From Verrucomicrobiota bacterium (GTDB lineage Bacteria > Verrucomicrobiota > Verrucomicrobiia > Opitutales > UBA953): a stretch of 64,000 bases of DNA. Below, piece by piece: positions 1-64,000 of the stretch. The notes beneath the pieces are model-generated. The model ran no database searches. It was not told where the DNA came from and saw only the letters and a list, made by a program, of their open reading frames with translations. Positions within the stretch are counted from its first letter, which is position 1. Every line of letters starts with the position of its first letter. Both the position numbers and the translations under genes were made by a program. The stretch spans positions 62,001 to 126,000 of the forward strand of contig VHDL01000003.1 of assembly GCA_016871415.1 (NCBI GenBank). Direction: 5' to 3'.

Positions 1-198
1 AACGTGAGCCCCGAAGGACGCCGCCTGCTCGTCGTCGACAGCGCCTGGTCCGAGCCCGTGCTCCGCGCCAGCCGCAACGTCGGACGCGCCGTTTTCTCCA
101 ACTCCGCCAACCTCAACGCCCTCGACCTCGTCCGCACGCCCCGCGTGCTGATCTCCGAGTCCGGACTCCAGAAGGTCCTCGAGCGCGCCAAGAACTGA
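1..198 (+). CDS. rplD: Large ribosomal subunit protein uL4, C-terminal part
   Basis: The reading frame is open from the first base of the window and ends in TGA at 196-198, so only about the last 65 residues are present. The tail (LVVDSAWSEPVL, then ARKN-like basic end) and its place directly before rplW match the C-terminus of uL4, which binds 23S rRNA and lines the exit tunnel. The GTG at position 4 is internal and is not a start. Gene order rplD-rplW-rplB is the standard S10 operon. Confidence 0.85.
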   Translation, partial: NVSPEGRRLLVVDSAWSEPVLRASRNVGRAVFSNSANLNALDLVRTPRVLISESGLQKVLERAKN

Positions 199-209
199 GA
201 CGCACCGTC

Positions 210-497
210 ATGAAGCCCGCTTCCGAAATCATCAGCCGCCCGATTCTCACCGAGAAGGCCTCTGGCCTCTCCGAGGCCAACAAGTACGTCTTCGAGGTGC
301 TCCCGGGCGCCGACCGCCGCCAGATCAAGGCCGCCGTCGAGGCCGCCTTCAAGGTCACCGTCGAGAAGGTCAACGTCCTCGTCCGCAAGGGCAAGGTGCG
401 CCGCAGCCGCCTCGGCGGAGGCGCCATCTACACCGAGACGCCCTCCCGTCGCGCCATCGTGACCCTCAAGAAGGGCGAAGTCATCACCCTCGCCTGA
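210..497 (+). CDS. rplW: Large ribosomal subunit protein uL23
   Basis: A 95-residue protein with the typical uL23 opening (ISRPILTEKAS) and the VEKVNVLVRKGK strand. uL23 sits at the polypeptide exit tunnel and docks trigger factor, SRP and SecY. The gene starts with ATG 11 nt after rplD and ends 20 nt before rplB. No Shine-Dalgarno sequence precedes the start (GAGACGCACCGTC), as for most genes here. Confidence 0.97.
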   Translation: MKPASEIISRPILTEKASGLSEANKYVFEVLPGADRRQIKAAVEAAFKVTVEKVNVLVRKGKVRRSRLGGGAIYTETPSRRAIVTLKKGEVITLA

Positions 498-517
498 TCC
501 AGCCGGACCTCACTCCC

Positions 518-1378
518 ATGCCTCTCATCACCCATCGTCCGGTCACCCCCGGCCAGCGTTTCCTGGTCCGCGTGAAGACCGAGGGCCTCCACGAGGGCCG
601 TCCTGAGCGCTCCCTCACGGAGAGCAACCAACGCGCCCGCGGCCGCAACTGCTACGGACGCATCACCTCGCGGCGCCGCGGCGGAGGCCACAAGAAGCTC
701 TACCGTCGCGTCGACTTCCGTCGCGACCGCATCGATGAGGTCGCCACCGTGACCCGTCTCGAGTACGATCCTAATCGCACCGCGCACCTCGCTCTGCTCG
801 AGTACGCCGACAAGTCCATCGCCTACATCCTGGCGCCAGACGGCCTCAAGGTCGGCGACAAGGTCGTCAGCACCAACACCGCTCAGGAGCAGCTCACGCC
901 CGGACTCTCCCTGCCGCTACGCCTGATCCCCCCCGCCACCTTCATCCACTGCATCGAGTTGGAGCCCGGCAAGGGAGGCCAGCTCGCCCGCAGCGCCGGC
1001 GGCTTCGCCCAGCTCCTCGGCATCGAGGCTGAACGCGCTATCTTGCGCATGCCTTCCGGCGAGCAGCGCTATCTGAACGCCGACTGCCGCGCCACCGTGG
1101 GCGTCGTCGGCAACGTCGACCACCACAACGCCAGCCAGGGCAAGGCTGGTCGCAACCGCTGGAAGGGCCTCCGTCCCCGCCAGCGCGGCATGACCATGAA
1201 CCCCGTCGACCACCCCAACGGCGGCGGCGGCGGCAAGAAGAAAGGCGGCGGCGGACGCCAGCAGCTCAAGTCCCCGTGGGGCCAGCTCGCGAAGGGCTTC
1301 CCGACGCGCATCAAGGCCAAGCCTTCCAACAACCAGATCATCGTCCGCCGCAACGGCCGGAAGGTGAAGCAGGTCTAA
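518..1378 (+). CDS. rplB: Large ribosomal subunit protein uL2
   Basis: A 286-residue uL2, slightly longer than the usual 273-277. It shows the family blocks GRITSRRRGGGHKK near residues 48-61 and GNVDHHNASQGKAGRNRW in the middle. Near the C-terminus the motif usually written DHPHGG reads DHPNGG: the His equivalent to E. coli His229 (the first His) is kept and the second is Asn. uL2 supports subunit joining and the peptidyl-transferase centre. A Gly/Lys-rich stretch follows the motif. The start has no Shine-Dalgarno sequence (ACCTCACTCCC before ATG). Confidence 0.98.
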   Translation: MPLITHRPVTPGQRFLVRVKTEGLHEGRPERSLTESNQRARGRNCYGRITSRRRGGGHKKLYRRVDFRRDRIDEVATVTRLEYDPNRTAHLALLEYADKSIAYILAPDGLKVGDKVVSTNTAQEQLTPGLSLPLRLIPPATFIHCIELEPGKGGQLARSAGGFAQLLGIEAERAILRMPSGEQRYLNADCRATVGVVGNVDHHNASQGKAGRNRWKGLRPRQRGMTMNPVDHPNGGGGGKKKGGGGRQQLKSPWGQLAKGFPTRIKAKPSNNQIIVRRNGRKVKQV

Positions 1379-1399
1379 CCCCTCCAGCCACCACGCAAC

Positions 1400-1678
1400 A
1401 TGGCACGCTCCCGCAAGAAAGGATTCTTCGTCGACGCCCACCTGCTCGACAAGGTCCAGGCCGCCCAGAAGGCGAACAGCCGCAAGCCCATCAAGACTTG
1501 GTCCCGTCGCTCGACCGTCACCCCCGACTTCATCGGCGTGAATCTCGAGGTGCACAACGGCAAGGCTTTCGTCTCGGTGTACGTCACCGAGAACATGGTC
1601 GGGCACAAGCTGGGCGAGTTCTCGCCCACCCGCACCTTCCGCCAGCACACCCAGCCCTCCCGCAAGGAGGTACAGTAA
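1400..1678 (+). CDS. rpsS: Small ribosomal subunit protein uS19
   Basis: A 92-residue uS19 that opens [12 protein letters not shown] and contains the conserved core around [16 protein letters not shown] and [13 protein letters not shown]. uS19 is in the 30S head next to uS13 and contacts A-site tRNA. In most bacteria rplV follows at once; here a separate small gene is inserted before it. The last codons contain AAGGAGG (1664-1670), which could serve as a ribosome binding site for that inserted gene. Confidence 0.97.
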
Positions 1679-1683
1679 TCCCC

Positions 1684-2022
1684 GTGCGCTCCGTCCTCAC
1701 CACCGCCTGCCTCCTCGCCGTCGCCTCCGCGACCGGCGCGGAGACGCGCGTTCTGGCACCGGCGGAGTCCGACGGCCGTGCTCTCGTGGCCTCCGTCGTC
1801 CCCGGCTCCTCCGCGGACCTCCTGGTCCTGGACGGAGGCTATGCCCGCGGCCTTCGCCCCGGCGCCGTCTGCACCCTCTCCCGTGCGGGCGCCCCGCTCG
1901 GGTCCGTCATCGTCGCCGAATCGGTCCGCGCCCGATCCGTCGCCCTCGTGCTCGAGCTCGCCCCCGGCGTCTCCGTCTCAGCCGGGGACCTTGTCTCCGT
2001 GCGCGTCAATCCCCGTCTCTGA
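1684..2022 (+). CDS. Exported protein of unknown function inside the S10 operon
   Basis: Reading from GTG at 1684 gives 112 residues with a clear signal peptide (VRSVLTTACLLAVASATGA, cleavage expected before ETR). The mature part of about 93 residues has alternating beta-strand character with GG-YARGLRPGAVCTL and a closing GDLVSVRV. That pattern recalls FlgT C-terminal-like small beta domains, but this is a resemblance by eye only. AAGGAGG at 1664-1670 lies 13 nt upstream, in the rpsS 3' end. The gene sits between rpsS (5 nt away) and rplV (23 nt away), so it is presumably co-transcribed with ribosomal genes. The third-position G/C pattern and same-strand spacing support a real gene. Function unknown. 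Confidence 0.72.
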   Translation: MRSVLTTACLLAVASATGAETRVLAPAESDGRALVASVVPGSSADLLVLDGGYARGLRPGAVCTLSRAGAPLGSVIVAESVRARSVALVLELAPGVSVSAGDLVSVRVNPRL

Positions 2023-2045
2023 ACCCCGAAGCTTTCACACAAGTC

Positions 2046-2390
2046 ATGTCCGCCCAAGTCCACGCCACCACCCGTTTCGCCCGCATGTCGCCCCAGAAGG
2101 TGCGCGAAGTCGCGCGCCAGATCCAGGGCCTGCCCGCCGAGGAGGCCGTGCAGCTCCTTCGTTTCATCCCCCGCAAGTCCGCCCGCATCCTGGGCAAGAC
2201 CCTTGCGAGCGCCATCGCCAACGCCGAGAACAACCATAACCTCTCGAGCAGCGAGCTCATTGTCGTCTCCGCCACCGTCAACCAGGGGCCTGTCATCAAG
2301 CGTTCGATGCCGGCCGCCCGCGGTTCGGCGCACCCCATCCACAAGTCCCTGAGTCACGTGCGCGTGGCCCTCGGATCAGCCACCAAGTAA
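2046..2390 (+). CDS. rplV: Large ribosomal subunit protein uL22
   Basis: A 114-residue uL22. It shows the N-terminal FARMSPQKVREVARQIQG block, the SAIANAENNHNLSSSEL segment and a VARGSAHPIHKS-like hairpin that in the family reaches into the exit tunnel. The gene follows the inserted exported-protein gene and precedes rpsC by 19 nt. The start lacks a Shine-Dalgarno sequence. Confidence 0.97.
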   Translation: MSAQVHATTRFARMSPQKVREVARQIQGLPAEEAVQLLRFIPRKSARILGKTLASAIANAENNHNLSSSELIVVSATVNQGPVIKRSMPAARGSAHPIHKSLSHVRVALGSATK

Positions 2391-2409
2391 TCCTCGCACA
2401 CCTCTTACC

Positions 2410-3051
2410 ATGGGCCAGAAAGTAAATCCGACCGGCTTCCGACTCGCCGTCCGCCGCAACTGGGAGTCCCGCTGGTTCGCCACCAAGCGCGACTTCCCCG
2501 CCAACATCCTGGAGGACTACCGCATTCGCGAGTTCCTCAAGGAGAAGCTCCGCCAGGCGGCGGTGCCTCGCATCTACATCGAGCGCGCCGGCCAGAAGGT
2601 TCGCGTCCGCATCTGGACCGCCCGCCCTGGCGTCGTCATCGGCCGCAAGGGCGATGAGCTCAAGAAGCTCCGCGAGGAGATCCAAAAGGTCGCCGGCAAG
2701 GCCCGTGTCGACGACGTCATCCTCGAGGTGAACGAAGTGAAGCGCCCCGACCTCGTGGCCCAGCTCGTCGCCGAGAACATCGCCCTGCAGCTCGAGCGAC
2801 GCATCTCCTTCCGACGCGCCATGAAGAAGGCCGTCCAGACCACCATGACCAACGGCGCCGACGGCATCCGCATCCGCCTTGGCGGTCGTCTCGGCGGCGC
2901 CGAGATCGCCCGCGTGGAGTCCGCCCGCGTCGGTCGCGTCCCGCTCCACACCCTCCGCGAGAACATCGACTACGGCTTCACCGAAGCCCGCACCCTAGCC
3001 GGCAAGGTCGGCATCAAGTGCTGGATCTGCTCCAAGGACTCCGAGTTCTGA
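2410..3051 (+). CDS. rpsC: Small ribosomal subunit protein uS3
   Basis: A 213-residue uS3 that opens MGQKVNPTGFRLAV. The KH domain carries RPGVVIGRKGDELKKL, and the C-terminal domain carries RRAMKKAVQTTM and RLGGRLGGAEIAR. uS3 forms part of the mRNA entry site in the 30S head. It ends GKVGIKCWICSKDSEF, close to the family's usual C-terminus. Confidence 0.98.
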   Translation: MGQKVNPTGFRLAVRRNWESRWFATKRDFPANILEDYRIREFLKEKLRQAAVPRIYIERAGQKVRVRIWTARPGVVIGRKGDELKKLREEIQKVAGKARVDDVILEVNEVKRPDLVAQLVAENIALQLERRISFRRAMKKAVQTTMTNGADGIRIRLGGRLGGAEIARVESARVGRVPLHTLRENIDYGFTEARTLAGKVGIKCWICSKDSEF

Positions 3052-3088
3052 TCCCCTCCGAAAGCCAACCCTGACCCGAGACCCGCAC

Positions 3089-3517
3089 ATGGCCAACCTT
3101 CAACCCAGCCGCACCAAGTGGCGCAAGCACCGCAAGGGCAAGATCCGTGGCAACGCCACGGCCTGCAACACCCTCGCCTTCGGTGACTTCGGCATCCAGT
3201 CCCTGGACCGCGCCCGGATCCCCGCCAACCAGATTGAGGCTGCGCGCATCGCCATCTCCCGCTCCCTTAAGCGCAAGGGCAAGGTGTGGATGCGCATCTT
3301 CCCCCACACCCCGGTGACCAAGAAACCCGCCGAAGTCCGCATGGGCTCGGGCAAGGGAAGCGTCGAGTTCTACGTCTCCGTCATCAAACCCGGTACCATG
3401 CTCTTCGAGGTCGCCGGTGTCCCCCTCAGCGTCGCCCGTGAGGCCATGCGCCTGGCGGACACCAAGCTGCAGGTCCGCTGCCGCTTCGTGGCCCGCGAGG
3501 AGCTCGAAAAGTATTGA
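3089..3517 (+). CDS. rplP: Large ribosomal subunit protein uL16
   Basis: A 142-residue uL16 with the expected core (FGDFGIQSLDRARI, then KPAEVRMGSGKGSVEFYV) and C-terminus (LADTKLQVRCRFVAREE). uL16 lies near the A-site tRNA elbow and is needed late in 50S assembly. The start ATG at 3089 gives MANLQPSRTKWRKHRKGK, a normal uL16 N-terminus. Confidence 0.97.
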   Translation: MANLQPSRTKWRKHRKGKIRGNATACNTLAFGDFGIQSLDRARIPANQIEAARIAISRSLKRKGKVWMRIFPHTPVTKKPAEVRMGSGKGSVEFYVSVIKPGTMLFEVAGVPLSVAREAMRLADTKLQVRCRFVAREELEKY

Positions 3518-3558
3518 TGAACGACGCGTCCGCCGCCCATAACTGACCCCTTTTCCCG

Positions 3559-3777
3559 ATGCCCAACGACCGTAAAGACAAGCCCTCCGCCGCTTCGGCC
3601 CTCCGCCCCCTGGTGGCCGCTGAGCTTCAGAAGCGCGTGCGCGAGGCCCGCGAGGAGCTCCTCAGCCTCCGCCTCAAGAAGGCGACCGGCGCGGTCGAGA
3701 ATCCCGCCCGTTTCCGCACCCTCCGCCGCGAGGTCGCCCGCTGCCTGACCGTCCTCGGCCAGGCCGACAAAAAGTGA
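3559..3777 (+). CDS. rpmC: Large ribosomal subunit protein uL29
   Basis: A 72-residue helical protein with the uL29 pattern ELLSLRLKKATGAVENPARFRTLRREVARC. It is identified by this pattern and by its position between rplP and rpsQ. The N-terminus is about ten residues longer than the shortest family members. Its leader ends CCCTTTTCCCG directly before ATG, and the same 14-nt string occurs before rpsQ. Confidence 0.95.
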   Translation: MPNDRKDKPSAASALRPLVAAELQKRVREAREELLSLRLKKATGAVENPARFRTLRREVARCLTVLGQADKK

Positions 3778-3794
3778 CCCAGACCCTTTTCCCG

Positions 3795-4079
3795 ATGTCC
3801 GTGACCCGCTCCAACCGCAAGACCCTCCAGGGGGTCGTCGCCTCACGTTCCGGCGACAAGACCGTCAAGATTGCTTACCAGTACACCGTGCCGCATCCCG
3901 TCTACGGCAAGGAGGTCAAGCGACGCACCGTGCTGCACGCCCACGACGAGAAGAACGAGTGCAAGGCTGGAGACCGCGTCGAGATTATGGAGACGCGTCC
4001 GCTCTCCAAGCTGAAGCGCTGGCGCGTCATCCGCGTCGTCCAGGCCGCCAAGATCGCCGCCCAGTCGGTCGACGAATGA
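3795..4079 (+). CDS. rpsQ: Small ribosomal subunit protein uS17
   Basis: A 94-residue OB-fold protein. The start is ATG at 3795 ([18 protein letters not shown]) rather than the GTG at 3774 that overlaps the rpmC stop, because uS17 homologues begin just before the RKTLQGVV block. It also shows [30 protein letters not shown], split here over the known RNA-binding loops. uS17 binds 16S rRNA early in 30S assembly. Confidence 0.95.
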
Positions 4080-4101
4080 TCCGAGACCAGGAGCCACCGT
4101 C

Positions 4102-4467
4102 ATGATCCAGATGCTTTCACGGCTCGAAGTGGCCGACAACACCGGGGCCCGCAAGGTGCGGATGATCCGTCGCCTCGGACAGATGACCGACACCGCCGGT
4201 ATCGGCGACGTCATCATCTGCTCTGTCAAGGACTCCACCCCCGATGCCCAGGTCAAGAAGGGCTCCGTGTGCCGCGCCGTCATCGTGCGCACCGTCGCCC
4301 CCATCCGTCGCAACGACGGCAGCTACCTCCGCTTTGACACCAACGCCGTCGTCATCCTCGACGACAACGGCAATCCGAAGGGCACCCGCATCTTCGGGCC
4401 TGTCGCCCGCGAGCTCCGCGGCAAGAACTTCATGAAGATTATCTCCCTCGCCCCCGAGGTCCTCTAA
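4102..4467 (+). CDS. rplN: Large ribosomal subunit protein uL14
   Basis: A 121-residue uL14 that opens [19 protein letters not shown], with the conserved [14 protein letters not shown] and the C-terminal [23 protein letters not shown]. uL14 forms intersubunit bridges and binds RsfS. AGGAG (about 4091-4095) lies 8 nt before the ATG, one of the few Shine-Dalgarno-like leaders in the operon. The stop is 2 nt from rplX. Confidence 0.98.
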
Positions 4468-4469
4468 AC

Positions 4470-4733
4470 ATGGCCAAGACCGACATCAAGAAGGGCGACG
4501 AGATCGTCGTCATCGCTGGCGCCGAAAAGGGTCGCCGCGGCAAAGTTACCTCCTACGACCGCACCGACGAGCGCGTCGTCGTGGAGGGGCTCAACCTCGT
4601 GAAGCGCCACCTCAAGCGCACTCAGGACGGGCAGGGTGGCATCACCGAGCGTGAGGCCCCCATCCACCGTTCCAACGTCATGCTCGCGTCGCTCTTCGAC
4701 GCCCGCCGCGCCAAGGGGTCGGCGCGCAAGTGA
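4470..4733 (+). CDS. rplX: Large ribosomal subunit protein uL24
   Basis: An 87-residue KOW-domain protein: KKGDEIVVIAGAEKGRRGKV near the N-terminus, VEGLNLVKRHLK, then a short basic tail. uL24 initiates 50S assembly. It begins 2 nt after rplN, which suggests translational coupling. The protein is shorter than E. coli L24 (about 104) but within the family's range. Confidence 0.96.
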   Translation: MAKTDIKKGDEIVVIAGAEKGRRGKVTSYDRTDERVVVEGLNLVKRHLKRTQDGQGGITEREAPIHRSNVMLASLFDARRAKGSARK

Positions 4734-4765
4734 CCCCGTCGAAACCACCCGAGAGAACTTCCCTG

Positions 4766-5356
4766 ATGTCCCAGAACGTCCCCTACCTTAAGAAGCATTA
4801 CCTCGAGAAGGTCGTCCCCGAGCTCCGCCAGAGCCGCGGTTACAAGAACGTGCACGAAGTGCCCGGCCTCAAGAAGATCGTCCTCAACTCCGCCTTCAAG
4901 GCCGAGGCTGACAAGGGCCACATCGCCGAGGTCGTCAAGGAGCTCACCAAGCTTTCCGGCCAAAAGCCCGTCATCACCAAGGCGGCCAAGTCCGTCGCGA
5001 ACTTCAAGGTGCGCCAGGGCATGCCCCTCGGCTGCATGGTGACCCTGCGCGGAGCCCGCATGTGGGAGTTCCTCCTGCGTCTCACCGCGGTGGCCCTGCC
5101 GATGATCCGCGACTTCCGCGGCACCTCCAACCGCCTCGACGGCCGCGGCAACTACTCGCTCGGCATCGCCGACCACACCATCTTCCCCGAGACCCAAGCC
5201 GACGGATCCCAGCGTTCCAACATCGGCCTCGACGTCGTCATCGTCACTTCCGCCCAGAGCGATGAGGAAGGACGCGAACTGCTCCGCCTGCTCGGCATGC
5301 CCTTCCGCCGTACCACCGCCGCGGCCTCCACGGCCGAGGCCGCCGCCAAGGCCTGA
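4766..5356 (+). CDS. rplE: Large ribosomal subunit protein uL5
   Basis: A 196-residue uL5, read from ATG 4766 ([17 protein letters not shown]), which matches the family start better than ATG 4730 further upstream. Visible blocks are [23 protein letters not shown] and [18 protein letters not shown]. uL5 binds 5S rRNA and contacts P-site tRNA. The C-terminus has a 15-residue Ala-rich tail ([14 protein letters not shown]) beyond the usual end. Confidence 0.96.
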
Positions 5357-5378
5357 GCCCCCGATCCTTCATACCAGC

Positions 5379-5684
5379 ATGGCCAAGAAGTCCGTCATCC
5401 AGCGCGCCCTTAAGCGTGACCGTCTCGTCAAGAAGTACGCCGCCAAGCGCGCCGAACTGAAGAAGATCCTCTCCGACCCCAACGCGTCGGAGGAGGCCTT
5501 CTACGACGCCCAGCGTCGCCTCGCCAAGCTCCCGCGCAACTCCTCGCGCGTGCGCCACAAGAACCGCTGTTCCATCTCGGGCCGTCCCCGCGCGTTCATC
5601 CGCAAGTTCGGCCTCTCCCGCATCACCTTCCGCGAGCTCGCGCTCGGCGGCCAGATCCCTGGAGTCACCAAGGCCTCCTGGTAA
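5379..5684 (+). CDS. rpsN: Small ribosomal subunit protein uS14, zinc-free form
   Basis: A 101-residue uS14 read from ATG 5379 ([16 protein letters not shown]). The length and the C-terminal block [19 protein letters not shown] match the long form. It lacks the CxxC...CxxC zinc knuckle of the short form. uS14 sits in the 30S head. It lies between rplE and rpsH as in the standard spc operon. Confidence 0.96.
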
Positions 5685-5704
5685 CCCCTCAGACCCAGCA
5701 AGAT

Positions 5705-6103
5705 ATGTCCGCCTCCACCGACACCATCGGGGATTTCCTGACCTCCCTCCGCAACGCCTCCCAGGCGTCCAAGACGACCGTGACCGTGCAGTGGTCCCGT
5801 CTCCGCGAAGGCGTGGCCGGCATCCTCAAGCAGTCCGGCTTCATCACCGACTTCCGTAAGGCCGAACGCGACGGACTTCCCGTCCTCGAGCTCACCCTCA
5901 AGTACGTCGCCGGCGTGCCCGCCATCACCAGCATCGAGCGCGTCTCGAAGCCTGGTCGCCGCGTCTACGCTGGCTACACCGCCGTGCCCAAGGTCATCGG
6001 TGGCATGGGCGTCTCCATCCTCACCACCTCCCGCGGCGTCATGACCGACTCCGAGGCCCGCCAGAAGAAGGTGGGCGGCGAGCTCCTTGCCAAGGTCTGG
6101 TAA
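5705..6103 (+). CDS. rpsH: Small ribosomal subunit protein uS8
   Basis: A 132-residue uS8 with the N-terminal DTIGDFLTSLRNASQA and the C-terminal GMGVSILTTSRGVMTDSEAR blocks. uS8 binds the central domain of 16S rRNA and in E. coli represses the spc operon. No obvious copy of the E. coli uS8 mRNA target was recognised near rplE here. Confidence 0.96.
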   Translation: MSASTDTIGDFLTSLRNASQASKTTVTVQWSRLREGVAGILKQSGFITDFRKAERDGLPVLELTLKYVAGVPAITSIERVSKPGRRVYAGYTAVPKVIGGMGVSILTTSRGVMTDSEARQKKVGGELLAKVW

Positions 6104-6123
6104 CCCAATCGCGCACCGCACCC

Positions 6124-6660
6124 ATGAGCCGCATCGGCAAGCAGCCCGTCAACATTCTCCCCGGCGTCAAGGTCTCCGTGGCCGGAAACGTCGTCAACGT
6201 CGAGGGCCCCAAGGGCAAGCTGAGCAAGCCCTTTCCATCCGAGATCGGCGTCGTCGTCAACGGCGCCGTCGTCAACGTCTCCGACCTTACCGCGGACCAG
6301 TCCGCCAGCGCCCTCCACGGCACCGTGCGCGCCATCGTCCGCAACATGGTCGAGGGCGTCGCCACCGGCTACTCCAAGACCCTCCTCATCGAAGGCGTCG
6401 GCTTCAAGGCCGCGCTCAAGGGCAAGGTCCTGGACCTCTCGCTGGGCTATTCCCATCCCATCCAGTACACCCTCCCCGAGGGCGTGAAGGTCGAGGTCAC
6501 CGACGGCACCAAGCTCGTCATCTCCGGCGCCGACCGACACATGGTCGGCCAAGTGGCCTCCTCGATCAAGCTCTACAAGCCCGTCGAGCCCTACAAGGGC
6601 AAGGGCGTGAGGGTCGAGGGCGAGTACGTCCGCCGCAAGGAGGGCAAGAAGACGGCCTGA
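6124..6660 (+). CDS. rplF: Large ribosomal subunit protein uL6
   Basis: A 178-residue uL6 that opens MSRIGKQPVNILPGVKVSV. The second domain contains VGFKAALKGKVLDLSLGYSH and GADRHMVGQVASSIK, ending EPYKGKGVRVEGEYVRRKEGKK. uL6 lies near the factor-binding site and sarcin-ricin loop. Length is normal. The leader (CGCACCGCACCC) has no Shine-Dalgarno sequence. Confidence 0.98.
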   Translation: MSRIGKQPVNILPGVKVSVAGNVVNVEGPKGKLSKPFPSEIGVVVNGAVVNVSDLTADQSASALHGTVRAIVRNMVEGVATGYSKTLLIEGVGFKAALKGKVLDLSLGYSHPIQYTLPEGVKVEVTDGTKLVISGADRHMVGQVASSIKLYKPVEPYKGKGVRVEGEYVRRKEGKKTA

Positions 6661-6679
6661 GCGCCGCCTGACATTCACG

Positions 6680-7042
6680 ATGAAACTGCAGAAGAAGAAT
6701 CTCCTGGCTCAGAAGCGCCGCTGGCGCATCCGCAAGTCCGTCCGTGGCACCGCCGAGCGTCCCCGCCTGGCCCTGAAGCTGACGCACCTGCACCTGTACG
6801 CTCAGGCCATCGACGACGACCGCGGCGTGACCGTGGCCGCCCTCTCCACCACCTCCAAGGACCTCCGCACCAAGAAGCTCCGCCCCAACGTGGCCGGAGC
6901 CGCCGTCTTCGGCGAGGCGTTCGGAGCCAAGGCCAAGGCCGCCGGCGTCACCGCCGTCGTCTTTGACCGGGCCGGCCGCCGTTACCACGGCGCCGTCAAG
7001 TCCTTCGCCGACGCCGCCCGCAAGGCCGGACTCAACTTCTGA
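6680..7042 (+). CDS. rplR: Large ribosomal subunit protein uL18
   Basis: A 120-residue uL18. It shows the basic start ([26 protein letters not shown]), the [11 protein letters not shown] segment and the C-terminal [21 protein letters not shown]. uL18 binds 5S rRNA. The stop is 7 nt before rpsE. Confidence 0.97.
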
Positions 7043-7049
7043 GCACTTC

Positions 7050-7667
7050 ATGAGCGAAGCCACCCCCAACGCCGCTCCGGCGGCGCCCGCCAACTCCGAA
7101 AGCCCTTCCGGCGACCGTCGCGGTCCCCGTCGCAGCGGCCCCAGCGGCCCCAGCGGCCCCGGCGGTCCCCGCGGACCTCGCGGTCCCCGTCGCGACAACC
7201 GCGACGCGACCCCTTCCGAGTACAACGACAAGGTCGTCCACATCAACCGCTGCTCCAAGGTCGTGAAGGGCGGACGCCGCTTCAACTTCGCCGCCCTCGT
7301 GGTCGCCGGTGACGGCAAGGGCCGCGTCGGCGTCGGCTACGGCAAGGCCAAGGAAGTCCCTGACGCAATCCGCAAGGGAACCGACCGCGCGCACCGTGCG
7401 TTCGTCCTCGTTAACCTCCGCGGAAACACCATCCCGCACGAAGTCGTCGGCTACGCTGACGGCGGAGTCGTGATGCTCCGTCCCGCCGCGCCCGGCACCG
7501 GCCTCATTGCGGGCGGCGGCGTGCGCGCCGTGCTCGAGGTGGCTGGCTACAAGGACGTGCTCTCCAAGTCCATGGGCTCCAACAATCCGCAGGCCGTCGT
7601 CAAGGCGACCCTCGACGGACTGTCCAAGCTCCGCACCCTCGAACAGATCAAGAACCTCCGCGCCTGA
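7050..7667 (+). CDS. rpsE: Small ribosomal subunit protein uS5 with Gly/Pro/Arg-rich N-terminal extension
   Basis: 205 residues read from ATG 7050 ([13 protein letters not shown]). The conserved uS5 core begins near residue 52 ([17 protein letters not shown]) and includes [15 protein letters not shown] and [25 protein letters not shown]. About 45 residues precede the core, compared with about ten in E. coli. They include a run rich in GP and R ([19 protein letters not shown]), so the extension is probably disordered and RNA-binding. uS5 lies at the mRNA entry channel. rpmD, which usually follows, is absent. Confidence 0.95.
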
Positions 7668-7681
7668 GCGGAAAACACGTC

Positions 7682-8140
7682 ATGAAGCTCCACTCCCTGC
7701 CCGCCATCAAGGGCTCCACCCATCGCCACAAGGTGCTCGGCCGCGGTCGCGGTTCCGGACACGGCAAGACGTCCGGCCGCGGACACAAGGGCATGAAGGC
7801 CCGTTCCGGTGGCGGACATCGCCCCGGCTTTGAAGGCGGCCAGATGCCCCTCTACCGCCGCCTCCCGCACCGCGGCTTCCGCAACGTCAACCGCGTCGAA
7901 TTCGCCGTGGTCAACGTCCGTGACTTCCAGGAGCTCGAGGGCAAGGCCTTCGGTCCCGCCGAGCTGGCCGCTGCCGGAGTCATCCGCGCCGCCGACCGCC
8001 CCCTCAAGGTGCTCGCCGCTGGCGACCTGTCCCGCGCCGTCACCGTTTCCGCCCACGCTTTCTCGGCTTCCGCTAAGGCCAAGATTGAGGCGGCCGGCGG
8101 CAAGGCCGTGCTCCTCGCCGCGCAGGCCGAGGCCAAGTGA
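7682..8140 (+). CDS. rplO: Large ribosomal subunit protein uL15
   Basis: A 152-residue uL15. The N-terminus has the glycine-rich RGRGSGHGKTSGRGHKGMKAR and GFEGGQMPLYRRLPHRGF; the C-terminal half carries VIRAADRPLKVLAAGDLS. uL15 is a late 50S assembly protein. It directly follows rpsE because rpmD (uL30) is missing from this operon. Confidence 0.97.
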   Translation: MKLHSLPAIKGSTHRHKVLGRGRGSGHGKTSGRGHKGMKARSGGGHRPGFEGGQMPLYRRLPHRGFRNVNRVEFAVVNVRDFQELEGKAFGPAELAAAGVIRAADRPLKVLAAGDLSRAVTVSAHAFSASAKAKIEAAGGKAVLLAAQAEAK

Positions 8141-8155
8141 CCTGACGGAGCCCCG

Positions 8156-9682
8156 ATGCTCTCGGCCTTCGCCAACTGCTGGAGGATTCCCGAGCTCCGG
8201 GCCCGCCTAATCGCGACCGTGGCCCTGGTATTCGTCGCCCGCATCGGCGCGAACATCCCCCTTCCGGGCATCGACCCTAAGGACATCGTCGACTACTACT
8301 CCTCCATGGCCGACAAAGCCACCGGCGGCGTGGTGGCGATGTACAACATGTTCACCGGCGGGGCGCTGCTCAAGGGTGCGATCTTCTCGCTCGGCATCAT
8401 GCCCTACATCAGCGCCTCGATCATCATGCAGTTGATGTCGGCGGTCGTGCCTTCCATCGCCCGCCTCCAGCAGGAGGGCGAGGTCGGCCGACAGAAGGTG
8501 GCCCAGTACTCCCGCTACCTCACCATCCTCATCGCGGTCATCCAGTCCGCGCTGCTGCTCGGGGCCTTCTGCAATCCGCAGCAGGTCGGACAGGCCCTCG
8601 ACCTCGGGGATTTCCGCGGCACCATCGTGGTGATGGAGAGCAAGACGCTCTTCGTCTGCCTCGGCGTCTGCCTGCTCACCTCCGGAGCGATTGTCATGCT
8701 CTGGCTCGGGGAGCAGATCACCCAGCGCGGCATCGGTAACGGAACCTCGCTGCTCATCACCATCGGCATCCTGGCCGACATCCCCGGCGCCATCACCTCC
8801 TTCGCCAGCCTCGCCTTCGGCGGCAAGGTCGGGGCGGCCGCCGCCTCCTCCAACGGCTGGGAGAAGGCCGTCGGCATGCTGCTGCTCTTCGTCGTCGTCA
8901 CCGCCGCGATGGTCGCCATCAATCAGGCCGTCCGTAAGATTCCCATCCAGTACGCCCAGCGCATGGTGGGACGGAAGATGTACGGCGCCCAGACCAACTA
9001 CCTGCCGCTCAAGGTGAACTACGCCGGCGTGATGCCCGTGATCTTCGCCGGCGCCATCATGAGCTTCCCGCCCATGCTGCTCAACCCGCTGAGCACGCTC
9101 TCGCCGACGCTCGACTTTCTGCACGGCTGGGCCGACCTCTTCACCCGTAGCAACGTCTTCTATTATACTGTCTATTCGGTGCTAATCTTCGGCTTCAGCT
9201 ACTTCTGGATCTCCATCATGTTCCGTCCGGTCCAGATTGCGGACGACCTCAAGAAGAATAACGGCTACATCCTCGGCGTACGTCCCGGCGAGCACACTGC
9301 GCAGTTCCTCGACTTCGTGATGACGCGCCTGACCCTCGCGGGCTCGCTGTTCCTCCTCGTCATCGCGCTGATGCCCGACTTCTTCATCCTCAATCTCGGC
9401 TTCCCGATGCGCCTCGCCTCCTTCCTCGGCGGCACCGGCGGCCTCATCACGGTTGGCGTGATGCTCGACACGATGCGCCAGGTCGAGACCTACCTCCTGC
9501 AGCGCAACTATGAAGGCTTCCTCAAGAAGGGGCGCATCGGCGGCGTGCCCGTCCCCCCTCCCGGCCTCCGCGCCGAGGGCGAGGCTTCCGCGCTCGGTTC
9601 GCTCGAGAAGGTCTGCCTGCTGCTGTTCATCCTCGGAGCGGTCGCCTGGGGGCTGAACCACTGGGGCCCCTTCGCCCCCTGA
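8156..9682 (+). CDS. secY: Protein translocase subunit SecY
   Basis: A 508-residue multi-spanning membrane protein. Family blocks are ARIGANIPLPGID (TM1 region), GIMPYISASIIMQLMS (TM2), the cytoplasmic QRMVGRKMYGAQTNYLPLKVN loop, GVMPVIFAGAIMSFPPMLL, and FMTRLTLAGSLFLLVIALMPD, each seen in part along the protein. SecY forms the protein-conducting channel with SecE and SecG; secE is at 38098 in this window. It is about 65 residues longer than E. coli SecY, mostly in loops. adk, often placed between secY and map, is absent here. Confidence 0.97.
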   Translation: MLSAFANCWRIPELRARLIATVALVFVARIGANIPLPGIDPKDIVDYYSSMADKATGGVVAMYNMFTGGALLKGAIFSLGIMPYISASIIMQLMSAVVPSIARLQQEGEVGRQKVAQYSRYLTILIAVIQSALLLGAFCNPQQVGQALDLGDFRGTIVVMESKTLFVCLGVCLLTSGAIVMLWLGEQITQRGIGNGTSLLITIGILADIPGAITSFASLAFGGKVGAAAASSNGWEKAVGMLLLFVVVTAAMVAINQAVRKIPIQYAQRMVGRKMYGAQTNYLPLKVNYAGVMPVIFAGAIMSFPPMLLNPLSTLSPTLDFLHGWADLFTRSNVFYYTVYSVLIFGFSYFWISIMFRPVQIADDLKKNNGYILGVRPGEHTAQFLDFVMTRLTLAGSLFLLVIALMPDFFILNLGFPMRLASFLGGTGGLITVGVMLDTMRQVETYLLQRNYEGFLKKGRIGGVPVPPPGLRAEGEASALGSLEKVCLLLFILGAVAWGLNHWGPFAP

Positions 9683-9695
9683 CCTTCCCAAGGGG

Positions 9696-10457
9696 ATGAT
9701 CGACCTGAAGTCGACGGAGGAGCTGGGTGGCATGCGCGCCGCGTGCGCCGCCGCCGCGCGCGTCCTACGCGACCTTTGTACGCTCGTCGTGCCTGGAGTG
9801 ACCACCGCTGGCCTCGATCAGGCCGCCAAGGGCCTCATGCTCCGACACGGCTGCGAGAGCGCCTGTCACGGCTACGTCGTCAACCGGCTCACCTACCCGG
9901 GTCACATCTGCGTCTCAGTCAACGATGAGGTCGTCCACGGCATCGGGTCCGCCTCCAGGGTGATCTGCGAGGGCGACCTGGTCTCCCTCGACGTGGTGGT
10001 GCGGCGCGAAGGCTTCATCGGTGACAACGCCCGCACGGTCCTCGTGGGGGGGGTTGCACCGGCCGCCCGCAGGCTTTGTCAGGACACCGAGAGGGCTTTG
10101 TTGGCGGGTATCGCCGCCGCCCGGGCTGGCAACAGGGTGGGGGACATATCATCCGCCATTCAGTCCGTGCTAACCCCCGGGGGGTACGGCATCGTACGCG
10201 ACTTCGTCGGCCATGGGGTGGGTCGTAAAATGCATGAAGAACCCCAGATTCCTAATTTTGGTAAGGCAGGTTCTGGACCTAAATTGTTGTCTGGCATGAC
10301 TTTGGCTATAGAACCCATGGTCAATCTGGGTACCCACAAGATCGTGATGGCGTCGGATGGATGGACCGCCCGGACCGCCGACGGCAAGCCTTCGGCCCAT
10401 TTTGAACACACCGTCCTGGTGACCGAGGAAGGCCCCGAGATACTTACCCTGCCTTGA
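9696..10457 (+). CDS. map: Methionine aminopeptidase, type I
   Basis: 253 residues. It removes the initiator methionine using two metal ions. The expected ligands are visible: D99 (SLDV), D110 (GDNA), H173 (GHGVG), E206 (IEPM) and E237 (FEHT), with the substrate-binding His at H81 (VVHGIG). The gene follows secY by 13 nt. Codon choice changes sharply near 10220-10340, where AT-ending codons (AAA, CAT, GAA, AAT, TTT, TTG) replace the G/C-ending codons used elsewhere, while the protein motif pattern stays intact. Confidence 0.95.
   Translation: MIDLKSTEELGGMRAACAAAARVLRDLCTLVVPGVTTAGLDQAAKGLMLRHGCESACHGYVVNRLTYPGHICVSVNDEVVHGIGSASRVICEGDLVSLDVVVRREGFIGDNARTVLVGGVAPAARRLCQDTERALLAGIAAARAGNRVGDISSAIQSVLTPGGYGIVRDFVGHGVGRKMHEEPQIPNFGKAGSGPKLLSGMTLAIEPMVNLGTHKIVMASDGWTARTADGKPSAHFEHTVLVTEEGPEILTLP
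10220..10340 (+). other. AT-rich codon patch inside map
   Basis: About 120 bases covering residues 176-214 of the aminopeptidase use AT-ending codons, unlike the flanking gene and the whole ribosomal operon. The protein remains normal. The patch contains a plausible sigma-70 type promoter (separate entry). Confidence 0.6.
10284..10312 (+). promoter_or_regulatory. Candidate internal promoter for the rpsM-rplQ genes
   Basis: TTGTTG (10284-10289), 17-nt spacer, TATAGA (10307-10312). It lies in the AT-rich patch of map, about 220 nt before rpsM, where many bacteria start the alpha operon. Found by eye; the -35 match is only partial. Confidence 0.35.
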
Positions 10458-10535
10458 CCGCATTTTTTGCTTCCAAAGCGCCTGGGAACCTTCACGTTTC
10501 GACCTCTTTCCCTCCTTCCTAACTGCCCGTAGACC

Positions 10536-10919
10536 ATGCCTCGAATCCTCGGCGTCGACATTCCCAACAACAAGAAAGTGGAGATTTCTCTCCGCTACAT
10601 CTATGGCATCGGTCCCCGCCGCGCCGCCGAAATCTGCGAAGCCCTCGGCTTCGATTCGGCCATGCGCGCCCAGAGCCTTTCTGAGGAGCAGCTCAACAAG
10701 ATTGTCGAGTACATCGTCCGCATGGGCTACATGTGCGAAGGCGACCTGCGTCGCGAAATCGGTCAGAACCTCAAGCGTCTTCAGGCCATCAAGTGCTACC
10801 GCGGCCTGCGTCACTTCCGCGGTCTCCCCGTGCGCGGCCAGCGCACCCGCACCAACGCCCGCACCCGCAAGGGCAAGCGCAAGACTGTCGGCGTCGCCGC
10901 ACCGGTCGACGCCAAGTGA
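10536..10919 (+). CDS. rpsM: Small ribosomal subunit protein uS13
   Basis: A 127-residue uS13: [26 protein letters not shown] at the start (shown in parts) and [25 protein letters not shown] near the end. uS13 is in the 30S head and contacts P-site tRNA and the 50S. The 78-nt gap after map holds no gene: infA and rpmJ, often located here, are missing from this position. Confidence 0.97.
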
Positions 10920-10939
10920 CACCCGCCCCCTGACGAACG

Positions 10940-11491
10940 ATGAGCGAGGAAGCCCCCAAGACCCCCAAGGCCCGCAAGCCCAAGGCCGAAGCCGCCGCCC
11001 CCGCCGCCCAGGCTCCTGCCGAGGCCGCTCCGGCCGCCGCCCCCGCCGCCGAAGCTTCCGCCGAACGCAAGGAAATCACCGCTAAGGAGCTCCTCGGCGA
11101 GGAGGTCGGTGAGATCAAGATTCGCCGCGCCAAAGGCTCCAAGAATATCACCACCGGCGTCTGTCACATCCTGGCCACCTTCAACAACACCAAGGTCACC
11201 ATCACCGACGCCAGCGGCAACGTGATTTCCTGGGGCAGCGCCGGCCGTCACCAGTTTCGCGGCTCCCGCAAGTCCACCGCCTACGCCGCCCAGGTCGTCT
11301 GCCAGGAGGCCGCCAAGCAGGCCATGGCTCACGGACTGAGGGACGTCTCTGTCCGCGTCAAGGGGCCCGGCATGGGTCGCGACAGCGCCATCCGTGCCCT
11401 TCAGGTCCTCGGCCTCAACGTCACTTCGATCGTCGACGCCACCCCCATCCCTCACAACGGCTGCCGCCCCCCCAAGCGTCGCCGCGTCTGA
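10940..11491 (+). CDS. rpsK: Small ribosomal subunit protein uS11 with Ala/Pro/Lys-rich N-terminal extension
   Basis: 183 residues, about 54 longer than E. coli uS11. The conserved part starts near residue 65 ([18 protein letters not shown]) and includes [17 protein letters not shown] and the C-terminal [13 protein letters not shown]. The first 45 residues are low-complexity Ala, Pro, Lys and Glu ([18 protein letters not shown]), probably disordered. A similar composition occurs at the C-terminus of bL17 a few genes downstream. uS11 forms the 30S platform. Confidence 0.95.
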
Positions 11492-11583
11492 GGATTTTCG
11501 CCTTTCCGCATCACCGTCCGGCCATGGCAAACCGGGCGGGAACTCCCAATCCGCCAAACCAAGCAACCTACTGAACACACGCC

Positions 11584-12192
11584 ATGTCGCGCTACACCGG
11601 TCCCACCACGAAGCTGAACCGACGCTTCGGTCAGAACATCTTTACCATCTCCAAGGGTGAGGAGCGTCGCCCTTATCCTCCCGGCATCCACGGGAAGACC
11701 ACCCGCCGCAAGGTCTCCGAGTACGGCGTGGGCCTCAATGAGAAGCAGAAGCTCCGTATGATGTACGGACTTACCGAGAAGCAGTTCCGCCTGTGCTTCG
11801 AGCGCGCCAAGCGCATGGGCGGTGTCGCCGGTGACAACTTCCTCCGCATCCTCGAGACCCGTCTCGACAACGTCGTCTACAAGCTCGGCTTCGCCAATTC
11901 CCGCTCCGCCGCGCGCCAGCTCGTCGCCCACGGTCACATCCGCGTCGACGGACACAAGGTGGACGTCCCCAGCTACGCCGTGCGTCCGGGCGCCAAGGTC
12001 GAGGTCCGTGACCGCACCTCCTCCAAGCAGCTCGCCACCCGCGCCGTGGAGGAGGGCCAGGGCCGCACCGCCCCGGCTTGGCTTGTCGTGCTTCCCGAGC
12101 AGCTCAGCGGACAGATCGTCCGTGAGCCCGCCAAGGAGGAGCTCCCCTCCGACGTCAACGTCCAGATCATCGTCGAGTTTTACAGCCGCTGA
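11584..12192 (+). CDS. rpsD: Small ribosomal subunit protein uS4
   Basis: A 202-residue uS4: MSRYTGPTTKLNRRFG start, YGLTEKQFRLCFERA, and the S4 RNA-binding domain with TRLDNVVYKLGFANSRSAAR. The N-terminal zinc cysteines of the C+ type are absent. uS4 nucleates 30S assembly and in E. coli represses the alpha operon. The 92-nt gap from rpsK holds no gene. The leader ends ACACACGCC before ATG, and rpoA has the same leader end. Confidence 0.97.
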   Translation: MSRYTGPTTKLNRRFGQNIFTISKGEERRPYPPGIHGKTTRRKVSEYGVGLNEKQKLRMMYGLTEKQFRLCFERAKRMGGVAGDNFLRILETRLDNVVYKLGFANSRSAARQLVAHGHIRVDGHKVDVPSYAVRPGAKVEVRDRTSSKQLATRAVEEGQGRTAPAWLVVLPEQLSGQIVREPAKEELPSDVNVQIIVEFYSR

Positions 12193-12226
12193 TCCCGACC
12201 AACCCCTCAACAACCGGACACACGCC

Positions 12227-13243
12227 ATGCCTAAGCGCCTCGGACAGTTCCAGAAACCCAAGTCTCTCTCCAAGGACAAGTCCTCGGAGACGCCCACCTA
12301 CGCCCGTTACGTCGCCGAGCCCTTCGAAACCGGCTTCGGTCACACCATCGGCAACTCCCTCCGCCGCATCCTGCTGAGCTCCATTGAAGGGGCCGCCATC
12401 TCCTCGGTGACCATCGAGGGCGTGCAGCACGAATTCCAGCCCATCGAGGGCGTGGTCGAGGACGTCACGGAAATCGTCCTCAACCTCAAGAAGGTGCTCA
12501 TCCGCACCGAGGCCTCCAAGCGTGAGTCCTTCAAGGGCGCGATCGACGTCAACAAGACCGGCGTCATCAAGGCCTCCGACATCAAGTTCGAGACCAAGGG
12601 GTCCGCCGTCTCCCTCGTCAATCCCGACCAGGTCATCTGCACCCTCGACAAGAAGCGTCGCTTCTTCGCCGACCTCGAGGTCACCGTCGGTCGCAGCTGG
12701 TCCTCGGCCGAGGAGAACAAGAAGCCCGAGCAGTCCATCGGCACCATCCCGGTCGACTCGCTCTTCTCCCCGGTCACCCTCGTCAAGTACTCCGTCGAGA
12801 GTAGCCGTTCCGGCGACAAGACCGACTACGACAAGCTCGTACTCGAGGTCAGCACCGATGGTCGCATCACTCCCGACGAGGCCCTGAAGGAAGCCTCTGC
12901 CATCATGCGTCACCACCTCGAGGTGTTCGACAAGGTTTCCTCCGAGACCGTCGAGTTCGAGAGCGGCCAGGCCGCGGTCAGCGAGGAGCAGAATCGCCTG
13001 CGCAAGCTCCTCAACATGTCGGTCAACGAGATTGAGCTCTCGGTCCGCGCCGCCAACTGCCTCAACAACGCCAACATCAACACCGTCGGCGAACTCGCCA
13101 TGAAGACAGAGCAGGAGATGCTCAAGTACCGCAACTTCGGCAAGAAGTCGCTCAACGAGATCAAGCAGAAGCTCGAGCAGCTCGGCCTCTCCCTCGGACA
13201 GAAGATCAACGAGAGCATGCTCGATAAGGGCGTGAACTCCTGA
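12227..13243 (+). CDS. rpoA: RNA polymerase alpha subunit
   Basis: 338 residues read from ATG 12227 (MPKRLGQFQKPKSL). The N-terminal dimerisation domain shows GFGHTIGNSLRRILLSSIEG, and the C-terminal domain shows SVNEIELSVRAANCLNNANI and RNFGKKSLNEIKQKLEQLGLSLG, split here by the usual linker. The upstream in-frame extension belongs to a shadow of rpsD and is rejected. Alpha assembles the core enzyme with RpoB and RpoC, which are encoded at 41316-49467. Confidence 0.97.
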   Translation: MPKRLGQFQKPKSLSKDKSSETPTYARYVAEPFETGFGHTIGNSLRRILLSSIEGAAISSVTIEGVQHEFQPIEGVVEDVTEIVLNLKKVLIRTEASKRESFKGAIDVNKTGVIKASDIKFETKGSAVSLVNPDQVICTLDKKRRFFADLEVTVGRSWSSAEENKKPEQSIGTIPVDSLFSPVTLVKYSVESSRSGDKTDYDKLVLEVSTDGRITPDEALKEASAIMRHHLEVFDKVSSETVEFESGQAAVSEEQNRLRKLLNMSVNEIELSVRAANCLNNANINTVGELAMKTEQEMLKYRNFGKKSLNEIKQKLEQLGLSLGQKINESMLDKGVNS

Positions 13244-13262
13244 ACCCGGAAACCCGCGCACC

Positions 13263-13733
13263 ATGCGTCACCGCTCCCATCGCCACGTGCTCGGCGTCAA
13301 GACCGCCCACCGTCGGTCCCTGATTGCCAGTCTCGCCTCCGCGCTGTTCATCAACGCCCGCGTCACGACAACCCTCTCCCGCGCCCGCGCCCTGCGCCCG
13401 TTCGCCGAGAAGGTCATCACGCTGGCCAAGAAGGCGGCCCAGTCCACCGACAAGGCGGTCAAGCTCCATTACTACCGTCTGGCGCTCTCGCGCGTCCGCA
13501 ACGAGGAGGCCTGCCGCCTGCTCTTCAAGGACGAGCGCGTTAGCCAGTTCCTCGCCCGCAACGGCGGCTACACCCGCATCTACAAGCTGGGCGCCCGCAA
13601 GGGCGACGCCGCCGAGACCGCGCTCATCGAGCTGGTCGGCAAGGATGATAAGGCTCCGGCCATGACCCCCAAGGCCAAGGTCGCCCGCAAGCCCAAGGCC
13701 GAGAAGGCCGAAGCCGCCGCGGCCCAGGCCTGA
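13263..13733 (+). CDS. rplQ: Large ribosomal subunit protein bL17 with basic Ala/Lys tail
   Basis: 156 residues. The bL17 core is MRHRSHRHVLGVKTAHRRSL, then TTLSRARALRPFAEKVITLAK and YTRIYKLGARKGDAAETALIELV. The last 30 or so residues (TPKAKVARKPKAEKAEAAAAQA in composition) extend past the usual 120-127 and resemble the uS11 N-terminal extension. It is the last gene of the ribosomal super-operon; a strong terminator follows. Confidence 0.96.
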   Translation: MRHRSHRHVLGVKTAHRRSLIASLASALFINARVTTTLSRARALRPFAEKVITLAKKAAQSTDKAVKLHYYRLALSRVRNEEACRLLFKDERVSQFLARNGGYTRIYKLGARKGDAAETALIELVGKDDKAPAMTPKAKVARKPKAEKAEAAAAQA

Positions 13734-13758
13734 CCCCGCCGCCCAGACCGTCCTCTGA

Positions 13759-13794
13759 GACGCGTCCGCCGGCAGGCGGCGCGTCTTGTCTTTT
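13759..13794 (+). terminator. Rho-independent terminator after rplQ
   Basis: Stem GACGCGTCCGCC / GGCGGCGCGTC (one bulged T) with loop GGCA, followed by TTGTCTTTT. It closes the S10-spc-alpha super-operon 25 nt after the rplQ stop. Confidence 0.85.
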
Positions 13795-13805
13795 CAGCGA
13801 CCCCC

Positions 13806-14042
13806 ATGCTCCAGCCCGTAGACCTCGACGCCTTCCTGGCCTTCCTGGCTGGGCTGGCTGCGCTGGTCGTGATCGGGCTTCAGCTCTGGTATGACCGCCG
13901 GGACGAGCTGATCTCCGACCACCGGCGTCTGAGCTCGGCGTTCTCATGCGCCCGCTGCGGCCTCACCTACGTGCGGCCGCGTCGCCGCGAGGAGGCCGCC
14001 TGCCCTCGCTGCGGCTGGAACAATGTTCGCCTCAGGTTCTGA
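13806..14042 (+). CDS. Small membrane-anchored zinc-ribbon protein, unknown function
   Basis: 78 residues. Residues 9-28 form one hydrophobic helix ([19 protein letters not shown]), followed by a basic/acidic linker and a C-terminal CARC...CPRC pair (about 18 residues apart), a likely zinc ribbon. The stop is 22 nt before the guaA start, so the two are probably co-transcribed after the rplQ terminator. I do not recognise the family. The ribbon would face the cytoplasm if the N-terminus is outside. Function unknown. Confidence 0.7.
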
Positions 14043-14064
14043 AACTCCCACACTGTCCGCTTCC

Positions 14065-15624
14065 ATGGCTGCCGCCCAGTCCATCGCCATCCTCGATTTC
14101 GGCTCTCAGCTCACCAAGGTGATCGCGAGGCGGGTGCGCGAGTGCAACGTCCACTCCCGCATCTATCCCTTCTCGGTGATGCCCGGGCAGCTCCGTGCTG
14201 ACGGCGTGGTCGGCGTCATCCTTTCCGGCGGTCCCGACAGCGTGAAGGCCAAGGGCTCGCCCCATCCCCATCCGGGTGTCTTTGAGATGGGCCTGCCGGT
14301 GCTCGGGATCTGCTACGGCGTCCAGCTCATGGGCCAAATGCTCGGCGGCAACGTCGCCAGCAGCCCGCACCGCGAGTACGGTCATGGCACGCTGTCCTTC
14401 GGCAAGGGGTCGCTGCTCCTGCAGGGCCTGAAATCCCCGCTTCGCGTGTGGAATTCCCACGGCGACAAGGTCACGCGCCTGCCTCGCGGCTTCAAGGCCG
14501 TGGCCCGTACGGAGAATTCAGAGTGCGCCGTGATTGAGGACTCCCGCCGCCGCTTCTTCGGCATCCAGTTCCATCCCGAGGTCGCCCACACCGAGCGGGG
14601 CATCGACATCCTCCGCAACTTCCTCTTTCGCATCTGCCGCTGCCGGGCCGACTGGGTGATGGAGGACTACCTCGAGACCGCCGTCCGCGAGATCCGCCAG
14701 GAGGTGGGCAAGTCGCAGGTCATCCTCGGGCTCTCCGGCGGCGTCGACTCCTCCGTCGCGGCGGCCCTCATCCAGCGCGCCATCGGCAGGCAGCTGACGT
14801 GCGTGTTCGTCGACAACGGCCTGCTCCGCCTCAATGAGCGCGCCCAAGTCGAGCGGATGTTCCGCGGCGAATTCAAGGTGGACCTGCGCGTCGTCGACGC
14901 CTCCTCGACCTTCCTCCGTCGGCTCCGCGGGGTCACCGATCCCGAGCGGAAACGCAAGATCATCGGCCACGAGTTCATCAAGGTCTTCGAGCGCTCGGTG
15001 GCCGAGGTGCAACGTCGCAAGAAGGGCAAGGTGGAGTTCCTCGCTCAGGGCACCCTCTACCCCGACGTAATCGAGTCGCTCTCGCCCCACGGCGGCCCCG
15101 CCGTGACGATCAAGAGCCACCATAACGTCGGCGGCTTGCCCAAGCGCATGAAGCTGCGCCTGCTCGAGCCGCTGCGGGAGCTCTTCAAGGACGAGGTGCG
15201 CGCCCTCGGCGAGGCGCTCGGCCTCCCGCGCGAGATGGTCTGGCGTCATCCCTTCCCGGGCCCCGGCCTCGCCGTCCGTGTTTGCGGCGACATCACCCGC
15301 GAGCGGCTCGACGTCCTCCGTCAGGCCGACGACATCTTCATCCGCGAGCTCCGTGAGTCTGGGCAGTACGATAAAGTCTGGCAGGCCTTCGCCGTCTTCC
15401 TGCCGGTCCGGAGCGTCGGCGTGATGGGCGACGGACGCACCTACGACAACGTCTGCGCCCTGCGGGCGGTCACCTCGTCCGACGCGATGACGGCCGACTG
15501 GGCGCGCCTGCCCTACGACGTGCTGCAGCGCGCCTCGACCAAGATCATCAACCAGGTGAAGGGCATCAACCGGGTCGTCTACGACGTCTCCTCCAAGCCG
15601 CCCGCCACGATCGAGTGGGAATGA
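14065..15624 (+). CDS. guaA: GMP synthase (glutamine-hydrolysing)
   Basis: 519 residues from ATG 14065. It converts XMP to GMP with ATP and glutamine. The N-terminal class I amidotransferase has the nucleophile C83 in GICYGVQLM and the downstream [10 protein letters not shown] with the catalytic His and Glu. The ATP pyrophosphatase domain has the P-loop [12 protein letters not shown], and the C-terminal dimerisation domain ends [10 protein letters not shown]. The start at 14065 ([15 protein letters not shown]) is preferred over ATG 14023, which overlaps the upstream gene. The family's FGSQYTQLI reads FGSQLTKVI here. Confidence 0.97.
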
Positions 15625-15674
15625 GAGCGATGGCCCGTTGACACTCCGCGTCACGGCCGCAATCTCTTTCCCGC

Positions 15675-17159
15675 TTGTCCGACAAGGCATTCCAGGTCAT
15701 CGCCCGCCGCTGGCGGCCGCGCCGCTTCGTGGAGCTGGTCGGGCAGGACCACATCGTCCGCACTCTGCGAAACGCACTGGACGGCGGCCGCCTGCCCCAC
15801 GCCTGGCTCTTCGTCGGGCCGCGCGGCACGGGCAAGACCACCACGGCCCGCATCCTGGCTAAGGCGCTCAACTGCGCGGGCGGCCCGAAGTCCGACTTCT
15901 CCCTCGACGATCCGGTCTGCCTCGCGATCGAGCAGGGTAACTGCCTCGACGTCGTCGAGATTGACGCCGCGTCGAACCGCTCCATCGAGGACGCGAAGAA
16001 GATCCGTGACGAGTGCCAGTTCTCCCCGACGAGCTTCCCGTTCAAGGTCTTCATCATCGACGAGGTCCATCAGCTGACCAAGGACGCCTTCAACGCGCTC
16101 CTCAAGACGCTCGAGGAGCCTCCCGCTTGGGTGAAGTTCATCCTCGCAACGACCGAGGCCGACAAGGTCCTGCCCACCATCACCTCCCGCTGCCAGCGGC
16201 TGGAGTTCCACCCGATTGACGAGGAGGTCATCGTCGACCAGCTTGAGCGCATCGTCAAGGCCGACGGCGTCGCTGCCGACCGGCCCGCGCTCAAGGCCAT
16301 CGCCCGCCTCGCCGCCGGAGGGATGCGCGATTCCCAGTCCATACTCGACCAAGTCATCTCCTTCTCTGGACGCAAGGTGACCGAGGCCGACGTGCTCTCC
16401 ATCTACGGGCTGGCCTCCGCCAAGCAGGTCGAAGATCTCGCCAAGGCACTCTCGCTCGGCGACGGGCCGGCCGCGCTCAGTCTCTGCGACGTCTTCCATG
16501 AGGAGGGCAGGGACCTCATCCGGGTGCTGGCCGACCTTCAGTCGCGGGTCCGTGAGGCCACGCTTGATTCGGTGCGCAAGGGCGGGGTCTCCCCGCTGCT
16601 CGGCGGCCCGCTTTCCACCGAGCAGCTCGTGAGGCTTCTGGAGTGCCTCCAGCAGGGAGAGCAGGGCGTGCGTCACGGACTCTCTCCCCGGGCCAATTTC
16701 GAGGTGACCATGCTGCAGGCCATCGAACGGGCGAGGGCGCGACCGATAGACTCGCTCATCAAGGACATCGCCGCCGCCGCAGCCGGACTCCCCAGGGAGC
16801 CCGGCCAAAAAAAAATAGGGACGCCGCCGCCCGCTGCCACGGCCGCTCCCACGCAGGCCTTGCCTGATGTGCCCGTCACCGAAGATTCTGGGGATTCCTC
16901 GCCGCCCTTGGACGTCGCGGCTGTGGAGGACGAGGCCGATCAGGCGGTACGTTGCGAGGCTTTCGTCTTTCCGGAGCTCGAGAAGTCCGTGTCCGGCGTC
17001 TCCGAGCAGGGTCGCACGGCCTTCCCCGGAGACAAGGAGTTCCAGGCCGCCGTGGACGCGTTGCCGCCCGGCCTGCGCGAGAAGCTGAAGGAGACGCTCG
17101 GCGCCGAATTCACGGCTTTGCGTCCCGTGCCCACGGGCCGCCTGCGCCGCCCTTCCTGA
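15675..17159 (+). CDS. dnaX: DNA polymerase III subunit tau/gamma, with a likely programmed frameshift site
   Basis: 494 residues from TTG 15675 (SDKAFQVIARRWRPRRF); no ATG is available in frame between the guaA end and the conserved start. It is the clamp-loader ATPase: Walker A GPRGTGKTTTA near 49-59, Walker B IIDEVHQL, sensor region ATTEADKVLPTI and SRCQRLEF. Of the four zinc cysteines usual in DnaX, C67 and C82 align and two seem missing, so the zinc knuckle may be incomplete. After residue 378 the tail is acidic and Pro/Ala-rich and only about 115 residues long. An A9 run at 16807-16815 marks that boundary (separate entry). Confidence 0.95.
   Translation: MSDKAFQVIARRWRPRRFVELVGQDHIVRTLRNALDGGRLPHAWLFVGPRGTGKTTTARILAKALNCAGGPKSDFSLDDPVCLAIEQGNCLDVVEIDAASNRSIEDAKKIRDECQFSPTSFPFKVFIIDEVHQLTKDAFNALLKTLEEPPAWVKFILATTEADKVLPTITSRCQRLEFHPIDEEVIVDQLERIVKADGVAADRPALKAIARLAAGGMRDSQSILDQVISFSGRKVTEADVLSIYGLASAKQVEDLAKALSLGDGPAALSLCDVFHEEGRDLIRVLADLQSRVREATLDSVRKGGVSPLLGGPLSTEQLVRLLECLQQGEQGVRHGLSPRANFEVTMLQAIERARARPIDSLIKDIAAAAAGLPREPGQKKIGTPPPAATAAPTQALPDVPVTEDSGDSSPPLDVAAVEDEADQAVRCEAFVFPELEKSVSGVSEQGRTAFPGDKEFQAAVDALPPGLREKLKETLGAEFTALRPVPTGRLRRPS
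16794..16850 (+). promoter_or_regulatory. Putative programmed frameshift / transcriptional slippage cassette in dnaX
   Basis: Three elements lie in order: AGGGAG at 16794-16799, a run of nine A at 16807-16815 read as CAA AAA AAA ATA in frame, and a possible stem-loop from GGGA (16818) to TCCC (16850), about nine pairs with bulges. Loss of one A puts TAG (16816-16818) in frame at once. A -1 shift adds about 17 residues and stops at 16865-16867. Either route gives a gamma-like protein of about 380-397 residues. E. coli uses AGGGAG, an A-run heptamer and a stem-loop; Thermus uses an A9 run. Confidence 0.7.
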
Positions 17160-17161
17160 AC

Positions 17162-17623
17162 ATGGGCGCATCGGCGGAGATCGGCGTCATCTCGGACACC
17201 CACGGCCGGCTCCGGCCTCAGGCGGTGAGGGCCTTGGAAGGCTGCGTCCTGGTGCTGCATGCGGGGGACGTGTGCGGGCCGCATGTCGTCGAGGAACTGA
17301 CCGCCTTCGTCGCTCCCTGCCTGGCCGTCCGCGGCAACTGCGACGATGATCCGCAACTGCCGGCATTCCTCCTCCGCGTCGAGGCCGGCGTCCGGGTGCT
17401 GGTCCACCACGGCCACCTGCCGGTCGACGAGGCTGCGCATGCGCCCGCGGTCGTGATTACCGGACACACCCATGTCCCGCTGGTCGAGAGCTGTGACGGC
17501 GTCCTGAGACTGAATCCAGGCAGCGCGGGTCCACGGCGTTTCCGCCTGCCGGTCACGGTCGCGAGGCTGACCCTCGGGGACGGCGAGCCGCGCGCCCGCA
17601 TCATTGAGCTGCCGGTCGCATGA
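17162..17623 (+). CDS. YfcE-like metallophosphoesterase
   Basis: 153 residues from ATG 17162, 2 nt after dnaX. The calcineurin-like metal-binding motifs appear in order: ISDTHGRL (D, H), HAGDVCG (D), VRGNCDD (N), VHHGH (H) and TGHTHVP (H, H). This small single-domain form matches the YfcE/MJ0936 phosphodiesterases, whose physiological substrates are mostly unknown. Its stop overlaps the start of the helicase gene (ATGA), which implies translational coupling. Confidence 0.88.
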   Translation: MGASAEIGVISDTHGRLRPQAVRALEGCVLVLHAGDVCGPHVVEELTAFVAPCLAVRGNCDDDPQLPAFLLRVEAGVRVLVHHGHLPVDEAAHAPAVVITGHTHVPLVESCDGVLRLNPGSAGPRRFRLPVTVARLTLGDGEPRARIIELPVA

Positions 17624-20151
17624 GCCAGCCTTTACCCATCGACGCGCTGCAACCGGCGCTCGCCGAGGCCTGCGGCCGGTCGCGTCGGATCGTCCTCCGT
17701 GCTCCGACAGGTTCGGGCAAGTCGACGCGCCTGCCGCAGATGCTGATCGACCTGGGGCTGACGCAAGGGCAGGTCCTGGTCCTTCAGCCGCGTCGCATCG
17801 CAGCCCGCATGCTGGCCGCCCGCATCGCCCAGGAGCGCGACTGCCGGCTCGGCGGCGAAGTGGGCTACCAGGTGCGTTTTGACCGCGCGGAATCCGCCGA
17901 GACTCGGATTAAGTTCATCACCGAGGCCCTGCTGCTCAGGCAGGTGGCTTCGGATCCCTCCCTGCGCGGGATTGGAGCCGTCGTCTTCGACGAATTCCAC
18001 GAGCGCAGCCTGCATTCGGACGTAGGTCTGGCCCTGGCACGCCGGATCCAGGAGTCAGGCCGCCCCGACCTGCTCATCGTCGTCATGTCCGCCACGCTCG
18101 ACACCGAGGGCGTGGCCCGCTGGCTGGAGGGTGCGGAGACCCTCGCGGCCGACGGAAGGACCTATCCGGTGGAGATCGAGCACCTGCACGTGCCCAGGGA
18201 CTCCCGACGGCCGGTCTGGGATCTCGCCGCCGAGCAGGTTGGCCGCGTGCTGCGCGAGGAGCCGGACGGCGACGTCCTGGTGTTCATGCCCGGCTCCTAC
18301 GAGATCATGCGCACCATCGGCGCCGTCAGGACCCTCTCCGAATCGGGCGGCGTGGACGTGCTTCCGCTCCACGGCGAACTTCTCCCGGAGGAGCAGGACC
18401 GCGCGGTGCTGCCCGGCCCGCGGCGCAAGGTGATCGTGGCCACCAACGTGGCCGAGACCTCGCTGACCATTCCCGGTGTCCGCGCGGTGGTCGACGCCGG
18501 GCTGGCCCGGGTCGCCCGTTTCGATCCGCATCGCGGCATCGACACGCTGATGGTCGAACCGATCTCCCGGGCGTCCGCAGAGCAGCGCGCCGGACGCGCT
18601 GGCCGCACGGGCCCCGGGCGTTGCGTGCGCCTCTGGTCGCGCACGGATCACGAGTCACGCCCCTTACGCGACACGCCCGAGGTCGGCCGGGTGGACCTGT
18701 CCGAGACCGCGCTGCTGCTCCTCGCCTCCGGCTGGGGCGCGCCCGAATCCTTCCCGTGGTATGAACGTCCCGATGCCGGCGCCTTGCGGCGCGCCCGTGA
18801 ACTGCTCCGTGACCTCGGCGCGCTCGACGCCACGGGCGAGGTCACGCCGGTTGGTCGACGCATGGCGGTCTTCCCCGCCCACCCGCGTTACGCCCGCATG
18901 CTCCTTGCGGCGGGAGATCTGGGCTGTGTCGCCGAGGTCGCGCGCATCGTGGGCCTCGCCCAGGGCCGGGACATCCTCTTCCGCAAGGTCGACGGCCGCA
19001 CCGAGGAGGCGCGTGACGCCTTGGAGCAGGAGGACGGCTCTGACTTCTTCGTCCGGCTCGCGCTCCTTCGGCGGGCCGCCGAGCTGAAGTTTGACGCCGA
19101 CGCCTGCGAGCGCCTGGGCGTGCACGGGCTCACCGCCCGGCAGGCCGACCGGGCCGCCCAGCAGTTCCTGCGCATCGCGGAGGGGCAGCGGCTCCCGGTC
19201 AACACCGCGCCCGCGCCCGCCGCCTCGGTGAGGCGATGCGTCCTCATGGGCTTCTCCGACCGCCTGGCCGTGAGGCTCGACGCCGGCACCCTCCGTTGCG
19301 CCGTCGTCCACGGCCGCAAGGGCGAGCTGCGGCGCGAATCCTCCGTGCGCTCGGCCCGGCTGCTAGTCGCCGCCGAGATCGACGAGATCCAGGCCCGCGG
19401 CGAGGTCACGACCTACCTCTCCCTCTGCACCGCCGTCGAGGAGGCATGGCTGCGCGAGCTCTGGCCCGATGATTTCTCCGAACAGTCCTCCTTCCGCTAT
19501 GACGGCACCCAGCGCCGAGTCATGGCCCGGATTGAACGCAGGTTCCGGGACCTCGTCCTTGAGCATGCCGAGCGTGACGCCGCGCCTTCGGACGAAGCCA
19601 GCCGTCTCCTCGCGGAGGAGGCGTTCGCCGGACGTCTCCAGTTCGAGAAGTGGGACGCGCAGGTCGATGCATGGATACGCCGCGTGAACTTCCTGGCCCG
19701 GCACTGCCCTGAACTGGGCGTGCATCCCTTCGACGCCGCGGCCCGCCGCATGGTCATCGAGGAGCTCTGCGCCGGTGCCGTGAGCGCACGGGAAGTCCGC
19801 GAACGGTCCGTGCTGCCGAGCGTCCGCGGCTGGATCACCCATGAGCAGGCGATGGCCTTGGACTCCTATTGTCCGGAACGCATCGTGCTGCCGCGCAAGA
19901 GGCACCCCGCGCGCATCGAATACACCGAGGACGGGCAGGCCGAGATTGAGGCCACCGTGCAGGAGCTCTATGATTTCCCCGGCAGCCGGCTGCGCGTCTG
20001 CGACGGCAAGGTGCCGCTGGTCGTCTGCATCCAGTCCCCCGCGCGTCGCACACAGCAGCGCACCACCGACCTCGACGCATTCTGGAAGGGCTCCTACGAA
20101 GGGGTGAAGAAGGAGCTGCGCGGGCGCTACCCCAGGCACGAATGGCGATGA
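17620..20151 (+). CDS. hrpB: ATP-dependent helicase HrpB
   Basis: 843 residues, the usual HrpB length. This DEAH/DExH family helicase has Walker A APTGSGKS (28-35), FDEFHERSLHSD (motif II, here DEFH), MSATLDTEGV (motif III) and QRAGRAGRTGPGRC (motif VI), then the HrpB-specific C-terminal domain ending near FWKGSYEGVKKELRGRYPRHEW. The RNA substrate of HrpB is not well known. It starts in ATGA overlap with the phosphoesterase gene and ends in ATGA overlap with a nuclease gene, so the three are likely made together. Confidence 0.94.
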   Translation: MSQPLPIDALQPALAEACGRSRRIVLRAPTGSGKSTRLPQMLIDLGLTQGQVLVLQPRRIAARMLAARIAQERDCRLGGEVGYQVRFDRAESAETRIKFITEALLLRQVASDPSLRGIGAVVFDEFHERSLHSDVGLALARRIQESGRPDLLIVVMSATLDTEGVARWLEGAETLAADGRTYPVEIEHLHVPRDSRRPVWDLAAEQVGRVLREEPDGDVLVFMPGSYEIMRTIGAVRTLSESGGVDVLPLHGELLPEEQDRAVLPGPRRKVIVATNVAETSLTIPGVRAVVDAGLARVARFDPHRGIDTLMVEPISRASAEQRAGRAGRTGPGRCVRLWSRTDHESRPLRDTPEVGRVDLSETALLLLASGWGAPESFPWYERPDAGALRRARELLRDLGALDATGEVTPVGRRMAVFPAHPRYARMLLAAGDLGCVAEVARIVGLAQGRDILFRKVDGRTEEARDALEQEDGSDFFVRLALLRRAAELKFDADACERLGVHGLTARQADRAAQQFLRIAEGQRLPVNTAPAPAASVRRCVLMGFSDRLAVRLDAGTLRCAVVHGRKGELRRESSVRSARLLVAAEIDEIQARGEVTTYLSLCTAVEEAWLRELWPDDFSEQSSFRYDGTQRRVMARIERRFRDLVLEHAERDAAPSDEASRLLAEEAFAGRLQFEKWDAQVDAWIRRVNFLARHCPELGVHPFDAAARRMVIEELCAGAVSAREVRERSVLPSVRGWITHEQAMALDSYCPERIVLPRKRHPARIEYTEDGQAEIEATVQELYDFPGSRLRVCDGKVPLVVCIQSPARRTQQRTTDLDAFWKGSYEGVKKELRGRYPRHEWR

Positions 20152-20819
20152 GCGGCGTTCTCTGGAGCGAAACGCCCCTGCACGTCATCGACTTCGAAGG
20201 CGGGCCGCGCACGGGCGTTGTCGAACACGGCGTCGTCACCCTCCTCGGAGGCGAAGTGCGTTCGACCTCGACCGGACTGCACGCCCCGCTGGCTCCGGTG
20301 CCGGTCGTCGACACTCAATGCCACGGGCTCTCCGACCGTGACCTCAGGTCGGAATCACCTTTCTCCGAGGAGTGGACCCGCTGGTCCGAACTCCGACGCA
20401 CCGGACTCTTCGCGGCGCACAACGCATCCGTCGAATCCGGGCTGCTGCGGGCGACGTGGGCCCGCCCGCCCGCCTCGCCCGCTTTCGTGGCGCCGCAGAC
20501 CGTCGCGGAGTGGGGGCCCTGGATCGACACCTGCCGGCTCGCCAGGCTTTGGATGCCAAGCCTGGGGGACTACCGCCTTTCCGCCCTAATCGCCACGCTG
20601 CGGCTAGGTGACCGGCTCGAGTCCCTCTCCGCCGTCCACTGCCCCCCGGCGCGCCGCCGCCATCATTGCGCCCTGCATGACGCATTGGCCGCGGCCCTCG
20701 TCCTGCGCGCGCTCTGTTCGATCGAAGGGCGTTCGGCGGCGACCTTGGCGCAGCTCGTCCGGGACGGTCTGCCGGCCGCGGCGGCGGGCGAGATGCATCA
20801 GGGCGAGTTGGACCTGTAG
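20148..20819 (+). CDS. DEDDh-type 3'-5' exonuclease (DnaQ-like)
   Basis: 223 residues from ATG 20148, which overlaps the hrpB stop (an ATG at 20142 is also possible). The DEDDh active-site pattern is visible: DFEGG (Asp and Glu, exo I), AAHNASVESGLLR (exo II region), IDTCRLARLW (Asp) and HHCALHDALAAALV (His and Asp, exo III). Such enzymes trim DNA or RNA 3' ends; epsilon and RNase T are relatives. Direct coupling to hrpB suggests a helicase-nuclease pair acting on structured nucleic acid, but that is inference. Confidence 0.8.
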   Translation: MSGVLWSETPLHVIDFEGGPRTGVVEHGVVTLLGGEVRSTSTGLHAPLAPVPVVDTQCHGLSDRDLRSESPFSEEWTRWSELRRTGLFAAHNASVESGLLRATWARPPASPAFVAPQTVAEWGPWIDTCRLARLWMPSLGDYRLSALIATLRLGDRLESLSAVHCPPARRRHHCALHDALAAALVLRALCSIEGRSAATLAQLVRDGLPAAAAGEMHQGELDL

Positions 20820-20865
20820 TTTTCCCTTCACTCCTGAAGGACCGCGGAACTAGATAGCCCTTCCC

Positions 20866-21867
20866 ATGGCTTCCAAGAATCCCATCCGCGTCGCGGTGAC
20901 CGGCGCCGCCGGCAACATCGGTTACGCCGCCATCTTCCGCCTCGCCTCCGGCGCGGTCTTCGGGCCCGACCAGCCCGTCGCGCTCAACCTGATCGAGGTG
21001 GGGCCGGGACTCAACGCCCTCACCGGCGTCGTGATGGAGCTGCAGGACTGCGCGTTCCCGCTGCTCACCGACGTCGTCGCCACCGGCGATCTCAACGAAG
21101 GCTTCAAGGACGCCGACTGGTGCCTGCTCATCGGCGCGATGCCCCGGAAGGACGGCATGGAGCGCAAGGACCTGCTCGGCATCAACGGCAAGATCTTTAT
21201 TGAGCAGGGCCAAGCCATCGCGAAAAACGCCAAGAGGTCCGTCAAGGTCCTCGTCGTCGGCAACCCTTGCAACACCAACGCCCTCATCGCCCTGCGCTCG
21301 GCCGGCAGCCTGCCCGCGGATAACTTCTTCGCAATGACCCGCCTCGACGAGAACCGCGCCAAGTCGCAGCTCGCGGGCAAGGCCGGCGCCCATAACTCCG
21401 TCGTCAAGAACGTCGCCATCTGGGGCAACCACTCGTCGACGCAGTATCCTGACTTCACTAACGCCACCATCGGCGGCAGGCCGGCCACGCAGGTAATCAC
21501 CGACCACGCTTGGCTCAAGGAGACCTTCGTCCCCGATGTCCAGAAGCGTGGCGCCGCTGTGATTAAGGCCCGCGGCGCCTCTTCCGCCGCCTCCGCCGCC
21601 AACGCCGCCCTCGACACCATGCGCAGCCTCCACTTCCCGACCCCGGCCGGCGACTGGCACTCCGTGGCCGTCCTCTCTCGGGGCGACTACGGCATCGCAC
21701 CGGGCATCATGTTCGGATACCCGCTCCGGACCAACGCCGACGGCTCCTGGGAGATCGTGCAGGGCCTGCCGCTCGACGCCTTCTCCAAGGAGAAGATTGC
21801 GATCACCGAGAAGGAACTGCTCGAAGAGCGCGCGACGGCCTCCGAAGTCCTCGGCCTGAAGCTCTGA
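20866..21867 (+). CDS. mdh: Malate dehydrogenase, NAD-dependent
   Basis: 333 residues. It oxidises malate to oxaloacetate in the TCA cycle. The Rossmann motif is [19 protein letters not shown] near the N-terminus. Substrate-binding segments include [15 protein letters not shown] and [14 protein letters not shown], and the catalytic His lies in [11 protein letters not shown]. The length and motifs match the cytosolic/dimeric MDH group (as in Thermus) rather than the LDH-like group. It stands alone on its transcript, with a likely terminator downstream. Confidence 0.96.
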
Positions 21868-21888
21868 AGCCGGCCTTATTAAAGGCGC

Positions 21889-21922
21889 AGGCGGCGAGGG
21901 ACCTTCCTTGACCGCCTTTTTT
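21889..21922 (+). terminator. Probable terminator after mdh
   Basis: AGGCGG (21889-21894) can pair with CCGCCT (21912-21917) and is followed by six T. The stem is short and the loop is 17 nt, so the call is moderate. It lies 21 nt after the mdh stop and ends about 20 nt before the next gene. Confidence 0.5.
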
Positions 21923-21941
21923 GCGTCCCTAGGCTGGGGAT

Positions 21942-23285
21942 ATGGAGATATTCTCCGCCGTCGATTGGTTCACGGTCCTCGCGGCGCTCTGCTTCTGGCA
22001 GGCTTTGGTCTGGGCGCAGCATCTGGACCGTGGTTTCCCGCGATGGCTCGACCGGCTGGCCATGGCCGGCCTGTGGGTGTGGGTCCTCGCTTACGTCGCC
22101 GTCGGCGAGCCCGGCCTGGTCATGGCCTTGGCCGCCATGCCGGCTTGCCTCTTCGCCCTCTGGCTCTGGGCGCATGGCCTTCGCCGTTTTCTCGCCGATG
22201 ACCTGGCGCCCGCTCCGCGCCGCTACCTGGAAATGCTGTCGGCCACGGGTCCGCTGGTCGCCGCCGGCGCGTGGGTATGGTCGCGCTATGACCGCACCTT
22301 CGCCGGATTTCCCGATCCGCTGGCGACGCTGACCACTGTGCACTTCGCCATCACCTTCGGCGTGCTGCCGCTGGCGATGGCGGCGAGCGAACGACCCCTC
22401 GCCCGCTGTCGTCGGCGCGACCTCGGCCAGTGGCTGTACGTGGCCGGCGCTCCCGCCACCGCGTTGTGCTTCGCCCTGCGGACGGATCCGCTGCGCCCTG
22501 GGGCCGTCGAAGTTGCGGCCGCCGCGGTCTTCGCCGCTGGCTTCCTGCTCTGGGCCGCCTTCATGCCCGTCAGGCGCGGACCGTGGCCTTACGTCTGTCT
22601 CGTTCCCGGCTTCCTGCTCGGCGTCGGCTACACCGCCGCGCACGCCTTCGGCTGGGACTATCTCACCATTCCGCAGATGGCGGCCGTGCATGGTTCGCTC
22701 AACCTACTCGGCGCGTTGCTGCTCGCGGCCCAGGCGCCGGCGTTCGATGACGTCGCCGCGCCGGCTCCGGACCTCGCCACGCCAGTCGAACCCGGCGACC
22801 GGGCGACGGCGGTCTTCGCCGGCACGCACCGCGTCGTGGTCGGCCCTTGGTCGCCCGAAGGCTTCGCTCGGGTGAAGGCGGTCCTGCTCGGATACCGTTT
22901 CTATCCGGAGCACGTGATGGTGCGGCGGACCCAGTTCGAAGACGAAGGCCGCGCGGTGCGCGCGGGGGACCGCCTCGGGCTGGGCTTGTTCGTCCCCAGC
23001 CTCCCGGGACTCGCGTCCCTGATGCTGCCCGCCGTCGTCGAGGTCGACGTTGCGGAGTCCGGCGAGGAACGCGTGGCGCTGGGGTACGTCACCACGCGAC
23101 GTCATTACGGCCGCGGCGCCTGGCGGGCCGAGGTGACGCGCGCCGGCGAGGAGCTCGTGCTCACGGTCTCCTATCACGTCCGACCGAGCCGCTGGTTCGT
23201 CTGGTGCGGCCTGCCGGTCTACCGCCGCTTCCAGCTCGCCGCTTTCCGCGCCGGCGCCGACAACCTCCGCCGGCTCGCGGCTTAG
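21942..23285 (+). CDS. Polytopic membrane protein, YndJ-like N-terminus with DUF1990-like C-terminal domain
   Basis: 447 residues. The first 270 or so contain about eight hydrophobic helices (WFTVLAALCFWQALVW, LWVWVLAYVAV and others) and the motif QMAAVHGSLNLLGALL, which resembles the YndJ family. Residues 290-447 are soluble, with GYVTTRRHYGRGAWRAE and SYHVRPSRWFVWCGLPVYRRF, a pattern like DUF1990. The function of either part is unknown. The stop overlaps the end of the convergent DUF362-like gene by 4 nt. Family assignments are by eye. Confidence 0.65.
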   Translation: MEIFSAVDWFTVLAALCFWQALVWAQHLDRGFPRWLDRLAMAGLWVWVLAYVAVGEPGLVMALAAMPACLFALWLWAHGLRRFLADDLAPAPRRYLEMLSATGPLVAAGAWVWSRYDRTFAGFPDPLATLTTVHFAITFGVLPLAMAASERPLARCRRRDLGQWLYVAGAPATALCFALRTDPLRPGAVEVAAAAVFAAGFLLWAAFMPVRRGPWPYVCLVPGFLLGVGYTAAHAFGWDYLTIPQMAAVHGSLNLLGALLLAAQAPAFDDVAAPAPDLATPVEPGDRATAVFAGTHRVVVGPWSPEGFARVKAVLLGYRFYPEHVMVRRTQFEDEGRAVRAGDRLGLGLFVPSLPGLASLMLPAVVEVDVAESGEERVALGYVTTRRHYGRGAWRAEVTRAGEELVLTVSYHVRPSRWFVWCGLPVYRRFQLAAFRAGADNLRRLAA

Positions 23286-24280
23286 GGGGCGGCGAGGCGG
23301 ACCAGGGTGATGTCGGCGGGCTTGCAGCTTCCCAGCCGAATCTCCCCTGAATTGGCCGCGGCGAAGACCGGCGGTTCCGGGTGGATCGGGTCAACGTTTC
23401 CAGCGCGACGGCCTGCGTTGATCTTCTGCAGTCCGATGAAGTCGATGATGACCGGATTGGCGCTGGCCAGCAGGGTCTTTTCCGAGCGCACCCAGCCGGC
23501 GTCGAACGTCGGCCCGCCCAGCACCTGGTAGCGTTCAAGCGAGAGGATCGTGAGCGCATGGCCTTTGGCCAGGCCCGGGATCGCGCAGACTTCCACCGCC
23601 ACCTTGGAGGCGTTGAAGGGGTTCTCCATGAAGCGCTCCGCGTTGGCCATGTTCCCGAGTGAAGCAGCGGCGATTGCGCCGTGCACGCCCAGGGCCTTGC
23701 CGTCACTGAGCACTGGCAGGTTCACCCAGAAGTCTACCTCGTCGAAGAGCGTCTTGGGCAGAATGCTCACGCGCGCGTCGCCCCAGGCCACGGGCGGAGA
23801 GCCCGGCCGGGGCAGCACCTGGTTCTCGTAGCGCAGCCTTTCCTCCGCGGCCCAAGCGGGCGCGAGCTTCTCCCATGCGACGACGGGCGAGCCTTCGAAG
23901 TCCTGGGCGCCATCGGCCACCGCGGGGAGGAAGCCCGCTTCGCGGAGCGTCAGGTCACGGGTGTCGCAGATGATGAGCCCTTCCCGTTTGAAGCCCCTGC
24001 GCACGAGTGCGGCAGAGACCGCCCGGACCAGCGGCTTCGGGGTGGACAGGCCCACGCCGGACTCGGAGCTCACCTTGAGTCCGCACCGGGCGGCCGTGGC
24101 GGGCGTGAGTCGTCGCCCCGTGCGCCGCTCGAACTCGTCGAGGGAGCGTTCCACGGCCGGCGCGTACTCTCCGTCGGAGAAACCGGCCAGACGTTGTTCG
24201 ATGAGGAGCGCCTTGGGGTCCGTCGGCGAGGCCAGCAGGGGGCTGGCGGTCAGAACCATCATCAGCCGGAAGAGGGACAT
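23282..24280 (-). CDS. Exported DUF362-like protein
   Basis: 332 residues with an N-terminal signal peptide (MSLFRLMMVLTASPLLA, then SPTDP). Later segments read WVNLPVLSDGKALGVHGAIAAASLGNM, split by the typical DUF362 loop, then CAIPGLAKGHALTI and VIIDFIGLQKINAGRR, which fit the DUF362 pattern. Catalytic function is not known, and no iron-sulphur cysteine cluster is seen in it. It is divergent from the MFS gene (82-nt gap) and convergent with the membrane protein gene, with which it shares the last 4 nt. Confidence 0.68.
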   Translation of the reverse strand: MSLFRLMMVLTASPLLASPTDPKALLIEQRLAGFSDGEYAPAVERSLDEFERRTGRRLTPATAARCGLKVSSESGVGLSTPKPLVRAVSAALVRRGFKREGLIICDTRDLTLREAGFLPAVADGAQDFEGSPVVAWEKLAPAWAAEERLRYENQVLPRPGSPPVAWGDARVSILPKTLFDEVDFWVNLPVLSDGKALGVHGAIAAASLGNMANAERFMENPFNASKVAVEVCAIPGLAKGHALTILSLERYQVLGGPTFDAGWVRSEKTLLASANPVIIDFIGLQKINAGRRAGNVDPIHPEPPVFAAANSGEIRLGSCKPADITLVRLAAP

Positions 24281-24362
24281 CGCTTCATATTCCCCCGTCG
24301 TCCTCCGTGGGCAAGCCGCTGTTTTGTTTGCAGGCAGGCCCCGTCAGTCCATCGTCAGCCCC

Positions 24363-25682
24363 ATGTCCGCGTCCCCGCGTCGCACCCTCGGTCTCATCTT
24401 CCTGACCGTGTTCATGGACATCGTGGGGTTCAGCGTCGTTATCCCCCTGTTTCCCCATCTGCTTGACCATTATGTCACCACGGAGGGCAGTTCCGGGACT
24501 CTAATTGGGTGGATGTGCTCGGTGGCCGAGGCGATGGGAGGGGACACCGTCTTCAAGAAGACCGTGCTCTTCGGAGGGCTGCTGAGCGCGCTCTACTCCC
24601 TGTTGCAGTTCGTCTTCTCTCCAATCTGGGGCTCCCTTTCCGACCGCATGGGACGTCGCAAGGTCCTGACCTTCACCTTGGCTGGAGGCGCCCTCGCCTA
24701 CGTGCTGTGGATCTTCGCCGCCCATTTCTGGGTCGTCGTGATGACCCGCGTCATCTGCGGCATCCTGGCGGGCAACATCGCCGTCGCAAGCGCAGCCGCC
24801 GCCGACGTCACGGAGGAGAAGGACCGCACCAAGGGGATGGCCGTGGTCGGCGTGGCCATCGGGCTGGGCTTCGTCTTCGGTCCTGTGATCGGCGCCCTGG
24901 GCTCGCACGTCCAGCTGTCCCACGGCGTCCCGGACGGCCCCTTCGGGCTCAACCCCTTCTCCGTGCCCGCGATGATTTCCGCTGGGCTCGCCGCGTTGAA
25001 CTTCCTCCTCGTGCAGTTCCTCCTGCCGGAGACGCTGCCTCCCGGTCGTCGCGCCACCGAGTCACGGCCTTCCGTGTTCGACCTCGTGAAGGTCAGGTCC
25101 GCGTCCGTGCGTCGTGCCTCCTGGGCCAACCTCATCTACCAGGTGGCGTTCACGGGCATGGAGAACACCATCGTGTTCCTCACCTTCGCCCTTTTCGCCT
25201 ACAGCCCCCGCGACAACGCCGTCCTTTTCCTGTTCAACGGAGCGGCGATGATTGTGGCGCAGGGACTGTCGCGTCGGCTCGTCGCGCGCCTCGGGCAGCG
25301 CAAGGTCGTCATGGGCGCGATGGCCTGCGCTGCGGTGGCCTTCGCCCTCATTGCCACGATTCCTCATGTCGTGGCCGTCCCGGGAGATGGTTCCCTGCCG
25401 ATGTTCTACGCCGGCCTTGGCCTGATCTCCTTCGCCACCGGCCTCGTCCTGCCGAGCGTGTCCTCGCTGGTCTCGCTGTATTCCGACCAGTCCGAGCAAG
25501 GGCGCAACCTCGGCATCCTCCGTTCCGCCGGCGCCCTCGCCCGCGTGGTCGGGCCGGTGGTCGCCGCCCTCGCCTACTTCCATTTCGGCACCCACCTGTG
25601 GGTCTACGCCGGCGGCGCCCTGCTGATGTTGCCGGCCCTGCTCGTGGTGCGTTCGCTGCCCGAGCCCTCCGTGGCGGGCTGA
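24363..25682 (+). CDS. Major facilitator superfamily transporter, TetA/DHA1-like
   Basis: 439 residues from ATG 24363 (MSASPRRTLGLIFLTVFMD). About twelve hydrophobic helices can be drawn. Motif A appears after TM2 as GSLSDRMGRRKVLT, and TM1 carries DIVGFSVVIPLFPHL, both typical of TetA-type drug/proton antiporters. The substrate cannot be told from sequence. Insertions between TM1 and TM2 (near TEGSSGTLIGW) make it a little long. The stop TGA is directly followed by the stop of convergent hemY, forming TGATCA. Confidence 0.85.
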   Translation: MSASPRRTLGLIFLTVFMDIVGFSVVIPLFPHLLDHYVTTEGSSGTLIGWMCSVAEAMGGDTVFKKTVLFGGLLSALYSLLQFVFSPIWGSLSDRMGRRKVLTFTLAGGALAYVLWIFAAHFWVVVMTRVICGILAGNIAVASAAAADVTEEKDRTKGMAVVGVAIGLGFVFGPVIGALGSHVQLSHGVPDGPFGLNPFSVPAMISAGLAALNFLLVQFLLPETLPPGRRATESRPSVFDLVKVRSASVRRASWANLIYQVAFTGMENTIVFLTFALFAYSPRDNAVLFLFNGAAMIVAQGLSRRLVARLGQRKVVMGAMACAAVAFALIATIPHVVAVPGDGSLPMFYAGLGLISFATGLVLPSVSSLVSLYSDQSEQGRNLGILRSAGALARVVGPVVAALAYFHFGTHLWVYAGGALLMLPALLVVRSLPEPSVAG

Positions 25683-27035
25683 TCAGGCTTCCCGCGCGAG
25701 CGTGCGTCCCAGCGCGTCGCCACCGCGGACCGCGTGCATGAGCGAGATGCCGCCGCGGAAGGCTCCGTGGAAGCGGATGCCGGGCTCCTCCCGCTCCAGC
25801 GCCGCGAGGCAGGCTTCGCGCCTACGCTGGTCGTGATCGTATTGCGGGATGGCCTGCTCCCATCGCTGGATCCACTCGCGTTCGGGCGGGCCGGAGGCCC
25901 CGAGTGTCTCGGAGAGCTCACGGTCCACGATGCCTCGCAGCTCGTCGTCGTCGCGCCGCGCCACTGCGGGCTGACGCGCCCCGCCCAGGAAGCAGCACAG
26001 CAGCGCCTTGCTCTCCGGGGCCCGGCCGGGAATGACGCTCGAGGGGAAGAGGCAGCCCAGCACACGCCTGCCTTCCTCGCCCGGCGTGAGGTAACCGAAT
26101 CCGTCCAAGGGGTGGTGGATGCGGCCGAGGTCGTAGCCGCGTGCGACCACCGTCACCGGGGGCGCTTCGCAGCGCGACCAGGGCGACAGACGTTCGGCCA
26201 CTGGGACGTCAAACGGTCCGTCCTTCCATTTCCAAGGCGGCGTCGTGACGATGACCCTGTCGCAGACCACCGGCTCCTCGGCGCCGTCGGTGCTCCTGCG
26301 GATCACGGCGGACCAGCCGGCTCCTTCTTTTTTGAGCCGTTCGGCCCGCCAGCCGAGACGGAACTCCGCGCTTCGGCCCGCCCGTTCGCGCATCGCGTCG
26401 GCCAGCTGCTGCATGCCGAGCCTGAAGCCCACGACGTTCCGCACGTGGCCGCGACGACGGATGAGTCCCAGGATGACCGAGCCGTATTCGGCCTCAAGCC
26501 GGTGGACGGAGGGGAAGCAGGCGGCCATGTCCAGTCGGTCGGGGTCGCCGGCATGGACTCCCGAGACGACCGGATCCATCAGCCGTGCTGAGGCCTCGCG
26601 GCCGAACCTTCGCGTCGCGAACGCCGCCACCGTCTCGCCCGCATGTCCCCCGCGCGGGATGAACGGCTCGGCAAGCAGACGGAGCCGTCCCAACGGACTG
26701 AGCAACCCGGAGGTCAGCAGCGAAAGGGGGCTCGGTCTAAGGGCATGCAGTCTACCCCGTGAAAGGATGAACCTTTTGGCGGACTCCGTCCGTGCCTCTC
26801 GGATGTCATCCGACAGCCCGTAGGAGCAGAGCAGCTCGTGGTCGGCGGCTTGCTCCAGCTGCAACGTGTTTGGGCCCGTCTCCACGATCCACCCGTCCTC
26901 GACCGTCGTACGGATCGAGCCTCCAACCCGGTCCGCAGGGTCGACCACCAGGGAGTCACGGCCGGCTTCCGCCAGCGCGGCGGCGGCGGCGAGTCCGGCC
27001 GGGCCTGCGCCCAGAATCATGACGTCGACCTTCAT
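25683..27035 (-). CDS. hemY: Protoporphyrinogen/coproporphyrinogen oxidase, HemY type
   Basis: 450 residues. FAD-dependent oxidase late in haem synthesis. The dinucleotide-binding motif is ILGAGPAGLAAAAALAEAG (residues 7-25), followed by VDPADRVGGSIRT and ETGPNTLQL, typical of PPO. The middle carries MDPVVSGVHAGDPDRLDM and the C-terminus GNxSMMHAVRGGDALGR-like residues (ISLMHAVRGGDALG). Whether the substrate is protoporphyrinogen or coproporphyrinogen cannot be decided here. No other haem gene is near. It is divergent from the outer-membrane protein gene with a 64-nt gap. Confidence 0.88.
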   Translation of the reverse strand: MKVDVMILGAGPAGLAAAAALAEAGRDSLVVDPADRVGGSIRTTVEDGWIVETGPNTLQLEQAADHELLCSYGLSDDIREARTESAKRFILSRGRLHALRPSPLSLLTSGLLSPLGRLRLLAEPFIPRGGHAGETVAAFATRRFGREASARLMDPVVSGVHAGDPDRLDMAACFPSVHRLEAEYGSVILGLIRRRGHVRNVVGFRLGMQQLADAMRERAGRSAEFRLGWRAERLKKEGAGWSAVIRRSTDGAEEPVVCDRVIVTTPPWKWKDGPFDVPVAERLSPWSRCEAPPVTVVARGYDLGRIHHPLDGFGYLTPGEEGRRVLGCLFPSSVIPGRAPESKALLCCFLGGARQPAVARRDDDELRGIVDRELSETLGASGPPEREWIQRWEQAIPQYDHDQRRREACLAALEREEPGIRFHGAFRGGISLMHAVRGGDALGRTLAREA

Positions 27036-27099
27036 CCATGAGGGGATAACCCCCGAAAGTCCCTATGGCAATCCAACGCGGATTCATCAACCTGCAGGC

Positions 27100-28110
27100 A
27101 TGCGGCTTACCTGCCTCACGCTGCTGCTCCCCTTTGCGGCGTTCGCCGACACCGTCACCCTCAAGGACGGTACCTTCCTGCGCGGTCGGATTGAGCGCAT
27201 CGTGGACGGAAGGCTGGAAGTCACCGTGCCCCTGCTCGGCGAAAACGTGCAGCGGATTGCCCTCGCCTCCGTCGAGTCCTTTCAGGTCGACGACGACGTG
27301 CGCCTGAGCGACGGCGGTTCCGTGCGGCGCGGCCGCGTCTCGGCCGCGGGGGGCAGGGCGGTCGCCTCCGGCTCCCCTGAATCCGTGGCCTTGGACGAGC
27401 GCGCCGAACTCTGGCGCGACGCCGTGCCGCGTCCGCACGACGTCCCGCCTTCGCGCAAGTGGACCGCGCAGGCCGATCTCGACGTCTCGGGGCGGTCCGG
27501 CGCCACCACCGGCAGCGGCTTCGCCGCCGGGTTCCTCGCCCGGGGTGAGTCCGCCGAGGACGTCATCACCGCCGGCGTGCGCACGATACGCAACACCGCG
27601 GGCACCCAGATCGCCGCCGACGACCTGCACGCCCAGCTCTCGTACGAGACCAGCCCGGCCGAGGTGGCCTTCTGGTACCTGCGCACCGACACCGGTTATG
27701 ACCATGCCCGTCAGGTCGACTTCCTGACCGTCAACACCGTCGGCCTCGGCTTCCGCGTCTCCCAAGATCCTCTGGGCAAGCTCGACCTGCGAACCGGCGT
27801 CGGACATCGCTACGAGACTTACATGTCCGAACTTCAGCCCACGCTTTCGGCACCGTCGGCGGATCTCGGTCTGCTCTTCGTCCGGGATTTCGGCTGGGTT
27901 GAATGGAACACCCAGGTGGCGGCGGTTCCTTCCTTGGAGCGATGGAACGATTACTATCTCAGACATGAGACCTATCTGGGCGTCCTCCGCGGGCAGGGAC
28001 CTCTTTCGGTACGTCTCGGCGTCACCCATGACTTGAGAGGCAATCCTGTCCCACCTCAGGTCAGATTGGGCACGGCCTATTTTATGCGCTTGGTTTATGC
28101 GTGGAAATAA
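27100..28110 (+). CDS. DUF481-like outer-membrane beta-barrel protein
   Basis: 336 residues from ATG 27100 (MRLTCLTLLLPFAAFA signal peptide, mature DTVTLKDG). Residues 18-80 form a small repeat-like strand region (LKDGTFLRGRIERIVDGRLEV), and residues 125-336 alternate polar and hydrophobic residues as in a beta-barrel, ending FMRLVYAWK. The domain arrangement matches DUF481 (YdiY-like, salt-induced outer membrane) proteins. The role is not known. The upstream in-frame extension lies antisense to hemY and was rejected. The terminal codons are already AT-rich. Confidence 0.72.
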   Translation: MRLTCLTLLLPFAAFADTVTLKDGTFLRGRIERIVDGRLEVTVPLLGENVQRIALASVESFQVDDDVRLSDGGSVRRGRVSAAGGRAVASGSPESVALDERAELWRDAVPRPHDVPPSRKWTAQADLDVSGRSGATTGSGFAAGFLARGESAEDVITAGVRTIRNTAGTQIAADDLHAQLSYETSPAEVAFWYLRTDTGYDHARQVDFLTVNTVGLGFRVSQDPLGKLDLRTGVGHRYETYMSELQPTLSAPSADLGLLFVRDFGWVEWNTQVAAVPSLERWNDYYLRHETYLGVLRGQGPLSVRLGVTHDLRGNPVPPQVRLGTAYFMRLVYAWK

Positions 28111-28121
28111 GCAGGGCGATT

Positions 28122-28206
28122 TTGCCTATTTTTGGTCATAAATGTATAAAAATAGCAATATTGCCTATGAGTAACTAGCGATGGACGGCGTGGCATAGGC
28201 GGTGCT
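28122..28206 (+). promoter_or_regulatory. AT-rich regulatory region upstream of glutamine synthetase
   Basis: Two direct copies of TTGCCTAT (28122-28129 and 28161-28168), an inverted copy ATAGGC (28195-28200), and an inverted repeat CTATTTTT / AAAAATAG (28126-28133 and 28148-28155). The spacing upstream of a sigma-54-like promoter fits activator binding sites, by inference. Confidence 0.45.
28191..28206 (+). promoter_or_regulatory. Sigma-54-like -24/-12 promoter for glutamine synthetase III
   Basis: TGGCA (28191-28195) and TGCT (28203-28206): the GG at 28192-28193 and the GC at 28204-28205 are separated by exactly 10 nt, as in the sigma-54 consensus. Transcription would start near 28217, about 18 nt before the chosen ATG at 28235, which also argues against the GTG at 28202 as the start. 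Confidence 0.55.
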
Positions 28207-28234
28207 TTGGTTTAACCCGTACGAGTTTCCATCC

Positions 28235-30391
28235 ATGAGCACCAATCCCGCCCGCCGCGATGCCATCAAGGCCATCGCCTCACAGCCTGCCCTCAAAGGG
28301 ACCTTCGACTTCCGCAGCGAGAAGATCGACCTGATCTACGGACAGAACGTCTTCTCCCTCGAGAAGATTGAGAAGCGCCTGCCCAAGGACGTCTTCAAGT
28401 CGCTCAAGTCCTCGATCGAGACCGGCACCAAGCTGGATAGTGCCGTCGCCGACACCGTGGCCGCCGCCATCAAGGACTGGGCGCTCGAGCGCGGCGCCTC
28501 GCACTACGCGCACGTCTTCTACCCGCTGACCGGTCTCACCGCCGAGAAGCATGACACCTTCTTCGAGCCCCACGGCACCGGCACCCTCGCCCAGTTCTCC
28601 GGCAAGGCGCTGATCCAGGCCGAGCCTGACGCCTCCTCGTTCCCCAACGGCGGCCTGCGCTCCACCTTCGAGGCCCGCGGTTACACCGCCTGGGACGTGA
28701 CCTCCCCCGCCTTCATCCTCGATGGCGTGAACGGCTCGACGCTCTGCATCCCCACCGCCTTCGTGTCTTGGAAGGGCGAGGCTCTGGACAAGAAGACCCC
28801 CCTGCTGCGTTCGATGCATGCCGTGAACAAGGCCGCCCAGCGCGTCCTGGCCCACTTCGGCAAGAAGTCCTCCTTCATCAGCGCCTCGTGCGGACCGGAA
28901 CAGGAGTACTTCCTGATCGACTCCCGCCTCTTCCACCTGCGTCCCGATCTCTACACCTGCGGCCGCTCGCTCTTCGGCGCCAAGCCCGCCAAGGGACAGG
29001 AGTTCGAGGACCAGTATTTCGGCACCATCCCCGACCGCGTGCTCGCCTGCATGATGGAGACCGAGCGCGAGTGTTTCAAGCTGGGGATCCCGATCAAGAC
29101 CCGCCACAACGAGGTCGCCCCGGCCCAGTACGAAGTCGCCCCGATCTACGAGTCCGCCAACGTCGCGCACGACCACCAGATGCTCACGATGACGCTGCTC
29201 AAGCGCGTCGCCGCCCAGCATGGCTTCGTCTGCCTCTTGGCTGAGAAGCCCTTCGCCGGCGTCAACGGTTCTGGCAAGCACGTCAATTGGTCCATTGGCG
29301 GATCCGGCGTCGGCAACCTCCTCGAGCCCGGCACCGATCCGCACGCCAACGCCCAGTTCCTCGCTTTCTGCACCGCGGTCATCCGCGCCGTCGACAAGCA
29401 CCAGGGACTCCTGCGCGCCTCCGTCGCCTCGGCTGGCAACGACCATCGCCTCGGGGCCAACGAGGCCCCCCCCGCGATCATCTCCATCTATCTCGGGGAC
29501 ATGCTCAACGACGTCATCGAGCAGGTGAAGAAGAGCGGCGCGGCCTCCTCCTCCAAGAAGGGCGGCACGATGCACATCGGCGTCGACACCCTTCCCGTGC
29601 TGCCCAAGGACGCGGGCGACCGTAACCGCACCAGCCCGTTCGCCTTCACCGGCAATAAGTTCGAGTTCCGCGCCGTCGGATCCGCCTTCTCCGTGGCCGG
29701 CCCCCTGACCGTGCTCAACACGATCCTCGCCGACTCCCTCTGCGAGATGGACAATGAGCTGACCGCCGCGAAGAAGAAGCAGTCCGACTTCAACAAGGCC
29801 CTCGAGTCCGTCCTCAAGGACATCCTCACGAAGCACGGCCGCATCATCTTCAACGGCAACGGCTACTCCGAGGAGTGGCACAAGGAAGCCGCGAAGCGCG
29901 GACTCAAGAACCTCCGCACCACCCCCGACGCGCTGCCTGAGCTGGTCGCCAAGTCCACCGTCGAAGTCTTCGAGCGGCAGGGCGTCCTCTCCAAGGCCGA
30001 GCTCGAGTCCCGCGAGGAGATCTACACCCACTCCTACGTGCTCTCCGTCAACACCGAGTCCAAGCTCGTCCATGACATCGGCCGCACCATGCTGCTGCCC
30101 GCCGCGCTCAAGTTCGCCGCCGAGCTCACGCCCGTCTCGCAGAGCAAGTCCGGCGGCAAGCTCCGCAAGGACGTGCTCGCCCTCGCCGACAAGCTGGCCG
30201 ACGCGCTCGACGAACTCGACGACCTCCGCGCCGTGACCAAGTCGAACACCCATGCCCAGGCCCATCACGCCTGCGACAAGGTGCTCCCCGCGATGCTGAA
30301 GGCGCGCGGCTTCGCCGACGCGCTCGAGGACATCGTCTCCGACGAGCATTGGCCGCTGCCCTCCTACCAGGAGATGCTGTTCCTCCGCTGA
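28235..30391 (+). CDS. glnN: Glutamine synthetase type III
   Basis: 718 residues, the size of GSIII (dodecamer, about 75-83 kDa subunits) rather than GSI or GSII. It makes glutamine from glutamate, ammonia and ATP. Recognisable segments are [13 protein letters not shown] (metal ligands), [38 protein letters not shown] and [12 protein letters not shown]. The start ATG 28235 ([15 protein letters not shown]) fits downstream of the predicted sigma-54 promoter. A sigma-54 promoter would fit nitrogen control. A clear terminator follows. Confidence 0.95.
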
Positions 30392-30413
30392 ACGGGGAGT
30401 CAGTTTACCGACA

Positions 30414-30446
30414 AAGGGCCGGACCCACGTCCGGCCCTTCTTGTTT
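30414..30446 (+). terminator. Terminator after glutamine synthetase
   Basis: Perfect 11-bp stem AAGGGCCGGAC / GTCCGGCCCTT with loop CCAC, followed by CTTGTTT. It lies 23 nt after the stop codon. Confidence 0.85.
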
Positions 30447-30464
30447 CCAGGGCGCGCGTCCCGC

Positions 30465-30496
30465 CAAAGCAGAAGGCCCGTCAGGGACGGGCCTTC
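30465..30496 (-). terminator. Terminator after rpsU
   Basis: 11-bp stem GAAGGCCCGTC / GACGGGCCTTC with a 3-nt loop. Read on the minus strand it is followed by TGCTTTGG. The T-tract is weak, but the position just downstream of rpsU fits. Confidence 0.65.
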
Positions 30497-30506
30497 GGTC
30501 GGATTG

Positions 30507-30522
30507 CTGAGCCTAGGCTCAG
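30507..30522. repeat. 16-bp perfect palindrome at the rpsU stop codon
   Basis: CTGAGCCTAGGCTCAG reads the same on both strands and contains the rpsU stop codon (30519-30521, minus strand). It could be a protein-binding site or a chance feature next to the terminator hairpin. Confidence 0.6.
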
Positions 30523-30719
30523 GCGTTCTCCCATTTCTTGCGCAGGTAGGCGTTGAAGTTCTTGACCTTCTTCTTGCGTCGGCGACGTTCCGCGGGCTTT
30601 TCAAAGCCTCGCTTGGCGCGGGCGTCCTTGATGATGCCTTCGCGGTCGACCTTCTTCTTGAGGCGGCGGAGGGCCTTGTCGACCGTCTCGCCCTTGCGGA
30701 TCTTGATTTCTACGGACAT
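30519..30719 (-). CDS. rpsU: Small ribosomal subunit protein bS21
   Basis: 66 residues: MSVEIKIRKGETVDKALRRL, then a basic helix with AKRGFEKPAERRRRKKK. bS21 sits near the 3' end of 16S rRNA on the platform and helps initiation. The leader before ATG is CTTCAACTAAC, with no Shine-Dalgarno sequence. In Flavobacteriia rpsU is known to keep one for autoregulation, so this lineage differs. It is convergent with glnN and divergent from smc. Confidence 0.96.
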   Translation of the reverse strand: MSVEIKIRKGETVDKALRRLKKKVDREGIIKDARAKRGFEKPAERRRRKKKVKNFNAYLRKKWENA

Positions 30720-30736
30720 GTTAGTTGAAGGGGTCG

Positions 30737-30765
30737 AAGCAACAGGCGGCCGGGGGGTGCGTCAA
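30737..30765 (-). promoter_or_regulatory. Candidate promoter for rpsU
   Basis: On the minus strand TTGACG (30765-30760), a 17-nt GC-rich spacer, then TTGCTT (30742-30737). The transcript would begin near 30730 with a leader of about ten nt. The -10 match is poor. Confidence 0.3.
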
Positions 30766-30868
30766 CCCCGAAACGCCGTCCGAGGCCCCGTGAATAAGTG
30801 CCACGGGGCGCGGGCACTAGACGCTTGCGGGAGGGGTGGGGCGGGGCAATCGTGACCGACGCCCCTCG

Positions 30869-33800
30869 ATGCACCTCAAGGAAATCGTCGTCAACGGATT
30901 CAAGAGCTTCGCTGACCGGACCCGCATCGAGCTCCGCCCCGGCATCACGGCGGTCGTCGGGCCCAACGGCTGCGGAAAGTCCAACATCGTCGACGCCATC
31001 CGCTGGGTGCTGGGTGAGCAGAGCGCCAAGTCGCTGCGTGCGCCCGCCATGCACGACGTCATCTTCTCCGGCACCGACCGTCGCAAGCCCTTGCCGCAGT
31101 GCGAGGTCGAGCTGATCTTCGCCGACTGCGAGAAGGAGCTGGGCACCGCTTTCGCGGAGGTCTCGGTGTCCCGACGCCTGCAGCGCGAGGGGACGAGCGA
31201 CTACTTCATCAACGGCAAGCCTTCGCGTCTGAAGGACATCCATCGGCTCTTTATGGATACGGGCGTGGGACGCATGTCCTACTCCTTCATGGTCCAGGGG
31301 CAGATCGACCAGATCCTCTCCGCCAATCCCGCCGAGCGCCGTTATCTCTTCGAGGAGGCCGCGGGCATCACCCGTTACAAGACGCAGCGCCGCGAGGCTC
31401 TCAACAAGCTGGCCGGCGTCGACGTCAATTTGGCTCGCGTCACGGACGTCATCACCGAGGTCGGACGTCAGATCGCCGTCCTCCGCCGTCAGGCCGCCAA
31501 GGCCATGCGCTACCGCCGGCTGCGTCACCGTTTCGTCCACCTCGACCTCGCCTGGCAGGCCAGGCAGCACGGCGAGCGACGCGTCCACGTGGCCGACCTG
31601 GAGTCGCGCGCCGCGGTCTGCCGCGCCGAGTCGGACGGGCTTTCGGAATCGCTGCGCGTCCGCGAGGAGGCCCTCTCCGGCTCCCGTTCAGGACGTTCCG
31701 AACTTTCACTCGCCGTCGAGGAGGACCAGCAGGCTCTGTTCACCCTGCGCGCCGACCGCGACGCCGCCGAATCCCGCGCTAGGACCGCCGATCTCCGCGC
31801 CGACGACCTGTCTCAGCGCCTGGGCTCCATCCGGGCCGAAGCCGCCGAGGCGGAGCGGCAGATCGCCGAGTTCGAGGCGCGGTTGCGCGGCCGCACCGAC
31901 GACCGTTCTTCCGCTGACGGTGCCTTCAGCGCCACCGACGCCGCCTACCGGGAGAAGACCGCTGAGGTCGAGGACGCGGCCCGTCTCCTCGTCGAGGATG
32001 AGACCCGGTTGCGCCGGCTGCGTCAGGACGTGCTCGCGGCTGAGGGCGAGATGACCCGCGCCCGCGGGGACCTGACCAACCTTGAGGTGGATCTCCGGGG
32101 CTTCCAGACCCGTCACCAGGATCTGACCGATTCTGTCGCCCGCGCCGTCGCCGAGCAGGAGGCGCTTTTCCGCCGCGCCGACGAGAGCGCCGCCGTCGTC
32201 ACGTCACGCCACGGCGAACTGACTGCCGCCCGGACCTCGGAGCAGGAGGCGGTCGACAAGGGCAGGGCGCTCCTCGCCGAATTCCGCGGGCTGCAGCAGA
32301 CGATCTCCGAGCAGGACCGCGTCGTGGCCAAGCTCTCCGCCCAGCTCGGACTCCTCGAGCAGATGCAGGCCAGGATGGAGGGTTTCTCCGAGGCGGCCAA
32401 GGCCGTGCTCAAGGGGGAGTTCTCGGACACCCTGGCGGCCGGCAAGGCCTCGGCCATGGCCGAGCTCGTCACCGTCACCGACGCCGCGGCGGCCGCCGCG
32501 CTCGAGGCCATCCTCGGCGCCGCTTCCGAGGCCGTCGCGCTTGAATCGGCGGACGTCCTGCCCGACCTCGTCGCCCGCATCAGTGAGCGTGACCTTGGAC
32601 GGGCCGTCTTTCAGGTGGAGGCTCCGCCCACCGCCCGTTCCTCGCAGCAGGTCCCGGCTTGGCTCAAGCCCGCCGCATCGGTCGTCAGGCCCAGGTCCGC
32701 GGCCCACGGCCGCCTCGTCGCGAACCTCTTCGACGGCTGTCACGTCTGCCCCACGCTCGGCGAATTCGTCCGCTGGTGGAGGGCGAACCCCTCCTTCGAG
32801 TTTTTCCTCGTCGCCACACCCGAGGGCGACCTCGTCGACCGCCGGGGACTCGTCTTCGTCGGCCGCGCGCGCAAGTCCGCCGGTTCCGGCGTGGGCGTAT
32901 TCTCCCGCGAATCCGAGATCCGCGCCGCCCGCGGCTCCCTGGAGTCGGAGAACGACCGCCTCACTGCGCTCAATGAGAAGGCCCTCGGCCTTCAGCGCGA
33001 CATCGACGCGGCCGATGCGGACGCATCGACCCGCCGCGAGTCCGTCGACCGCGCCTCGCAGGAGCTTTCCGTCGCCCAGGCCGATGAGCGCGCCGCTCGC
33101 ACCGCCCTACGCGCCGTGGACGACCGCATCGCCCGCGAGCAGAGGCAGCTCACTGAGCTCGACGCCTCCAAGGCTGACGCCCTGGCGCGACGTGACCAGG
33201 CCCAGTCAGCCCTCTCTGCGAAGGACGCCGACGTCGGCCGCCTCCGCGAGGAGATTGCTCAGGCCGAGTCCTCCCTGGAGTCCCGGCGTGGGGAGGTCGA
33301 AGCCCGACGCAACGCCCTCGGTGACGTCCGCCTCTCCCGTGCCGAGCAGCTGCAGCGCCTCGAGACCGTCGGCAAGGAGCTGGCCGAACTGGAGTCGCGC
33401 CGCGCCGAGGCCGGCGCCCGCTCCTCTGCCCGGCGCAACGAGGCGGCGCAGAACGAGAGGATGATTGCTGAGCTGCGCGCCGAGTCCGCCGCCGCCCGCA
33501 AGCTTGCGGAGCGTCTCCGCGTCGACGCCGAGTCCGCCGCCGCCGAACTCGCCGAACGCCGCAACGAGCTGGCCCGGCTGGACGCCGAGCTGGAGACCGA
33601 GGACCGCGTGCTGGCCGTCGACCGCGACCGCCTGCGTGACGCCGAGTCGCGCCTCAAGTCCCTCGAAGTCTCCCTCGCCGAGCAGGGGTCGCAGTGCTGG
33701 TTCATCGCCGAGAAGGTGCGCACCGAGCACCAGCTCGAGGTGGCCGACGTCGACTGGCGCCTCCAGCTCTGGCTGGCTGACGGCGAACCCGAAGGCCTCT

Positions 33801-34621
33801 CCGCCCTGGAGGATCTGGACGAGGCCGAGGACGGCGAAGGCGCCGCGGAGGCGCCGCGTGCGCCGGCAGGGCGCGCCAATCCGACGCCCGAGGATCTGGC
33901 GGCCCTTGAGTCGGCCGACTGGCCGCCCCTCGTCCGCGAGATTTCCGACCTGCGTGACCGTATCGCCGGCATGGGTTCCGTGAACCTCGTGGCCGTCGAG
34001 GAGTATTCCTCGCTGCGGGAGCGTCACGGCTTCCTCACCGCCCAGAGCGACGACCTCTGGAAGTCCAAGGAGGAGCTCACCAAGGCAATCGAGGAGCTCA
34101 ACCAGACCTCGCTCCAGCTCTTCACCGAGACCTTCGGGCAGGTGCGCAAGAACTTCAAGTTCACCTTCGAGCGCCTCTTTGTCGGCGGCACTGCGGACCT
34201 CCAGCTCGTGCAGTCCGAGGACCCGCTTGAAAGCGGCATCGACATCATCGCGCAACCCCCGGGCACCAAGCTACGCAGCATCTCCCTGCTCTCCGGCGGC
34301 CAGCGCACGATGACCGCCGTCGCGCTCCTGTTCGCCATCTACATGGTGAAGCCCTCCCCGCTCTGCGTGCTCGATGAGCTCGACGCCCCCCTGGATGACA
34401 CCAACGTCGGCCGGTTCACCGACATCGTGCGGGAGTTCACCCGATTCTCACAGTTCCTGCTGATCACTCACAACAAGCGCACCGTTTCCGCCGCCGACGC
34501 TATCTTCGGGGCGACCATGCAGGAAAAGGGCGTCACCTGCCTCTTCTCCATGCGTTTCAATCGGGAAAGGGACGAGGCGGAGCCCTCCTCTCCCGGCGGC
34601 GGCTTCACGATGGCGCGCTGA
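30869..34621 (+). CDS. smc: Chromosome segregation protein SMC
   Basis: 1250 residues from ATG 30869 (MHLKEIVVNGFKSFADRTRIE). Walker A is GPNGCGKS (31-38), followed by RWVLGEQSAKSLRA. Long coiled coils span residues 165-500 and 680-1000 around a hinge (about 510-660, with ARVMEGFSEAAKAVLKGEF-like text). The C-terminal head has the ABC signature LLSGGQRTMTAVALLFAIY and Walker B CVLDELDAPLDD. SMC compacts and segregates chromosomes with ScpA/ScpB, which are not encoded nearby. An 8-bp inverted repeat (GCCCCGTG / CACGGGGC) lies at 30785-30809 in its leader. Confidence 0.96.
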   Translation: MHLKEIVVNGFKSFADRTRIELRPGITAVVGPNGCGKSNIVDAIRWVLGEQSAKSLRAPAMHDVIFSGTDRRKPLPQCEVELIFADCEKELGTAFAEVSVSRRLQREGTSDYFINGKPSRLKDIHRLFMDTGVGRMSYSFMVQGQIDQILSANPAERRYLFEEAAGITRYKTQRREALNKLAGVDVNLARVTDVITEVGRQIAVLRRQAAKAMRYRRLRHRFVHLDLAWQARQHGERRVHVADLESRAAVCRAESDGLSESLRVREEALSGSRSGRSELSLAVEEDQQALFTLRADRDAAESRARTADLRADDLSQRLGSIRAEAAEAERQIAEFEARLRGRTDDRSSADGAFSATDAAYREKTAEVEDAARLLVEDETRLRRLRQDVLAAEGEMTRARGDLTNLEVDLRGFQTRHQDLTDSVARAVAEQEALFRRADESAAVVTSRHGELTAARTSEQEAVDKGRALLAEFRGLQQTISEQDRVVAKLSAQLGLLEQMQARMEGFSEAAKAVLKGEFSDTLAAGKASAMAELVTVTDAAAAAALEAILGAASEAVALESADVLPDLVARISERDLGRAVFQVEAPPTARSSQQVPAWLKPAASVVRPRSAAHGRLVANLFDGCHVCPTLGEFVRWWRANPSFEFFLVATPEGDLVDRRGLVFVGRARKSAGSGVGVFSRESEIRAARGSLESENDRLTALNEKALGLQRDIDAADADASTRRESVDRASQELSVAQADERAARTALRAVDDRIAREQRQLTELDASKADALARRDQAQSALSAKDADVGRLREEIAQAESSLESRRGEVEARRNALGDVRLSRAEQLQRLETVGKELAELESRRAEAGARSSARRNEAAQNERMIAELRAESAAARKLAERLRVDAESAAAELAERRNELARLDAELETEDRVLAVDRDRLRDAESRLKSLEVSLAEQGSQCWFIAEKVRTEHQLEVADVDWRLQLWLADGEPEGLSALEDLDEAEDGEGAAEAPRAPAGRANPTPEDLAALESADWPPLVREISDLRDRIAGMGSVNLVAVEEYSSLRERHGFLTAQSDDLWKSKEELTKAIEELNQTSLQLFTETFGQVRKNFKFTFERLFVGGTADLQLVQSEDPLESGIDIIAQPPGTKLRSISLLSGGQRTMTAVALLFAIYMVKPSPLCVLDELDAPLDDTNVGRFTDIVREFTRFSQFLLITHNKRTVSAADAIFGATMQEKGVTCLFSMRFNRERDEAEPSSPGGGFTMAR

Positions 34622-34661
34622 GGTCGCTTGCCTCCCGAGGGGAGGGGGTTAGGCTATCGTC

Positions 34662-35765
34662 ATGTTCCGCCTCCTCGCCATGCTCTTGCTGGGCCCGACC
34701 ATCGTGCTGGGCGCCGTCAGATTCGAGACCGACCCCCGTCCGTTGGACCGGACCCGACCCAACGCCAGCCACGCCGACATGCTGGACAGGGTCATGCCCG
34801 CCGTCGTCAGCGTGCGCACCGCTGAGGTCGTCCCGGACGCCGTGCTCCGCCGTTTCCGAGGCCGCATCGACCAAAGCAAGGTGATCACCGACAGCAAGAC
34901 CGGCGAGACCCTCGTCCCCCGCGGCCTCGGCTCCGGCACCATCATCCATCTGGACGGCTACGTCGTGACCAATCGCCACGTCGTGATGCTCGACGACGAG
35001 CGCGTGGCGGAGGCCGCCTTCGTGCAGCTCTCGGACGGACGTCAGCTGCGCGCCCGCGTGCTGGGGGTCGATGAGGGCACGGACGTCGCCGTGCTCAAGG
35101 TGGCCGAGCGGAACCTTCCCTTCGTCAGGTTCGCCGACAGCGACAAGGCGAGGGTGGGGGACGTCGTGTTCGCCATCGGAAATCCCCTCGGCGTGGGCAT
35201 GACTGTGACCTCCGGGATCGTCTCCGCCACGGGACGTTCCACCCAGGCCGAACTGGCCTTCCAGGACTTCATCCAAACCGACGCCGCCATCAATCAGGGC
35301 AACTCCGGGGGCCCCCTCATTGACACCGAGGGCCGCATCCTCGGAATGAACACTATGATCCGCACCGACGGCGGCGGAGGGAACATAGGCATCGGTTTCT
35401 CCATCCCCTCCAACCTCATGCTCAGCGTGGCCCTCGATCTGGCCAACTCGGGCAAAGTCGTGCGCGGGATGATCGGCGTGAACGGTGAGGACCTCCCCGC
35501 CGACGAGGTGGTCAGGCTCTCCCTGAACCGCGGCGGCGCGGCTCGTATCACCTCGGCCTTGCCCACGGGACCCGCCGCCAAGGCCGGCCTGCGCGCCGGC
35601 GACGTCATCGTGGCCGTCGACGGGCGGCCCTTCCAGAGTTGGAATGAGCTGCGCCTAGCCATCGCCCGTCGGAAGCCCGGAGAGACCGTCGTGCTCTCGT
35701 TCCTGCGCGAGGGCAGGGGTTCCCTCGCCAAGGTGACCGTGGCGGAGAGGCCCTCGGGCAACTGA
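34662..35765 (+). CDS. HtrA/DegP-type periplasmic serine protease with one PDZ domain
   Basis: 367 residues with an N-terminal signal sequence (MFRLLAMLLLGPTIVLG). The trypsin-like triad is visible as H106 (TNRHVV), D141 (GTDVAVLK) and S215 (QGNSGGPL). The C-terminal 95 residues form one PDZ domain with AKAGLRAGDVIVAVDG. DegS-like proteins share this single-PDZ layout, DegP has two. It probably acts in the envelope in protein quality control. The gene lies 40 nt after smc and 45 nt before the next gene. Confidence 0.92.
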   Translation: MFRLLAMLLLGPTIVLGAVRFETDPRPLDRTRPNASHADMLDRVMPAVVSVRTAEVVPDAVLRRFRGRIDQSKVITDSKTGETLVPRGLGSGTIIHLDGYVVTNRHVVMLDDERVAEAAFVQLSDGRQLRARVLGVDEGTDVAVLKVAERNLPFVRFADSDKARVGDVVFAIGNPLGVGMTVTSGIVSATGRSTQAELAFQDFIQTDAAINQGNSGGPLIDTEGRILGMNTMIRTDGGGGNIGIGFSIPSNLMLSVALDLANSGKVVRGMIGVNGEDLPADEVVRLSLNRGGAARITSALPTGPAAKAGLRAGDVIVAVDGRPFQSWNELRLAIARRKPGETVVLSFLREGRGSLAKVTVAERPSGN

Positions 35766-35810
35766 TCCGTGCGGGCTCTCCGGGTGATGCGCAATCTGGC
35801 GGGGGGCAGA

Positions 35811-36512
35811 ATGCCTCCGCTCACCAGGACCGCACTGTTAACCGGCCTGGCGGTCTTCCTGCTTTCGCTCGTGGTGTTCAAGCCCGTCGCCCCGTCGCAT
35901 GGCCGTCAACCTGCGGCCAGAACCAGCGCCGTGCTGCTGTCTTCGGAGGATCCCGTCGCCCTGCGCGCCGAGCTGCTCGACGAGTCACTGGTCTTCCTGC
36001 CTTCCTCGAGCGCCCCGCTTTCACCTTCCGGTGGCTATCAAGTCACCCCAGAGGGCACCCCCTTCTCGGCCTTTCCACCGAGGCTCAGATTTGAACCCAA
36101 TCGCAGACCCGATTTACCATTCGAGTCGAATTTTTCTAAGTTTATCGCCCCACTGGATGCAGTTAATCCCACTAACGGTGAGTTATTTTCAACTTTTTCA
36201 TCCACTCAAGCCCCACTGTCATCATTTAAGCCCAGAAGTCTTCATTGCGTCATTACCCCTGCCGGATTCAACCAAGGAAGCCCAATTACTATTGAAGTGG
36301 GTGATACGCCCATTTTTAAGCCTTTTAAAGATGGATTATATGTATTTAAAGCATTTGTGGGAGTTGATTATTTGGGATTACTAGGAAAACCTACAATTAT
36401 AGCCTCTTCGGGAGACTCAAAACTGGATCAGGCGGTTTTAGACTGGATTGGTCGGCAGGAATGGGAGGGCAAGCTGGCCCCCGGCTTGTATCAGTTTTGG
36501 CTCGGTCCGTAG
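35811..36512 (+). CDS. Membrane-anchored protein of unknown function with a mixed-composition gene
   Basis: 233 residues if read from ATG 35811 (MPPLTRTALLTGLAVFLLSLVVFKP, a single N-terminal membrane segment); ATG 35787 or GTG 35769 are alternatives. The middle is Pro/Ser-rich. The C-terminus (LDQAVLDWIGRQEWEGKLAPGLYQF) loosely resembles the end of TonB-type domains, a guess only. The first 250 bases are GC-rich like their neighbours; from about 36100 to 36425 codons become AT-rich (TTT, TTA, AAA, ATT). The family was not recognised. Confidence 0.6.
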   Translation: MPPLTRTALLTGLAVFLLSLVVFKPVAPSHGRQPAARTSAVLLSSEDPVALRAELLDESLVFLPSSSAPLSPSGGYQVTPEGTPFSAFPPRLRFEPNRRPDLPFESNFSKFIAPLDAVNPTNGELFSTFSSTQAPLSSFKPRSLHCVITPAGFNQGSPITIEVGDTPIFKPFKDGLYVFKAFVGVDYLGLLGKPTIIASSGDSKLDQAVLDWIGRQEWEGKLAPGLYQFWLGP

Positions 36513-36549
36513 CCTGGAAAAGGGTTGTAAAAGCCCTGCAAAAATCCGC

Positions 36550-36578
36550 TTGACGGTGGGAAGACGGTTCCTCATTCA
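36550..36578 (+). promoter_or_regulatory. Candidate promoter for tRNA-Thr and tuf
   Basis: TTGACG (36550-36555) with a 17-nt spacer to CATTCA (36573-36578), about 35 nt before the tRNA. The -35 is good, the -10 is weak. A promoter is expected here since the upstream gene differs in character. Confidence 0.3.
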
Positions 36579-36613
36579 ACCCTTTCCCATCGTATTTCAA
36601 CGCGCGAGGCGGA

Positions 36614-36689
36614 ACGCCCCTGTAGCTCAGTCGGCAGAGCGCGTCCTTGGTAAGGACGAGGTCGGCGGTTCAAATCCGCTCGGGGGCTC
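36614..36689 (+). tRNA. tRNA-Thr (anticodon GGT)
   Basis: 76 nt with encoded CCA. Acceptor GCCCCTG pairs with CGGGGGC, D-stem GCTC/GAGC, anticodon stem CGTCC/GGACG with loop TTGGTAA (anticodon GGT, reading ACC), T-arm GGCGG TTCAAAT CCGCT. The discriminator base is T. It lies 45 nt upstream of tuf. Confidence 0.96.
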
Positions 36690-36734
36690 CACCACTTTCC
36701 CACGCAACAACAACCACCTCCACCACCCAAAACC

Positions 36735-37922
36735 ATGGCCAAAGAGAAGTTCAACCGCACCAAGCCGCACGTCAACGTCGGCACCATCGGTCACATCGAC
36801 CATGGCAAGTCCACCACCACTGCCGCGATCGTCGCCGTCCAGGCGCGCAAGGGCCTGGCTGAGAACAAGTCTTATTCCGAAATCACCAAGGGAGGTACCG
36901 TCCGTGACGCCACCAAGACTGTGACCATCGCCGCCTCGCACGTCGAGTATGAGTCCGCCAAACGTCACTACGCCCACGTCGACTGCCCCGGTCACGCCGA
37001 CTTCGTCAAGAACATGATCACCGGCGCCGCCCAGATGGACGGCGCAATCCTCGTCGTCTCCGCCGCCGACGGCGTGATGCCCCAGACCAAGGAGCATATC
37101 CTCCTCGCCCGCCAGGTCGGCGTACCGAAAATCGTCGTCTGGCTCAACAAGATCGACCTTTCCGAGCCTGAGCTCATCGACCTCGTCGAGATGGAAGTCC
37201 GAGATCTCCTCAACAAGTACCAGTACGACGGAGACAAAGCCAAAATCGTCCGCGGTTCCGCCACCGCCGCCCTCGAGGCCAAGCCCGAGGGTGAGCAGGC
37301 CATCCAGAACCTCCTAGACGCCCTTGACGTCGAGATTCCCGAGCCCAAGCGCGAAGTCGACAAGCCCTTCATGATGTCCGTCGAGGACGTCTTCTCCATC
37401 ACCGGTCGCGGCACCGTCGCCACCGGACGCATCGAGCGCGGCGTCGTCAAGGTCGGCGAAGAAATCGAGATTGTCGGTCTCCGCGACACGCAGAAGACCA
37501 CCGTCACCGGCGTTGAGATGTTCCGCAAGGAGCTCGACCAGGGCCAGGCCGGCGACAACGTCGGTCTCCTCCTCCGTGGCGTCGAGAAGAACCAGGTCGA
37601 GCGCGGCCAGGTCCTCGCCAAGGTCGGTAGCATCAAGCCCCACACCGTCGCCAAGGCCCAGATCTACGTCCTCAAGCAGGACGAAGGCGGCCGCCACACC
37701 TCCTTCACGAACAACTACCGCCCGCAGTTCTTCTTCGGAACCTGCGACGCCACCGGCACCGTCGTGCTCCCCCAGGGAGTCGAGATGGTGATGCCCGGCG
37801 ACAACGTCACCATCACCATCGAGCTCCAGAAGCCCGTGGCGATGGAGAAGGGCCAGCGCTTCGCCCTCCGCGAAGGCGGTAAGACCATCGGCGCCGGCCA
37901 GATCCTGGAAATCACCAAGTGA
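36735..37922 (+). CDS. tuf: Translation elongation factor Tu
   Basis: 395 residues. GTPase that delivers aminoacyl-tRNA to the ribosome. Present are the P-loop GHIDHGKST (Ser in place of the usual second Thr), DCPGHADF (G3), LNKIDL (G4) and RGSATAALE (G5). Domains 2 and 3 look normal, ending [10 protein letters not shown]. Switch I is unusual: the RGITI motif is replaced by KTVTI (residues 61-65) inside [16 protein letters not shown]. The Mg-coordinating Thr is kept. The leader is A/C-rich (ACAACAACAACCACC) without a Shine-Dalgarno sequence. Confidence 0.96.
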
Positions 37923-37945
37923 TTCGCCAGCCCTAGGGTCCCGAA

Positions 37946-37986
37946 GGGTGCCGAGGCCTCCCCCGAGGTCCGGCACCCGTCCCTTT
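37946..37986 (+). terminator. Probable terminator or attenuator after tuf
   Basis: Stem GGGTGCCG (37946-37953) / CGGCACCC (37971-37978), with an inner CCTC/GAGG pairing, followed by GTCCCTTT. The T-tract is weak. It lies 23 nt after the tuf stop, before tRNA-Trp. Confidence 0.55.
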
Positions 37987-37998
37987 AAAACACCACAC

Positions 37999-38074
37999 AG
38001 GACGGTAGCTCAATTGGCAGAGTAGCGGTCTCCAAAACCGTTGGTTGTGGGTTCGATTCCCACCCGTCCTGCCA
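37999..38074 (+). tRNA. tRNA-Trp (anticodon CCA)
   Basis: 76 nt with encoded CCA. Acceptor AGGACGG/CCGTCCT, D-stem GCTC/GAGT, anticodon stem GCGGT/ACCGT with loop CTCCAAA (anticodon CCA), T-arm GTGGG TTCGATT CCCAC, discriminator G. The order tuf-trnW-secE-nusG is a classic bacterial arrangement. Confidence 0.97.
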
Positions 38075-38097
38075 TCTCTCCCACCAAACGAAACATC

Positions 38098-38304
38098 ATG
38101 ACCGGCATCCTCGGACGCATCCGCGCCTTCTGGAACGAGACCATCACCGAGGTCTTCGTCAAGGCGTCGTGGCCGTCCTTCACCGAGCTGGTCGACTCCA
38201 CGGCCGTGGTCCTCGCCGTGACGGCGCTCCTCGGCACCGTGGTGTTCCTCTGCGACTTCTCCCTCTCCAACTTCGTCCAGTTCGCCACGCGCCTCCTGCG
38301 CTGA
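38098..38304 (+). CDS. secE: Protein translocase subunit SecE
   Basis: 68 residues from ATG 38098. A short amphipathic segment (ITEVFVKASWPSFTELVDST) is followed by one membrane helix (AVVLAVTALLGTVVFLCDF), the minimal single-TM SecE. It clamps SecY halves in the translocon. It lies 23 nt after tRNA-Trp and 5 nt before nusG. An in-frame start at 38041 inside the tRNA is rejected. Confidence 0.94.
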   Translation: MTGILGRIRAFWNETITEVFVKASWPSFTELVDSTAVVLAVTALLGTVVFLCDFSLSNFVQFATRLLR

Positions 38305-38309
38305 ACCCC

Positions 38310-38882
38310 ATGGCCGCCCCTTCCTCAGACTTCCGCTGGTACACGCTCCAGACACTCTCCAACAACGAAGGCAAGGTTAAGCGCCTGCTCGTCAAGGCCG
38401 TGAAGGACGAGGAGATGTCCGACTACGTCGCCGAAATCCTCATGCCGGTGAAGACCGTCAAGGACTTCCGCAACGGCAAGAAGCGCGAGAGCGAGATGAA
38501 GCTCTACCCTTCCTACCTCTTCGTGCGCGCCCGTCTTTTCGACGACGAGGGCTCGCTGCTCGAGGGTCCCTGGAACTTCCTTCGCAACGTCGACGGCGTC
38601 ATCGGGCTCATCGGCGGCATGAACCCCGTCCCCCTCAAGGCGGAGGAGATCAGCACGATCCTCCAGCAGGTGGCCGACGCCGCCGACAAGGTCGTCCCCA
38701 AGGTGAGCTTCCATTCCGGCGAGCGCGTCAAGATCACCGACGGACCCTTCGCCAACCTTTCCGGCAACATCGACAAGATCGACGCCGACCGCGGAAAGCT
38801 CGAGGTCTCCGTCGACATCTTCGGACGTTCCACGCCCGTCGAACTTGAATTCTGGCAGGTCGAGCGCGACGACCGCGACTGA
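38310..38882 (+). CDS. nusG: Transcription termination/antitermination protein NusG
   Basis: 190 residues from ATG 38310. The N-terminal NGN domain has [20 protein letters not shown] and [11 protein letters not shown]; the C-terminal KOW domain has [22 protein letters not shown]. NusG binds RNA polymerase and links it to Rho or the ribosome. Position between secE and rplK is standard. Confidence 0.96.
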
Positions 38883-38917
38883 CCGACCCCTCTACCCGAC
38901 CTTCTCATCACAACACC

Positions 38918-39343
38918 ATGGCCAAGAAAGTAGTAGGCGAAATTAGGCTCCAGCTCCCCGCCGGTGCCGCCAACCCCGCGCCCCCCGTGGGCCCCGCCCT
39001 CGGCGCCAAGGGCGTCAACATCATGGCGTTCTGCAAAGAATTCAACGCCAAGACCAAGGATCAGGCCGGCCTGATCCTACCGGTCATCATCTCCGTCTAC
39101 CAAGACAAGTCTTTCACCTTCATCCTCAAGTCGCCTCCCGCGTCGGTCCTCCTCAAGAAGGCCGCCAAGATTGAGTCCGGCTCCAAGGTCCCGAACCGCG
39201 ACAAGGTCGGCAAGGTGACCAAGAAGCAGCTTCTCGAGATCGTCGAGCTGAAGAAGAAGGACCTCAACGCCGTCAACCCCGACAACGCCGCGCGCATGAT
39301 CGCCGGCACCGCCCGTTCCATGGGCATAGAGGTTATCGGCTGA
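38918..39343 (+). CDS. rplK: Large ribosomal subunit protein uL11
   Basis: 141 residues: [57 protein letters not shown] and a C-terminal [12 protein letters not shown]. uL11 binds the GTPase-associated 23S rRNA region and activates RelA-type enzymes. It sits before rplA as in the L11 operon. Confidence 0.98.
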
Positions 39344-39404
39344 GTCCCGCCTTTCCCAACCCAAACCGCCAACCACTGCACGAAGCAGGAGACCAAAAGT
39401 CGCT

Positions 39405-40112
39405 ATGAGCAAGAACCCCAGCAAGCGCTACCGCGCCGCCCTCCAGGTCGCCGACCTGAAGGCCAAGTACGAAGTCCCGCAGGCCGTCGACATCCTCAAG
39501 AAGATGCCGGCCGCCAAGTTCGACGAGACCGTCGAGATCTCCGCCTTCCTGGGCGTGGATCCCAAGCAGTCCGACCAGATGGTGCGCGGCACCGTCTCCC
39601 TCCCGAACGGGTCGGGCAAGAAAATCAAGGTACTCGCCTTCACCGAGAATCCCGCCGCGGCCCTAGCCGCCGGCGCCGATTACGCCGGCCTTGCCGACCT
39701 GATTGCCAAGGTCAACGGGGGCTTCCTCGATTTCGATGTCGCCATCTCCACCACCAGCGCGATGAAGGACGTCCGTCAGGTCGCCCGCGTGCTCGGCCCC
39801 AAGGGACTGATGCCCAACCCCAAGTCTGGCACTGTGTCCGACGACCTCGCCCGGACCATCAAGGAAGTCAAGGCGGGCCGCGTTGAGTTCAAAATGGATA
39901 AGACCGGCAGCGTCGTAATCGTAATCGGCAAGAAGTCGTTCTCCTCCCAGCAGCTGGCGGAGAATGCCCAGGCCGCCCTCGCCGCCCTCGTGAAGGCCCA
40001 GCCCGCCGGTTTCGCCGGCGGACGATTCATCCGCTCCATCACCATCAGCGCCAGCATGAGCCCCGGCGTCGGCGTAGACCTCAAGCCCTTCTCCGCCGTC
40101 GTGGCCGCCTGA
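39405..40112 (+). CDS. rplA: Large ribosomal subunit protein uL1
   Basis: 235 residues: KKMPAAKFDETVEISAFLGVDPKQSDQMVRG in parts near the N-terminus, GPKGLMPNPKSGTVSDD in the middle, and AGGRFIRSITISASMSPGV at the end. uL1 forms the L1 stalk and in E. coli represses this operon. A weak AGGAG lies 13 nt before the ATG. Confidence 0.97.
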   Translation: MSKNPSKRYRAALQVADLKAKYEVPQAVDILKKMPAAKFDETVEISAFLGVDPKQSDQMVRGTVSLPNGSGKKIKVLAFTENPAAALAAGADYAGLADLIAKVNGGFLDFDVAISTTSAMKDVRQVARVLGPKGLMPNPKSGTVSDDLARTIKEVKAGRVEFKMDKTGSVVIVIGKKSFSSQQLAENAQAALAALVKAQPAGFAGGRFIRSITISASMSPGVGVDLKPFSAVVAA

Positions 40113-40139
40113 ACCGCACAACCCGAAACCATCCCAACC

Positions 40140-40628
40140 ATGCGCGCTGAAAAGCAATATCTCGTCGAAGAAGTGGCCGCCCAGCTGGCCTCCTCGAACT
40201 ACCTCCTCCTCGCCAACTTCACCGGCGTCACCGTCCAGGACTCCGCCTCCGTGCGCGACCAGCTCCGCGCCCACGGCGCCGAATACCATGTCGTGAAGAA
40301 CAGCATCCTGAACATCGCCGCGAAGCAGGCGAACCTGCCCGACCTCTCCGCCCACCTGAGCGGGCACACCGCCCTCGTGACCGGCGGCAAGAACCCCAGC
40401 GGCGTCGCCAAGGTCCTCGTCAGCTTCTTCAAGGATTTCTCCAAGCTCGACGTGAAGGCCGGCGTGCTCGACGCCAAGTTCCTCTCCAAGTCCGAGATCG
40501 AGGCGCTCTCCAAGCTGCCCTCCCTGGACGGCATCCGCGCCCAGCTCCTCTCCCTCCTCACCCAGCCCGCCGCGTCCTTCGTGCGCGTCCTGGACGCGAA
40601 GGCCAAGAAGGAGGCCTCCGCGGCCTGA
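40140..40628 (+). CDS. rplJ: Large ribosomal subunit protein uL10
   Basis: 162 residues: MRAEKQYLVEEVAAQLASSNYLLLANFTGVTV (in parts) at the N-terminus, then VKNSILNIAAKQAN, and a C-terminal helix (DAKFLSKSEIEALSKLPS...FVRVLDAKAKK) that carries bL12 dimers. The gene starts 27 nt after rplA, too close for the long uL10 leader known in E. coli. Confidence 0.95.
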   Translation: MRAEKQYLVEEVAAQLASSNYLLLANFTGVTVQDSASVRDQLRAHGAEYHVVKNSILNIAAKQANLPDLSAHLSGHTALVTGGKNPSGVAKVLVSFFKDFSKLDVKAGVLDAKFLSKSEIEALSKLPSLDGIRAQLLSLLTQPAASFVRVLDAKAKKEASAA

Positions 40629-40781
40629 CCCCTTTCTCCGCCGGAGGCCGTCCAAGTGGGCGGTCCCGAGGCGGAGGGAACCCAAACCCAAACACACACA
40701 ACATCCAACGAATCCCGGTTAGGGGCCTCTCGCCCTCAATTGTCCTCCCCGGACGCTAACCGTTCAAGGAACCATACCAAC
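40629..40781 (+). promoter_or_regulatory. Structured rplJ-rplL intergenic leader
   Basis: 153 nt without a gene. It holds a first hairpin CTCCGCC / GGCGGAG (near 40637-40676), an unstructured CA-rich stretch (40681-40705), then a larger stem CGGTTAG (40716-40722) / CTAACCG (40756-40762) with an inner GGGC/GCCC hairpin. This could tune the high bL12:uL10 ratio. It is inferred by eye. Confidence 0.45.
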
Positions 40782-41165
40782 ATGAGCAACATCACCAAGG
40801 AACAGGTCGTCGAATGGCTGAGCGCCCAGAGCGTGCTCGAAGTCGCCGCCCTCGTGAAGGACCTCGAGGCCAAGTGGGGCGTTTCCGCCGCCGCTCCGGT
40901 CGCCGTCGTCGCCGCCGGCGGAGCTGCCGGAGGTGCCGCCGCCGCCGAGGAGAAGACCGCCTTCGACGTCATCCTCAAGGCCAAGGGAGCCAGTCCGATC
41001 AACGTCATCAAGGAAGTCCGCGCCATCACCGGGCTCGGACTCAAGGAGGCCAAGGACCTCGTCGACGGCGCGCCCAAGCCCGTCAAGGAGGGCGTCACCA
41101 AGGACGAGGCCAAGGACATTGAGGCCAAGCTCAAGGCCGCCGGCGCCGAGGTCGAGGTCAAGTAA
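40782..41165 (+). CDS. rplL: Large ribosomal subunit protein bL12 (L7/L12)
   Basis: 127 residues from ATG 40782 ([20 protein letters not shown]). It has the N-terminal dimerisation helix, an Ala/Gly hinge ([14 protein letters not shown]), and the C-terminal domain [21 protein letters not shown]...[22 protein letters not shown]. It is the multi-copy stalk protein that recruits GTPase factors. The in-frame start at 40656 lies in the structured leader and is rejected. Confidence 0.97.
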
Positions 41166-41185
41166 TACCACGCGTCCCCGCTTTC

Positions 41186-41229
41186 AGGCGGGGAGGCGCA
41201 GCGCACGCGCAGCCCTCCCCGCCTTTCTT
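41186..41229 (+). terminator. Terminator or attenuator between rplL and rpoB
   Basis: Perfect 10-bp stem GGCGGGGAGG (41187-41196) / CCTCCCCGCC (41214-41223) with a 17-nt loop, followed by TTTCTT. rpoB starts 87 nt later. E. coli has a partial terminator at the same place that lowers rpoBC relative to ribosomal genes, so this may act similarly. Confidence 0.7.
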
Positions 41230-41315
41230 CCCCCCGCGGCGCCCTGCCGCTTTAAAAATCTGGGCCAACCAACCAGCCACCTTCACCAGCCCTTCCGAGC
41301 CCACCTTCCAACATC

Positions 41316-44300
41316 ATGCCCCAAGAGCGCAAAAACTTCGGCCGTCTCCGTGAAGTCATCCCGCCGCCCAACCTGATCGAGAACCAGATCTTCTCGTTCA
41401 ACGAGTTCTTGCAGCTCGAAGCCGCCTCGGCGCCCGCCCGCAAGAACCTCGGCCTCGAGGCCGTCTTCCGTGAAGCCTTCCCGGTCGAGAGCAACAACGG
41501 CAACTTCCGCCTGGAGTACCTCGAGTACGGGCTCCAGATGCCCAAGTCGACCGAGCTCGAGTGCATCCGCGAGGGCACGACCTACGCCATCTCCGTCATG
41601 CTGAAGCTGCGTCTCCGCGAGAGGCAGTCCTTCAAGGACGAGGAGATCCTCATGGGCGAGGTGCCCATGATCACCGACCGTGGCTCCTTCATCGTGAACG
41701 GCGCCGAGCGCGTCGTGGTCTCCCAGCTGCACCGCAGCCCCGGCATCTGCTTTGAGGAGTCCGCCCACACCAGCGGCAAGGTGCTGCACGCCTTCCGCAT
41801 CATTCCCGACCGTGGCACCTGGATCGAGGTCCAGTTCGACCAGAACGACCTCCTCTGGGTCTACCTCGACCGCCGCCGCCGCCGCCGCAAGTTCCTCGTC
41901 ACCACCCTCCTCCGCGCCTTCGGCTACAAGGACGACAAGGACATCCTCGCCCTCTTCTACCAGCACAGGGACCTGACCGCCAAGGCGGCCCTGGACCTCG
42001 AGCCCGAGCAGCTGTCCCAGCTCGTCTACGCCGACCCCATCGTCGACGTCGAGACGGGCAAAGTCGTCGCCAAGCAGTACGACAAGCTGAGTCGTGACAC
42101 GCTCAAGGAGATCCACCGCCAGCTGCCCAAGCAGAAGTTCGGCGTGTTCGACACCGCCTTCGACGATGGCGCCATCATCCTCTCGCTGCGCAAGGACATC
42201 GGCGCCGTCCGCAACGAGGAGGAGGCCCTCAAGGAGATCTTCCGCAAGCTCCGTCCGGGCGAGCCTGTCAACGTCAAGGGCGCCCGCGCCCACATGCAGC
42301 GCCTCTTCCAGGATCCCTTGCGCTACGACCTCGGACGCGTCGGCCGCTACAAGCTCAACCAGCGCCTCGGCCTGCGGGTCGGCATGGACACCCGCACCAT
42401 CACCCCCGAGGACATCGTCGAGGCCACCAAGCTGCTCTGCAAGCTGCGCACCAAGGACGGCAACATCGACGACATCGACCACCTCGGCTCGCGCCGCGTG
42501 CGTAACGTCGGTGAACTTCTCGCCAACCAGTGCCGTTCCGGACTCAAGAACGTCATCAAGACCGTCAAGGCCCGCATCAACGAGTACGACCAGAGCGTCG
42601 ACTCGATCACCCCTCAGAAGCTGGTCAACCCCAAGCCCTTCGGCAACGCCATCCGCGAGTTCTTCGCCCGCAGCCAGCTCTCGCAGCTGATGGACCAGAT
42701 CAATCCGCTGGCCGAACTCACGCACAAGCGTCGTCTGTCGGCGCTCGGACCCGGCGGCCTCAACCGCGACCGCGCCGGCTTCGAGGTGCGCGACGTCCAC
42801 CCCTCCCATTACGGGCGCATCTGCCCAATTGAGACGCCCGAGGGGCCCAACATCGGCCTCATCAACTCGCTCTCCACCTACTCCCGTATCAACGAGTTCG
42901 GCTTCATCGAGGCTCCCTACCGTAAGGTGGTGCGCGGCAAGGTCTCCAGCCAGGTGGAGTTCATGACCGCCGACCAAGAGGAGAAGTTCAAGGTCGCCCA
43001 GGCCAACTCCGAGCTCGATGATGCCGGCCGGCTCAAGGGCAAGGTCACGGTCCGCTACCGCGACGACATCCTCGAGGTCGACCCCGAGGACGTCGACTAC
43101 ATGGACGTCTCCCCCCAGCAGGTCGTCTCCGTCGCGGCCGCGCTCATCCCCTTCCTCGAGCATGACGACGCTAACCGCGCGCTCATGGGCTCGAACATGC
43201 AGCGCCAGGGTGTGCCCCTCGTGGTCACCGAGGCTCCGTACGTCGGCACCGGCCTTGAGCGCCGCGTCGCCATCGATTCCAAGACCGTCATCGTGGCCGA
43301 GGCCCCCGGCGTCGTCGCCGCGGCCGATTCCCGTCGCATCGTCGTGAACAAGGACGGCGAAATCTCGCCCGCCCAGTTCGAGAACAAGAAGTTCAAGGGC
43401 GACCCCGCGAAGGGCGTGCACGTCTACGACCTCCGCAAGTTCCTCAAGACCAACTCTTCCACCTGCTTCAACCAGCGTCCGCTGGTGCGTCGCGGCGACA
43501 AGGTCAAGGCCGGCGACATCATCGCCGACGGCGCCGCCACCGACAAGGGCGAGCTGGCCCTCGGACGCAACGTCCTGGTCGGCTTCATGCCCTGGAACGG
43601 CTACAACTTCGAAGACGCCATCCTGCTCTCCGAGCGCCTGCTGAAGGACGACGTCTTCACGTCCGTCCACATCGAGGAGTTCGAGGTCACCGCCCGTGAC
43701 ACCAAGCTCGGGCCCGAGCAGATTACCCGCGACATCCCCAACCTCGGCGAGGAGGCCCTCCGCAACCTCAACCGCGACGGCGTCATCCGCATCGGCGCCG
43801 AGGTGAAGCCCGACGACATCCTCGTCGGCAAGATCACGCCCAAGAGCGAGGGCGACCTCGCGCCCGAGGAGAAGCTCCTCCGGGCCATCTTTGGCGAGAA
43901 GGCCCGTGACGTGAAGGACACTTCCCTGCGCGTGCCCTCCGGCATCTCCGGCATCATCATGGACGTGAAGGTCTCCTCCCGTACCGACAAGGACGACGGA
44001 CGCCTCTCGCCCAACGACCAGCGCCGCGCCCTCAAGAAGGTCAACGAGGAGTGCCGCACCGCCGACTCCCGTCTCCGTGACGAGATGACCGAGTCGCTCT
44101 CCAACATCCTGCTCGGCGAGAAGATCCCCCTCGACGTCAAGAATTCGGAGACCGGCGAGGCCATCATCCCCGCCAACCGCAAGATCACCAAGACCCTCCT
44201 CCGCCGCCTGGCCTCCGTGTCGCGCAACATCGACATGAATGACTCGCCGGTGAAGCAGAAGATTCGGCAGATCGTGGACGGCTACCACCGCAAGTTCGAC

Positions 44301-45110
44301 GAGCTCGAAAACGAGCGCTCCCGCAAGGTCGAGGCGATCGAGCAGGGCGTCGACGAGGGAGGCGCCATCAAGAACGTCAAGGTCTACGTCGCCACCAAGC
44401 GCAAGATCCAGGTCGGCGACAAGATGGCCGGCCGCCATGGCAACAAGGGCGTTGTCGCCCGCATCGTGCCCGTGGAGGACATGCCCTACCTCTCCGACGG
44501 AACCCCCGTCGACATCTGCCTCAACCCCCTCGGCGTGCCCTCGCGCATGAACGTCGGGCAGGTCCTCGAGACGCACCTGGGCTGGGCCTGCTCCAAGCTC
44601 GGCGTGAAGGTCGCCACCCCCATCTTCGACGGCATCCCCGAGAAGCAGATTCGCGACTACCTCAAGGAGGCCGGCCTCCCTGAGACGGGCAAGGCGATGC
44701 TCATCAACGGGCACACCGGCGAGGCCTTCGACCAGGACGTCGTCGTCGGCTACATCTACATGATGAAACTGAACCACCTCGTCGCGGACAAGATCCACGC
44801 CCGCGCCACCGGCCCTTACAGCCTTATCACCCAGCAGCCCCTCGGCGGTAAGGCCCAGTACGGCGGCCAGCGCTTCGGCGAGATGGAGGTCTGGGCCCTC
44901 GAGGCCTACGGCGCCGCCTACACCCTGCAGGAGCTGCTCACGGTGAAGTCCGACGACGTCGCCGGACGCACCAAAATCTACGAGCAGCTCGTGAAGGGCG
45001 ACAACACCTTGACCAGCGGCACCCCGCAGTCCTTCAACGTCCTGATGAAGGAGATGCAGGCCCTCTGCCTGGACGTCCGCCTCGGCAGCGGCGCCGCCGA
45101 ACGCAACTGA
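41316..45110 (+). CDS. rpoB: RNA polymerase beta subunit
   Basis: 1264 residues. The rifampicin region reads [20 protein letters not shown], with wild-type residues at the E. coli 516, 526 and 531 positions and Ala at 522. It then continues with [21 protein letters not shown] and [16 protein letters not shown]. The C-terminus has [27 protein letters not shown], binding the beta' clamp. It is co-directional with rpoC, 19 nt apart. The start ATG 41316 ([18 protein letters not shown]) follows CACCTTCCAACATC, with no Shine-Dalgarno sequence. Confidence 0.98.
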
Positions 45111-45129
45111 ACCTCCCACCCTTACCGAC

Positions 45130-49467
<4,338 letters not shown>

Positions 49468-49479
49468 GGACGTCTCAAG

Positions 49480-49515
49480 CCCCGTCTCCCTGACCGGAGG
49501 CGGGGTTTTTTCTTT
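49480..49515 (+). terminator. Terminator after rpoC
   Basis: Stem CCCCGTCTCC / GGAGGCGGGG (10 pairs, one G-T) with loop CTGACC, followed by TTTTTTCTTT. It ends the rpoBC operon 13 nt after the stop. Confidence 0.92.
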
Positions 49516-49533
49516 CCCGGGGTCTTTTGGGGG

Positions 49534-49562
49534 TTGAAGCCCCAGCCCGTCAGGGCTATCCC
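49534..49562 (+). promoter_or_regulatory. Candidate promoter for the polysaccharide export operon
   Basis: TTGAAG (49534-49539), 17-nt spacer, TATCCC (49557-49562), about 25 nt before the first ATG and just after the rpoC terminator. Confidence 0.35.
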
Positions 49563-49587
49563 TAAGAGTCCAACCCCTGACCCAGCC

Positions 49588-50850
49588 ATGTCCCGATTCC
49601 TGATCGCGGCTTCCGCCCTCACCCTCGCCGCCTCCGCCTCCGCCGCGGTGTCCTGGTTGCCGACCTCGCCACTCTTCCAGATCGGTGACGACCTGGACAT
49701 TTTCACGGACTCCTCCCTTGCGGTCGAGACCACGGACAACCTCTACTCCCAGGCTGTCGCCACTTCGGCCACCTTCTTTACCGTCAGCCCGGGTATCACC
49801 CTTGAGTACGGCCGTGAAACTGGCTTCGAGGTCATCCTGCTCGCACGACGGGGCTTCGTCCAGTTCACCGATTCCAGCCTCAGTAATCTCAATGACGAGC
49901 GGGATTTACTGTCGGGCAAGGTCCGGTTCTCCACCGGCGGCCCCCTGACGCTCGCCCTCGACTCCTCCTACCGCGAGACCGCCCGTAACGACGATCTCGC
50001 GCAGCAGGGCATCACCGGCGCCGTCATCGGGACGAATCTGCTCCGTCAGGTCAACTACAGCCACTTGCTCGAAGCTGACTATCGTCTCTCCGAGAAGGTC
50101 CAGCTCGGCGTCGGCGTCTCGCGCGCTTACAACCACTACAAGGACCCCACCACCGTTGTCAACGGAGCCCTGCAGACCTTCAATACCAATGCTCTCACCG
50201 AGACGGACGCCGTCTCCGTGCCGGTCGACATCGAGTACCAAGCCTTCGAGAAGCTCTGGTTCGGCCTCCGTTACCAGCGCGAGCAGACCGACTATTCCGC
50301 CGCGCCCTACTTTGACTCCTCCGGTGCGGCGCGCGCCGCCCTTCCCGGACGCCTGAACAAGGACTTCTACGGTCTCACGACCCGCGGTCAGCTGACCGAA
50401 TCCGGCAAGCTGAACGCCACCGCCCGCCTCGGCTGGCTTGATTTCCAGAACGAGGGCGCGGCCTCGGACGGCGTGGCCTCCTGGTCCGTCACGCTCAACC
50501 ATGTCCTCACCGACAAGCTGAGCCACAACCTCACGCTCTCCCGTGACGTCACCGCCTCCTCCACCGGCGGCCAGAATGACACGACGGCCTACACCTACGG
50601 CATGAACATGAACGCGGGCGAGGGGCTCACGCTCAACCTGTCCGTCACCCGCAACGAGACCGACGCCCTCAACGCCGGAACGCTCACGGCCGTCAGCACG
50701 ATGGTGTATACGCTGGGCGCGGATTTCCGTTACAATTCCAACCTGACTTTCAACGCGGGCTACAACTTCACCGAGTCCCGCATCGCCAACAACGCCGCGG
50801 GCAACTTCAGTTCCAACACCCTGACGCTGTCGGCGGCCTTCCGTTACTGA
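49588..50850 (+). CDS. Outer-membrane beta-barrel protein, polysaccharide-associated
   Basis: 420 residues from ATG 49588. A signal peptide (MSRFLIAASALTLAASASA) is followed by alternating strands typical of a barrel, with many aromatic girdle residues, ending in Phe/Tyr (LTLSAAFRY), the usual C-terminal outer-membrane signal. Repeated strand pairs such as GLTLNLSVTRNETDAL occur. It heads an operon with a Wza-like lipoprotein and a tyrosine kinase, so it may act in polysaccharide export or modification at the outer membrane. Exosortase-linked clusters carry similar barrels, but no exosortase is nearby. Confidence 0.75.
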   Translation: MSRFLIAASALTLAASASAAVSWLPTSPLFQIGDDLDIFTDSSLAVETTDNLYSQAVATSATFFTVSPGITLEYGRETGFEVILLARRGFVQFTDSSLSNLNDERDLLSGKVRFSTGGPLTLALDSSYRETARNDDLAQQGITGAVIGTNLLRQVNYSHLLEADYRLSEKVQLGVGVSRAYNHYKDPTTVVNGALQTFNTNALTETDAVSVPVDIEYQAFEKLWFGLRYQREQTDYSAAPYFDSSGAARAALPGRLNKDFYGLTTRGQLTESGKLNATARLGWLDFQNEGAASDGVASWSVTLNHVLTDKLSHNLTLSRDVTASSTGGQNDTTAYTYGMNMNAGEGLTLNLSVTRNETDALNAGTLTAVSTMVYTLGADFRYNSNLTFNAGYNFTESRIANNAAGNFSSNTLTLSAAFRY

Positions 50851-50888
50851 GAACGTAACAGGGCGCCGGGAGGCGCCCGCGATCCACC

Positions 50889-51629
50889 ATGCGGTCCCAT
50901 TCGAGGAACATCGTCCTGTCTCTGCTGACGGCCCTGTTCTTCTCGGGCTGCGCCCCCCGTCGGGCCAGTGAGTTCGACTTTCCCGATCCCAACTCCGAAG
51001 ACGTGCTCAGGATCGGCGGCGGTGCGGCCGAGCCCGCGCGCCCGCCCGCTGCCGCCGTCGAGCCCGCCCCGACCGGTGCGCCCGGCGTCCCTGCGACCGC
51101 CGAGCCCGCGCCCCGGAGGGCGGAAGGGAAGGGGACCTACCGTCTCCGGGCCCGTGACTCCGTGCGCATCCAGGTGATCAACGAGCCCGACACCCTCATC
51201 GAGCGGCGCATCAACCCCGACGGCACCGTCGACATCCCGTTCCTCAAACAGCTCGTCCCGCTCGCCGGACGCACGGTCACCGAATCCCAGGAGGAGCTCG
51301 CCCGACTCTTCCGCCGATACTTCAAGGAGCCGCAGGTCATCCTCTCCATCGCCAGCTATGCGGAGCGCCGGGTCTACGTGTCCGGCTACGTCAGCAAGCC
51401 CGGGCCCGTCGCCATCCCCCCCGAAGAGGAGCTCACGCTCGGCCGGGCGCTCTCCATGGCGGGAGGCATCCTCCCCCGCGGCCGGCGTTCCGACGTCGCC
51501 GTGAAGCGCATCCGCGACGGCGTCGTGCAGGTCATCAGCAAGGACATGCGCAAGATTGATTCCGGCGACGAACCTGATTTCGTGCTGGAGGACGAGGACC
51601 AAATCTACGTCGATGACAGTCGCATCTGA
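50889..51629 (+). CDS. Polysaccharide export lipoprotein, Wza-like
   Basis: 246 residues. A lipoprotein signal ends FFSGC (lipidated Cys near 21). After a Pro/Ala-rich linker (residues 50-82), the Poly_export domain has YRLRARDSVRIQVINEP and NPDGTVDIPFLKQLVPLAG, followed by one SLBB-type segment (VYVSGYVSKPGPVAIP...TLGRALSMAGG). It is shorter than E. coli Wza (379) and lacks extra SLBB repeats, so it may be a periplasmic ring subunit that needs a partner barrel (the gene upstream). It is 2 nt from the kinase gene. Confidence 0.88.
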   Translation: MRSHSRNIVLSLLTALFFSGCAPRRASEFDFPDPNSEDVLRIGGGAAEPARPPAAAVEPAPTGAPGVPATAEPAPRRAEGKGTYRLRARDSVRIQVINEPDTLIERRINPDGTVDIPFLKQLVPLAGRTVTESQEELARLFRRYFKEPQVILSIASYAERRVYVSGYVSKPGPVAIPPEEELTLGRALSMAGGILPRGRRSDVAVKRIRDGVVQVISKDMRKIDSGDEPDFVLEDEDQIYVDDSRI

Positions 51630-51631
51630 AG

Positions 51632-53917
51632 ATGGATAAGCCTGAACAGCAGTCCGGTCAGCCCCGGTTCGAGCCCAATCCACGCAGGGAGCAGGACTAC
51701 CGTTCCTACGGCGGCTATGGAGGCTACGGAGCCGGCTACGGGCAGGGCTACGGGCAGGGCTACGGGCAGGGTTACGGGCAGGGCTACGGCAATTACGGCC
51801 AGCAGGGCAAGGCGGGCATCCCCGTCACGGCCTACCTCGTCATGCTGCGGGAGCACGCCTGGTGGATCCTGCTCCTCACCCTGGTCGGCATGGCCGCGTC
51901 GTTGTTTAGCACCTACAGCACCATGCCGGAGTACCGGGCCACCGGCCGGCTCAGGGTCTTCCGTCTCGCTCCCACCATCGCCGGACAGAATTCCAGCGTC
52001 GAGGACAGCCTCAAAATCCTCTCCAGCGATGACTTCTTCACCGCTGTCGAGTCGATGCGCAGTTCGGCCATCATCGAGGGCGTCTCCCGTCGGCTGACCG
52101 CCGCCGAGAAGAAGCAGGTGATCGAGCCCTACCAGGCCGGGAACATCTTCAGCGGGCCGCTCACCGAGCAGGAAGTCTTCGCCCTCCAGCGCGGCATCAC
52201 CCCCCAGCGACAGACGTTGGTCGTCAACGTCGAGTTCACCCACCGCGACCGCGACCTGGCCCGCTACGTCGCTCGTCTGTTCTGCGAGGCCATCCAGAAG
52301 AACAGCGAGGACGAGCGTCTCACCATCGCCAACCCGCTGGTCGAGCGCGCGCGCATCGAGATCGAATCCCTCGAGGACAAGGTGCGCAGGCTGTACGAGC
52401 AGAAGAACGAGCTCATCCGAAGCCAGAAGCTCCTCGCGATTGCCAAGGACACCGGCACGCTCACCGCCGAGCGGTCCGTGCTGGTCAAGGACCGCGAGGA
52501 AGTGCGCAAGCAGATCGATGAGAGCGACATCGTCGTACGCAACGTCGCCGCCCAGCGTGCCGCCGGCAAGGACGTCGCCGAAATCGTCCAGGTCCGCACG
52601 GACGAGCGCGTCAGCGCCCTCTGGGTCAAGCTGACTGACCTCCGAGTCGCCGTGGCTGCGATGGAGAAGAAGTACACCGACCAGCACCCTGCCCTCGTGC
52701 TTAGCCGCACCCAGCTCGACCAGACCCGTCGTGAGCTCGACGATGTCGTCGTCCTCTCGGTCGCGCGGCTTGACGCCTCGCTTCAGAACGCCCGCGCCCG
52801 CCTCGAGGCCATCCTGAAGAACCTTGCCGCCAAGGAGGATGAGATCTCCCGGCTCCAAGCCGCCAGCGTGGAGCTCGAACGGGTCGACAAGGACATCCGC
52901 GGCTCCGAGGATTTCCTCGCCAAGCTCAAGCTCAGCTACGAGGAGGCCAAGCTCCGCTCTAGCTCCAGCGGCGTCAGCACCTCCATCCGCATCCTCGACC
53001 TCCCCTCTGTGGCGGACAAGCCCATCAACAAGAACTACTACATGAGCGGGCTCGTCGGAATGGGCGTCGGCCTGGCGCTCGGCCTCGGGCTCGCCTTGCT
53101 GCTCGGCACTTTCGACGACCGCATCAAGTCGGCCCGTGACGTCGAGGGCGGACTCGGACTTCCCCTGCTCGGCACGATCCCAAAGATCTCCAAGACCGCG
53201 GGCCCCGACCGGGCGCTGCTTGCGCGTCAGGACAAGGACCGGATGGCCACGGAGGCGGTGCGCGCCCTTTACTCCTCGTTGAAGATCGGTCCCGCCAGTT
53301 CCGGCGGCCGCGTCTTCCTGATCACCTCGACCCGCCCCAGCGAGGGCAAGACCTTCGTCACCTCCAACCTAGCGCTGCTCTTCTCGCAGCACGCCGAAAG
53401 GGTCCTCGTCATCGACGCCGACCTCCGCCTTCCCAACGTCGGGCCGTCGCTCGGGTTCGCCGGCGACGGCGGCCTTAGCCGCTGGTTCAACGGCGAGATG
53501 ACGCTCGATGAGGCGATTGTGCGCGACGTCGTTCCCGGCCTTGACGTCCTCCCCGTCGGCGTAAGCTGTCGCAATCCGACCCAGGTCATCAATCATCCGA
53601 GGTTCTCCGAGCTGCTCGACGACCTCCGTTCGAAATACGACCGGGTCTTCATCGACTCGCCCCCCGTCGGCGCCGTCTCCGACGCCCTGCATCTCATCCC
53701 TAAGGTGGAAGGTGTCATCTACGTGGTGAGGTATAACCTCGTCAGCCTCCGGAGCGCCGTCTCCTGCCTGGCCCGTCTCCGCGAGGCGGGCGCTCCGCTG
53801 CTGGGCGTGGTGCTCAACCGCATGTCGCTCCGCATGGCCTCGGTCTACACCGACAGCTACGACGCCTCCTACCGCAAGTATTACGTCGACGCCCCGGACC
53901 AAGGGCGCGCCCGCTGA
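51632..53917 (+). CDS. Polysaccharide copolymerase / bacterial tyrosine kinase, Wzc-like
   Basis: 761 residues. The N-terminus (about 22-56) is a Tyr-Gly-Gln repeat (YGQG units). A first membrane helix near 74-92 (WWILLLTLVGMAASLF) and a second near 475-490 (LVGMGVGLALGLGLALL) flank a coiled periplasmic domain. The cytoplasmic kinase has Walker A PSEGKTFVTSN (near 569), A' VLVIDADLRLP and Walker B VFIDSPPVG (near 672). A C-terminal Tyr cluster (SVYTDSYDASYRKYY) should be autophosphorylated, as in Wzc/CapB. It controls polysaccharide chain length or export with the upstream lipoprotein. Confidence 0.9.
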   Translation: MDKPEQQSGQPRFEPNPRREQDYRSYGGYGGYGAGYGQGYGQGYGQGYGQGYGNYGQQGKAGIPVTAYLVMLREHAWWILLLTLVGMAASLFSTYSTMPEYRATGRLRVFRLAPTIAGQNSSVEDSLKILSSDDFFTAVESMRSSAIIEGVSRRLTAAEKKQVIEPYQAGNIFSGPLTEQEVFALQRGITPQRQTLVVNVEFTHRDRDLARYVARLFCEAIQKNSEDERLTIANPLVERARIEIESLEDKVRRLYEQKNELIRSQKLLAIAKDTGTLTAERSVLVKDREEVRKQIDESDIVVRNVAAQRAAGKDVAEIVQVRTDERVSALWVKLTDLRVAVAAMEKKYTDQHPALVLSRTQLDQTRRELDDVVVLSVARLDASLQNARARLEAILKNLAAKEDEISRLQAASVELERVDKDIRGSEDFLAKLKLSYEEAKLRSSSSGVSTSIRILDLPSVADKPINKNYYMSGLVGMGVGLALGLGLALLLGTFDDRIKSARDVEGGLGLPLLGTIPKISKTAGPDRALLARQDKDRMATEAVRALYSSLKIGPASSGGRVFLITSTRPSEGKTFVTSNLALLFSQHAERVLVIDADLRLPNVGPSLGFAGDGGLSRWFNGEMTLDEAIVRDVVPGLDVLPVGVSCRNPTQVINHPRFSELLDDLRSKYDRVFIDSPPVGAVSDALHLIPKVEGVIYVVRYNLVSLRSAVSCLARLREAGAPLLGVVLNRMSLRMASVYTDSYDASYRKYYVDAPDQGRAR
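51737..51784 (+). repeat. Four 12-bp tandem repeats encoding YGQG
   Basis: Units of TACGGGCAGGGC at 51737, 51749, 51761 (last base T) and 51773, in frame at the kinase N-terminus. Copies are nearly identical, so copy number could vary between strains. Confidence 0.9.
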
Positions 53918-53928
53918 CCTCCTTCCCC

Positions 53929-54711
53929 ATGCGCCGCCGCCTCGCCCTGCTGTTCGCCGCCGCCGTGGCCTTCGTCTCCGGTTGCGAGACCGTGCCCGTC
54001 TCCGGCCGGTCCCAGCTCATCTTGGTCAGCGACAAGGAGATCTCCGCCCTCGCCGCCGGGGAGTTCTCCAAGATGAAGAAGGCCCCCGGCGACCCCCGTC
54101 TGGCCAAGATCCGTGAGATCGGCCTCAAGGTCGTGGCCGCCGCCCGTCCTGACGATCGCGCCGGGGTACTGCCGCCCGCCGCCCGCTGGGAGTTCGCAAT
54201 CATCGACGACAAGGCTCCCAACGCCTTCGCCATGCCCGGAGGCAAGATCGGCTTCAACACGGGTATGTTCGCCTTCACGCCGACGGATGACGACATTGCG
54301 GTCATCCTGGGACACGAAGTGGCCCACGTCCTCTGCCGCCATGGCGCGGAGCGCGTCTCCCAAGCCATGATGATGACCGCCTCGGTCATCATCGCCGACC
54401 AGGCTACGCGCAACAAGTCCGAGAGCACGCGCAACGCCTGGATGGTGGCCCTGCCGGCCGTCGCCCAAGTGGGCGTGATGCTGCCTTACAGCCGGGCCCA
54501 CGAATCCGAGTCCGACAAGCTCGGGCTGTTCTTCATGGCCCGGGCGGGATACAATCCGGAGGCTGCGCCCGCCTTCTGGACCCGCTTCGCCGCCAAGGGG
54601 GGCAGCAAGACCCCCGAGTTCCTTTCCACGCACCCTTCGGACAGCACGCGCATCGCCAACCTCAGGGCCTGGATGCCTCAGGCCAAGGCGCAGATGCCGC
54701 GCAAGCCCTGA
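53929..54711 (+). CDS. M48-family metalloprotease lipoprotein
   Basis: 260 residues. A lipoprotein signal (MRRRLALLFAAAVAFVSGC, Cys19) precedes a zinc peptidase domain with HEVAH at 129-133 (GHEVAHV) and a third ligand Glu in HESESDKLG, plus SESDKLGLFFMARAGYNP. Relatives such as LoiP/BepA act in outer-membrane quality control. It is 11 nt after the kinase gene and may belong to that operon. Its stop is 8 nt from the convergent sppA stop. Confidence 0.88.
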   Translation: MRRRLALLFAAAVAFVSGCETVPVSGRSQLILVSDKEISALAAGEFSKMKKAPGDPRLAKIREIGLKVVAAARPDDRAGVLPPAARWEFAIIDDKAPNAFAMPGGKIGFNTGMFAFTPTDDDIAVILGHEVAHVLCRHGAERVSQAMMMTASVIIADQATRNKSESTRNAWMVALPAVAQVGVMLPYSRAHESESDKLGLFFMARAGYNPEAAPAFWTRFAAKGGSKTPEFLSTHPSDSTRIANLRAWMPQAKAQMPRKP

Positions 54712-54719
54712 CCCGGGGT

Positions 54720-56522
54720 TCAGCGCGACTCGATCCGGCCGGGCCCCCTGAGGTAGACGCCCTTGGGATCATTGAGACTGCGAAAGGTCCTAAGCAGGGT
54801 TGCGTTCAATCGGAGGAGGTTCCGCAAGGGGTCGGCGTCGGCCCCGCGAGTGAACACGGGATCCTCCTCGTCGTCGGACAGCAGCTGTTCCAGCAGATTC
54901 TGACGACCCTCGTGCAGCCGGGGCACCTGGACGATCTCCGCACGGTCGAGCTTCGCCAGCTTGCGTGCCGCCGCGATGGACGCCCTGAGTCCGCCGAAAG
55001 CGTCGACCAACCCAGCCTGCTTGGCGTCGGGGGCGAGCCAGACGCGTCCCTGGGCCACCGCATGGACCGCGTCACGCTTCATCTTGCGTCCTTCGGCCAC
55101 GACCCCGAGGAAGTCCTCGTAGACCCCGTCCACCAGCGTCTGGACCACCGCCATCTCCTGCGGCGTGGCCGGACGGTGGGAGGAGAGCAGGTCCGCGTAG
55201 GCGCCGATCTTCACGCCGTCGGTGCCGAGGCCGACCTTTTCCGCCAGCCCGCCGTAATTGAAGTGGAGTCCGAAGACGCCGATCGAGCCGGTGATGGTGA
55301 GGCGGTCGGCGACGACCGTGTCGGCCCGCGCGGCGATGTAATAGCCGCCGCTCGCCGCCACGTCGCCGAGCGAGGCGACGACGGGCACGCCCTTGGCGCG
55401 CAGCAGGGCGACCTCGCGGGCCACGACGTCGCTGGCGAAGGCCGACCCGCCGGGACTGTTCACCCGCAGCACGACGGCCTTGACCTCGGAATCCGCCCGC
55501 AGCTGCCTGAGGTGGTGCGCGACGCGGTCCCCGCCGGCGCTGGACGGGTCGCCCCAGCCGTCGACGATGTCGCCTTCGGCATACACGACCGCGATGCGTT
55601 CGCCCTGCGTGGGCAGCCGCACCTTGCGGGCGTAACGTCCGAGTGAGATCTGACGGAAGGAAGTGCCGTCGTCGGCGGCGGCCGCCCCGGCTTCGATGAC
55701 CTTCGCGACGAGTTCGTCACGGTGCAGGGCCTCGTCTGCGAGCCTCAGGTCCACCGCGCGCTCCGCGGAAAAGACTCCGCCCGAGTCCACGGTCCGCACC
55801 ATGGCGGCTGCCGCGATGCCGCGCGAAGCGGCGACCTCGGCCAGGATGCGGGACCACGCGCTGCGCAGCAGCGCGGTCTCCTGCTCCCTTGAGGCTGCGC
55901 TCATCGCGGAAGCGATGAATGGCTCGACCGCGGACTTGTACTTGCCCACCCGCGTCACCTGCACGCCGATGCCCGCCTTCTCCAGGCTCGATCCGAAGTA
56001 TGGCCCGAAGGAGGCCAGGCCGCTGAGCTGGATTTCGCCCGCCTTGTGGACGTAGAGCGGCTTGGCCACGCTCGCGAGGTAGTATTGAGATTGCGAGCCG
56101 TTCTCGACCCATGCGATGACCGGTTTGCCCGACTTCGCGAATTCCGCCACGGCCGCGCGGAGTTCCGACGCCTGGGCGAGTCCGGCGTCGAGTTCGCCCG
56201 CGAAGAGGATTCCCGCAATGGCTGGGTCTTTGGCGGCCATGTCCACCGCCTCGAGCGCGCGTAGCAGGTCGACCCTGGGGCCCTCTCCGCCGGAGAGCAG
56301 CGTCCCCAGGGAAGGCTCGCCGAACTCGGGCGTGTCGGTCACGCGCAGGCCGCCGCCGATCACGAGCATCGACTTCGGCCTGACGTGCACGGGGAGTTCG
56401 GTTTGGGAGCCGGCGGAGCTCGCCATCGCCACGAGGAGCACGGTCGCTCCGAAGGCGAGGATTAGGCCCGCCAGGACCGTGCCGAGGGTGGACGCCGCCA
56501 GATTGCGCAGGAATTCCTTCAT
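54720..56522 (-). CDS. sppA: Signal peptide peptidase SppA, 67 kDa type
   Basis: 600 residues with one N-terminal membrane segment (about 10-34) and two homologous ClpP-fold halves. The Lys/Ser dyad is K196 (RVGKYKSAVEPF) in the first half and S391 (GDVAASGGYYIA) in the second, as in E. coli SppA. It degrades cleaved signal peptides in the inner membrane. It is divergent from the conserved unknown gene at 56636 with a 113-nt gap, and convergent with the M48 gene. Confidence 0.93.
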   Translation of the reverse strand: MKEFLRNLAASTLGTVLAGLILAFGATVLLVAMASSAGSQTELPVHVRPKSMLVIGGGLRVTDTPEFGEPSLGTLLSGGEGPRVDLLRALEAVDMAAKDPAIAGILFAGELDAGLAQASELRAAVAEFAKSGKPVIAWVENGSQSQYYLASVAKPLYVHKAGEIQLSGLASFGPYFGSSLEKAGIGVQVTRVGKYKSAVEPFIASAMSAASREQETALLRSAWSRILAEVAASRGIAAAAMVRTVDSGGVFSAERAVDLRLADEALHRDELVAKVIEAGAAAADDGTSFRQISLGRYARKVRLPTQGERIAVVYAEGDIVDGWGDPSSAGGDRVAHHLRQLRADSEVKAVVLRVNSPGGSAFASDVVAREVALLRAKGVPVVASLGDVAASGGYYIAARADTVVADRLTITGSIGVFGLHFNYGGLAEKVGLGTDGVKIGAYADLLSSHRPATPQEMAVVQTLVDGVYEDFLGVVAEGRKMKRDAVHAVAQGRVWLAPDAKQAGLVDAFGGLRASIAAARKLAKLDRAEIVQVPRLHEGRQNLLEQLLSDDEEDPVFTRGADADPLRNLLRLNATLLRTFRSLNDPKGVYLRGPGRIESR

Positions 56523-56635
56523 GGTGCTGTGGTTGACGAAAAGGGTGCCGCCGTGGTCTGTTTTCGCCAGCCTGAAGTGACTTTTGACACCTCCTTCCGC
56601 TTGTTTCTGCGGGCTTCCGGCCTAACTTTTTAGTC

Positions 56636-58084
56636 ATGGACCAGTCGGGAGAAGACCTTTCAGCGGCGGTAGCCCGCAAGGCTCTGGCCATCAATCTCGA
56701 TCGGTCGGCTTACGGAGCCTTTGCCGAGATTGGGGCGGGGCAGGAGGTCGTCCGCCATTTCTTTAAGGCCGGCGGCGCCTCCGGCACCGTGGCCAAGAGC
56801 ATGTCGGCTTACGACATGCGCATCAGTGACGCCATCTACGGGCACCCCAAGCGTTACGTCTCCCGTGAGCGGCTTGAGCAGATGCTGGGTCACGAATACC
56901 AGCTGCTCGTCGACCGGCTCGCCGCCGACCGTGGCGCGACCACCCGCTTCTTCGCGTTCGCCGACACGGTCGCCACCACGCCGCACGACGGGAAAGGGCA
57001 GGGGCATTCCTGGATCGGCGTCCGCTTCCAGGACCGTCCCGGCGCCGAGCCCAGCGAGGTGATCCTCCACCTGCGTCTCTGGGACAAGGACGCCGGTCGT
57101 CAGCAGGACGCCCTCGGCGCGGTCGGGGTCAACCTGCTGCACTCCGCCTTGCATGCGCGTGGCGACCTGGACGGCTTCCTTCTCTCGCTCATCGAGGCGG
57201 TCGGGGCCGGACGCGTCGAGGTGGAGTACGCCCGCTTCACCGGACCCGCCTTCGCACAGTTCGACAACCGCGTCGCCGCCCTGCGTCTCGTTCGGCTGGG
57301 ACTCACGGACGCGGTGCTCTTCGGGCCGGAGGGCCAGCCTCAGGTTCCCAGCGAGGCTTTCCACCACCGTTCCGTGGTCGTGGCGCGCGGCACCTTCCGC
57401 CCCGTCTCCCTGGTTAACGTGGACATGCTCGAGTGCGCCAGCCGTCGGGCGGTCGACGATTCCGGTGCCACCTTGCCGCTTTTCGAGATGTGCATCGGGG
57501 CCGATCCCAACCCGGAGTCGGAGGTCATCGACCGCATCCGCCTCGTCGGCCTGACGGGACGGCATCTGCTGGTCACCCGCCACCGCGGCTGGTATCGCCT
57601 GCCGGCCTATTTCCGTCTCCACACCGCGGGGACCATCACCCTCGTGGCCGGCATGAACAACCTCGTCGACCTCTTCGACCCCGAGCATTACCAGCACCTC
57701 CAGGGAGGGGTGCTGGAAGCCTGCGGACGGCTCTTCAAGGACGGCGTCCGCATCCTCGTCTACCCCATGCGTGGCGACCAGCTCCGCCGGCTCATCAGCG
57801 ACCCCATCGCCTGCCGTGTCTGTTTCGCCGAAAGCTACAGCGTGGCGGAGGATTCCGTGGTCACCGCGGGCGACCTCCAGATGCGGCCCACGGTGGACGG
57901 GCTCTACCGCCACCTGCTCAACAACGGCTTCCTAGTCCCGCTTGACGGCGCCGACATGGCGGCGATGTCCTGCCAGCCGCGCACCTTGGCCGAGCGGATC
58001 CGTCGGGACGACAAGGGTTGGGAGCGCGAGGTTCCGGCCAAGGTGGCCGACGCAATCCACAGCCTGCGGCTCTGGCTCTCCTGA
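56636..58084 (+). CDS. Conserved protein of unknown function
   Basis: 482 residues with no signal peptide or membrane segment. The N-terminal block GAFAEIGAGQEVVRHFFKAGG and SKSMSAYDMRISDAIYG is a pattern I recognise from a widespread bacterial family that is sometimes labelled nicotinate-nucleotide adenylyltransferase without supporting motifs. No nucleotidyltransferase motif such as HxGH is visible, so I do not use that name. The C-terminus has PMRGDQLRRL and YRHLLNNGFL. A perfect TTGACA lies at 56584-56589, but no good -10 follows. Function unknown. Confidence 0.8.
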   Translation: MDQSGEDLSAAVARKALAINLDRSAYGAFAEIGAGQEVVRHFFKAGGASGTVAKSMSAYDMRISDAIYGHPKRYVSRERLEQMLGHEYQLLVDRLAADRGATTRFFAFADTVATTPHDGKGQGHSWIGVRFQDRPGAEPSEVILHLRLWDKDAGRQQDALGAVGVNLLHSALHARGDLDGFLLSLIEAVGAGRVEVEYARFTGPAFAQFDNRVAALRLVRLGLTDAVLFGPEGQPQVPSEAFHHRSVVVARGTFRPVSLVNVDMLECASRRAVDDSGATLPLFEMCIGADPNPESEVIDRIRLVGLTGRHLLVTRHRGWYRLPAYFRLHTAGTITLVAGMNNLVDLFDPEHYQHLQGGVLEACGRLFKDGVRILVYPMRGDQLRRLISDPIACRVCFAESYSVAEDSVVTAGDLQMRPTVDGLYRHLLNNGFLVPLDGADMAAMSCQPRTLAERIRRDDKGWEREVPAKVADAIHSLRLWLS

Positions 58085-58088
58085 GGAC

Positions 58089-58700
58089 GTGGCCGCGCCG
58101 CTCGCATCCCTGCCTCCCGGCGGCGGCGCCGAACTGGCGCTCTCGGTCGAGCGCGCCTACCGCGAGACCCGCGTGCTGGACAGGCTCGGGGCTCTCTGGT
58201 CCCTCATCCTCGCGAAGTGCCTACTGGCCCAGTGGGCCATCGCGACCTACGCCATCCCAGTCTCCGGACTTGCCTATGTCTGGAGCCTTTCGCTGACCAT
58301 GGCGGCCCTCGCCACCGGTCTCTACCTGCGCGCCAACCGCATGCCCCTCTCCATGATTCCAGTCACGCGCCGGCTCGCTGGGGCCGTGTTGCTTGCCTTC
58401 GCGGTCGCGGCCGGCTTCGTCCTCTACGCATGCTTTGCTCGGGATGCCCTAGGACCCTCCACCGCTTCGGGACTCTGCGCGGCCCTGGCTGGAGGATGGT
58501 CCCTCTCCCGTGCGGTGCTGCGCAAGGCCTGGGAGCCCCTCCTGGGAGCCTTCCTGTGGTGGGGTCTGGCCGGAACGGCCCTGCGTTCGCCCGACCACGA
58601 GGCGCTGCTCTGGCAGGGCTTGGGCTGGCTGTGGGCCTCGGCCTTGCCCTCCTTTGCGCTGTCCCTGAGGGCCGGCCGCGGCGCCACCAATCAGCCCTGA
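58089..58700 (+). CDS. Polytopic membrane protein, unknown
   Basis: 203 residues from GTG 58089, 4 nt after the preceding gene, with which it is probably co-transcribed. About six hydrophobic helices follow a short cytoplasmic N-terminus (LALSVERAYRETRVLDRLG), for example LWSLILAKCLLAQWAIATYAI. No family recognised. The last 10 nt overlap the 3' end of the convergent LysR gene (TCAGCCCTGA). Confidence 0.6.
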   Translation: MAAPLASLPPGGGAELALSVERAYRETRVLDRLGALWSLILAKCLLAQWAIATYAIPVSGLAYVWSLSLTMAALATGLYLRANRMPLSMIPVTRRLAGAVLLAFAVAAGFVLYACFARDALGPSTASGLCAALAGGWSLSRAVLRKAWEPLLGAFLWWGLAGTALRSPDHEALLWQGLGWLWASALPSFALSLRAGRGATNQP

Positions 58701-59590
58701 GCCTTGCCGCCCGCGCTGTTGAGCAGGTGGGCCAGGAAGCGCTTCATGGCCGGCGTCAGCACCCGTCCCTTGCGATGGAGCACGGCGAGCGGTCGGGCGA
58801 CCCTGCGGTCGCGCAGCCGGAGCATCACGAGCGTGCCCTGCTCGACCTCCTGACGAATCGTGCCCTCGGGCACCAGCGCTACGCCGGCGTCCACCTCGAC
58901 GGCGCGCTTCAGGGTCTCGATGTTGTCGAACTCCATGGATGGCTCGAGCTCGATGCGCTGTTCGCGGAAGAACTGGTCCAGCGCCTTGCGCGTCGGGATG
59001 TCCTGGTCAAAGCCGATGAACTTGCATCCCTGCAGGTCCGCGAGGTCAATCTCTCGTTTGCCGGCAAGCTTGTGCCTCGGCGAGCAGATACCCACCAGCT
59101 GGTCCTCCATCAGCGGGATGATCTCGACTTGCCGCGTCTTCTGGGGGAAGGCCACCAGCCCGAAGTCCACGGCGTTCGAGACCACGTCCTCGTAGACCAG
59201 GTTGGACCGACGATACTCCACGCGTACGTTCACGTGCGGGAACTCCTGCATGAAGCTCCTCACATGCGGCGGGAGCTCGTGCAGGCCAATCGAGACGATG
59301 GTGGAGACGTGCACGGTGCCGCTGACAACCTTCCGCATCTCCTGCATCTCGCTGAGGACCTGTTCGTAGCGGTTGAGGATGTCCTTGGCCGCCTCATACA
59401 GGCTGCGTCCCTCGCGGGTGAGCCGGAACTGCTTCTGGCTGCGGTCCACAATCAGCACGTTGAAGTGCTTCTCCATCGACCGGAGCTGCTGGCTGACGGC
59501 CGACTGCGTGATGTCGTTCAGCTTGGCGGCCTTGGAGAAGCTCTCATTGTCCACTAGGTCGCGGAAGATTTTCAGGTTCTCGATGTGCAT
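58691..59590 (-). CDS. LysR-family transcriptional regulator
   Basis: 299 residues. The N-terminal winged helix-turn-helix is SFSKAAKLNDITQSAVSQQLRSME (in parts, residues 18-41) with the LysR wing VDRSQKQFRLTREG. The C-terminal 210 residues form the ligand-binding domain. The effector and targets are unknown; it is divergent from yggS-recN across an AT-rich region that likely contains its operator. The sequence looks closest to the CysB/CbbR style of sensor, a weak call. Confidence 0.9.
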   Translation of the reverse strand: MHIENLKIFRDLVDNESFSKAAKLNDITQSAVSQQLRSMEKHFNVLIVDRSQKQFRLTREGRSLYEAAKDILNRYEQVLSEMQEMRKVVSGTVHVSTIVSIGLHELPPHVRSFMQEFPHVNVRVEYRRSNLVYEDVVSNAVDFGLVAFPQKTRQVEIIPLMEDQLVGICSPRHKLAGKREIDLADLQGCKFIGFDQDIPTRKALDQFFREQRIELEPSMEFDNIETLKRAVEVDAGVALVPEGTIRQEVEQGTLVMLRLRDRRVARPLAVLHRKGRVLTPAMKRFLAHLLNSAGGKAQG

Positions 59591-59608
59591 GCGGCAAAAT
59601 GGATCTAT

Positions 59609-59656
59609 GATTAACTAAACTTATGGGTGGATCTTTCAAGTGCAGTTTGACTAATC
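59609..59656. promoter_or_regulatory. Candidate operator between the LysR gene and yggS
   Basis: Imperfect inverted repeat GATTAACTAAAC (59609-59620) and GTTTGACTAATC (59645-59656), 9 of 12 matching, 24 nt apart, with GGATCT direct repeats at 59601 and 59629. It lies in an AT-rich stretch in a GC-rich genome, where a LysR protein often autoregulates. Confidence 0.4.
59610..59639 (-). promoter_or_regulatory. Candidate promoter of the LysR gene
   Basis: On the minus strand TTGAAA (59639-59634), 18-nt spacer, GTTAAT (59615-59610). The start would be near 59603, 13 nt before the ATG at 59590. It overlaps the proposed operator. Confidence 0.4.
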
Positions 59657-59721
59657 GCAGGGCGGCTCGGGTTTTCCGGCGCGTTGACTCCGAAGGGGTT
59701 ATGCTCCCCTGTTGTCGGAGA

Positions 59722-60420
59722 ATGCCGACTCCGGAAGAGTTCAAAAGCCGACTGGACGCGCTCCGGGGTCGGATCCGTGCGGCCTGCGCGGCCGCCGGTC
59801 GGAATCCCGCCTCCGTCCGCGTGCTGCCGGTCACCAAGACGCATCCGGCCGAAAGCGCCACGATGACCCGCTCTTTCGGCTTCCTCGCGGTGGGCGAGAA
59901 TCGGGTTCAGGAGGCCGCCCTGAAGAGACCGCTCTGCCCGCCTGACCTCCGTTGGGAGCTGATCGGCCACCTTCAATCCAACAAGGCCAAGGCCGCCCTC
60001 CAGATCTTCGACGTGATCCAATCGGTCGACTCAGCCGAACTCGCCGGACGGCTGGGACGCATCGCCGAGGAGCTCGGTCTAGTCCGCGAGGTGCTCATCC
60101 AGGTCAATTCGGGCAGGGATCCGGCCAAGTTCGGGTGCGAGCTCGAGGAGGCCCCCGCCGTGCTGGAGGCCGCTCTCGCCCGCCAGTCGCTCCGGGTCAT
60201 GGGCCTGATGGCGGTGGCACCCCTCTCGGAGGATCCGGCCGCCGCCGACCGCACTTTTAACGAACTTCGCCTTTGCCGTGACCGACTGGCGGACCGGTCT
60301 GGGCTCCCGCTGCCCGAACTTTCCATGGGCATGAGCGGAGACCTTGAGTCCGCGGTCGCGGCGGGTTCCACTTGCCTCCGCGTCGGCTCCGCCCTCTTCG
60401 GAGACCGCCCCTCCGCATGA
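59722..60420 (+). CDS. yggS: PLP homeostasis protein, YggS/PROSC family
   Basis: 232 residues from ATG 59722 (MPTPEEFKSRLDALRGRIRA); GGAG just upstream supports this start over ATG 59701. The pyridoxal-phosphate lysine is K39 in LPVTKTHP. Other blocks are GENRVQEA, WELIGHLQSNKAK and SMGMSGDLESAVAAGST. These alanine-racemase-fold proteins buffer PLP. The stop overlaps the recN start (ATGA). Confidence 0.92.
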   Translation: MPTPEEFKSRLDALRGRIRAACAAAGRNPASVRVLPVTKTHPAESATMTRSFGFLAVGENRVQEAALKRPLCPPDLRWELIGHLQSNKAKAALQIFDVIQSVDSAELAGRLGRIAEELGLVREVLIQVNSGRDPAKFGCELEEAPAVLEAALARQSLRVMGLMAVAPLSEDPAAADRTFNELRLCRDRLADRSGLPLPELSMGMSGDLESAVAAGSTCLRVGSALFGDRPSA

Positions 60421-62084
60421 TCCGAAGACTGCTCATCCGTGACCTCGCCCTGATGGGCCGGGCCGAACTTGTGCTCGGCCCCGGCTTCACAGTGGTCACC
60501 GGCGAGACGGGCGCCGGCAAGTCCGTGCTGCTGGGCGCTCTCTCCTTGCTGGCCGGCAACCGCGCGCCCAAGACCATCGTCCGTAAGGGCGCCGAGGAGT
60601 GCGTGGTCGAGGCGGAGCTCGAATGCGGCGAGGATCTGCGTTTCGCCGCGCTGCTCTCCGAGCTGGACCTTCCGCCCTGCGATGACGGGCTGCTCATCCT
60701 CAAGCGCTCGGTGCACGCCTCCCGGGCCGGGCGGATTGCCGTCAACGGAGGCTCGGCGACGCTCGCCCAGCTGCAGCGGCTGGGCGGGCTTTGGGTCGAC
60801 TTCCACGGGCCGGGTGAGCCTCAGAAACTCATGCGTCCTGACACGCAGCTCGAGATGCTCGACCTTCACGCGGGACTCGGAGCCCGGCTGGAGGAATATT
60901 GCGCGGGCTGGCGTCGCAGGCAGGCCCTGCTGCGCGATGCGGAGGAGTCTGCGGGCGCCGAGCGGCTCTCGGAGGACGAGGAGGCCTTCCTGCGGTCGCA
61001 GCTTGAGCGGATGGATTCGCTGGACCTGTCTGACGACGCCGTGGCCAGGCTTGAGAGGGACCACGCCCGCTCCTCCCGCGCCCAGGAGCTTTACGCGCTG
61101 CTCGCACAGCTTGACGCCGGTCTGGGCTCGGACGGCCTGGGTGAAGTCCTGCCCAGGCTGCTCAAGGCCGCGGAGGACGCGGCCCGCATCGATCCCGAGG
61201 CCGGGCCGCTCAGCGACCGGCTGCGTTCGCTAGCCGCCGAGGCCGACGACGTGCGCGCCGATTTCTCCAGGCTCGCCCGCGGGCTTTCGGTGGATGAGGA
61301 GGGGGCGGCCGACCTCGAGGGCCGCATGAATCTCTGGCTTGAGCTGCGTCGCAAGCATGGGCCCTCCGCCGAAGGCGTGCGCGAACGGCGTGAATCGCTG
61401 CGCCTGCGTTTGGCCTCGCAGGGCGACGTCGAGGCCCGCGTCGCCTCCCTGCGCGCCGAGGCGGCCAAGGTTGAGAAGGCCTTGCGCTCCCAGGCCGAGG
61501 TCCTGCGAACCGCGCGTACCAAGGCCGCGGACAAGCTCGCGTCAGCCGCCCGCAAGATGCTGGGCTCGCTCGGCTTCAAGAGGGCCGACCTCCGGGTCGA
61601 CGTCGCCGCTTCCGAACTTGGTCCCGACGGCGCCGACGCCGTGCGCTTCCTTTTCTGTCCGAACGCCGGGCAGGACCTGCTCCCGCTCGACCAGATCGCG
61701 TCCAGCGGCGAAGCGGCCCGCGTCATGCTCGCGCTCAAGACCGTGCTCGCCGCGGTCGACCGCACGCCGGTGCTGGTCTTCGATGAGGTCGACGCCAACG
61801 TGGGCGGAGAGATCGGCGCCCAGGTCGGGCGCGAACTCGCCGCCCTCGGCGGAGGGCATCAGGTCTTCTGCGTCACCCATCTCCCTCAGGTGGCCGCCTT
61901 AGGCCACGCCCATCTGGTCGTGACCAAGACGCAGGACGCACGCTCGACGGCTGTCGCCATCGACGCCGTCCACGGACGCCGCAAGGAGCGCGAGTCCGAG
62001 CTCGCCCGCATGCTCGGCGACCGGGCCAGCAAGGTGGCGCTGGCGCACGCGCGCGAGTTGCTGGACGGCGTCCGTCAGTCCTGA
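60417..62084 (+). CDS. recN: DNA repair protein RecN
   Basis: 555 residues from ATG 60417. An SMC-like ATPase: Walker A GETGAGKS (29-36), coiled coil, and Walker B region SSGEAARVMLALKTVLA followed by VLVFDEVDANVGGE. RecN aids double-strand break repair. Translational coupling with yggS through ATGA is often seen for yggS neighbours. Its last 10 nt overlap the convergent SDR gene (TCAGTCCTGA). Confidence 0.93.
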   Translation: MIRRLLIRDLALMGRAELVLGPGFTVVTGETGAGKSVLLGALSLLAGNRAPKTIVRKGAEECVVEAELECGEDLRFAALLSELDLPPCDDGLLILKRSVHASRAGRIAVNGGSATLAQLQRLGGLWVDFHGPGEPQKLMRPDTQLEMLDLHAGLGARLEEYCAGWRRRQALLRDAEESAGAERLSEDEEAFLRSQLERMDSLDLSDDAVARLERDHARSSRAQELYALLAQLDAGLGSDGLGEVLPRLLKAAEDAARIDPEAGPLSDRLRSLAAEADDVRADFSRLARGLSVDEEGAADLEGRMNLWLELRRKHGPSAEGVRERRESLRLRLASQGDVEARVASLRAEAAKVEKALRSQAEVLRTARTKAADKLASAARKMLGSLGFKRADLRVDVAASELGPDGADAVRFLFCPNAGQDLLPLDQIASSGEAARVMLALKTVLAAVDRTPVLVFDEVDANVGGEIGAQVGRELAALGGGHQVFCVTHLPQVAALGHAHLVVTKTQDARSTAVAIDAVHGRRKERESELARMLGDRASKVALAHARELLDGVRQS

Positions 62085-62896
62085 CGCTTCAGCAGCCGAT
62101 CCAGCCGCAGACGGCGGATCATCCTCAGGCCGACGGCTGCGGCCCATGGCTTGGGCAGTCGCGCGGAGATCACGCTCAACAGGCGGTTCCGCAGCCCCGT
62201 GACCCGTTCGGGCGCCTCCGCGGCCATGGCCGCAAGCGTCTCCTCGGCGCATGCCTCCGCCGTCTGCCCGCCCGCGACGATCGGCGCATCAAAGCCGGCG
62301 GCCTTGAAGAAGTTGGTCGACACCGGGCCGGGGCAGATCGCCACGCAACGGATGCCGTGCGCGCGCGCCTCCGCGTCGAGGGCGACGCTCCAGTTGAGCA
62401 CGAAGGCTTTCGTCGCGGCGTAAGTGGTCATCAGCGGTGTCGGCTGGTAGCCGGCCAGCGAGGCGACGTTCACGACCATCCCGCCGCGTGACCGCAACGC
62501 GGGCCAGAGCAGGCCGGTCAGCTGGACGACTGCCCTCACGTTGAGGTCGATCATCTCAAGGTTCCTCGCCAGCCCGGGCGATGGAAACTCGCCGTAGGAT
62601 CCGAATCCGCTGTTATTAATGAGTAGCATCCGCCCTTCGCCGGGCATTAGTCCCTTTAATCTGCGGACAACCTCCTCGACGGCAGCGGGTTGCGTGAGGT
62701 CGCAGGTTACATGAGTCAGGTTGCGGTGGATTCCGGCGCCCGTCGGCGGGGTGCGGGACAGGTTGAAGACAGGCAGTTCCGGTGCACGCTCACGGATGCG
62801 CGAAACAATCGCGCGTCCGATGCCCGAAGAACCGCCCGTGACGATTGCGCAGGAGAAAGTCCGGATGAAGGCCGTGACGGCAGATGGTGTGGGCAT
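62075..62896 (-). CDS. Short-chain dehydrogenase/reductase
   Basis: 273 residues from ATG at 62896 (MPTPSAVTAFIRTFSCAIVTGGSSG). The nucleotide-binding motif is TGGSSGIGRAI, NNSGFGS follows, and the catalytic Ser...Tyr-xxx-Lys appears as VASLAGYQPTPL and YAATKAF. The family oxidises or reduces diverse alcohols and ketones; the substrate is unknown. Longer upstream readings overlap hpf and are rejected. It is divergent from hpf with about 40 nt between starts. Confidence 0.85.
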   Translation of the reverse strand: MPTPSAVTAFIRTFSCAIVTGGSSGIGRAIVSRIRERAPELPVFNLSRTPPTGAGIHRNLTHVTCDLTQPAAVEEVVRRLKGLMPGEGRMLLINNSGFGSYGEFPSPGLARNLEMIDLNVRAVVQLTGLLWPALRSRGGMVVNVASLAGYQPTPLMTTYAATKAFVLNWSVALDAEARAHGIRCVAICPGPVSTNFFKAAGFDAPIVAGGQTAEACAEETLAAMAAEAPERVTGLRNRLLSVISARLPKPWAAAVGLRMIRRLRLDRLLKRQD

Positions 62897-62936
62897 GGAT
62901 GCAGATTGGATCGCCGAGACCATCAACACAACCCGC

Positions 62937-63296
62937 ATGAACAAGGCCCAGATATTGGTGTCCGGAGTCCACATGGACCTCACGGGCGCCCTGAAGGAAA
63001 CCGTGTGCGCCAAGGTCGAAAGGCTGCTGCGCCACAACTCGCGGATCGTCCGCGTGTACGTCGAGCTCATCCATTCCCGCAGCCGGGACCGCAGCCGGGA
63101 GTTCGGCGCGCAGATCAAGCTCGAGGTGCCCGGCCCGGATATCGTCGTCCGCGAGGAGTCCGATGACCTCTACAAGTCCATCGATATCCTCGTCGACAAG
63201 GTCGACCGCCAGCTCCGCCGCCGTCATCGGCTGGAAAAGGAGAGGCGCAATCATCCCCACGGCACCGACCTGGGAGACCTGGGCAAGGCGGCCTGA
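62937..63296 (+). CDS. hpf: Ribosome hibernation promoting factor, short form
   Basis: 119 residues from ATG 62937 (MNKAQILVSGVHMDLTGALKETV). The beta-alpha-beta YfiA/HPF domain is seen with VKLEVPGPDIVVREESDDLYKSIDILVDKVDRQLRR near its C-terminus (in parts). It lacks the C-terminal dimerisation domain of long HPF. It inactivates ribosomes in stationary phase. In frame, translation could start earlier (ATG 62721), but that part overlaps the SDR antisense and lacks homology. Confidence 0.9.
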   Translation: MNKAQILVSGVHMDLTGALKETVCAKVERLLRHNSRIVRVYVELIHSRSRDRSREFGAQIKLEVPGPDIVVREESDDLYKSIDILVDKVDRQLRRRHRLEKERRNHPHGTDLGDLGKAA

Positions 63297-63318
63297 GGAC
63301 CTTCCTCGGACGGGAAAC

Positions 63319-63349
63319 GGGGGCTGGCGTTCGCCGGCCCCTTCTCGTT
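63319..63349 (+). terminator. Terminator after hpf
   Basis: Stem GGGGCTGGC / GCCGGCCCC with loop GTTC, followed by TTCTCGTT, 23 nt after the hpf stop. Confidence 0.7.
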
Positions 63350-63399
63350 CGGCGATTTGTCGGCTCGCTCCCAGGCCCGAGGGTTCTTTAGTTCGGGTC

Positions 63400-64000
63400 A
63401 TGCGCATCTACTTCATGGGTGTCTGCGGCACCGCCATGGGCAATGCCGCCCTGCTGATGCGCGCCCTTGGGCACGAAGTGACGGGCTCCGACGTCGGAGC
63501 CTACCCTCCGATGTCGGACCACCTGCGCTCGACCGGCGTGGAGATCCTCGAGGGCTGGGACGCGGCCAGGCTCGAACGTCTCGCCCCGGACCTCGTCGTG
63601 GTCGGCAACGTCGCCTCCCGCGGACACCCTGAGGTCGAGTGGCTGCTGGAGAAGCGCACCCAGGCCTACGTCTCGCTGCCCGAGCTGCTGCGCACCCGTC
63701 TCCTCAACGACCGACGCAACCTGGTCGTGGCCGGGACGCACGGCAAGACCACCACGACGTGCATGGCTGCCGTGCTCCTCCGCGCTTGTGGCGCCGAACC
63801 GGGCTGGCTGGTAGGGGGCGTGCCCCGCGATCTGCCCGACTCCTGCCATCCTGGCCGGAGCGGCGGCCCTTTCGTCATCGAGGGCGACGAATATGACACG
63901 GCGTTCTTCGACAAGCGCAGCAAGTTCATCCAGTACCTGCCCCGCGTCCTCGCCATCAACAACTGCGAGTTCGACCATGCCGACATCTTCCGGGACCTGG
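63400..64000 (+). CDS. mpl: UDP-N-acetylmuramate:tripeptide ligase Mpl, N-terminal part
   Basis: The frame is open to the end of the window, so only about 200 residues are seen. It opens MRIYFMGVCGTAMGNAALLM (Rossmann-like start), has P-loop VVAGTHGKTTTT and, further on, EGDEYDTAFFD and NNCEFDHADIF. The Mur-ligase pattern with LNNxEFDHADIF-like text points to Mpl, which recycles murein tripeptide in diderm bacteria, rather than MurC. Reading stops at 64000 within domain 2. Confidence 0.85.
   Translation, partial: MRIYFMGVCGTAMGNAALLMRALGHEVTGSDVGAYPPMSDHLRSTGVEILEGWDAARLERLAPDLVVVGNVASRGHPEVEWLLEKRTQAYVSLPELLRTRLLNDRRNLVVAGTHGKTTTTCMAAVLLRACGAEPGWLVGGVPRDLPDSCHPGRSGGPFVIEGDEYDTAFFDKRSKFIQYLPRVLAINNCEFDHADIFRDL

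Follow-up and report, generated by a model that had tools for sequence, protein, structure and literature searches.

Transcriptional slippage of the Thermus type is recognized by mRNAs that vary in their number of A residues and by the formation of two proteins in a ratio near 1:1. For the dnaX gene of Thermus thermophilus, transcriptional slippage on a run of nine A residues (A9) is described in PMC1088944 and PMC5009743. The GeneTack survey describes 17 dnaX genes divided over two open reading frames (ORFs), nine of them with A10, and opposite directions of slipping within one gene family are used there as a criterion for transcriptional over ribosomal slippage (PMC3711429). An IS630 element of Roseiflexus is described in which a nascent stem-loop, adjacent to the slippage motif on its 5' side, yields transcripts lacking one nucleotide (PMC5009743). 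In dnaX of Escherichia coli K-12 (NC_000913.3), AGGGAG is found 10 nt before A6G. The need of the cell for a short DnaX protein (gamma) beside the long one (tau) is described as long disputed (PMC5009743). In the main text of PMC3711429, Verrucomicrobia occurs once, in a genome table, and not among the named dnaX cases; some members of the phylum may already be included in the supplement of that paper. A search of the open full-text literature returned no title or abstract on dnaX frameshifting in this group. Slippage on dnaX is thus known as a kind, and within the literature searched the group-wide pattern and the hairpin presented below appear to be new.

The dnaX gene analyzed here is located at positions 15675–17159 (+ strand) of the window, which is the whole 64,000-nucleotide stretch of DNA under analysis. 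The gene starts with TTG and encodes a 494-aa tau protein in the unslipped frame. The product matches NCBIfam TIGR02397 with 371.8 bits (cut-off 250) and the Pfam families DNAX_ATPase_lid and DNA_pol3_gamma3, and a whole-genome search identified no other site above the TIGR02397 cut-off. The gene before it is presumably guaA, and the genes after it are presumably phosphoesterase-like and helicase-like, as named from the look of their translations. Rfam returned two matches only for positions 15600–17250, SNORD99 and BjrC68, both far below their gathering scores.

The A9 run occupies positions 16807–16815 (+ strand) and is read in frame as CAA AAA AAA ATA, as described in the initial annotation. 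Its final A belongs to the Ile codon ATA (16815–16817), the TA of which opens an out-of-frame stop. The resulting TAG (16816–16818) is reached at once by transcripts with A8 or A11 and would end a gamma-like product of 380 or 381 aa. Virtual transcripts were computed for four run lengths. Products of 494 aa (53.4 kDa), 380 aa (41.5 kDa), and 397 aa (43.2 kDa) are obtained for A9, A8, and A10, respectively, and a product of 381 aa for A11. The immediate TAG that had been claimed for the loss of one A is therefore present in the virtual A8 transcript, and the stop at 16865–16867 that had been assigned to a −1 shift is the TGA that closes the A10 frame; its distance from the run differs among relatives.

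In an AlphaFold2 model of DnaX, the last helix of the body spans residues 358–370, a low-confidence stretch (residues 372–445) contains the slip site (residues 378–380), and a small helical tail appears at residues 454–475. The model was made from a shallow alignment of 13 rows with a mean pLDDT of 62.6, and its N-terminal part is poorly modelled. The top Foldseek matches of the model are the clamp-loader gamma/tau chains of E. coli (E = 2.7e-21), with low TM-scores of 0.27–0.36 by query among the first 34 matches. In the model, the slip site lies in the linker behind helix 358–370. The conserved C-terminal tail that is specific to tau is encoded at 17010–17156 (+ strand) and includes the small predicted helical element at residues 454–475. 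The motif of this tail consists of a helix, a P, a second helix, and then a stretch of the form F..LR.. in the sequence. The tail gave no match in a Pfam search, and comparison with the PDB returned three matches at chance level (best E = 0.24). In this order, the tail may serve as the end of tau that binds the polymerase.

No A9 or T9 other than the dnaX run is present on either strand of the genome (2,211,368 bases), and the runner-up homopolymers in the window are an A run of 5 and a T run of 6. Under a first-order Markov model derived from the window, 0.85 A9 and T9 runs are expected per genome, and a lone A9 is therefore unsurprising by itself; it is the conservation of the run that is surprising. 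The Lys codons of this dnaX are 22 AAG and 2 AAA, both AAA codons being inside the run. The description of A9 as conspicuous in a genome where Lys is normally AAG thus holds for the uniqueness of the run and for codon usage, but about one such run would be expected anyway.

The proposed examination of the A run in related dnaX genes was conducted with 55 genomes of the genus, which were searched for A9 and in which dnaX was located separately. A run of at least nine A residues is present in all 51 genomes where the site was found, as A9 in 48, A10 in 2 (G024 and G257), and A11 in 1 (G027). No dnaX was found in the assemblies of G006, G021, G264, and G266, two of which contain a weaker paralogue. 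The dnaX run is the sole A9 in 33 of the 55 assemblies; 19 have an A9 also or only elsewhere, and 3 have none. A close set of 45 distinct sequences was compiled from 44 sequences of the genus and L077 from a sister genus. The bases directly after the run are TAA in 39 and TAG in 6 of these 45 sequences, and the loss of one A therefore gives an instant stop. The 42 close sequences with A9 read CAA AAA AAA ATA (38) or GAA AAA AAA ATA (4). Relatives that keep the frame and encode this segment with AAG codons, which according to the initial annotation would have spoken against slippage, were looked for and amount to 0 of the 45. In the 45 gene bodies, Lys is encoded by AAG (78%) or AAA (22%), Gln by CAG (75%) or CAA (25%), and ATA accounts for 3.8% of the Ile codons.

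The stop in the A8 frame is immediate in 41/41 genus sequences with A9. The stop in the A10 frame appears 2–99 codons past the run and lies within 28 codons in 39 of these 41 sequences. Both alternative frames are therefore short, as described for Thermus. The locus thus combines at least nine sense-strand A residues at the gamma/tau boundary with a one-ORF tau and nearby stops in both other frames. In three MAGs of the genus, the run at the dnaX site is longer and tau is out of frame in the DNA (L049/L179 and L070 with A10; L050/L068 with A11). These runs reflect either homopolymer assembly collapse or real variation of the kind found in the split genes of other families. Judged from these sequences, the A9 in dnaX is real and under strong selection. 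The conservation of the run and of the stop also lends good support to the predicted slippage site at the gamma/tau boundary and to the two clamp-loader forms that had been proposed.

The survey was extended to dnaX stretches from 22 family groups of the order, which provided 158 distinct sequences and lean to dnaX genes resembling that of the window. Eight of the 194 loci L002–L195 gave no dnaX match at the threshold used (L176, L183, L185, L188, L189, L190, L192, and L195). L192 (G017) is incomplete, and its run was assigned to dnaX by overlap with an earlier match; L194 is a truncated duplicate of L158 that was left out of the frame, shuffle, and class comparisons but was retained in one other step. 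Run lengths of A9 (65), A10 (81), A11 (4), A13 (1), A8 (2), and A6 (2) were found, and 3 sequences have no run of 6 or more; A9–A13 is present in 151 of the 158. The two order members with just A6 at the site are L053 (A6G), which is like the E. coli shift sequence, and L145 (A6C).

A single frame of the three is open for at least 75 codons in 150 of 155 order sequences. The open frame is the unslipped frame in 64, the −1 nt frame in 26, and the +1 nt frame in 60. The C-terminal tail motif is kept in the open frame, including that of split genes that must change frame to make tau. In a tree built from 117 DnaX bodies, in which the genus was thinned, there are at least 11 switches between genes that need a loss and genes that need a gain of one nucleotide (loss-type and gain-type, respectively), and at least 17 changes of run length. 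Lineages thus switch, in both directions, between making gamma by slipping and making tau by slipping, which favors RNA-polymerase slippage over the ribosomal cassette of E. coli. Most of the order seems, from its sequences, to use dnaX slippage.

Seventeen relatives with reduced genomes (0.8–1.3 Mb) were also collected; 2 had been collected before, and the 15 new ones are outside the 158. A9 is present in 4 of the 17 (all f26, gain-type), A8 in 1, and A7 in 4; in 8 of the 17 no run reaches 6, and in 12 none reaches 8. By eye, a tau-like tail in the plain frame is visible without a run in f6, f7, f25, and two of three f27 sequences. The corresponding loci (L225–L231, L239, and L240) look as if the slip site alone had been lost and the tau-like tail had remained. 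In f28 (L235, L237, and L241), DnaX ends about 25 aa past residue 342 (window numbering), soon after domain III, and L241 has A8. Because the reduced-genome relatives without a run mostly retain a tau-like tail, gamma by slippage is not required everywhere. Outside the order, a run of at least nine is found near the site at 3 of 20 loci of the phylum (L212 with A9, L217 with A10, and L219 with A10 and A9), and none was found among 8 loci from other orders of the same class. The two runs of L219, which belongs to another class of the phylum, are about 77 nt apart.

An RNA hairpin that the initial annotation does not mention is predicted at positions 16782–16805 (+ strand) and ends 1 nt before the A run. 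Positions 16782–16786 pair with 16801–16805 and positions 16788–16791 with 16796–16799, leaving a loop at 16792–16795 and one A·C mismatch (GCCGG-A-CUCC-ccag-GGAG-C-CCGGC). The predicted energy is −17.1 kcal/mol with a z of −2.9, and 4 of 200 shuffles are as good. With 10 extra upstream bases, the z is −1.76 and 8 of 200 shuffles are as good. Synonymous diversity was scanned in the 44 genus sequences, for which the G+C content of the gene is 48–69%. The hairpin window, formed by the eight codons that precede the run, has the lowest diversity of the 323 windows (0.165 versus a mean of 0.448, sd 0.072). The codons GAG and GGC in the hairpin are invariant in 44/44 sequences, and the synonymous variants that do occur are sited where pairing persists or where the base is unpaired. 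These are GCC/GCT and CTC/CTT opposite G, GGT/GGA at the mismatch, and CCT/CCC and CGG/AGG in the loop. In other families, the hairpin window ranks 1/221 in f20 (10 sequences), 1/221 in f8 (7 sequences), and 2/222 in f1g22 (8 sequences) for synonymous conservation. It ranks 43/221 in loss-type f17, indicating no conservation, and 107/229 in gain-type f21; f14 and f11 were not scorable.

Base pairing was counted in 19 distinct hairpins of fixed geometry. The pair cells are paired in 88.4%, compared with 14–52% when the arms are slid and 85.1% when they are shuffled. The covariation score is 0.152 versus 0.115 for shuffled hairpins, and 0 of 500 shuffles scored as high. Changes on both sides of a pair are limited to 2 pairs (5 cells), a value reached by 209 of 500 shuffles, and pair types are no more numerous than in shuffled hairpins. 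The pair counts thus provide modest support for the hairpin. The hairpin of the genus falls within the lowest 5% of the windows of its own gene in 43 of 45 sequences. Its strength does not exceed that of synonymous-codon shuffles (mean z = −0.46; p ≤ 0.05 in 1 of 45 genus hairpins, and in 13 of 108 for the other sequences) because the conserved peptide AGLPREPG itself favors the fold. Since strength beyond codon choice is unsupported, the case for the hairpin rests on synonymous conservation and on the contrast between families. The hairpin appears to be a new control element.

The contrast between families was determined for loss-type and gain-type genes. The short-run genes (under 8: L053 and L145) and the run-less L054, L055, and L056 were omitted from the hairpin tests; L008, L077, and L079, which have two long frames, were assigned to the loss class by hand, and 4 ambiguous rows were omitted from the class test. 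For the 30 nt preceding the run, z averages −1.72 in 87 loss-type genes and −0.42 in 62 gain-type genes (p = 7e-10 by sequence; p = 0.033 by family, with 16 and 10 units). When hairpins that have at least 7 pairs and end within 4 nt of the run are counted, 80 of 87 loss-type genes have one, compared with 36% of control windows from the same genes. After removal of the genus, the values are 37 of 44 and 33%, and for the gain-type genes they are 24 of 62 and 40%. Dinucleotide shuffles gave rates of 58, 41, and 41%, compared with 44/44, 37/44, and 23/61 observed in the genus, the other loss-type genes, and the gain-type genes, respectively. Hairpins are thus enriched, in these sequences, only where the product needs the loss of one nucleotide.

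A phylogenetic pairs test of hairpin and direction is not significant, with too few pairs and the same direction as the main contrast; among 6 supported independent pairs, 1.4–2.6 agree and 0.1–0.2 oppose, depending on the threshold. Counter-examples are f5, f8, f12, and f19, which are loss-type with weak hairpins, and f24, which is gain-type with a strong one. Directly after the run, 82 of 87 loss-type genes have T and 56 of 62 gain-type genes have G or C, many as an in-frame A_AAA_AAG. The presence of T after the run shows no agreement with class in the independent pairs (0.6 same, 1.0 opposite). Because gain-type runs are followed by G or C, often as A_AAA_AAG, −1 ribosomal frameshifting may take the place of slippage in the gain-type genes.

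In the proposed mechanism, RNA polymerase would slip on the A9 of dnaX, and some transcripts would contain A8, A10, A11, and so on. The A9 mRNA would be translated to tau of 494 aa, and A6 or A12 mRNA to tau with one residue less or more, respectively. The A8 and A11 mRNAs, which would read CAA AAA AAA (AAA) TAG, would give the gamma-like product of 380 or 381 aa ending in the linker just past domain III, and the A10 mRNA would give the protein of 397 aa. With the polymerase at the end of the run, the nascent-RNA hairpin, 1 nt upstream of the run, would close against the RNA:DNA hybrid and pull the RNA forward, with the omission of one A. Relative to a hybrid of 9–10 bp, the hairpin would then occupy the place of a terminator hairpin.

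The probability of this full explanation, A9 polymerase slippage with omission of one A driven by the hairpin, is estimated at about 0.68. We infer from the comparisons above that slippage takes place, that it takes place at transcription, and that the hairpin sets its direction. The formation of two DnaX products from the gene is very likely, and their origin from polymerase slippage is quite probable. For the step in which the hairpin drives the deletion, the odds are at or slightly under even. Polymerase slippage is the best account because at least nine A residues are kept (a heptamer needs seven), because both shift directions occur at one homologous site, and because the A9 of Thermus behaves in this way. 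A broader reading is tentative, with the balance leaning somewhat against it. A nascent-RNA hairpin would set the direction of polymerase slippage in an essential housekeeping gene, and the order would have shifted dnaX repeatedly between two settings, deletion driven by a hairpin and insertion (or −1 frameshifting) without one, with both clamp-loader forms kept. As part of this same tentative reading, the combination of hairpin, A9, and TAR might act like an intrinsic terminator with A in place of the U-run, pushing the polymerase forward.

The strongest rival explanation is +1 ribosomal frameshifting. The peptidyl-tRNA-Lys in AAA would slip forward while the rare ATA waits in the A site, TAA or TAG would come next, and the hairpin would refold behind the ribosome and stimulate the +1 shift. 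This mechanism predicts the identical product and stop, and the ATA codon is indeed rare (3.8% of Ile codons). In a 70S system described in PMC6321510, +1 frameshifting was stimulated and −1 frameshifting was attenuated by an upstream hairpin beside the shift site, and the association of the hairpin with loss-type genes is predicted by this rival as well. However, AAA_A would suffice for such a shift, yet 9 to 13 A residues are kept, and the mechanism cannot serve the gain-type relatives, which keep the same run. In addition, the split f20 genes L111 and L119 have ATC at this position, which is the most frequent codon for Ile in the genus sample. A +1 ribosomal shift is accordingly considered unlikely.

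A −1 ribosomal shift of the E. coli type is clearly less probable still. In this mechanism AGGGAG (16794–16799, + strand) would serve as an internal Shine-Dalgarno sequence, A_AAA_AAA as the shift site, and a downstream stem-loop as stimulator, with termination at 16865–16867. AGGGAG and A9 were both found at the positions reported in the initial annotation, and the motif precedes the run by 7 nt, compared with 10 nt before A6G in E. coli. Homopolymeric A residues permit −1 slips, the stop in that frame lies within 28 codons in 39/41 genus sequences, and gain-type families with A10G hold an in-frame A_AAA_AAG that they may use. The window gene reads CAA AAA AAA ATA and contains no in-frame A_AAA_AAG, and the stop for a −1 shift wanders from 2 to 99 codons past the run, whereas the stop after the loss of one A is immediate in 41/41. 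AGGGAG is present as claimed, but it is read here as the end of the loop and the 3' arm of the inner stem of the upstream hairpin, in which other paired positions are also conserved. The GAG of GGGAG is invariant in 44/44 genus sequences, as is the preceding pair of G residues (CGG in 41, AGG in 3), and AGGGAG is absent from many other families that have the run. A Shine-Dalgarno reading leaves the kept CCGGC arm and the restriction of the 5' arm to pyrimidines unexplained.

The downstream stem-loop that had been annotated at 16818–16850 was not confirmed. Its energy is −13.9 kcal/mol with a z of −0.81, 38 of 200 shuffles are as good, and its sequence differs among close relatives. A weak excess of downstream folds is found in the genus (31 of 44 versus 48% in shuffles; mean z = −0.79), which would favor the −1 ribosomal shift. 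No excess is found in the other loss-type genes (7 of 44 versus 29%) or in the gain-type genes (23 of 61 versus 39%). The downstream stem-loop is not well supported as a stimulator, given a fold in the window that is not significant and a genus excess that is weak and variable in sequence.

The least probable alternative is that tau is the sole product and that the run persists owing to the peptide QKKI, by chance, or as a site of replication slippage (phase variation), for which the A10 or A11 runs in the three genus MAGs, the Markov expectation of about one A9/T9 per genome, and the reduced-genome relatives that manage without a run can be cited, but the run contains no synonymous codons in 45/45 close sequences, the out-of-frame stop is fixed, and in other families the split genes cannot yield tau without a change of frame.

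The kept run, the kept out-of-frame stop, and the switching between split and whole genes without loss of a product suggest that both forms of DnaX matter in most of the order. The reduced-genome lineages with tau and without a run indicate cases in which the cell may do without the short form. The order also offers a natural series, with runs of A8–A13, with or without the hairpin, and with loss or gain of a nucleotide, on which the rules that govern slippage in bacteria could be tested. In this order, many dnaX genes may be truncated at the gamma stop by gene finders.

Compared with the E. coli −1 cassette (NC_000913.3), the locus shares AGGGAG, an A-run near the end of domain III, and a short product, which is predicted here. 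It differs from that cassette in that A_AAA_AAG is missing, the downstream stem-loop of the window is not significant, and the fixed stop is in the other frame. The two-ORF dnaX genes of the GeneTack survey likewise have poly-A at the gamma/tau boundary, and tau needs a frame change in many relatives in the order (PMC3711429). The genus differs from them in its one-ORF form, and order-wide switching and a hairpin are absent from the text of PMC3711429 as available. The Roseiflexus IS630 element described in PMC5009743 also has a stem-loop adjacent to the slippage motif on the 5' side and the loss of one nucleotide, which is the direction needed (and predicted) in this dnaX. The motif there is T5C5 in a transposase, unlike the A9 in a replication gene here (PMC5009743). 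Given A9 instead of T5C5, this dnaX may work like the Roseiflexus type and is not counted as a member of it. The closest resemblance is to Thermus dnaX, with a sense-strand A9, tau in one ORF, and stops in the other frames near the run (PMC1088944, PMC5009743). Gamma is obtained from slipped transcripts in Thermus, as described in those papers, and the same origin is proposed here. The present gene differs from Thermus dnaX as published in the portions available by the conserved hairpin directly 5' of the run and by the kept immediate stop in the −1 nt frame, and this order differs from Thermus in that its other families use split genes.
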